The position numbers and the translations under genes are program-made. A stretch of DNA of 22,083 bases from a virus. Where the stretch lies: positions 1 through 22,083 of IMG/VR virus record IMGVR_UViG_3300046718_000570; one strand, written 5' to 3'. The notes beneath the pieces are model-generated. The model was not told where the DNA came from and ran no database searches. It worked only from the letters and a program-made list of their open reading frames with translations. Shown here piece by piece: positions 1 to 22,083 of this stretch. Positions within the stretch are counted from its first letter, which is position 1; every line of letters starts with the position of its first letter.

Positions 1-416
1 CCGCCCTGTGAGCCGAGGTTGGCAATCGGGGCATCGAGGTAGTTCTCTTCGAAGTAGCCGCCAGCATGCGCCACAGTGCAGGTTATGCGGATGTAGCCTT
101 CCGTTGGTGCGGGGGCTGAGCCGAACCGCACCGAGAACCCGTGCCGTGTGTAGATTGGGCGCATGGCCGCGTCGATCGTCTCCAGCTTGGCGTACTTGTT
201 GCCGAGGTGGCTGTTCTTGGCATCACGGACGACTGGCAGCATCTCGGATTGCGCATCTGCCATCGCCTGGTTGAACAGCCGGCGCGATTGGTCGTGGCCG
301 ACGTCACGTTGTAACCGCAGTAGTTCGCCAAACTTGGCCACGTCGAAGCTGTCGTCCTTGGCCGCGCGCTCGATGAACGACATCAAGGCGCCGTTGGCAG
401 GGGTGATCTCGTTCAT
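1..416 (-). CDS. erf: ERF-family single-strand annealing protein (5' part of gene, C-terminus outside window)
   Basis: The minus-strand frame starts at ATG 416-414 and stays open to the window edge, giving about 138 residues. The middle contains the segment KYAKLETIDAAMRPIYTRHG followed by GFSVRF and, later, GYIRITCTVAHAGG. This is the recognisable core of ERF-family (P22 Erf-like) recombinases. Known role of the family: annealing complementary single strands during phage recombination and genome circularisation in the cytoplasm. The start codon overlaps the stop of the upstream HNH gene (ATGA), so the two are translationally coupled. It is the most distal visible gene of the leftward early operon. 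The C-terminal part is not in the window, so the full length and any C-terminal domain cannot be judged. Confidence 0.88.
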   Translation of the reverse strand, partial: MNEITPANGALMSFIERAAKDDSFDVAKFGELLRLQRDVGHDQSRRLFNQAMADAQSEMLPVVRDAKNSHLGNKYAKLETIDAAMRPIYTRHGFSVRFGSAPAPTEGYIRITCTVAHAGGYFEENYLDAPIANLGSQG

Positions 417-973
417 AGGATGTGTCTCCAGTATGAGCCGCGTTTGATTAGCCTTATTTGAGTTTTAGAGACGCCATACGCTCTGGCAAGCGCACGGCCT
501 GGCGATGATGACGCGCGGATTGCTATCACCTGTTCGACCGAAAGTTTGGCAGCTTGCCTGCCCTTAGCCTTCATATCCGCCGCATTGTCGGCCGGAGTTC
601 CCAGGAACAGATGATTAGGGTTGCTGCACGACGTGTTGTCGCAAGTGTGGCACACGAACATTCCGCCAGGTATGGGGCCTTTATGTAGCTTGTAGGAAAA
701 GCGGTGAGCGGTATCACGCTTGAGTATTCCATCCACGACGTATGTTATGTGACCATAGCCACGTTGATTAACCGCCGCAGTCCATCCCCAGCAGGCGTCT
801 TGGTCTGTCGCCTTGCGAACAAATCTATTAAAGATTTCCTCTGGTGTTTGTGCCGCTGCGCGGTAATGACACTTGGGAGAGCAATGCCTCTGGCCCTCTT
901 TGATCCTGTAGGCAGGTCTCTCGAAGGTTTTTCCGCAATGTGCGCACAGCGCGGTCACTAGCGTGCGAGGCAT
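413..973 (-). CDS. HNH homing-type endonuclease inserted in the recombination operon
   Basis: A 186-residue protein. An N-terminal zinc-knuckle-like element has C10, C13, C31 and C35. The HNH core runs from about residue 89 to 130: H90 (AHRFSY), C108xxC111, C116, N118, N120, H121, then GT and D129-N130, as in HNH_3-type nucleases. The C-terminal 40 residues (LSVEQVIAIRA ... IRLIKRGSYWRHI) resemble the small helix-turn-helix modules used for target recognition in phage HNH enzymes. The ATG overlaps the Gp157 stop (TAATG) and the stop overlaps the ERF start (ATGA), so the gene sits in the operon without disturbing its neighbours. Inference: a free-standing mobile endonuclease gene with no role in the recombination pathway itself. 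Confidence 0.88.
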   Translation of the reverse strand: MPRTLVTALCAHCGKTFERPAYRIKEGQRHCSPKCHYRAAAQTPEEIFNRFVRKATDQDACWGWTAAVNQRGYGHITYVVDGILKRDTAHRFSYKLHKGPIPGGMFVCHTCDNTSCSNPNHLFLGTPADNAADMKAKGRQAAKLSVEQVIAIRASSSPGRALARAYGVSKTQIRLIKRGSYWRHIL

Positions 974-1446
974 TAGAGAGTTCTCAGGACCAAGTGGGTT
1001 TCCCCGTTGTCCAATGTGGCTCCGGGTATCCGTTGCCCTGCGTTCAGCGCCTTCTTAATCGCCACTTTGTCAGGTGCGCGACGCCACCATTCGTCGGGCA
1101 ACAACGCCTCATCGATCGGGGCGAGTTCGCGGCGCGTCGCAATGGTCGCGGTATAGAGCGGTCGATCTGCATTCGTGAGGTCAACGCCATCCAGCATGCG
1201 CTTCATCACGTCGCGGCTTTTAGAAGCACGCGCCTCAATACGTTTGAGACGCTCCTTCCCAATCTCGACGAGTTTCGCGTCAGCGATCGCCAACTCAGCC
1301 ACGTCATCGAGTGCGGCGAAGAAACGTGAGTTTCCTTCGAGCGTGTCATAGCGGAGGAGCGGATCACGGCCGAGGCGTGGATCGCTGCTGATAAGCTGCA
1401 TCGCCTCGCTCATGACTTCCTCAAGTCTGTGCGGACTAATCGGCAT
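973..1446 (-). CDS. Siphovirus Gp157-like protein
   Basis: A 157-residue protein. The middle is a long charged helix (ELAIADAKLVEIGKERLKRIEA). It is followed by an extended strand region and by a C-terminal signature of the form IDEALLPDEW ... PDKVAIKKALNAGQRIPGA. That order is the hallmark of the Gp157 family (Pfam Siphovirus Gp157). The family is common next to phage recombination genes and has been linked to phage resistance in Streptococcus thermophilus, but its molecular function is not known. The start at 1446 is supported by GGGAG eight bases upstream and gives an 11-bp overlap with the upstream gene. An internal ATG (MSEAMQ) is possible but lacks better support. Confidence 0.85.
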   Translation of the reverse strand: MPISPHRLEEVMSEAMQLISSDPRLGRDPLLRYDTLEGNSRFFAALDDVAELAIADAKLVEIGKERLKRIEARASKSRDVMKRMLDGVDLTNADRPLYTATIATRRELAPIDEALLPDEWWRRAPDKVAIKKALNAGQRIPGATLDNGETHLVLRTL

Positions 1447-1654
1447 CGTGGCGCTCCCACTTACGGAAGCTGATGGCGACGACCTCGGGGCTGTCCAGCC
1501 GCAGCGGGACGTTCTCCAGGTGCTTCACCTGATCGGCCAGGGCCAGCAGCTTCTCAGCCAGCAGGCCGGCTGTTCCCCAGGGGATGTTCTTCTTGTGGAG
1601 GCACCAGCTGGCGATGAAGTCGGCGGTGCCCTGCAGGTCAGATGTAATGCTCAT
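1436..1654 (-). CDS. Hypothetical protein, 72 aa
   Basis: Not recognised. This is a soluble, probably helical 72-residue protein with one Cys (SWCLHKK) and no membrane segment. Its start overlaps the stop of the upstream gene (ATGA), and GGAGAG lies eight bases before the ATG. Its 3' end overlaps the Gp157-like gene by 11 bp. The tight coupling on both sides argues that it is a real member of the leftward early operon. Confidence 0.65.
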   Translation of the reverse strand: MSITSDLQGTADFIASWCLHKKNIPWGTAGLLAEKLLALADQVKHLENVPLRLDSPEVVAISFRKWERHDAD

Positions 1655-1914
1655 TGCGCGCTCTCCGGTGTGTCCTGTGGGTCGGGGAACAGCTCGTCGG
1701 GGCTGCTGGGCTGCGGCTGGTGAGCGGCGCCGGCGACATGCAGCGGCGGCTCAACCGCCTCCAGCTTGCGTGGGCGGCCTCGACGCGGCGGACGCTCGAT
1801 CAGATCGATCATGGAGCGCACCTCTTCGATGCGGCTGCGGACGGCCATGGCGTCCAACTCCAAGTCCCGCTCACGGGTGCGCAGCGCTGCGAGCAGATCG
1901 GGGCAGGCGTTCAC
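1651..1914 (-). CDS. Hypothetical protein with AT-hook-like motif, 87 aa
   Basis: A GTG-start protein of 87 residues. The first 40 residues form a probable coiled helix (LAALRTRERDLELDAMAVRS). A basic RPPRRGRPRK motif at about residues 41-50 matches the AT-hook core GRP flanked by basic residues, which suggests minor-groove DNA binding. The C-terminal part is Pro/Gln-rich and probably disordered. Its first ten residues (MNACPDLLAA) are identical to those of the next upstream gene because of a 25-bp exact DNA repeat. The GTG overlaps the upstream TGA (GTGA). Function otherwise unknown. Confidence 0.6.
   Translation of the reverse strand: MNACPDLLAALRTRERDLELDAMAVRSRIEEVRSMIDLIERPPRRGRPRKLEAVEPPLHVAGAAHQPQPSSPDELFPDPQDTPESAQ
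1889..1913. repeat. 25-bp exact repeat, copy 1
   Basis: This segment is identical to 2125-2149. Each copy encodes the first codons of a different small minus-strand gene (residues NACPDLLA). The identity ends abruptly on both sides, so the two genes share only their 5' ends. Confidence 0.9.
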
Positions 1915-2150
1915 TGGCCGTCCTCCAGGAACACGAACGCGCCGTCGCGGTACTCCTTGCGCCAGACCTCCCGCAGCATCAGGCGGAAGACGAGCAGGGC
2001 GTGGTCGCCCTCCCGCGTGCGGCTTATGGCGTCCAGGTGCCGGATCTCGTCCTGGACGTAGTGCAGGGCGCGCAGGCCTTCGTTGGCCAGTTTGAGTAGG
2101 TGCGGAGAGGCGTTGGGATTAGCCGCGAGCAGATCGGGGCAGGCGTTCAT
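1911..2150 (-). CDS. Hypothetical protein, 79 aa
   Basis: Not recognised. The 79-residue protein begins with the same MNACPDLLAA as its downstream neighbour and then diverges into an alpha-helical, charged sequence (GLRALHYVQDEIRHLDAISRTREG ... REVWRKEYRDGAF is the general character). The ATG is preceded by AAGGA nine bases upstream and overlaps the upstream TGA (ATGA). Its stop overlaps the next GTG. There is no membrane segment. It is a member of the PL operon. Confidence 0.62.
   Translation of the reverse strand: MNACPDLLAANPNASPHLLKLANEGLRALHYVQDEIRHLDAISRTREGDHALLVFRLMLREVWRKEYRDGAFVFLEDGQ
2125..2149. repeat. 25-bp exact repeat, copy 2
   Basis: This is the partner of 1889-1913, located at the start of the upstream small gene. 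It suggests partial gene duplication or recombination at the start codon. Confidence 0.9.
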
Positions 2151-2314
2151 GGCGCGCCGTCCTTGAGCGCACGCTCCAGGCCGTTAAGGAATGTCTCGGC
2201 GGTGTTCTGGAGGTGCTGTGCCAGGGTGCGTAGGGCCTCGTGGTAGTCGGCGCCGAGGTCCAGGTGACGCAGGAAGTACTCGGCCAGCAGCTCGCATTGC
2301 GGGTCGTAGGCCAT
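2147..2314 (-). CDS. Small hypothetical protein, 55 aa
   Basis: A short reading frame of 55 codons plus stop, beginning MAYDPQCELLAEYFL and ending LERALKDGAP. It is acidic and probably all-helical. The ATG at 2314-2312 overlaps the TGA of the upstream gene, its own TGA overlaps the next ATG, and GGAGGG lies about eight bases before the start. Double coupling and a good ribosome binding site support a real gene despite its size. No family recognised. Confidence 0.62.
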   Translation of the reverse strand: MAYDPQCELLAEYFLRHLDLGADYHEALRTLAQHLQNTAETFLNGLERALKDGAP

Positions 2315-2685
2315 CACGCTGCCCTCCGTTGCTTTGCTCGCGCTACAGCCTCTTCGAAAGCTCGCCTCTCAGGAATTAAATGGTCCCGGCGGAACCGGCG
2401 GATGTCGTGCATGGCCAGCTTGCGCCAGAATGCCCTGAACGCTGGGCTGGCGGCGCGATACTCAGCGATCGAGGCCAGCAGTTCGTCGAGGGCCTGCTGC
2501 CGCAGCGTGCCGGTTACATTTGGCACACCAATACGTTCGTTTCGATCGGAACGACTGGCGCAATTATCGCTTGGTCTATGTGACTGAGAGATTACACTGA
2601 CGCTGGAGGCGTCCTGCGGACGCGGGGATACAACGAACGGGAGGGCCGAACCTTGCCGAAGCGAGCCGCCGTAAAAGCCATGCAT
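2314..2685 (-). CDS. First gene of the PL operon, hypothetical, 123 aa
   Basis: Not recognised. The C-terminal 65 residues (from LRQQALDELLASIAEYRA on) look like a genuine basic helical protein. The first 55 residues are Ser/Pro-rich and may be disordered or not translated. The ATG at 2685 lies about 25 nt downstream of the transcription start predicted from the PL promoter, with TAAGG about ten bases before it, so it fits as the first start in the mRNA. A GTG at about residue 53 (VPNVTG) is an alternative start. Its stop overlaps the next gene (ATGA). Confidence 0.5.
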   Translation of the reverse strand: MHGFYGGSLRQGSALPFVVSPRPQDASSVSVISQSHRPSDNCASRSDRNERIGVPNVTGTLRQQALDELLASIAEYRAASPAFRAFWRKLAMHDIRRFRRDHLIPERRAFEEAVARAKQRRAA

Positions 2686-2716
2686 CGTGAACGCCTTACG
2701 CCAGATGACGCAGACA

Positions 2717-2745
2717 ATTCACCACATTGGTTAGCCGATAGTCAA
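2717..2745 (-). promoter_or_regulatory. PL-like promoter of the leftward early operon
   Basis: On the minus strand the -35 is TTGACT (2745-2740) and, after a 17-bp spacer, the -10 is GTGAAT (2722-2717, weak). An operator palindrome fills the spacer. Transcription would start near 2710 and reach the first ATG at 2685. The geometry matches the rightward promoter at 3182-3210. Confidence 0.55.
2719..2733. promoter_or_regulatory. Operator OL1 (TCACCA-CAT-TGGTTA)
   Basis: A 15-bp near-palindrome with one half-site mismatch to the consensus TCACCA-N3-TGGTGA. It lies between the -35 and -10 of PL and 35 bp centre-to-centre from OL2. Predicted binding site for the XRE repressor and the Cro-like protein. 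Confidence 0.65.
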
Positions 2746-2753
2746 CAGGAAAG

Positions 2754-2768
2754 TCACCACTATGGTGA
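2754..2768. promoter_or_regulatory. Operator OL2 (TCACCA-CTA-TGGTGA, perfect palindrome)
   Basis: A perfect 6-3-6 inverted repeat that starts five bases beyond the repressor stop codon. It has the same half-sites and spacer length as the palindrome at 3192-3206, 430 bp away on the far side of the repressor gene. Confidence 0.72.
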
Positions 2769-2772
2769 TGGC

Positions 2773-3123
2773 CTATCTGGTGGGCCGCTTCCTGGGTTTT
2801 CCGTTGAGAATGTAGATCCCCTTGCTGGCGGCAAAAGCAGCGATCATGCGCCTTTCGTCCAAGCTCAGGATGCGCCAAAAACGAATGAGGGCAGCCTCCT
2901 CGAGCAGCTCGACTGCCTCGCGGTTATCTGGGGTGCTGTCCGCAAAAAGATCGGCGGGTCCGACTCCTAATGCTGTAGCAATCAGCCGCATCCAATCTTC
3001 GTTCAGACGACGTTCGCCTTTTTCAAGCCGCGATAGCTGCTGAACGCTGGTGCCGATGCGCTCGGCTACCTGCTCCAATGTCAGCTTTCTGGCGAGCCGC
3101 AACGGACGTATGCGATTGGGCAT
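2773..3123 (-). CDS. XRE-family (HTH_3) phage repressor, short form
   Basis: A 116-residue protein starting MPNRIRPLRLARKL. The helix-turn-helix spans about residues 15-34 (TLEQVAERIGTSVQQLSRLE), followed by KGERR and the usual ALGVGPADLF end of an HTH_3 domain. The remaining 55 residues are helical. There is no S24/LexA-like self-cleavage domain, so induction would not be by classical RecA-assisted autocleavage. The frame is open far upstream, but the region before 3123 lies in the operator and cro area, so the ATG at 3123 is chosen. Predicted to bind the four TCACCA-N3-TGGTGA sites and maintain lysogeny (CI-like role). Confidence 0.82.
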   Translation of the reverse strand: MPNRIRPLRLARKLTLEQVAERIGTSVQQLSRLEKGERRLNEDWMRLIATALGVGPADLFADSTPDNREAVELLEEAALIRFWRILSLDERRMIAAFAASKGIYILNGKPRKRPTR

Positions 3124-3156
3124 ATCGCATAATGGTTGTTCTGGTGATTCATCCCA

Positions 3157-3171
3157 CGCCCAGGCTGGTGA
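3157..3171. promoter_or_regulatory. Operator OR2, degenerate (right half TGGTGA)
   Basis: The right half-site is perfect and the left matches 3 of 6. Its centre is exactly 35 bp from the perfect palindrome at 3192-3206, the same spacing as in the OL pair, which is the main reason for the call. Confidence 0.5.
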
Positions 3172-3181
3172 GATGACATCC

Positions 3182-3210
3182 TTGACAGGGTTCACCAGCG
3201 TGGTGACAAT
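3182..3210 (+). promoter_or_regulatory. PR-like promoter for cro and the rightward early genes
   Basis: A consensus -35 TTGACA (3182-3187), a 17-bp spacer and a -10-like GACAAT (3205-3210). The perfect operator palindrome (3192-3206) fills the spacer. A start 6-7 nt after the -10 falls at 3216-3217, at the A of the cro ATG, so the message may be leaderless. Confidence 0.68.
3192..3206. promoter_or_regulatory. Operator OR1 (TCACCA-GCG-TGGTGA, perfect palindrome)
   Basis: A perfect 6-3-6 palindrome inside the PR promoter, identical in both half-sites to OL2. Occupancy would block PR directly. Confidence 0.75.
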
Positions 3211-3216
3211 CCCCTC

Positions 3217-3423
3217 ATGCGCCTTCGCCAGTATCTTTCTGCCCACGATATCTCCATGGCGGCGTTCGCAGCGCGCATCGGCGTCAGCACGCAGGCGGTT
3301 CATCGGTATCTGACTGGCGACCGTCTGCCGCGTCCCGACGTGATGATGCGGATCAAGGAAGAGACGCGCGGCGCGGTGCAACCCAACGACTGGTTCCGTC
3401 CTCCTGGGGAGGCCGCCGCCTGA
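3217..3423 (+). CDS. cro: Cro-like HTH transcriptional regulator
   Basis: A 68-residue protein transcribed divergently from the repressor. It contains an HTH at about residues 12-35 (SMAAFAARIGVSTQAVHRYL) followed by GDRLPRPDVMMRI and a C-terminal PNDWF, the pattern of small Cro/YdaS-like phage regulators. There is no Shine-Dalgarno sequence before the ATG, and the PR start point predicted from TTGACA-17-GACAAT coincides with the start codon, so translation is probably leaderless. Expected to compete with the repressor for the operators and commit the phage to lytic growth. Confidence 0.78.
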   Translation: MRLRQYLSAHDISMAAFAARIGVSTQAVHRYLTGDRLPRPDVMMRIKEETRGAVQPNDWFRPPGEAAA

Positions 3424-3459
3424 ACACCTGACGACGTCACGACCAAGGGAGGGAACCGT

Positions 3460-3531
3460 ATGTACACACACAATGGCCTGCTCACACGCTTACCCTCGCT
3501 CGGCTCGTTCTGGCACGTTGGGATGGCGTAA
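3460..3531 (+). CDS. Possible 23-aa peptide with strong ribosome binding site
   Basis: An ATG with GGGAGGG placed ideally before it opens a 23-codon frame (MYTHNGLL ... FWHVGMA) that ends five bases before the GTG of the next gene. The ribosome binding site is the strongest in this neighbourhood, while the next gene has a poor one. It could be a real micropeptide, or a leader peptide that couples translation into the following GTG gene. No function can be assigned. Confidence 0.4.
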   Translation: MYTHNGLLTRLPSLGSFWHVGMA

Positions 3532-3536
3532 GCGTC

Positions 3537-3929
3537 GTGGCCGGCTCCACAGGAAAACTGTCAGACTGGACGGACCCAGCCATCATGCTGGTCCGCAAGC
3601 TGGTCGCAGCGCGGCGGCGCTGGGGCATTCCAGGTGCCATGGCCATTGCTGACGTGGCACCGGAACTTGGCATTAGCCCCTGGCGCGTGGAGACGCTCTT
3701 CTACCGCTACCGCATGTGTCTGATGCGCCCGGTGCTGCTGGCTGAGTGGAACCGGTTGCGCATTCGCGGCGCGCTGATGCTGCGGCAGGAAGCTGCGCGG
3801 CTGCGGCGGTTTGCCGATGAGCTGGACGCCGAGGCCGACGCGCTGGAGAGCGGCCAATCCCAATACCCACGGAGCACTGAATGCGCACCTGCGTCTGGCG
3901 ACGCTGCCTTGCGCGAGGCGGCCGAGTGA
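3537..3929 (+). CDS. Hypothetical HTH-like early protein, 130 aa
   Basis: GTG start, 130 residues. Residues about 15-60 (LVRKLVAARRRWG ... VAPELGISPWRVETLFYRYR) have the pattern of a helix-turn-helix that reads DNA through the helix after LGIS. A long Arg/Glu-rich coiled helix follows (RQEAARLRRFADELDAEADALE), and the tail is probably disordered. It resembles small phage proteins of alphaproteobacteria with an N-terminal HTH and a coiled tail, but no named family is recognised. It follows the 23-aa frame by five bases and may depend on it for translation. Confidence 0.65.
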   Translation: MAGSTGKLSDWTDPAIMLVRKLVAARRRWGIPGAMAIADVAPELGISPWRVETLFYRYRMCLMRPVLLAEWNRLRIRGALMLRQEAARLRRFADELDAEADALESGQSQYPRSTECAPASGDAALREAAE

Positions 3930-4042
3930 TCGCGGCACGTCTCGATAGATTGTCGAGGGATCAGATGACGCTCACGCTTGAACTGCTGCTGCTGTGGCTG
4001 CTGGCCGACGCGGTGATCGCGGTCGTGGTGCTGTGGCGGTGA
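3881..4042 (+). CDS. Small single-span membrane protein
   Basis: From the ATG at 3881 (GGAG six bases before it) the product has 53 residues: a basic N-terminal part with two Cys (MRTCVWRRCLARGG) and a C-terminal hydrophobic span (LELLLLWLLADAVIAVVVLW). An alternative in-frame ATG at 3965, preceded by GAGGG at good spacing, would give only the 25-residue membrane segment. The long form overlaps the upstream gene by 49 bp. The stop overlaps the next ATG (TGATG). The charge distribution predicts N-in topology. Function unknown. Confidence 0.45.
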   Translation: MRTCVWRRCLARGGRVIAARLDRLSRDQMTLTLELLLLWLLADAVIAVVVLWR

Positions 4043-4485
4043 TGGACGACCGGCCCATGCGCGTCGGTGGCGGCGTCCAGGGCGTCGCGATCCGCACCCC
4101 GGCCAAGTTCCGGCTGACCGCGCCTGTGGCCGCGGAGGACGAATTGGGCGCCTCGGTGAACAGTGCCCTGGCCTATCTGGCGCCGTCGGACGCCATCATC
4201 ACCGCCTGGGACTTGTCCAATGCCCGCTCCGCGATCGAGGGCGGCCGCAAGAAGCGGCTCGGCTGCCTGGCAGGTTGGCCGGATATGGGCGTGTTCTGGC
4301 GTGGGCGCCTTGTCCTGTTGGAGCTGAAGCGCAGCCGCGGCGGGCAGCTCTCGCCGGCGCAGAAGGCGCTGCACCCCCGGCTCGCGGATGCCGGCTTCCC
4401 GGTCGCTGTCGTCCGCTCCGTGCCCGAGGCGCTCGATGCGGTGGCTGCGGCCGGCGTGCCTCTTCGTGGGCGCGTGGCGGCGTGA
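4042..4485 (+). CDS. VRR-NUC domain nuclease
   Basis: A 147-residue protein. The VRR-NUC fold of the PD-(D/E)XK superfamily is seen from about residue 33: an acidic N-terminal helix (AEDELGASV), GWPD (D81), the strand LVLLELK (E94, K96), and Q107 in LSPAQKALHPRL, followed by FPVAVVRSVPEALDAV. These are the expected catalytic and conserved positions. Known role: structure-selective or general DNA cleavage in replication and repair; phage stand-alone versions are common in early regions. The ATG overlaps the preceding TGA (TGATG), so this start is preferred to an upstream in-frame ATG at 3994. Confidence 0.85.
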   Translation: MDDRPMRVGGGVQGVAIRTPAKFRLTAPVAAEDELGASVNSALAYLAPSDAIITAWDLSNARSAIEGGRKKRLGCLAGWPDMGVFWRGRLVLLELKRSRGGQLSPAQKALHPRLADAGFPVAVVRSVPEALDAVAAAGVPLRGRVAA

Positions 4486-4583
4486 CGGTGCTGCGCGCCA
4501 TCGCCCTGACGGCCTGTGCCTGGGCGGTGGCGTTCCTGTGCACGTGGCTGGTGGTGGTGACGCTGGGGGAGGGGGTGCGATGA
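4482..4583 (+). CDS. Small membrane protein, 33 aa
   Basis: The GTG overlaps the nuclease stop (GTGA). The 33-residue product has one strongly hydrophobic span (ALTACAWAVAFLCTWLVVV) and short charged ends, which predicts a single membrane segment. No family is recognised. The coupling and the composition make it a plausible but unproven gene. Confidence 0.42.
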   Translation: MTVLRAIALTACAWAVAFLCTWLVVVTLGEGVR

Positions 4584-4620
4584 CCGTTGCGAGACTCAGC
4601 CACACCCGCCACAATGAAAA

Positions 4621-4677
4621 CGCCCCAACCGTTGGAAGCGGCTGGGGCGCTGAAACTGAACCAAGCTGGCGGCTTGG
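4621..4677. promoter_or_regulatory. Tandem hairpin element 1
   Basis: Two hairpins separated by 11 nt. The first pairs CGCCCCA with TGGGGCG plus an inner CC/GG. The second is a perfect CCAAGC-TGGCG-GCTTGG. An A-run precedes the first hairpin, so on the minus strand it would be a G+C-rich hairpin followed by TTTT, i.e. an intrinsic terminator for leftward transcription. A similarly built element lies at 11962-12020. The 4584-4748 interval holds no convincing gene. Confidence 0.5.
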
Positions 4678-4748
4678 GGCTACGCAGACGACCTACTCGA
4701 CGGGGTCATTCTGCACAGCCCTGACCGTCGCGTCAACGGAGCTGTGTC

Positions 4749-5009
4749 ATGACAATACCGACATATTCACATTCGAGGCCAGAGGGCCGTTCCCACCGTG
4801 CCAAGATCGAGCGGTGGATCATGCCCAAGCTGCACCCTGGCTGCCGGGTGCCGAGCGCCAATTGGATGGCCCGGTTTTTGGGCATCAGCTCGTCCGAGGG
4901 CGGGCGGCAGATCAGGCGGGCGTTGGACGAGGCGGGGGTGGTCACCGAGACGCGCGGCGTGGGACGCGGGCGACGCATCTACGTCGTCTCGATCGGCGGT
5001 GCAGCATGA
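4749..5009 (+). CDS. Winged-helix-like DNA-binding protein, 86 aa
   Basis: An 86-residue basic protein. Residues about 19-80 show helix (AKIERWIMPKL), a helix-turn-helix (VPSANWMARFLGISSSEGGRQIRRALDEAG) and a wing-like strand pair (VVTETRGVGRGRRIYVVS). This is the layout of a winged-helix domain. GGAG lies about nine bases before the ATG. Its stop overlaps the start of the following nuclease (ATGA), so the two are co-translated. Likely a regulator or replication accessory protein; no specific family is claimed. Confidence 0.65.
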   Translation: MTIPTYSHSRPEGRSHRAKIERWIMPKLHPGCRVPSANWMARFLGISSSEGGRQIRRALDEAGVVTETRGVGRGRRIYVVSIGGAA

Positions 5010-5557
5010 GCGGCTACACCATAGCGGCGATCCCCACGCTCTACCGTGGCCGGATGTACCGCAGTCGCCTGGAGGCGCGCTGGGCGGCGTTCTTCGATCG
5101 GCTCGGTTGGGCGTACGAGTACGAGCCGTTCGACCTTGGTGCGTGGTCTCCGGACTTTTTGCTGACGTCGCCCATGGAGGTGTTGGTTGAAGTCAAGCCG
5201 ATCGAGCACCTTGATAAGGAGGTGACGGCGAAGATGCTGGATGCCACGAACGGGGAGAATTTGCTGCTCACCAGGGTTGCTCCTGTTGATGTCAGTTCGT
5301 TTCTGGAGATTGGATGGTCGGCCGGCGTCAAGGGTGAGTTTAGTTGCGCTGCGATAGTTTGGGTACCGGACAAGAAGGTCCCCAGGCTTGTTGCGGATAT
5401 CACTGATCTTGCGAACTGCGATGAGGGGTATTGGCGGACGCTTTCTGGGGATGGCGGGCGGTTAGACGACTATCGTCGGATTTATCCGTATGCCTCCGCG
5501 ACCAAGGCCATGTGGGCGGACGCTTCCAACGCGGTTCAATGGGAGCCGAAGTCGTGA
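5006..5557 (+). CDS. PD-(D/E)XK endonuclease-like protein
   Basis: A 183-residue protein. After RMYRSRLEARWAAFFDRLG (E23 in the conserved SxLEARWA motif) come the metal-binding residues: D50 in WSPDFLL, then E62 and K64 in VLVEVKP. This is the E...PD...ExK arrangement of a compact phage PD-(D/E)XK nuclease. The C-terminal part (CDEGYWRTLSGDGGRL ... ATKAMWADASN) is a helical tail common to this type. The frame is open much further upstream, but ATG 5006 overlaps the previous stop and begins exactly at the conserved domain. It may act in genome processing or host DNA degradation. Confidence 0.78.
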   Translation: MSGYTIAAIPTLYRGRMYRSRLEARWAAFFDRLGWAYEYEPFDLGAWSPDFLLTSPMEVLVEVKPIEHLDKEVTAKMLDATNGENLLLTRVAPVDVSSFLEIGWSAGVKGEFSCAAIVWVPDKKVPRLVADITDLANCDEGYWRTLSGDGGRLDDYRRIYPYASATKAMWADASNAVQWEPKS

Positions 5558-6492
5558 GCGCGCCGGCATTTGCGTGGGCATTGGAGCGAGGTTGCGCTTT
5601 GCGCTTATCGCCATCTCAGCGTCTGGTGCTGATCTATCTCGCTGACAAGGCGAACGGCGGTCGGGTGTGCTGGCCAGGTCAGGAGACAATTGTGAGGTTC
5701 ACCGGTCTGGCATTGCGGACGGTCCGGTCGGTGATCCACGAACTGTCAAAGTTACAACTAATACGTGTAGAGGCAACCGCAGGGTACGTCACCAAATACC
5801 ACATTATGCGTGCTGACACCCCGGCAGATGGTAACGGGGTAGACCACAATCACCCAGGCAAATCGTCACATGGTACCCAGGCAAATGGTAACAGGGTGCC
5901 CCGGCAAAATGTCTCTACCCACCCCGGCAAACGACGACCGGAACCCCGAGACATTACGACCGTAACCCCGGCAAAATGTCCCCCCGAACCTTCTATTAAC
6001 CAAGAAGAGAACCTTAAGACGCGCACACACGTGCGCGAAGGGGAAGTCCAAGATCTCAATCCTGGAAAACAAGCAAGCCAGGAGGCCCCGCCAAAAGCGC
6101 CCACAATCGGCACAACCGAAGATTGTAGCCAGAGCTACATCCCCGCAGGCACCAGAACCGAACCGGAAGACTTCCAAGCTTTCCTGGCAACCCGGCGCCA
6201 ACAGCGGGACGCCGCCGACCCAGAGCCGGCTGCTGACGCCATCGCCGTCAAGCGGGCCGTCGCCGCCACGATCTACTCGCTGAAAAAATACGCGCAGGCT
6301 GAAGGCGTCGCGCCCGCCCGGTCCCGTGATGAGCAGATTGACCAAGTGCTGCACGGCGAAGTCTTGGAGCCAATCAGGCGCGGCCCCGTCGATCCCGTCC
6401 GAACCCCAGAGCAGCAATATGCCGAGCTGCTCGGTGTCTCGCTCGCAGAAGCCACGATCGCCCTAGGCCGCACAATCGAGGCCAACGCCTGA
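5554..6492 (+). CDS. HTH replication-initiator-like protein carrying the putative origin
   Basis: From the GTG at 5554 (GTGA overlap with the nuclease stop; GGGAG eight bases upstream) the protein has 312 residues. Residues about 1-85 form a helix-turn-helix_36-type winged helix (LSPSQRLVLIYLADKAN ... CWPGQETIVRFTGLALRTVRSVIHEL), as in phage O-like initiators. The central 90 residues are low-complexity because this stretch of DNA holds an iteron array. The C-terminal 90 residues are helical (ADAIAVKRAVAATIYSLKKYA) and may bind a helicase or loader. An upstream in-frame ATG at 5539 is a weaker alternative. The gene order (initiator, then antiterminator) resembles the lambda O region. Confidence 0.72.
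   Translation: MSAPAFAWALERGCALRLSPSQRLVLIYLADKANGGRVCWPGQETIVRFTGLALRTVRSVIHELSKLQLIRVEATAGYVTKYHIMRADTPADGNGVDHNHPGKSSHGTQANGNRVPRQNVSTHPGKRRPEPRDITTVTPAKCPPEPSINQEENLKTRTHVREGEVQDLNPGKQASQEAPPKAPTIGTTEDCSQSYIPAGTRTEPEDFQAFLATRRQQRDAADPEPAADAIAVKRAVAATIYSLKKYAQAEGVAPARSRDEQIDQVLHGEVLEPIRRGPVDPVRTPEQQYAELLGVSLAEATIALGRTIEANA
5819..5979. repeat. Iteron array, putative phage replication origin
   Basis: Six copies of a short element with the core CCC(C/A)GGCA(A/G)A, often followed by TGGTAAC or ATGTC. The GGCA cores start at 5823, 5857, 5880, 5903, 5926 and 5970. Copies two to five are spaced exactly 23 bp, about two helical turns, and a degenerate copy lies in the last gap near 5948. As 23 is not a multiple of three, the repeats are read in different frames of the host gene, so they are conserved as DNA and not as protein. 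A more AT-rich stretch (5985-6020) follows. Analogous to the lambda O-gene origin. Confidence 0.7.
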
Positions 6493-7070
6493 TGCCGCTT
6501 GACGCCAGCCACCCACAGTGCGTAGCTACACCACCTGCCGCGGCCGACCCGGCGTGCATTCGCGTCCGCTGGGCCGTGCTCGCCACCTACCCGCAAGCCG
6601 AAGCCTGGGCCGAACAGAACCTCCGCCAACGCGGCTACATCCCGTTCCTCCCGCGCTATCTCGCCAAGGTCCGGGATCGATCGGTGCCAACCATCACCCG
6701 ATTGGTGGAACGCCCACTGTTCGCCGGTTACATCTTCTGCCAACACAACCCACCCGATCCATGGCGCCCAATCCGCTACTGCCCAGGCATCCGCGCAAAC
6801 CTCATCGGAGGCAAAGAAGTGCAGTATGCCCGTCCGGGCGCTGTGGAGGCCGTACAGGCCGCTCAGGCGTTGGCCGCTACCCAACAGCGGAAAGAGGCGC
6901 AATGGGCATCAGGCGACGCTGTGGCGCCTCGCGTGGGGCCGTTCAGCGGGCTGCCAGGGGTCGTGCTCGCAGTCCAGGAGGAAAACGCGGTGGTCGGCAT
7001 CCTGTTCCTCGGACAACTCCGCGAAGTCGTCTACCCGTTCGACGCACTCACCCCACGGGATGACTTCTAG
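6492..7070 (+). CDS. NusG/RfaH-like transcription antitermination protein
   Basis: A 192-residue protein. An NGN domain spans about residues 25-120 (WAVLATYPQAEAWAEQNLRQ, GYIPFLP, RLVERPLFAGYIFCQ, ANLIGG), which matches the NusG/RfaH N-terminal fold that binds the RNA polymerase clamp. A KOW-type domain follows at about residues 140-190 (GDAVAPRVGPFSGLPGVVLAV ... LREVVYPFDALTP). The ATG overlaps the initiator stop (TGATG). Known role of the family: pausing control and operon-specific antitermination. Placed as the last gene of the rightward early operon, it is a good candidate for the late-gene activator. Confidence 0.85.
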   Translation: MPLDASHPQCVATPPAAADPACIRVRWAVLATYPQAEAWAEQNLRQRGYIPFLPRYLAKVRDRSVPTITRLVERPLFAGYIFCQHNPPDPWRPIRYCPGIRANLIGGKEVQYARPGAVEAVQAAQALAATQQRKEAQWASGDAVAPRVGPFSGLPGVVLAVQEENAVVGILFLGQLREVVYPFDALTPRDDF

Positions 7071-7300
7071 CGGCCCGCACGCCTAATCAACTCGTCAGCC
7101 GCACTCTCAACATCCATCTCATCAATCTCAGCCTCCGAGTAGCCGTCCTCGATATACGACGCGTAAAGCCATGACACGATGTGGGAGTAGAGTGGGCGCC
7201 TGTCGTCACCCGGAGGTAGCTCAACGAATTGCTCCGCCAACAGCCTCGCCATCGTCCCAGGATTGGCCTCGCGCCACTCCGGATCATCAATGCCACTCAT
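7067..7300 (-). CDS. Acidic hypothetical protein, 77 aa
   Basis: A strongly acidic 77-residue protein (YIEDGYSEAEIDEMDVESAADEL) with no recognised family. The start at 7300 is supported by GGAG/AGGA upstream and by ATGA overlap with the RHH gene; a longer frame upstream lacks such support. It is the last gene of the leftward accessory operon. Its stop codon shares the sequence CTAG with the stop of the convergent NusG-like gene. Small acidic phage proteins are sometimes DNA mimics or inhibitors, but nothing here proves that. Confidence 0.65.
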   Translation of the reverse strand: MSGIDDPEWREANPGTMARLLAEQFVELPPGDDRRPLYSHIVSWLYASYIEDGYSEAEIDEMDVESAADELIRRAGR

Positions 7301-7470
7301 CGTCCTATCTCCGATTTGGTGAGTGCCGCTCGCGCCGCTCGAACCATCCACACACTCAACGACTGCCCAGCCTCTTCAGCCGCACGACGGATCGCAGCGT
7401 CCAGTTGTGCCGACACATAAATCGTGATGCGCGTGTTCGCCGTAGCCGCCGTGGGCAACGCCTCGCTCAT
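7297..7470 (-). CDS. Ribbon-helix-helix (CopG/Arc-type) regulator, 57 aa
   Basis: The product begins MSEALPTAATANTRITIYV. The strand NTRITIYVSAQLDAAI, then helix RRAAEEAGQS, then helix LSVWMVRAARAAL form the classic ribbon-helix-helix pattern: a basic/polar beta strand followed by two helices, with the turn GQSLSVW. RHH proteins dimerise and contact DNA through the strand. It overlaps both neighbours with ATGA. The likely role is autoregulation of the leftward accessory operon; an inverted repeat at the promoter (8173-8200) is a candidate site. Confidence 0.75.
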   Translation of the reverse strand: MSEALPTAATANTRITIYVSAQLDAAIRRAAEEAGQSLSVWMVRAARAALTKSEIGR

Positions 7471-7766
7471 CGCGCGTCACTCCCAGGACCACGAACCCAC
7501 GCCGCTTCCCACTCAGGACCACTCAATGGCTCACGCAACAATGGCGCCAGCAACCGCAGCCTCCGCGCCAAGTCTCGCCGCTGGATCTCAGCTGAGAACA
7601 CATCCAACGCCGCCTGCGCCTCGCCATGCGCCGACCACTCAGGTGAGAACAACGTCCCACCAGCATCGCGCGCAACCTCCCAGGCGGCCCACGCAGCCTC
7701 GCAACGCCCCGTCTCAACAGCAAACCCCGCAGCTAACTCAGCATCCGTCATGTCGTTGATGCTCAT
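7467..7766 (-). CDS. Hypothetical protein, 99 aa
   Basis: A 99-residue, Ala/Trp-rich helical protein (MSINDMTDAELAAG ... CEAAWAAWEVARDAGG ... PEWEAAWVRG). No family recognised. The start is well supported: GGAGGG lies seven bases before the ATG, supplied by the last codons of the upstream gene. Its TGA overlaps the RHH start. Confidence 0.65.
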   Translation of the reverse strand: MSINDMTDAELAAGFAVETGRCEAAWAAWEVARDAGGTLFSPEWSAHGEAQAALDVFSAEIQRRDLARRLRLLAPLLREPLSGPEWEAAWVRGPGSDAR

Positions 7767-7768
7767 CG

Positions 7769-7782
7769 CTCAACCCTCCATC
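7769..7782. repeat. Shared gene-end/RBS motif, copy 1
   Basis: Read on the minus strand this is GATGGAGGGTTGAG: it encodes the C-terminal Met-Glu-Gly-stop of one gene and serves as the Shine-Dalgarno sequence of the next. Other copies lie at 7952-7965 and 8483-8496. Copies one and three are identical over 19 bp (catcgctcaaccctccatc). Confidence 0.85.
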
Positions 7783-7949
7783 ATCACAAAGAACACCGGA
7801 CCAAGCCGCGGCTGGATCACCTGACCACCAACAGCAGCAGCAGCCTTCTCAGCCTGCGTCCGGTTGGCATACGTCTTCGCGTAGGTCTCGCCCTTGTAGA
7901 GCTTGCCCAATACCGTCACGCCATTCCTTAGCTTCGTGGTGATGGTCAT
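7770..7949 (-). CDS. Small hypothetical protein, 59 aa
   Basis: A 59-residue protein (MTITTKLRNGVTVLGKLYKG ... YANRTQAEKAAAAVGG ... FFVMMEG). The arrangement of strands followed by an A-rich helix (a TYAKTYANRTQAEKAA motif) resembles small beta-beta-alpha phage proteins that follow a column of 'Y.NR.QA.K', but no named family is claimed. It ends Met-Glu-Gly like two other genes here, and that end provides the ribosome binding site of the next gene, three bases away. Confidence 0.6.
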   Translation of the reverse strand: MTITTKLRNGVTVLGKLYKGETYAKTYANRTQAEKAAAAVGGQVIQPRLGPVFFVMMEG

Positions 7950-7951
7950 CT

Positions 7952-7965
7952 CTCAACCCTCCATC
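7952..7965. repeat. Shared gene-end/RBS motif, copy 2
   Basis: Same 14-bp element as 7769-7782. Identical over 16 bp with copy three. Confidence 0.85.
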
Positions 7966-8111
7966 TCACGTTCAGTAATCGCGTGGCTCACCTCAATCCG
8001 TGCAGCATGCTCAGCGAAGCTGAACGCACGCAGCCACTCCAGAGTGCTGTAACCAGCCGCACGGGCCTGTGCAGATGAAGCGAAGGAACGAAGGATTGCG
8101 GTGGTTGTCAT
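7953..8111 (-). CDS. Small hypothetical protein, 52 aa
   Basis: A 52-residue helical protein (MTTTAILRSFASSAQARAAG, then YSTLEWLRAFSFAEHAARIE), ending REMEG. AGGAG lies about eight bases before the ATG at 8111. It is the first gene after the promoter at 8150-8178. No family recognised. Confidence 0.6.
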   Translation of the reverse strand: MTTTAILRSFASSAQARAAGYSTLEWLRAFSFAEHAARIEVSHAITEREMEG

Positions 8112-8149
8112 CTGGTGTCTCCTGTTGCTCGGTGTCTGTGTATGTCGGC

Positions 8150-8178
8150 AATGTATGATGGATGCGGGTGAATGTCAA
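8150..8178 (-). promoter_or_regulatory. Strong sigma70-type promoter A
   Basis: Minus strand: perfect -35 TTGACA (8178-8173), 17-bp spacer, -10 TACATT (8155-8150, 4 of 6). It drives the five genes from 8111 leftward. The -35 is part of an inverted repeat, TGTCAAC (8173-8179) and GTTGACA (8194-8200), which could be an operator. Confidence 0.75.
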
Positions 8179-8216
8179 CAAGTATCTGCGTGAGTTGACA
8201 GATATTGTTTGTGCCC

Positions 8217-8480
8217 TCACGCCGCCTCACACACGAAGTTCCCAGCACCATGGTTCTTGCCACCGCAAGCGCACTCGCACCTGAACCCAGTCGCATTCAC
8301 ACAACGCGCATCGCACTTGTGCATGCTCGGGTTGGCCTTCCGCTCAATCGCTCGCTCAACCACCACACGACGTCCGTCAGACGTCACACCCGTGAAGTGC
8401 CGCGCACCGGTGTAGATACTTCCGTCATGATGCACCGCAGTCAGCTGCTGGCCGGCCGTGAAGTAAAGGATGCGAGCCAT
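8217..8480 (-). CDS. Cys-rich small protein with zinc-knuckle-like C-terminus
   Basis: An 87-residue protein. The N-terminal half is a predicted beta sheet (ARILYFTAGQQLTAVHHDGSIYTGARHFTGV). The C-terminal half has a cluster HKCDARC ... FRCECACGGKNHG with five Cys and two His at about residues 54-78, which could bind zinc. Similar KCDARC/CSCGGKNHG tails occur in uncharacterised phage and actinobacterial proteins. GGAGGG from the end of the upstream gene is correctly placed before the ATG. Function unknown. Confidence 0.65.
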   Translation of the reverse strand: MARILYFTAGQQLTAVHHDGSIYTGARHFTGVTSDGRRVVVERAIERKANPSMHKCDARCVNATGFRCECACGGKNHGAGNFVCEAA

Positions 8481-8482
8481 CG

Positions 8483-8496
8483 CTCAACCCTCCATC
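8483..8496. repeat. Shared gene-end/RBS motif, copy 3
   Basis: Same element as 7769-7782, between the two genes transcribed from promoter B. Confidence 0.85.
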
Positions 8497-8648
8497 TCGA
8501 TAGAGGCAAGCAGATCATCCACCATCCTCATCGCGTCCATGTGCCCTTCAGCCAAGAACACCTCCTCACCCCAAATCACCTCAACCTGCGTGATGCTCAG
8601 ATGCCGGAAGCCAACGCCGCGATACGTGCTGGTATGAAGGTTGGTCAT
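8484..8648 (-). CDS. Small hypothetical protein, 54 aa
   Basis: A 54-residue protein (MTNLHTSTYRGVGF ... SITQVEVIWGEEVFLAEG ... DDLLASIEMEG) with a predicted beta-beta-alpha layout. The start at 8648 is chosen because promoter B predicts a transcript starting near 8670 and AGGAG lies nine bases before this ATG. A longer frame upstream would begin before the promoter. No family recognised. Confidence 0.58.
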   Translation of the reverse strand: MTNLHTSTYRGVGFRHLSITQVEVIWGEEVFLAEGHMDAMRMVDDLLASIEMEG

Positions 8649-8676
8649 TCGTCGTCTCCTGTTGGTGTATGACGAC

Positions 8677-8705
8677 ATATAACCATGAGTGTGTGTGAGT
8701 GTCAA
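8677..8705 (-). promoter_or_regulatory. Strong sigma70-type promoter B
   Basis: Minus strand: perfect TTGACA (8705-8700), 17-bp spacer, TTATAT -10 (8682-8677). The leader shares CAACAGGAGAC with the leader of promoter A (8117-8127 and 8654-8664), so the two promoter-leader units look duplicated. It drives the two genes at 8217-8648 and may read through to promoter A. Confidence 0.75.
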
Positions 8706-8745
8706 CAGATTATGTGGGCGCGGATGAATGTTTGTGTGAGGAGCA

Positions 8746-9126
8746 ATGAGCGGTAAGCCGCGTGAGCTGGCACGCCTCAACCCACGGCAAGATGAGCGCT
8801 GTCGTTCAGCCATCCAAACCACACAACTCTGCAAGCGATTGAACTCGTTCGCTTTGGGTTGGCCCGATCCTCAAACCAAACGCCCAGTCGAAATGACCGA
8901 GCTGCAGGTGAGGTGCGCACTAAGTTTGCTGCGCAAGACGCTGCCCGATCTAACGCAGATCGAGAACGTGAACACCGGCGGCAATCATCTGCACTTCCAT
9001 CTCGAAGCTGCAATGCGCGTATCGCAGGAGTTGCAGGGCCAGGCCAAGCGCATAGTTACGCTAGAGCCGCAGGCACAAGATGCACCACCAGCATCATTGC
9101 TCGATGCGCCATTGCCCGAGGAATAG
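8746..9126 (+). CDS. Terminase small subunit-like / DNA-packaging protein
   Basis: A 126-residue protein. The segment IQTTQLCKRLNSFALG, then VEMTELQVRCALSLLRKTLPDL, matches a family often annotated as phage terminase small subunit, with its recurrent helix pair and LLRKTLPDL motif. The tail is disordered. GAGGAG lies four bases before the ATG. If correct, it would recognise the packaging site and recruit the large subunit encoded at 12658, an unusually large separation. The assignment rests on motif resemblance only; the HTH protein at 12055 is the competing candidate. Confidence 0.5.
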   Translation: MSGKPRELARLNPRQDERCRSAIQTTQLCKRLNSFALGWPDPQTKRPVEMTELQVRCALSLLRKTLPDLTQIENVNTGGNHLHFHLEAAMRVSQELQGQAKRIVTLEPQAQDAPPASLLDAPLPEE

Positions 9127-9497
9127 ATGCGCGCGGGCGGAGGGTGCATCCGCCTATACTAACGTAGTTCCGCCGCTTTCATAGTATCCTATCACTCTGT
9201 CCCCTAATCAGTCCCCATTACTGGCTGGCGTGTTGCAGTGCAGCGGCGTCATTCTGAATGTAGCTACAGAGCCACCACAGAGTAACGAACCGACACAGCC
9301 CACATCGATGCAGACCAGCCGCGCGCACGCAGCAACGCCAGCGCTCTAGGCGTATCGCATCACCACCACGATCGAGGGGGTGTTGGCGCCCCCCTTCAAG
9401 CAGCATCGACTGACACCCACGCCCACCCTCACACTCTCCTGAAATTTTTGGTACCCGCCGACTCCGTATATACATCTCCATATACAGTGAGCGTGTT
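9127..9497. other. Non-coding interval with several inverted repeats
   Basis: No convincing gene is seen here. It holds a hairpin GGCGGA/TCCGCC (9136-9154) ten bases after the preceding stop, an inverted repeat ATACTA/TAGTAT (9156-9187), the palindrome GTAGCTAC (9260-9267), a G5/C5 hairpin (9376-9393) without a clear T-run, and GTATAT/ATATAC (9466-9485) just before the next gene. It is the longest gene-free stretch of the window. Possibilities are a terminator plus promoter region or a packaging site; the sequence does not decide. Confidence 0.5.
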
Positions 9498-9668
9498 ATG
9501 AGCCTGATCGTGCTGATCCTGATCGTGTTGCTGCTGTTTGGCGGCCTGGGTGGCGGGTATTACGGCTATCGTGGGGGCTACTACGGGTATGGGGGTTATG
9601 GCGGGATCGGCTTCATCGTGGTGCTGTTGGTGCTGCTGATTCTGTTCGGCGGCGGCCGCATCTGGTGA
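9498..9668 (+). CDS. Gly/Tyr-rich small membrane protein (DUF3309-like), 56 aa
   Basis: A 56-residue protein with two hydrophobic segments (LIVLILIVLLLFGG and IGFIVVLLVLLILFGG) joined by a Gly/Tyr repeat (YYGYRGGYYGYGGYGG). The size and pattern resemble DUF3309-type small proteins of alpha- and betaproteobacteria, function unknown. The predicted product is a two-pass membrane hairpin. Its stop overlaps the GTG of the methyltransferase (GTGA). The upstream interval carries a TATATA-rich inverted repeat that may belong to its promoter. Confidence 0.6.
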   Translation: MSLIVLILIVLLLFGGLGGGYYGYRGGYYGYGGYGGIGFIVVLLVLLILFGGGRIW

Positions 9669-10414
9669 TCCGGCTACTGCTAGGCGACTGCCGTGAGATC
9701 ATGGAGAACGAAGGGCCGTTCGACCTGATCGTGGCAGACCCTCCGTATGGCGACACTTCCCTTGGCTGGGACCGCGCGGTTGAGGGATGGCTGCACGTGG
9801 CATACCACCGCCTCAAGCCCTCCGGCAGCGTCTGGATGTTTGGGTCGCTGCGATCGCTAATGTCGATCGGGCACGCGGTGGCTGAGGCGGGCTTCCGTTA
9901 CGCTCAGGATATCGTGTGGGAGAAGCACAACGGGAGCGGCCTACACGCCGATCGGTTCAAGCGGGTGCATGAGCACGTCGTGCAGTTCTATCGCGCCAAC
10001 GTTGCTTGGTCTCAGGTTTGGAATGAGGTGCAGACCACCGCCGACGCCACAGCCAGGACTGTGCGGCGCAAGAGCACGCCCGCCCTTCACATGGGACGCC
10101 GTGCGAAATCCTCCTACCAGTCGGTCGACGGTGGACCGCGCATTATGCGCTCTGTCATCGCCATCCCGAGTTGCCACGGACACGCTATCCACCCAACCGA
10201 GAAGCCGGTTGACCTACTGCGCATCCTTGTGCGCACGAGTTGTCCGCCGGAAGGGCTTGTAGGCGACTTCTTTGCTGGCTCTGGCTCGCTGGCTGAAGCA
10301 TGCCAAGCAGAGGGACGGCGATATCTTGGATGCGACACTGACGCGGCTATGGTCGAGAAGGCGCGGCGCCGTAGTCTGTTCGTTCTGGCGCCCTTCCCGG
10401 AGGCTGCGGAGTGA
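9665..10414 (+). CDS. Site-specific DNA methyltransferase (N6-adenine/N4-cytosine, beta class)
   Basis: A 249-residue protein with the catalytic motif IV DPPY (D25-Y28) near the N-terminus and the AdoMet-binding motif I (DFFAGSG, D201-G207) near the C-terminus. HPTEKP (176-181) is the usual motif ahead of it. The order IV then I defines the beta group (CcrM/HinfI-like), and DPPY favours N6-adenine methylation. No restriction partner is encoded nearby, so it is an orphan enzyme. Likely role: protecting phage DNA from host restriction, or regulation. The GTG start overlaps the upstream stop. Confidence 0.88.
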   Translation: MIRLLLGDCREIMENEGPFDLIVADPPYGDTSLGWDRAVEGWLHVAYHRLKPSGSVWMFGSLRSLMSIGHAVAEAGFRYAQDIVWEKHNGSGLHADRFKRVHEHVVQFYRANVAWSQVWNEVQTTADATARTVRRKSTPALHMGRRAKSSYQSVDGGPRIMRSVIAIPSCHGHAIHPTEKPVDLLRILVRTSCPPEGLVGDFFAGSGSLAEACQAEGRRYLGCDTDAAMVEKARRRSLFVLAPFPEAAE

Positions 10415-10482
10415 CCCCCTCGATCATCCTCGGCGAGCTGGTGCTGTGCGCGCTCTGCATCGTGGTGGCTGCTGTCACCTGA
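10411..10482 (+). CDS. Possible 23-aa membrane peptide
   Basis: The GTG overlaps the methyltransferase stop (GTGA), with GGAGG seven bases before it. The product is mostly hydrophobic (IILGELVLCALCIVVAAV). It is short, so the call is tentative, but it fits the pattern of coupled tiny membrane genes in this phage (3881-4042, 4482-4583). Confidence 0.38.
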   Translation: MTPSIILGELVLCALCIVVAAVT

Positions 10483-10488
10483 ACGTTG

Positions 10489-10580
10489 CACGACGGCACG
10501 GCGGGGATGTGGCATCTACACGCAGACCTGCAAACGCGCACGCAGGCAGACACGCCGACATGCAAACACGCAGACATGGA
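10489..10580. repeat. Imperfect GCAGAC/TGCAAAC repeats before the Pro-rich gene
   Basis: A 90-bp low-complexity tract with several ACGCAGAC-like units and two TGCAAAC units, ending in GGAG, which serves as ribosome binding site for the gene at 10589. No coding signal was seen. Confidence 0.45.
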
Positions 10581-10588
10581 GACATCTG

Positions 10589-11077
10589 ATGCCGACTTTT
10601 CGCGTGACGGGTGGGGCTTTGACGCTGGATAGCGCTGGGCTCAATTACCCGAGCAATGAGTTACCTGGGAGTGGGCAGATCGATAATTCTCTGCCTGGGG
10701 GTGTTCCGCCGATTGGCTCCACGTTGCCGGAGCCGCCGCCTGGTATTTGGCCACCTCCGAGCTTCAATCACCCGTGGGCGCCCATCCCAGGCGTTGGGGG
10801 AGAGCGCCCGGGCCATGATCTACCGACGCCGCCATCCGGCACGTTGCCAGTGCGGCCTCCGGTGGTTCCGGGTCATGATCTGCCGGCGGTACCGGGGACG
10901 ATTTGGCCCCCGGTCAATCAGCACCCGCCGCGGGACGGCAAGTTCTGGGTGGTAGCGGGGATCCCTGGCACGGGGTGGCGCTACATTCTGGTGGACGTCA
11001 CCCAGATCATTGGGAAGCCCGACGGCAAGCCGCCCGAAACCGTACAGCCGCCTCCGACGCCGGCACTAAAGGGCTGA
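10589..11077 (+). CDS. Pro-rich hypothetical protein with PGHDLP repeats, 162 aa
   Basis: A 162-residue protein rich in Pro and Gly. The centre is repetitive: PGHDLP occurs twice, with IWPP elements and PPPSGTLP-like linkers. A small folded C-terminal part follows (DGKFWVVAGIPGTGWRYILVDV), probably a beta hairpin pair. It resembles low-complexity proteins found beside packaging genes in alphaproteobacterial phages. A structural or decoration role is possible but is a guess. GGAG lies nine bases before the ATG. Confidence 0.62.
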   Translation: MPTFRVTGGALTLDSAGLNYPSNELPGSGQIDNSLPGGVPPIGSTLPEPPPGIWPPPSFNHPWAPIPGVGGERPGHDLPTPPSGTLPVRPPVVPGHDLPAVPGTIWPPVNQHPPRDGKFWVVAGIPGTGWRYILVDVTQIIGKPDGKPPETVQPPPTPALKG

Positions 11078-11102
11078 CAGCAACAACCAGGGACTTCACG
11101 TC

Positions 11103-11333
11103 ATGAGCAACCAGCGGGCGATAGAAGAGGCGACCGAGTTGCGCGTTCGGATCAAGGATGCTGCCGAGGCCGTGCTGCTGCTGAAGGTCGGCACGGCCAA
11201 CGCTGAGGCGCTGGCCAACATCGTGCTGGCCTACCGGCACCTGGAGGACGGGTCGATGCGGCTGGGCAAGGTGCTGCAGGCTCTGGACGGCGGCGTCTCG
11301 GTCTACGACAAGCGCACTACTGTCGGTGCGTGA
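11103..11333 (+). CDS. Small helical protein, possible Acb2/Tad1-type hairpin
   Basis: A 76-residue protein predicted to be two helices: RAIEEATELRVRIKDAAEAVLLL, then ANAEALANIVLAYRHLEDGSMRLGKVLQAL. The second helix follows the pattern 'xxLAxxHLExxxMxxxKAL' that I associate with the Acb2/Tad1 hairpin family, small phage proteins that sequester cyclic (oligo)nucleotide or gcADPR-type immune signals (anti-CBASS, anti-Thoeris). That link is from pattern memory only. Other small helical phage proteins could look like this. Its stop overlaps the next GTG (GTGA). Confidence 0.5.
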   Translation: MSNQRAIEEATELRVRIKDAAEAVLLLKVGTANAEALANIVLAYRHLEDGSMRLGKVLQALDGGVSVYDKRTTVGA

Positions 11334-11530
11334 CCGAGCAGGAGCGCACCAACGGGCTGCTGGCGGGGATCTCGGAGCGTCTGATCCGGGTGTTGCCGCC
11401 AGCGTTCCTGATGCTGATCGTGCTCAACATCGTATTCCTTGGCGTGTTCTGGTGGGTGTTCGACCACAACGTCTCGGCGCGGACTGAACTGCTCAACCGG
11501 ATCGTGGAAAAATGCCTGCTGCGGCCGTGA
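11330..11530 (+). CDS. Single-span membrane protein, 66 aa
   Basis: GTG start coupled to the upstream stop. The 66-residue product has an amphipathic N-terminus, one membrane span (LPPAFLMLIVLNIVFLGVFW at about residues 22-41) and a charged tail with a helix (ARTELLNRIVEKC). The LPPAFL...N..FLG pattern is familiar from small membrane proteins of alphaproteobacterial phages without known function. A holin-like role is possible but is not supported by context, as no endolysin is nearby. Confidence 0.6.
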   Translation: MTEQERTNGLLAGISERLIRVLPPAFLMLIVLNIVFLGVFWWVFDHNVSARTELLNRIVEKCLLRP

Positions 11531-11712
11531 CCCAAGCTGAGCGGCGTGTCATCGAGGTGCTGGCGGATGGTGGCTGGCACCGTGAGAGCGAGTTGCGGAC
11601 GACGTTCCGGCTATTGCAGTGGCTGTATCATCGGGGGGTGGTGGACGGTGCGATGCTGACCACGGGCGGCACGGCTGACGATCGGGTGTGGCGTCTGGTG
11701 GACTGCAAGTGA
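11512..11712 (+). CDS. Small winged-helix-like protein, 66 aa
   Basis: Sixty-six residues from the ATG at 11512. An in-frame GTG at 11527 overlaps the previous stop (GTGA) and would give 61. The sequence TQAERRVIEVLADGGWHRESELRTTF, then LLQWLYHRGVVDGAML, then DDRVWRLV fits helix-HTH-wing, a minimal winged helix. DNA binding is inferred. Confidence 0.55.
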   Translation: MPAAAVTQAERRVIEVLADGGWHRESELRTTFRLLQWLYHRGVVDGAMLTTGGTADDRVWRLVDCK

Positions 11713-11774
11713 TCCACCGGCTCATTTCCGATAGCTACCCCCAGTCAGGTGCCAGTTGCCACAATTGAGGCCGC

Positions 11775-11930
11775 ATGGACTACGATGACGAGGCATCTGA
11801 TCCCCTGTTCCTTGATGCGATGCACGCTATCGTGGTGCTGTTTGGCGTCGAGCCGGATGAGGCCCAACTAGCCGCCCTGGCGTGCATTTTGGTCCAGTTG
11901 GCGGCCGATTACGAGAAGACGCTCGCATAG
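11775..11930 (+). CDS. Small acidic hypothetical protein, 51 aa
   Basis: ATG with GAGG five bases upstream. The 51-residue acidic helical product begins MDYDDEASDPLFLDAMH and ends LVQLAADYEKTLA. No family recognised. It is followed by the second tandem-hairpin element. Confidence 0.5.
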   Translation: MDYDDEASDPLFLDAMHAIVVLFGVEPDEAQLAALACILVQLAADYEKTLA

Positions 11931-11961
11931 ATCGTGCATAAAAGATCGGGCCATAAGAAAA

Positions 11962-12020
11962 GCCCCGTCTCACACGGGAGAGCGGGGCGCTTGAGGTTCT
12001 CGGACTTATCGCGGAAGCGA
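11962..12020. promoter_or_regulatory. Tandem hairpin element 2
   Basis: The first hairpin pairs GCCCCG-TCTC with GAGA-CGGGGC (one bulged G). The second is TCGC-GGAA-GCGA with a GNRA-type loop, 20 nt later. An A-run precedes it as in element 1 (4621-4677), so the minus strand reads hairpin then TTTT. It lies 35 bp before the next start. Could be a leftward terminator or a structured leader. Confidence 0.5.
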
Positions 12021-12054
12021 GCATAGCACCACCCCAATCATGGAGGCCAGCGGC

Positions 12055-12354
12055 ATGCCAGCAACCATGAAACACGTCATATCCGTTCCCTGGACGGACG
12101 AGGAGCGCACCACGCTGCGGCAGATGTGGGAGAACGGCATGGGCGTGACGCTGCTCGGGCGCATGCTGGGGCGGTCGAAGTACAGCGTGCGCTCCGAGAT
12201 CGAGACGCTGAAGCTGGGGCCGCGTGGCAGCGTGGTGGCGCCGCCAGAGCGCCCGCCGGGTCGGGTGGTGCAGGCACGGGCACGGCCTCAGCCACTGCGA
12301 CCCGGCGCGCGCACGCTGCCGCCGCTGCCGAGTGAGATGCATGCCGATGAGTGA
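12055..12354 (+). CDS. GcrA/Myb-like HTH DNA-binding protein, 99 aa
   Basis: The start at 12055 is chosen because GGAGG lies eight bases before it; an ATG at 12040 lies upstream of that site. Residues about 10-55 (VPWTDEERTTLRQMWENG, LLGRMLGRSKYSVRSEIETL) match the homeodomain-like HTH of GcrA-type regulators (W-[ST]-x-E-E...L...W..G...I...LGRSx.AV). The tail is a Pro/Arg-rich disordered segment. It may be a regulator, or the site-recognition subunit of the terminase given its place just upstream of terL. Confidence 0.68.
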   Translation: MPATMKHVISVPWTDEERTTLRQMWENGMGVTLLGRMLGRSKYSVRSEIETLKLGPRGSVVAPPERPPGRVVQARARPQPLRPGARTLPPLPSEMHADE

Positions 12355-12661
12355 GGCCACGAAGACGGAACGCCCTCGTCGGCCAGATGGGAGGTGGCCT
12401 GGCAGGGTATATCACTACAACAGCCGGTACAAGGTGGTTGCATCACCCACGATCGGGAAGGTGCGATGCTTTGATGTTTCGCTGATCAAGGGGAATGGTG
12501 CTGGTGGCGGGTTTGGGGAGGTCGTGCAGACCGTCCGCGTCTGGCGTGGGTGCGCTGTTGGCGATGGCAAGGCTGGCAACCCTTACGAGTTGGCGATGGC
12601 GGAAGCCCACAAGCTACGCGCGTCGCTCGATGCTTACGTGCAGTATCTGAGGCGGGGATGA
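12347..12661 (+). CDS. Hypothetical protein upstream of terL, 104 aa
   Basis: A 104-residue protein from the ATG at 12347 (a second in-frame ATG lies at 12341). It has a basic N-terminus (TERPRRPDGRWPGRVYHY), a central beta-rich segment (YKVVASPTIGKVRCFDVSLIKG) and a C-terminal helix (YELAMAEAHKLRASLDAYVQYL). No family recognised. It overlaps both neighbours, including ATGA with terL, and is therefore co-translated with the packaging motor. Confidence 0.6.
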   Translation: MSEATKTERPRRPDGRWPGRVYHYNSRYKVVASPTIGKVRCFDVSLIKGNGAGGGFGEVVQTVRVWRGCAVGDGKAGNPYELAMAEAHKLRASLDAYVQYLRRG

Positions 12662-14133
12662 ACGACTACACCGCCACCACGAATGACTATGCGGAACGGA
12701 TGCCGCCGACCTGGGCCGAGGCGATTGCGCGGGCGCCCAACCCGTATGACGTCAGCCTGGCCAGGTATGCCCGTGCGCCGATTGCGTTTGTTCGGGAAGT
12801 CCTCAACGCGGAACCGGACGACTGGCAGCTGAAGGCGCTGCGGGCGTTGGCCAGGGGGCACACCAGGATAGCGATCCGGAGTTGCCATGGGCCGGGCAAG
12901 ACCGCGCTGGCGGCGTGGGTGATCGTGTGGTTTAGTAACACAAGAGCACCGTTCAAGCTGGCCTGCACTGCCCCGAGCAGCCCGCAGTTGTTCGATGCGC
13001 TCTATCCCGAGATCATCAAATGGCTGGATCGGTTACCGAGTGCCTGGCGGGATCTGTGGACGGTCACCAGCGATCATATAACGCTGAAGAGCAACCCGGA
13101 GTGTTTCATCACGGCGCGCACCAGCCGTCCCGAGACGCCCGAGGCGCTGGCGGGCCTGCACTCGGACAATGTTATGCTGGTGGTGGATGAGGCCAGTGGT
13201 GTGCCGGAACAGGTGTTCGAGGCGGCGTCGGGGAGCATGAGCAGTGCGGGGGCCATCACGCTGCTGATTGGTAATCCGACACGGTCATCCGGGTTCTTCT
13301 GGAAGGCGTTCATGCTGGAGCGGGATCGGTGGTTCACATTGAAGGTGGGCTACGCCGATAGTCCAAGAGTGACGGCGGACTTTGCCGAGGAGATTGCGGG
13401 ACGCTACGGCGCCGATAGCAATGCGTACAGGGTCAGAGTTCTCGGGGAATTTCCGCTGGCTGATGCCGATACGCTGATCCCGGCCGAGTTGGTGGACAGT
13501 GCCATGCTGCGGGATGTCGCGATTGACCACTCCGAGCCGGAGTTGTGGGGCTGTGACGTGGCCCGGTTTGGAACCGATGCGTCTGTGCTCATTAAGCGCC
13601 GCGGCAACGTGGTAACTGAGATGCCGCGGTCGTTCCACCAGCTGGATACGATGATGCTGGCTGGTGCGATCAAAGCGGAATGGGACGCGCAGATCCAGAA
13701 GCCGGCATTGATCGCCATCGATGTGATCGGCATCGGGGCTGGGGTGGTGGATCGCCTCAACGAGCAGGGGCTGCCCATTCTCGGGGTGAATGTCAGCGAG
13801 AGCCCGAGCACGACGGGGCGGTATAGCCGGCTGCGGGATGAGCTCTGGGTCCGCGCCAAGGAGTGGCTGAGCACGCGTGCGGTGCGGCTGCCCAGACATG
13901 AGCGCCTAAGGGATGACCTGGTGGCCCCACGGTATAGCTTTCTGAGCGACGGCCGCCTCAAGGTGGAGGACAAGAACGCGATGCGGGCGAGGGGATTGCC
14001 GAGCTGCGATTATGCCGACGCGTTGAACCTGACGTTTTGCCAGCATGGGCTGGGGGTGGGGTCGGGGATGAGCGGCGGGATCTACGACAAGGTCGGGCTG
14101 CGGATGGATTTAGGTGCCGAGGTGGAGGTATGA
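12658..14133 (+). CDS. terL: Terminase large subunit
   Basis: A 491-residue protein. ATPase domain: Walker A CHGPGKT (76-82), adjacent W/Q-rich adenine-binding region (DDWQLKAL, 54-61), Walker B VMLVVDE (172-178, catalytic E178), coupling motif near LLIGNPTRS (202-210). RNase H-like nuclease domain: first acidic residue D300 in WGCDVARFGTD, second D355 in LIAIDVIGIG, third in DYADALNL (D451/D454). Length and order are those of a complete TerL that packages DNA into proheads and cuts it. The start at 12658 overlaps the upstream stop (ATGA). The frame is open further upstream but would run through the previous gene. Confidence 0.94.
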   Translation: MNDYTATTNDYAERMPPTWAEAIARAPNPYDVSLARYARAPIAFVREVLNAEPDDWQLKALRALARGHTRIAIRSCHGPGKTALAAWVIVWFSNTRAPFKLACTAPSSPQLFDALYPEIIKWLDRLPSAWRDLWTVTSDHITLKSNPECFITARTSRPETPEALAGLHSDNVMLVVDEASGVPEQVFEAASGSMSSAGAITLLIGNPTRSSGFFWKAFMLERDRWFTLKVGYADSPRVTADFAEEIAGRYGADSNAYRVRVLGEFPLADADTLIPAELVDSAMLRDVAIDHSEPELWGCDVARFGTDASVLIKRRGNVVTEMPRSFHQLDTMMLAGAIKAEWDAQIQKPALIAIDVIGIGAGVVDRLNEQGLPILGVNVSESPSTTGRYSRLRDELWVRAKEWLSTRAVRLPRHERLRDDLVAPRYSFLSDGRLKVEDKNAMRARGLPSCDYADALNLTFCQHGLGVGSGMSGGIYDKVGLRMDLGAEVEV

Positions 14134-14459
14134 GGCGATATCCTCTGAAGGTGGTGGTGGCGGCTGAGCGGGCGCAGGACGAGCTGCGCGCCTCGCATTT
14201 CGCAGAGCGTGAGCGGACATACGCGGAATATCCGATGCATATCGCGGCGCTTATTGAACGTGATCCGCAACGATTGGCGGAGGAGGCGGCAGAGCGAGCG
14301 GCATGGCAAGCACGGAGGAAGCGGTGGCGCGCGGAGGATCGCCGGCTAGCGCGCGATGAGAAGCACGAGGCGAAAGTCGCTGCCGTCGCCTGCCTGATCG
14401 AGGCATTCATAGAACTGCGGCCCTACGTCGGGACAGAGGGCGCTGAGGTGGAGGCATGA
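14130..14459 (+). CDS. Charged coiled-coil protein, 109 aa
   Basis: A 109-residue protein of long, highly charged helices (AERAQDELRASHFAERERTYAEYP, then RLAEEAAERAAWQARRKRWRAEDRRLARDEKHEAKVA). GGTGGAGG precedes the ATG, which overlaps the terL stop (ATGA). No family recognised. It sits between terminase and portal, so an accessory role in head assembly is possible. Confidence 0.6.
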   Translation: MRRYPLKVVVAAERAQDELRASHFAERERTYAEYPMHIAALIERDPQRLAEEAAERAAWQARRKRWRAEDRRLARDEKHEAKVAAVACLIEAFIELRPYVGTEGAEVEA

Positions 14460-14950
14460 GCGGCCTGCTCGGCCCGATGGTGGCGCAAGGGATAACGCCG
14501 GACAGCGGGCAGGGGCAGCTGGCGACAGCGATCAGCAGCTTCTTTGGCGGCGGGACACCGCAGTTCCAGACGCCCACGCCGCAGGCACCGGCCCCGGCAC
14601 CAGACCCGACGTATGACAAGTGGGGGCATGTTGTCAGCGGTAGCCCCCAAGGGCAGATGCCGCAGGTAGCGCCCACCGTGCCGTCGCTGAACGTCGGCCC
14701 GGGGTTGGCACCAGCGGCCGCACAAGCCCCCGCAGGACAGATCAACCCCGGCGCCAGCGGCTACGACATGTGGGGCAGGCAGGCACCACCACCACAGCAG
14801 GCCACACCGCAGCTTCCGGGCCTGGCCGACATTCTGGCGATGATCCAGGCGGCACAGGCTAAGCAGGCGGCGAATGCGCCCGTGCCGCCGGGACTACTGA
14901 GCGATGGCGCCAGCGAGGGCGGTGGCGGTGGCGCAGAGGGGACCATGTAG
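14456..14950 (+). CDS. Pro/Gln/Ala-rich hypothetical protein, 164 aa
   Basis: 164 residues of low complexity (TPTPQAPAPAPDPTYDKWG). The motif YDxWG occurs twice (about residues 53-57 and 101-105), each after a Pro-rich linker. A short helix (LADILAMIQAAQAKQAAN) lies near the C-terminus. Coupled by ATGA to the gene before and by TAGTG to the portal gene after. Probably an intrinsically disordered structural or accessory protein; function not known. Confidence 0.58.
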   Translation: MSGLLGPMVAQGITPDSGQGQLATAISSFFGGGTPQFQTPTPQAPAPAPDPTYDKWGHVVSGSPQGQMPQVAPTVPSLNVGPGLAPAAAQAPAGQINPGASGYDMWGRQAPPPQQATPQLPGLADILAMIQAAQAKQAANAPVPPGLLSDGASEGGGGGAEGTM

Positions 14951-17673
14951 TGAGCGGACTGATCCAACGACCCGGCGGCCTGCTGTCCCCCGGACCTATG
15001 GGCATGCCCCCTGGCATCATCCCGCCCTTGCCGCCGCTGCAAGGCCTGGTGCCATCCGGCATGCAGCCACAGGGCCTGAACCTCGGCAGCGAGCAAATGC
15101 TGGCCTACCTGGTGCCGCAGCAGGCGGATCTACATCCACACAACCCCGACCAGGATCTACCGCCAAACCTGCGCCGCTATGCCGCTGGGCTACGCCCGAC
15201 ACCCAAGCCAGCCGGCGTGCCCTGGCAGCAGGAAATCGTGTTCGAGCGGCTCGGCAAGGACGACAGGGAGATTGAAGCGGTCGCGCAGTATTATTTCAAG
15301 ATCGCACAGAATTACGATATGTATCTCAGCCGAGAACGCATCACGGCGAGCCAATACTACGATGGCCGGCCGCTCGGTGATGAAACGCCGGGGCGGTCGC
15401 AAATCGTGCTCACGGTGGTCAGGGATACGATCAGGAGCACGCTGCCATCACTGCTGCGCGTGTTCACGGGGGTCGAGGATCCGGTGTCGTTTGAACCGAT
15501 TTCATCGGAAATCACCGGCAATGACCAACTCGCCACCATGCTGTCGAAGCAGGCGACCGACTATGCCCGCTGGGCCTTATTCAGCGCCAACCACGGCTGG
15601 CAGGTGCTGCACGACGTGTTGCTGGATGCACTGACCAGGAAGGCAGGATGGGCGCGCTGGTATTGGGGCAAGCAGGAGCAAATCCGCACCGATGTGTGCG
15701 AGGGCCTGCTGCAGCCGCAGCTCCAGATGCTGCTCGCCCAGCCTGGCATCGAGGCGCAACGCATCGTCCGCCGCCCGATGACGCAGGAAGAACAGAGCGT
15801 CATGATGAAAACACCCGACGGGGCGATGTATCTGAGCCAGGGCGGCGCACCCGAAATGTGGGCGGCGACGATTACGCGGACAGCGCAGCAGAACTGGCCG
15901 TGCGTCGAAGCGGTGCCGGCAGAATGCGTCTGGGTGGTGGCCGATGCGAACGACGTCGGGACCGCCAGGGGTATCTTCCACGTCAGAGACGTTCCAGCCT
16001 CCGACCTCATCGAGATGGGCCTGCCGGAAGATAAGATCCTGGCCTACTGCGATACCATGATGCGGCCGCAGCAACGCCGCGAGATGATTGCCCGTAATCC
16101 GGCACAGGGGCTCAATATCAAGGCGTCGCCGCCGAATGACCGCAGTATGGGCATCTGTCGCTACGCTGAGGGCTGGATCAGGTGCGATACGGATAACGAC
16201 CACAAGGCCGAGTTGATCCATGTGCACATGCTCGGTAATGCGACCAAGATGATCCAGTGGGAACGCTGCGACGAAATCCCGCTGGCGTGTTTCACCCCAT
16301 ACAGGGAACCCGGCCGCCTGATCGGCTATTCGCAGGCCGACATGGTCATGGACCTGCAGCGGGTCGAAAGCCGCGTTATGCGGGCCACGCTCGACAGCCT
16401 GGCCCAGAGCATGTTCCCGCGGACCGTCGTCACCCTGGGGCAAGTCAATCTCGCGGATGCGCGCCAGACCGCCATCGGCAGCATTATCCGGACGACGCAG
16501 GCCGGGGCAGTGACGGAGCTGGTGAAGCCCTACACCGGCGAAGCTGCCCTGAACATGATGCAAGCCCTGGAGGCCATCCGGGAGAGCAGGACAGGCATCA
16601 CGCGGGCCAGCCAGGGACTCACAGTTGACGAGCTGCAATCGACCGCCCCGGTGGCCGTGTCGGCGCAGACCAGCGCCGCACAAGACCGCCTCGACATGAT
16701 GGCGCGCACGCTGGCCGAAACCGGCCTGGCGCCGCTGTATAGCGGGCTACTGAAGATGATGGCGCGGCATCAGGACCGGCCCAACGTCTATCGTATCCGC
16801 GGCCAATGGGCGGCGATCGATCCGCGCGCCCTCGGGGTGATGTGGCAGACCTCGGTCAATGTCGGCGGCAAGGGCATGCCCATGGAACGCCTGGCGATGT
16901 TGAGCCAAATTGCTGGCAAGCAGGAAATGATCATGGCCAGCCAAGGGCTCGATAACCCCCTGGTGGGGGTGCCGGAATATAGGAACACGCTGTCGCGGAT
17001 GCTGGAAACCGCCAACATTGCTGATGTGTCCAGCTACTTCAAAGCCCTGCCGCCGGGGTTCCAGGCGCCGCCACCACCACCGACACCGCCCGATCCGTCA
17101 CTGATCCTCGCCCAGGTGCAGGCCGGCAAGACCGCAGCCGATGTCGAGAACGACCGGGCGTCGGAACAGACCAAGCGGGCGCAGATGCTGACTGATGATG
17201 ATCTGAAGCGGGATCAGGCTGCGCTGGATGCGTGGACGAAAACGTGGGTGGCGGGCGCACAGTTCGGCACCCCGGTGCCCAGCCTCACCGAGTTCCAGCA
17301 GGCGATGGCCAGCAAGGTGCCGGGCATCCAGCTGCTCGGCAATCTGCCACCGCCGACGTCTCCCCAGATGCCAGCCACGGCAGGACCACCCCCAGGACAG
17401 CAGCCGCCCCCTGGAGGGCCGCCACGGCCTCCGCAGGCGCCGCCACAGGCACAAGCGCCAATGATGCCGCCACGCCCGCCACAGCCCATGGGGCCGCCTG
17501 TCGGCTCGACCAACCCGGCGCAGGCGATGGCCACCCGCCAGGCGCTGATGCAGGGCAATATGCCAAGCGCGTATGGCAACATCGCGGCGCGGGCCGCAGG
17601 ACAGAGCCTGTTCGGACCCGGAGGGCCTGCTCTGCCACGGCCCAACGCGCCACCACCACAACCAGGGCAATAG
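14950..17673 (+). CDS. Portal protein (P22-type)
   Basis: A 907-residue protein. After a Pro/Gly-rich N-terminus of about 90 residues comes the portal core: WQQEIVFERLGKDDREIEAV, then YYDGRPLGDETPGRSQIVLTVVRDTIRSTLPSLLRVFTG (split by other residues). This is a typical start of large podovirus-type portal proteins with 'YYxGxPxGxExxGRSxVV...' and 'LPSLLRxF'. The body has many helices and a wing-like beta region. The C-terminal 200 residues are Pro/Gln-rich and include long Ala/Pro tracts (QPPPGGPPRPPQAPPQ). GTG start overlaps the preceding TAG. It would form the dodecameric DNA gate at one capsid vertex, docking TerL. Confidence 0.85.
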   Translation: MSGLIQRPGGLLSPGPMGMPPGIIPPLPPLQGLVPSGMQPQGLNLGSEQMLAYLVPQQADLHPHNPDQDLPPNLRRYAAGLRPTPKPAGVPWQQEIVFERLGKDDREIEAVAQYYFKIAQNYDMYLSRERITASQYYDGRPLGDETPGRSQIVLTVVRDTIRSTLPSLLRVFTGVEDPVSFEPISSEITGNDQLATMLSKQATDYARWALFSANHGWQVLHDVLLDALTRKAGWARWYWGKQEQIRTDVCEGLLQPQLQMLLAQPGIEAQRIVRRPMTQEEQSVMMKTPDGAMYLSQGGAPEMWAATITRTAQQNWPCVEAVPAECVWVVADANDVGTARGIFHVRDVPASDLIEMGLPEDKILAYCDTMMRPQQRREMIARNPAQGLNIKASPPNDRSMGICRYAEGWIRCDTDNDHKAELIHVHMLGNATKMIQWERCDEIPLACFTPYREPGRLIGYSQADMVMDLQRVESRVMRATLDSLAQSMFPRTVVTLGQVNLADARQTAIGSIIRTTQAGAVTELVKPYTGEAALNMMQALEAIRESRTGITRASQGLTVDELQSTAPVAVSAQTSAAQDRLDMMARTLAETGLAPLYSGLLKMMARHQDRPNVYRIRGQWAAIDPRALGVMWQTSVNVGGKGMPMERLAMLSQIAGKQEMIMASQGLDNPLVGVPEYRNTLSRMLETANIADVSSYFKALPPGFQAPPPPPTPPDPSLILAQVQAGKTAADVENDRASEQTKRAQMLTDDDLKRDQAALDAWTKTWVAGAQFGTPVPSLTEFQQAMASKVPGIQLLGNLPPPTSPQMPATAGPPPGQQPPPGGPPRPPQAPPQAQAPMMPPRPPQPMGPPVGSTNPAQAMATRQALMQGNMPSAYGNIAARAAGQSLFGPGGPALPRPNAPPPQPGQ

Positions 17674-17675
17674 GA

Positions 17676-17918
17676 ATGTCGGAGACCCATATCTTTGATA
17701 GCGTGGATGAATGGTGCGACCTCTTCATGGAGGCATTCGATAAGTCTCGTGTCAACGAGATCCTTGACGCCATCAATGCCAAAGATACCGATCACGCATC
17801 AATCATCGTCGCTTGCGCGCATATGCTTGGCGCACTGCTGAAGACCAACGATGACAGCTATTTTCCGCTCGCCATTATGGCAATGATTGTGCGTGCCAGC
17901 GAAAAAGATGAGCAATAG
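17676..17918 (+). CDS. Hypothetical protein, 80 aa
   Basis: An 80-residue acidic, helical protein (MSETHIFDSVDEWCDLFMEAFDK ... DHASIIVACAHMLGALLK). It follows the portal stop by two bases, with AGGA directly before the ATG. Codon usage is less GC-rich than in the portal (GAT, AAA, ATT, TCT codons), hinting at later acquisition. No family recognised. Confidence 0.62.
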   Translation: MSETHIFDSVDEWCDLFMEAFDKSRVNEILDAINAKDTDHASIIVACAHMLGALLKTNDDSYFPLAIMAMIVRASEKDEQ

Positions 17919-17928
17919 GAGAACCACC

Positions 17929-18084
17929 ATGGTCACACGTGCATCAGGCTCGCAGTCAACCAAGACCGTGCCACGCCAAGGGCAGAACAAACCAGCCAGC
18001 GGCGGCACGTCCGGCGCCGGCAAGGACCGCGGCACCGCCAAGCTGCCCACCATCAGCAGAACCACAGCGCCCAAGTCGCGGTAA
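17929..18084 (+). CDS. Basic, Ser/Thr-rich small protein, 51 aa
   Basis: ATG preceded by AGGAG at seven bases. The 51-residue product is basic and low-complexity (VTRASGSQSTKTVPRQGQ ... ISRTTAPKSR), likely disordered. The TAA overlaps the next ATG (TAATG). No family recognised; a nucleic-acid-binding or structural peptide is possible. Confidence 0.52.
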   Translation: MVTRASGSQSTKTVPRQGQNKPASGGTSGAGKDRGTAKLPTISRTTAPKSR

Positions 18085-18353
18085 TGGCTGTCGGTGGCCT
18101 GCTTGGCTCCGCAGTAGGGGCACCCGCCGACTGGACCGCGCGCCTCGGCCAGCAACCGCATCATGCGCGTGGCAATGTCGATCCCGGTATGGTCGCGCAG
18201 CCGGACGTGGATCCTGGGTACGGGCTGCACAACACACCGCTCGGCAACCTCAACCAATCGCCCGGGCAGGAAGTCGGTGGCTGGCTACCGGCCGGTATGA
18301 CCCAGGACGATCTGCTACGCGCGCTCCAGATGCTGCAAACGCAGGGGGCGTAG
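18084..18353 (+). CDS. Hypothetical structural-region protein, 89 aa
   Basis: 89 residues, Gly/Pro/Asn-rich with a small amphipathic C-terminal helix (MTQDDLLRALQMLQTQ). No family recognised. It overlaps the gene before by one base pair and abuts the gene after, so it belongs to the head operon. Confidence 0.55.
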   Translation: MAVGGLLGSAVGAPADWTARLGQQPHHARGNVDPGMVAQPDVDPGYGLHNTPLGNLNQSPGQEVGGWLPAGMTQDDLLRALQMLQTQGA

Positions 18354-18626
18354 GTGAGCGACCTCTCACGCGAGGAACGCCACGAAATCCTGCGCCGTGG
18401 CTCCGAGAGCCACCGCCTGCTGCAGGACCGCGAACTCATGGACGTGCTGACATTTATTCGGGAAGGCGCCGTGCAGACCGCCGTCCACGGCGCCGACGCC
18501 CGCGAGCGCGAGGATGCCCGCAACCTCGCCAGGGCGATCGACCACCTCGCCACCGAGATGCGCACCAGGCTCGATACCGCCCTGCTACAGGGCCAGCGCG
18601 AACAAGACGGACGGAAATTCGAGTGA
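18354..18626 (+). CDS. Helical head-operon protein, 90 aa
   Basis: GTG start directly after the preceding TAG. The 90-residue product is all-helical and charged (SREERHEILRRGSESHRLLQDRE, LMDVLTFIREGAV, then DARNLARAIDHLATEMRTRLDTAL). Similar short helical proteins lie between portal and scaffold genes in other podovirus-like genomes, but their role is not known to me. Confidence 0.6.
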   Translation: MSDLSREERHEILRRGSESHRLLQDRELMDVLTFIREGAVQTAVHGADAREREDARNLARAIDHLATEMRTRLDTALLQGQREQDGRKFE

Positions 18627-18635
18627 GCATGCACC

Positions 18636-19778
18636 ATGAGTGAGAGTAGCGGCACATCCGCGCCGGCTGCCCCGGCAACCCCCGCAGCAGCCCAGCCAGC
18701 CACCCCAGCACCCGCCAGCAACGACGCCGGCCTGGCCAATGCACCAGCCCCCGCATCTCAGGAGGCCATCAGCCTCTCCGATGCCGGGCGCATGCTCGCC
18801 GCCAAACGCCGCCAGGATGCCGCAACAGCACGCCTCAACCCCGTGCAGCAGGGACCAGGCGAAGCGCGTCTCAATCCAGCGGCAGCACAGCCCGCAGCGG
18901 CGCAACAGCAGCCAGCGGCCCCCGCCGCCCCCACCGACAGCTACGACACCATCGCCAAGGCGCTCGGATTGGACCAGGGGACCAGTCCGGCCACACCCGA
19001 TGGGACAGCACCAGCCGCAGACGCACCCGGTGATGGCGTCTATACGATCGACGGACACCGCGTCACCGCCGCGCAGATCCGCACCGCCATGGGCCAGGCG
19101 GCCGACTACACCAGGAAGACCCAGGAGCTGGCGCAGCAACGCCAACAACTCCAGCAGCAGGCCGAGGCACTCGCCACCGTGCTGCCCCACATCCAGCCCG
19201 AGTTGGCCAAACTGGGCCAGCAGCTGCAAGGCGCGGCGCCCCCCGATCCGCGCATGATCGATACCGACCCCCAGGGCTACCTGCGCCAATTCGCCGCCTA
19301 CCAGGCCGCCACCGCGGAGCAACAACGCCTCGGCACCCTCACCCAGCTGCAACAGCAGGCCTATGAGCGCTCGATGAGCCAGCAAGTAGAGGCCGGCAAC
19401 AAAATGCTCAGCGAGAAATACGAGTTCTGGCGCGATGATGCGTCCCGAAGTGCCGTCCAGCGCGATATCGCCCGCTGGGCCGAGGCCAAGGGCGGCTACA
19501 CCAGGCAGGAGTTGCAGGGGCTGAGTGACCCGCGCCACGTCGAAAGCATGATGAAGGCCATGATGTGGGATCGCATGGTCGAAGGCGCCAAAACCCGCGC
19601 ACCCCAGCCGGTGCAGACCGCACAGGTGCGTGGCGTGCGCCCGCCACCAGCTCCCGCCGCCGCGGTGCAGGCCATGGAGCAGGCGTTCGAGGCCGCACCC
19701 AACGCCAGGAACGCGGCTGCGTTGCTCAGCGCCCGCCGCTCCGCAGCAGCCGGCAGCAACGGCAGCGGGCGGTATTGA
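18636..19778 (+). CDS. Head scaffolding protein
   Basis: A 380-residue protein. The N-terminal 130 residues are Ala/Pro/Gln-rich and disordered. Then come a small domain YTIDGHRVTAAQIRTAMGQA, a long Gln-rich coiled coil (TQELAQQRQQLQQQAEALA) and a C-terminal helical domain (YLRQFAAYQAATAEQQRL onward). This composition, with an 'IDG...T..Q...A...A..YTRKTQELA' motif, is usual for phage scaffolds located just upstream of the MCP. It would guide capsid assembly and then leave the prohead. Confidence 0.75.
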   Translation: MSESSGTSAPAAPATPAAAQPATPAPASNDAGLANAPAPASQEAISLSDAGRMLAAKRRQDAATARLNPVQQGPGEARLNPAAAQPAAAQQQPAAPAAPTDSYDTIAKALGLDQGTSPATPDGTAPAADAPGDGVYTIDGHRVTAAQIRTAMGQAADYTRKTQELAQQRQQLQQQAEALATVLPHIQPELAKLGQQLQGAAPPDPRMIDTDPQGYLRQFAAYQAATAEQQRLGTLTQLQQQAYERSMSQQVEAGNKMLSEKYEFWRDDASRSAVQRDIARWAEAKGGYTRQELQGLSDPRHVESMMKAMMWDRMVEGAKTRAPQPVQTAQVRGVRPPPAPAAAVQAMEQAFEAAPNARNAAALLSARRSAAAGSNGSGRY

Positions 19779-19782
19779 CGAC

Positions 19783-20088
19783 ATGGCGGCTACGCGGGTC
19801 GCACTGATAGATCCCGCACTGTTGGAAAGGCTGGCGCGTGCTGGCTACCAAGAATGTTGGGAGTTTACCGCAGAATGGCCGGTGCCACAGCTGCCAGGCT
19901 GCTCGTGGGAGACTGCGCCGCCGCAGGTGAAAGAGTTGTGGTATCGTATTACGGCGCGGCTTCTTCTTGAGGCTAAGGGCAAACGCTTGACGACCCGTAG
20001 CTACGCTCGTAGCGTCCCCACCGTCGATCGGGGGCAGTCGCAGACCAAGCAACGATCGGGCCGTGCAGTCGCAGGACGACCAAGTTGA
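19783..20088 (+). CDS. Hypothetical protein between scaffold and capsid, 101 aa
   Basis: ATG four bases after the scaffold stop, 101 residues. Residues 1-65 look folded (DPALLERLARAGYQECWEFTAEW ... KELWYRITARLLLEA). The last 35 residues are Arg/Ser/Gln-rich and lie over the capsid leader RNA described below, so this tail may be a by-product of RNA-level constraint. No clear ribosome binding site. No family recognised. Confidence 0.5.
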   Translation: MAATRVALIDPALLERLARAGYQECWEFTAEWPVPQLPGCSWETAPPQVKELWYRITARLLLEAKGKRLTTRSYARSVPTVDRGQSQTKQRSGRAVAGRPS

Positions 20089-20123
20089 CCAGCAGCACGC
20101 AGCGCAGTCGCTGACCAAGCGCT
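20025..20123 (+). ncRNA. Capsid leader RNA, copy A: three tandem nested hairpins
   Basis: Three units of the form [outer stem]-A-GTC-loop-GAC-CAA-[outer stem]. Unit 1: CGATC/GATCG (20025-20029 with 20054-20058) around GTC-GCA-GAC. Unit 2: CGTGC/GCACG (20062-20066 with 20095-20099) around GTCG-CAGGA-CGAC. Unit 3: AGCGC/GCGCT (20101-20105 with 20119-20123) around GTC-GCT-GAC. The same three units, with different stem sequences that still pair, occur at 20829-20938. Part of the element overlaps the end of the upstream CDS. Confidence 0.72.
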
Positions 20124-20149
20124 AAACGCCTGCCAGGCCATCAGTCAGA

Positions 20150-20221
20150 TCCATTGCGAACCAGCAATTTTGGTTCAATCAGGCATGCAGCGTCGTAGCT
20201 ACGCGCGTGCCATGCAATGGA
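20150..20221 (+). promoter_or_regulatory. SD-covering three-way junction, copy A
   Basis: Closing helix P1: TCCATTGC (20150-20157) with GCAATGGA (20214-20221), which includes the GGA of the ribosome binding site GGAG (20219-20222). Inside are P2, GAACCA/TGGTTC (20158-20176), and P3, GGCA/TGCC plus GCGT/ACGC (20182-20211). The same layout is found in copy B. Confidence 0.68.
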
Positions 20222-20228
20222 GATGGAC

Positions 20229-20309
20229 ATGGCCGTTCCCGCACAGGGAGCCGCACCGGCAGGCACTTACATCGAGACCGCCGCCGTTGGCATTAAAGCA
20301 GCATCATGA
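20229..20309 (+). pseudogene. Truncated 5' end of a major capsid protein gene
   Basis: ATG 20229 with GGAG (20219-20222) six bases before it opens a 26-residue frame (MAVPAQGAAPAGTYIETAAVG, then IKAAS-stop). Its first 21 residues match the start of the intact MCP at 21035 except for A-G in place of S-N. Similarity ends after Val-Gly-Ile, where the HNH gene begins. Codons are the GC-rich kind of this phage, unlike the recoded start of the intact gene. Translation signals are intact, so a short peptide may still be made. Confidence 0.82.
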
Positions 20310-20811
20310 GAAGTATCAGTCTGATCCGGCGTTTCGTGCTCGCAAGAATGCCGCGACAAAGCGTTGGGCCGAGCAGAACCACGAACGCAACACGGCTCAC
20401 AAGCGTGCTTGGCGTGAGCGCAACCGTCAGGTCGAGAATGCAAAGGCGCTGGAACGCCTGCGCGCCGACCCAGACAAGACGAAGGCCACTCGCGCGGCAC
20501 AGAAGGCTATGAGGAAAGCCGCTGTCGGCCGGTTCACGGCAGAAGATGTCCAGACGCTGTTGGAGCGTCAGGGCTATCGTTGCGCTGCTCCCCATTGCCG
20601 CATCGATGTCCTGCATGACTTCCATTGCGACCATGTTCTGCCGCTCAGTCGTGGAGGAACCAACTCCTCGGACAACATCCAGATCCTGTGTCCGAAGTGC
20701 AATCTGACCAAGAATGACCGGACAATGGACGAATGGGAGGCGGCCAGGGCGGCGGATAAAGAGCGCTACAAGACGGTGCGGCCGTATCGTATTGACGACC
20801 GTCCCTACTGA
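20287..20811 (+). CDS. HNH endonuclease inserted at the capsid gene start
   Basis: From a TTG at 20287 the product has 174 residues; the frame is open back to 20170 but that part reads through the MCP fragment in another frame. The N-terminal 80 residues are Lys/Arg-rich helices (KYQSDPAFRARKNAATKRWAEQN). HNH core: C99 and C104 (GYRCAAPHC), D115-H116 (FHCDHVLPLSRGG), N126 to N130, C135 and C138 (ILCPKCN). All catalytic and zinc positions are present. No good start or ribosome binding site is visible. Translation may depend on the preceding capsid fragment (reinitiation or a +1 shift at its stop). A homing endonuclease is the natural reading. Confidence 0.8.
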   Translation: MALKQHHEKYQSDPAFRARKNAATKRWAEQNHERNTAHKRAWRERNRQVENAKALERLRADPDKTKATRAAQKAMRKAAVGRFTAEDVQTLLERQGYRCAAPHCRIDVLHDFHCDHVLPLSRGGTNSSDNIQILCPKCNLTKNDRTMDEWEAARAADKERYKTVRPYRIDDRPY

Positions 20812-20828
20812 CACCATACTGACATTCG

Positions 20829-20938
20829 CCGGCTGGGGGCAGTGCTTGCACCAAGCAACAGCCGGGAAGTGCAGTCGCTGAAGGATGACCAAGTCGGCAC
20901 TCGGCACGCCTAGCAGTCACCACGGGTGACCAAGCCAG
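20829..20938 (+). ncRNA. Capsid leader RNA, copy B: three tandem nested hairpins
   Basis: Same three units as copy A with compensatory changes. Unit 1: CCGGCT/AGCCGG (20829-20834 with 20860-20865) around GTG-CTTG-CAC. Unit 2: AGTGC/GCACT (20868-20872 with 20897-20901) around GTC...GAC. Unit 3: CTAGC/GCCAG with one mismatch (20910-20914 with 20934-20938) around GTCACC-ACG-GGTGAC. The linker CAAG after each inner hairpin is conserved in all six units. Here the element is non-coding, between the HNH stop and the MCP start. Confidence 0.75.
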
Positions 20939-20963
20939 AAACGCCCGATCTGCTGTCAGTCAC

Positions 20964-21027
20964 TCCATTGCGAACCAACCCAATCGGTTCAACCGGCGAG
21001 GCGCCTATGGCGCTCGCTAGCAATGGA
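20964..21027 (+). promoter_or_regulatory. SD-covering three-way junction, copy B (intact MCP)
   Basis: P1: TCCATTGC (20964-20971) with GCAATGGA (21020-21027), covering GGA of the GGAG at 21025-21028. P2: GAACC/GGTTC (20972-20990). P3: GCGA-GCGCC/GGCGC-TCGC (20996-21017) with one bulged G and a TAT loop; it differs completely in sequence from P3 of copy A. Predicted to hide the capsid ribosome binding site until opened. Confidence 0.7.
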
Positions 21028-21034
21028 GATGACA

Positions 21035-21925
21035 ATGGCTGTGCCAGCACAAGGCGCCGCGCCAAGTAATACTTATATAGAGACGGCTGCTGTTGGCGTG
21101 AGGGAAGATCTTGCCGACATCGTGTATAGAATTGACCCTGACGAAACTCCATTAGTCTCTGCTTGCCCTAGAGTTGGGTCTAAGCAAGTCCTGACCGAGT
21201 GGATCGTGCAGGAGCTCAACCCGGCCGCCGATAACGCCCAACCCGAAGGCTTCACCGCCGTCATGCAGGCGGTCATCAAGCCGGTGCGGCTCAACAATGT
21301 CTGCCAGATCCTGGCCCGCACAGTCGGGGTATCGAATACGTTGCGCGTGGTGGACGTTGTCGGTGGCGAGGACGAGTACAACCGCAACATGATCCTCCGC
21401 GCCATGGAGGTGAAGCGCGACCTCGAATTGGCAGTAACCAGCCCCTTGGTCCGCACCATCACCGACCCACGCCACATGAGCGGCTTGCCATGCTACACCA
21501 ACTTTGGCGCGCGTGGTGCCGGCGCTGGCGTCATGCCGATCGGTGACGGATCCAACGCAGGCACCGCAGGCACGCCCTACGACCTCACACTCGCCGTCGT
21601 CAACGCCGCCATCCAGCAGTGCTGGCAAGCCGGTGGCAATCCAACGATCGGCATCATGTCGGGCAACATCAAGAACTACTTCGCGACGCTCAGCCAGGGC
21701 GGCACCGGCAATCCGATCGTGGCGCAGAACATCGTGCAGGCGTCACCAACCGGGGAGATGACCATCCAAGGCGCCGTCGATGTCTACCGCACCAACTTCG
21801 GCACGCTGCAACTCACGCCCGACCGCTTCTGTCCCGCGCATCAAATCCTGCTTGTATCTACAGACTATGTCGAGATGGCACCGTTGCCAGAACGTGACAT
21901 GGTACAGCAGGATTACGCACAGACT
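21035..21925 (+). CDS. Major capsid protein (SU10/DUF5309-like), exon 1
   Basis: The start ATG 21035 (MAVPAQGAAP) is chosen because GGAG lies six bases before it; ATGs at 21023 and 21029 overlap that site. Visible are VREDLADIVYRIDPDETPLVSA, VQELNPAADNAQPEG and VCQILARTVGVSNTLRVVD, then EVKRDLELAVTS: the N-terminal signature of SU10/DUF5309-type capsid proteins. Codons 1 to about 51 use AGA, AGG, TTA, ATA and AGT; the rest uses CGC, CTC and ATC. Homologues continue after QDYAQT with a conserved C-terminus that is missing here. The frame instead runs 15 codons into an intron to a TAG at 21968-21970, so the coding exon is taken to end at T21925 and exon 2 lies outside the window. Confidence 0.85.
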
Positions 21926-22083
21926 CGCACCGCGGCGAATGACAACGCCAGTCATTCGATAGCGGCATAGGTCCTTCAGCAAGTGATTGCTGTCGAAAAC
22001 TGGGTGAATTCGGTGAAGGCGCAAACAGGAAAGCTGTGCGTAATACCGAGCCAAGCCCCGCAAGGGGAAGGTGTAACGACTAG
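21926..22083 (+). mobile_element. Group I intron in the MCP gene, 5' part (continues beyond window)
   Basis: P1: exon GACT (21922-21925) with GGTC (21970-21973), giving the required U-G pair at the splice site. It is extended by CCGC/GCGG and CGAATGAC/GTCATTCG (21936-21958). P2: CAGCAA-GTGA-TTGCTG (21977-21992). P4: TTCGGT (22009-22014) with ACCGAG (22045-22050). P5: GCGCA/TGTGC (22019-22039). P6: CC/GG with CCCC-GCAA-GGGG (22051-22071). The segments GGTGAATTCGGTGAA, AATACCGAGCCAAGCC and GGTGTAACGACTAG match the conserved core (P, Q, R) of phage group I introns. P7 3', P8, P9 and the 3' splice site lie outside. Confidence 0.85.

Follow-up and report, generated by a model that had tools for sequence, protein, structure and literature searches.

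The specificity of initiators for their own origins has been known for decades in lambdoid phages. In phage lambda, the origin (ori-lambda) is located inside gene O and consists of four 18-bp hyphenated palindromes and an AT-rich tract, each iteron being bound by a dimer of the O protein (PMC6022878, PMC7466680). In phages P22 and L, gene 18 carries different in-gene repeats, and each protein is proposed to bind its own iterons (PMC8022706); repeats in the O gene of Pseudomonas phage MD8 have also been mentioned (PMC8508860). Cognate iterons inside the initiator gene are thus already established for lambda and proposed for P22, L and MD8 (PMC8022706, PMC8508860), so that the kind of origin considered below is already known. 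The lineage of the window analysed here is apparently undescribed, and its iteron is new.

The window, i.e. the whole stretch of DNA that was analysed, is an IMG/VR viral record of 22,083 bases and an incomplete contig (22 kb), in which phage head genes were found (a SU10-type portal using Pfam, a major head protein using PHROG). The O-like replication initiator gene (5554..6492, + strand) has a GTG start and encodes 312 aa. It is directly followed on its 3' side by a NusG-like antiterminator gene (6492..7070, + strand; PF02357, E 1.7e-8; PHROG transcription antiterminator), which is considered as context outside the origin; proteins similar to this NusG-like product are also encoded downstream of the initiator in relatives, including L005, L007 and L009. 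Of the proteins of the window that were scanned using Pfam and PHROG, none was recognisable as a P-like loader or DnaB. A GcrA-like protein (12040-12354; PF07750, E 7e-5, just under the cut-off) and an N6/N4 DNA methyltransferase (9665-10414) are encoded elsewhere in the window, and hint at a possible CcrM/GcrA-like pair and at an alphaproteobacterial host.

The only Pfam match of the initiator up to E 0.1 was HTH_36 (PF13730, residues 16-70, E 1e-12), and the best PHROG matches were a replication initiation protein (phrog_1032, 5.6e-19) and an O-like family (phrog_391, 4.3e-15); the protein thus combines the N-terminal HTH_36 domain and the replication-initiation matches of an HTH_36 phage initiator. 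It did not match Phage_rep_O (PF04492), which lambda O matches at E 5.7e-36, nor any plasmid Rep family in Pfam up to E 0.1. An AlphaFold model, built from a nine-sequence alignment, predicts a confident winged helix (residues 1-88), a disordered linker encoded by the iterons (residues ~90-200, pLDDT mostly <50) and a separate helical C-terminal part, model confidence being low for the C-terminal half. The recognition helix (residues 54-66, 5713..5751, + strand) was delimited using DSSP on this model, and its predicted specificity residues are Arg55 (codon 5716-5718, + strand) and Arg58 (codon 5725-5727, + strand). A sequence search of the PDB gave no convincing relative of the window protein or of lambda O, and no solved structure of a protein similar in sequence to the latter. 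Fold searches returned generic winged helices only, with no initiator standing out.

Six cores of the form CCC(C/A)GGCA(A/G)A are located on the + strand of the initiator gene, at 5819, 5853, 5876, 5899, 5922 and 5966, with spacings of 34, 23, 23, 23 and 44 bp. The six cores of the preliminary description, and the exact 23-bp spacing of the four middle copies, are borne out by these positions. The array runs further than the extent given there (5819-5979), to ~5987, and the origin-like block to 6037. The 44-bp gap corresponds to 22 + 22 bp by way of a degenerate copy at ~5944 (ACCCCGAGACATTACGACCGTA, family D3, 5943..5964, + strand). The pattern is found seven times in the whole window (the six copies in the gene and an isolated seventh at 10690, on the minus strand), against 0.31 expected, and seven copies were reached in 0 of 100 dinucleotide shuffles. 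Selection acts on the DNA and not on the peptide, as the preliminary description had argued from the different frames of the repeats: the cores occur in all three reading frames, where they encode peptides of the types TPA(D/N), PGK and PRQN, and in 20,000 synonymous-codon shuffles of the gene (mean 0.83 copies, maximum 5) six copies were never reached. The repeats therefore do not simply follow from the encoded amino acids, and since the copies lie in all three frames, it is the DNA itself that is conserved.

Three features go beyond that description, namely the right half of the repeated unit, a tract 3' of the array and a hairpin. The full unit is a 23-bp hyphenated palindrome (9-5-9) of the form ACCCCGGCA-N5-TGCCGGGGT, with consensus ACCCCGGCA-AATGG-TGCCGGGGT, which is best preserved in the first copies, the downstream copies being half-sites. 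On the + strand, iteron 1 (5818..5840) is a near-complete 23-bp dyad, ACCCCGGCA-GATGG-TAACGGGGT; iteron 2 (5852..5874) reads ACCCAGGCA-AATCG-TCACATGGT and iteron 3 (5875..5897) ACCCAGGCA-AATGG-TAACAGGGT; and iterons 4 (5898..5920), 5 (5921..5943) and 6 (5965..5987) show the left half-sites GCCCCGGCAAAATGT, ACCCCGGCAAAC and ACCCCGGCAAAATGTC, respectively. When the first iterons of 8 genes were taken together, their halves matched at 56 of 72 dyad positions (random right halves: mean 20, maximum 39). The dyad is kept in L013, where the left half ACCCCTGCA and a right half TGCAGGGGT carry matching changes on opposite sides (T6/A18). Iterons of proteins with Gln58 mostly show no dyad with a 5-nt spacing.

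The last iteron is followed by an AT-richer tract (GAACCTTCTATTAACCAAGAAGAGAACCTTAAGA, 5986..6019, + strand), a candidate unwinding element on the basis of its base composition, which is kept in relatives. It is 57% AT over 40 nt versus 40% for the gene and 80% for the lambda tract, and in several relatives other parts of the gene exceed the corresponding tract in AT content; repeated (A/G)A(A/C)CC words occur within the segment. A GC inverted repeat, CGCGCAC-ACAC-GTGCGCG (6020..6037, + strand), lies ~55 nt downstream of the point where the last iteron begins. Eleven of 12 family members have one, with arms that differ and compensate (e.g. GGCGCGC-GA-GCGCGCC, CGCGCG-TAGG-CGCGCG and CGCGCGT-ATAC-ACGCGCG). 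Arm lengths taken singly are mildly unusual, being reached in 2-20% of shuffles, and the hairpin was therefore counted as conserved on its constant position and compensating changes rather than on arm length.

Scans of viral contigs retrieved relatives at ~40-56% identity to the initiator. Arrays are located in the same part of their genes, with up to nine copies in mixed frames and spacings mostly of 22-24 and 33-34 bp; related iterons occupy the same gene position in ten independent viral contigs, and repeats occur in the same gene part of more than 100 related initiators. The core CCCCGGCAAA was confined to the initiator gene in the ten contigs (4-43 kb) that were searched whole, among which the L004 contig holds only the 3' part of the gene, with no core there. 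In addition, 79 viral-contig loci related to the O gene of phage phi2 were fetched, and in nearly all non-redundant loci the in-gene repeat count exceeded the mean of synonymous shuffles, and usually their maximum. Among distant relatives, genes annotated as replication O adjoin P-like loaders or DnaB. The only relative found in one scan of genome contigs was a distant one in a planctomycete MAG (L010), which has 22-bp in-gene repeats of its own in the same place (3308-3397; AGTCAAACGGGA...), unrelated to the window iteron.

Several variations were observed among these loci. In L011 (2432-3001), the gene immediately preceding the O-like initiator codes for a DnaA domain IV that stands alone (PF08299, E 5e-21), and the ORF in L012 looks nearly identical; in L005 (~3308) and L014 (~3231), iterons 1 and 2 are separated by a 52-bp gap, which contains the DnaA-box-like words TTGTCCACA and ATATCCACA. 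The C-terminal part of the L006 initiator (3508-3912) is weakly DnaT-like (PF17948, E 0.006, under the cut-off) and unrelated to the C-termini of other members, so that a helicase-contacting C-terminal module seems, from these sequences, to be swapped among members. In Pseudomonas-type arrays (L017, L018, L020, and L030 onward), the spacing shifts reproducibly along the array from 17 bp to ~22 bp. Initiators with iterons are also encoded by three circular Pseudomonas/Massilia "plasmids" of 44-87 kb, L189 (NZ_CP124637, in which DnaB adjoins the initiator), L190 (CP137442) and L191 (NZ_CP024609), which may be phage-plasmids using this origin type.

As was first apparent when recognition helices were aligned, the half-site base at position 6 (CCCC[6]GCA) varies with helix residue 58: Arg goes with G, Gln or His with C, and Ile or Met with T. 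Calls of base 6 were made in a consensus register that ignores base 6, an automatic caller based on the dyad only having been discarded as unreliable, above all for Gln58 iterons. The sample comprised 106 callable genes, and roughly 470 further relatives were counted beyond it. Concordance with the rule was observed in 100 of 106 callable genes (Gln-C 52, Arg-G 26, Ile-T 12, His-C 10). The Arg-G, Gln-C and Ile-T rule was written before a later set was fetched (using an alignment of Arg58 proteins, together with plasmid and phage records), and 49 of the 54 genes of that set were concordant (label shuffles: mean 18.7, never above 34), the His-C pairing having first appeared there and hence not being a prior prediction. 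Column 58 was the best predictor of base 6 among all alignment columns; columns 93, 96 and 99, which ranked next, correspond to codons within the iteron array, so that they are no evidence for recognition, and the next independent column, 62, was weaker. The protein is tied to the DNA by this dependence of base 6 on its own recognition helix.

Among the discordant genes, L151, L165, L176 and L164 have dyads that read AGTCCG, i.e. T6, and look like register slips, the dyads giving Ile/Met-T when read from the sequence. The dyad of a fifth, L200, reads CCGGCA, i.e. G6. A genuine exception is L022 (3265-3425), in which Arg58 is accompanied by Asn55 and base 6 is C. Its helix is KNNTVR and its iteron ACCCCCGCA-AACGG-GACGGGGGT, with an asymmetric dyad. 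In a phylogenetic tree built without the recognition helix, placement in a single clade was rejected for the Arg58 rows (AU p 0.0004) and for the Ile58 rows (AU p 0.003), so that at least two lineages acquired or retained each pairing; among the Arg58 rows, the 19 of Pseudomonas type are compatible with one clade (AU p 0.53).

The neighbouring bases also vary with the helix. Proteins with Thr55 (GRTAVI) have CCG instead of GCA at bases 7-9, and proteins with Ser55 have CCG or CCA, which suggests that residue 55 sets bases 7-9. Residues 55 and 58 (i, i+3) would lie on the same face of the helix, towards the DNA. Pairing of Arg with G, and of a hydrophobic residue with T, is to be expected on chemical grounds. 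It is likely that HTH_36 phage initiators follow a simple code, under which residue 58 dictates base 6 (Arg-G, Gln/His-C, Ile/Met-T) and residue 55 does so for bases 7-9 (Arg-GCA; Thr or Ser-CCG/CCA), the residues and bases changing together. Because protein and origin are held in one gene, such a code would change in both at once, and the origin sequence and compatibility groups of uncharacterised phages would then be predictable from the protein.

The segment from 5818 to ~6037 is very probably a lambda-type phage replication origin located in the gene of its own initiator. This was the proposal of the preliminary description, which is supported by the HTH_36 domain, the O-like PHROGs, the ori-lambda layout, the repeats in more than 100 relatives and the covariation of base 6 with the helix. 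The initiator-like N-terminal winged helix that it had read from the sequence agrees with the HTH_36 and replication-initiation PHROG matches, and its comparison with lambda O was apt, since the order of winged helix, in-gene dyad iterons, AT-richer tract and inverted repeat, with a disordered linker, is that of ori-lambda. In the proposed mechanism, the winged-helix domain (residues 1-88) would bind the palindromic 23-bp iterons, most probably in dimeric form; in each half-site, Arg58 of the recognition helix would read base 6, and Arg55 base 7. At a distance of 22-23 bp, or some two turns of the DNA helix, several such bound dimers would be in phase and form an O-some-like complex, which would strain and open the AT-richer tract 5986-6019, and the C-terminal part would then recruit the helicase or its loader to what would be an active origin. 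Iterons can be tolerated inside the gene if the linker that they encode is disordered, as predicted, and its sequence free to vary.

Points weighing against an origin are the tract with 57% AT versus 80% in lambda, the absence of a recognised loader or DnaB, the partial contig, the L022 exception and the GC skew. The skew had been named in the preliminary description as a check: it does change sign near the gene, at ~6 kb, but from + to -, opposite to the usual origin signature and hence not used, on what is a 22-kb fragment. The array could instead be an operator or another regulatory element (autorepression, antitermination, incompatibility) bound by the HTH protein. The winged helix is indeed generic, with transcription regulators (PerR, Fur, CRP) as its closest structures, and the gene directly downstream is a NusG-like antiterminator. 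However, the array begins ~260 bp after the start codon, in the coding region, with no iterons upstream of the gene; the best PHROG matches are replication initiators, relatives adjoin P-like loaders or DnaB, and a conserved tract and a conserved hairpin come after the array in an ori-lambda-like layout, which makes a purely regulatory array unlikely.

Binding of the repeats by a host factor or another phage factor (e.g. DnaA or IHF), instead of the encoded winged helix, would be in line with the DnaA domain-IV gene beside the initiator in L011 and L012 and with the DnaA-box-like words between iterons 1 and 2 in L005 and L014. The repeats are nevertheless unlike DnaA boxes, and in different lineages base 6 changes along with residue 58 of the protein encoded in cis, so that such a factor is considered as very improbable. 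That the repeats are a protein feature, i.e. a Pro/Gly-rich low-complexity linker with no function in the DNA, is hardly credible: they do encode a disordered linker, but one DNA word is read in three frames into different peptides, none of the 20,000 synonymous shuffles reached six copies, and base 6 follows the recognition helix.

A probable origin is thereby located for an uncultivated phage lineage, and in-gene origins appear to be common well beyond the relatives of lambda. The part most worth testing is the residue-base rule, for which no precedent was found in the open literature (subscription papers being outside this scope); the pairing of residue 58 and base 6 would give a concrete account of why phage initiators work only on their own origin and, if true, would make the origin type readable from the protein sequence.

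Iteron plasmid origins (RepE/TrfA/Pi type) have direct repeats of 17-23 bp in phase beside an AT-rich element, with the iterons outside the rep gene and Rep proteins of another family. The window shares with them the in-phase direct repeats beside an AT-rich(er) element, and differs by iterons inside the initiator gene and a protein with no plasmid Rep match in Pfam. With gene 18 of P22 and L, it has in common that the initiator gene contains the cognate iterons, whereas protein and iteron sequences differ and the available part of that source contains no residue-base rule. The O-like genes of phi2, MD8 and PotUPM1 likewise have in-gene repeats (ACCCCCGCA) after a winged helix, which is also of the HTH_36 type in phi2 O, and an AACC-rich segment after the array; unlike the window, they have C6 with Gln58 instead of G6 with Arg58 and a spacing of 17 and then 21-23 bp, and phi2 and MD8 have a P-like loader downstream. 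Compared with ori-lambda, the iteron sequences are unrelated, the domain is HTH_36 instead of Phage_rep_O, the tract is less AT-rich and directly followed by a GC hairpin, and the adjoining gene is NusG-like and not a P-like loader or DnaB, the presence of which is a trait of lambda and not essential to the origin type. In lambda, taken as a control with its annotated iterons, spacings are 20, 24 and 23 bp, each iteron contains a dyad, and an 80% AT tract follows the last one. Both loci have tandem iterons inside the coding sequence of the cognate initiator, right after its N-terminal DNA-binding domain, with dyad symmetry (as hyphenated inverted repeats in the first iterons of the window), a spacing of 20-24 bp, a flexible linker and an AT-richer tract on the 3' side, in the same order of elements.

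Follow-up and report, generated by a model that had tools for sequence, protein, structure and literature searches.

Does the major capsid protein (MCP) gene at the right end of this viral DNA finish where its open reading frame finishes, or does an intron interrupt it there? The window, i.e. the whole stretch analysed, is a 22,083 bp IMG/VR virus record from an uncultured bacterial virus, and its last reading frame (21023-21970) encodes an SU10-type MCP that matched PF17236 (E 3.2e-55) and phrog_1328 (E 7.9e-56) in a profile search. A scan for relatives of this MCP gave 80 loci. The uninterrupted frame specifies an apparent protein of 315 aa, and its PF17236 match breaks off at profile position 264 of 292, 28 positions short of the end of the model. 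An earlier note on this DNA had stated that family similarity is lost after QDYAQT, had read the apparent stop at 21970 as intronic and had proposed that a group I intron splits the gene. The MCP relatives bear out the first of these statements: similarity extends to QDYAQT, and the intronless relatives, unbroken past residue 301, go straight on with GDNSQGG.... We therefore take codons 1-301 (21023-21925, plus strand) as the MCP 5’ exon. The note's placement of the 5’ splice site after QDYAQT was exact, and only the start of its feature, at 21921, has to be moved, since 21925 is the last base of the 5’ exon and 21926 the first of the intron.

Only the 5’ 158 of the 295 nt of the intron lie within the window (21926-22083, plus strand). 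A 2.4-kb search of the window with Rfam Intron_gpI, the search that the earlier note had suggested, gave 31.3 bits (E 1.5e-5) over model positions 1-149 of 253, starting at 21943; the window end removes the 3’ half of the intron, which is why this match stays under the gathering score. Since the window ends within the intron, its own data cannot settle the intron question. The note had also suggested looking to the right, and contig 3300046543_000454 (L002, L118), which is 100% identical to the window over 7,527 bp (14557-22083) and extends 289 bases beyond it, supplies the remainder. There the intron is complete at 295 nt (CGCACC...CACAAAG) and matches Intron_gpI (RF00028) with 69.6 bits (E 1.9e-15), and the 3’ strand of P7, P8, P9 and the terminal G, all outside the window, are present. 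The intron is followed by GGAGACAACTCG..., which codes for GDNSQGGVIFEGCIRPTAPKAHATIFDLNQ and then a stop; this is the missing 30-aa C-terminus of the MCP, regained when the intron is removed, and intronless relatives code for QDYAQTGDNSQGGVIFEGCIRPTAPKAHATIFDLNQ without interruption. Joining the L002 exons yields a 331-aa MCP with no gap and an unchanged frame. The note had said that downstream DNA lacking either the other core helices or the MCP C-terminus would refute its proposal, and the contig contains both. Complete Intron_gpI matches were found in seven contigs (66.7-72.6 bits), with G as the terminal intron base in all seven, and none in the five intronless relatives searched. The 295 nt contain no ORF, and thus no intron-encoded endonuclease.

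That the uninterrupted frame ends at 21970 would also fit a naturally truncated MCP followed by a dead 3’ remnant, with no intron at all. Against this, the ribozyme structure is complete, the junctions are exact and the 3’ piece is under purifying selection in the seven contigs. Summed over all pairs of carriers, which are not independent, the 3’ exon shows 319 synonymous-codon differences and 48 that change an amino acid. Selection acting at the protein level implies that this exon is translated as part of the MCP, and the codon comparison is strong evidence that it still contributes to the capsid protein. We consider the truncated-protein reading extremely improbable. The presence of a group I intron in the MCP gene of the window is confirmed and the interpretation in the earlier note is supported: a spliced group I intron almost certainly interrupts the gene near its end, after codon 301. 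The stop at 21968-21970 (plus strand) is an in-frame UAG inside the intron, found likewise in all seven carriers, and the guide sequence starts with the G of this codon. If the intron were not spliced, the MCP would end at this UAG, lacking 30 capsid residues and carrying 14 foreign ones.

The P1, P2, P4, P5 and P6 pairings and the core strings reported in the earlier note are all where it had placed them; the coordinates that follow are on the plus strand. P1 is short, with 4 bp plus an extension, and is formed between GACU (21922-21925), whose U at 21925 makes the U.G pair at the 5’ splice site, and the internal guide sequence GGUC (21970-21973). These two strands pair in 7/7 carriers at both of the insertion sites described below; our first MAFFT alignment of the introns was not used for P1, as it misaligned the P1 part of one site (site A). 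The P2 hairpin, CAGCAA-GUGA-UUGCUG (21977-21992), has compensatory changes in L164, a locus with a related intron. The 5’ strand of P3, CUGGGUG (22000-22006), has its partner past the window and shows double changes in four of its seven pairs. The P4-P5 stem (22009-22050; P4, 22009-22014/22045-22050; P5, 22020-22023/22037-22040) is backed by both the Intron_gpI match and covariation, and P6 with P6a (22051-22071; 22051-22052/22070-22071 and 22056-22059/22064-22067) by covariation. The 5’ strand of P7, GACUA, lies at 22078-22082, and its partner UAGUC is found past the window in L002.

Covariation was assessed over an alignment of nine introns, including three more distant ones, for 54 core pairs in P2-P9 that comprise the P3/P7 pseudoknot and two hairpins between P7 and P3. 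Across these introns 97.5% of cells are paired and 28 of the 54 pairs have changed on both sides, compared with 35-42% of cells and at most eight double-changed pairs in controls with slid partners. P7 and P9 are invariant among the aligned introns and uninformative by themselves, so it is as a set that the helices P3-P9 are supported by covariation. The two hairpins, P7.1 and P7.2, contain double changes; hairpins between P7 and P3 are typical of group I subgroup IA, and in these extra elements the intron fits that subgroup. On inspection of the aligned junctions we recognised no canonical P10 between the guide and the 3’ exon, a pairing that is common in group I introns and not universal. 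At both insertion sites and in L164 the exon frame, read into the intron, stops at a UAG overlapping the guide, despite different phases. Lying before the catalytic core, such a stop would presumably prevent ribosomes from running into it.

These elements suggest how splicing would proceed. In the folded transcript GACU, at the end of the exon, would be held in P1 by the guide GGUC, an external guanosine bound in P7 would cut after the U of GACU, and the exon end would then attack behind the terminal G, joining ...CAGACU to GGAGAC... to give the mRNA for the 331-aa MCP. Catalysis and splicing in vivo are here predicted from structure and junctions.

The seven carriers have the intron at two MCP sites 11 nt apart, both after GACU. 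Site B lies after CAGACU and before GGA, between codons, and is used in the window and L002 and in L003, L004 and L005. Site A lies 11 nt upstream, after CAAGACU and before ATGCGCAAACC, following the first base of a Tyr codon, and is used in L013, L017 and L024, where the intron is 304 nt long. At either site the intron-free MCP aligns to the intronless relatives without gap or frame change. The A and B introns are 92-94% identical and are separated by one branch of the intron tree (support 91/96).

Carriers do not group together in a tree of the MCP 5’ exon but are interspersed with intronless phages, requiring six changes of intron state, and the introns are 92-100% identical, compared with 80-94% for the 600 nt of 5’ exon before the sites. 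Scattered carriers with introns more alike than their exons suggest horizontal movement. In L004 and L005 the two introns agree at each of the 295 nt, also in the loops, although the MCP 5’ exons differ by 6.5% and the 3’ exons are 76% identical. The first ~20 nt of the 3’ exon, compared by eye, are nearly identical in all site B carriers, as would be expected for a short co-conversion tract. The same intron could instead be immobile today, inherited vertically from the ancestor of the group and lost many times, with structural constraint keeping its copies alike; it encodes no endonuclease, and a ribozyme core is strongly constrained. Constraint of this kind does not readily account for identical loops between exons that differ by 6.5% and 24%, nor does vertical descent for the six changes of state in the MCP tree, and we regard this explanation as unlikely. 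Recent horizontal mobility of the intron is, on the comparisons above, likely. Among bacteria, an exact 44-mer of the intron had no match in genome_contigs.

The intron would spread horizontally among related uncultured phages through homologous recombination, which is probably initiated where endonucleases encoded in the neighbourhood make double-strand breaks. It would also once have shifted by 11 nt within the MCP gene, from GAC-U^AY at site A to CAGACU^GG at site B; the simplest picture of this shift is reverse splicing directed by the shared GACU motif, a route to which we give roughly even chances. Both the mode of movement and the direction of the shift are read from comparison of present-day copies. 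With L164, which has GAC-U^AC like site A, as the root, site B appears derived, a weak indication that depends on a single distant outgroup.

Candidate nucleases lie close at hand. In all six carriers with downstream sequence an HNH-type gene directly follows the MCP gene, and it is a familiar pattern for nuclease genes to lie close to capsid genes (PMC10448857). The position immediately behind the MCP gene in L003-L032 is a hotspot at which Endo VII-type, AP2/HNH_3-type and a third HNH type of nuclease gene are exchanged among close relatives. Such an arrangement recalls the psbA intron of cyanophage S-PM2 and F-CphI (PMC6083498), where a group I intron is likewise accompanied by an Endo VII-type nuclease gene that stands free beside the host gene. 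By this precedent a free-standing downstream endonuclease would cut the intronless MCP gene at the intron site and carry intron and nuclease across together. The 6/6 association speaks for such collaborative homing, but most intronless relatives also have nuclease genes behind the MCP gene and those of the carriers are of three different types, Endo VII-type in L003, L013 and L024. Furthermore, L013, with the intron, and L021-L023, without it, share a 98.8%-identical Endo VII gene behind the MCP gene. The nuclease genes here differ from F-CphI in that they do not co-segregate with the intron. We rejected a tie between the intron and any one downstream nuclease, the types varying and the same Endo VII gene occurring with and without it. 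Collaborative homing of the F-CphI type is possible, receives no support from co-occurrence, and seems to us doubtful, perhaps one chance among several; the preferred reading is still recombination set off by breaks from endonuclease genes of the neighbourhood.

The earlier note had further claimed that the MCP gene carries two independent mobile elements at opposite ends, and this is upheld. The element at the 5’ end is a free-standing HNH (endonuclease VII-like) gene (20170-20811, plus strand, start codon approximate; PF01844, E 9.4e-10; phrog_1035, E 9.8e-25), and no Intron_gpI match was found at it in the window. Among MCP relatives of at least 89% identity, an HNH gene lies just upstream of the MCP gene only in L002, which is from the same phage, so the two insertions are independent. 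To the left of the HNH gene is a first copy of the MCP leader and first codons (20030-20291, plus strand), and a second, diverged copy, 68% identical to the first (20835-21097, plus strand), serves the intact MCP gene. The leader of most relatives is closer to the first copy (77-87%) than to the second (72-79%). Over 20030-21097 the second leader copy and the intact MCP start are diverged, as though the endonuclease had arrived with a recoded gene start of its own. Near the left end of the window (413-970, minus strand) lies another endonuclease gene, of the HNH_3 type (PF13392).

Phage capsid genes with introns have been described before, and this one is a further case. Mycobacteriophage LittleE has a group I-type intron in its major capsid gene, for which splicing was shown by RT-PCR and protein sequencing (PMC3706429), and a capsid-gene intron of lactococcal phage Tuc2009 is cited in the same paper. 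As here, the 5’ exon in LittleE ends in U and the intron in G (PMC3706429). The LittleE insertion measures ~819 bp, sits where the mature protein begins and contains a homing endonuclease frame (PMC3706429), whereas the present intron has 295 nt and no ORF and lies 30 codons before the C-terminus of an SU10-type MCP. What is new is the same intron at two neighbouring sites among sister phages, and the 11-nt double site is the unusual part.

Wider relatives of the intron also occur in MCP genes of two other families, PF13252 (L164) and PF19821 (L163). The L164 intron, in a Phage_capsid_3 (PF13252) MCP gene, is 74% identical to the present one over 202 nt and resembles site A in its guide GGUC, its exon codons GAC-U^AC, its phase and an in-frame UAG at the same place; it differs in its length of 320 nt and in the Pfam family of the MCP. 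This sister intron at a D-Y codon (L164 5129-5414, minus strand) would leave, after splicing, a protein 84% identical to intact homologues. In L163 (contig 3300037440_000172, 1-2600, minus strand) a Phage_capsid_2 gene has two group I introns (matches 689-917 and 373-593) with a very short exon between them; a LAGLIDADG gene (1408-2241) between the N-terminal part of the capsid gene and the rest is apparently a third insertion, in which no ribozyme core was detected. Another phrog_3437 capsid gene has a group I intron at a different position (L157 3439-3620, minus strand, 68.6 bits), and likewise L147, L143, L138 and L086. Comparison of the SU10, Phage_capsid_3 and Phage_capsid_2 MCP families by hhalign of alignments gave no significant match, and two AlphaFold models had pLDDT of about 35-40 around the insertion sites, too poor for positions to be compared across families.

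No record of an isolate phage matched over 80% of the intron. The ribozyme part is 70-75% identical to introns in different genes, one in the split ribonucleotide reductase (RNR) gene of Rhizobium phage RHph_N3_13 and one near terL in Pseudomonas phages KIL1-5. The intron-like stretch of KIL1-5 (L267 2001-2169; KU130126 21251-21419), right behind the annotated terL, is annotated solely as 'promoter'. A lineage confined to capsid genes was rejected, because isolate phages also have relatives at 70-75% identity in their RNR, terminase and helicase genes. One could go further and propose that a single intron relocated by 11 nt in one essential gene through its GACU match, by reverse splicing at the RNA level and not by DNA homing, and that its lineage also occupies the corresponding D-Y codon in a capsid family that looks unrelated, which would make capsid gene ends a favoured target for this ribozyme; we offer this tentatively, thinking it somewhat more likely to be wrong than right.

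We conclude that the intron is genuine and probably mobile; elements of its kind are well known, and its setting is slightly unusual. In these phages automatic gene calling yields a falsely truncated capsid protein. A single head gene combines an intron with an endonuclease insertion at its 5’ end and an endonuclease hotspot at its 3’ end, and the seven carriers, with two neighbouring sites and close intronless relatives, provide a clean natural case for studying how introns without endonucleases move, whether by reverse splicing or with borrowed nucleases.
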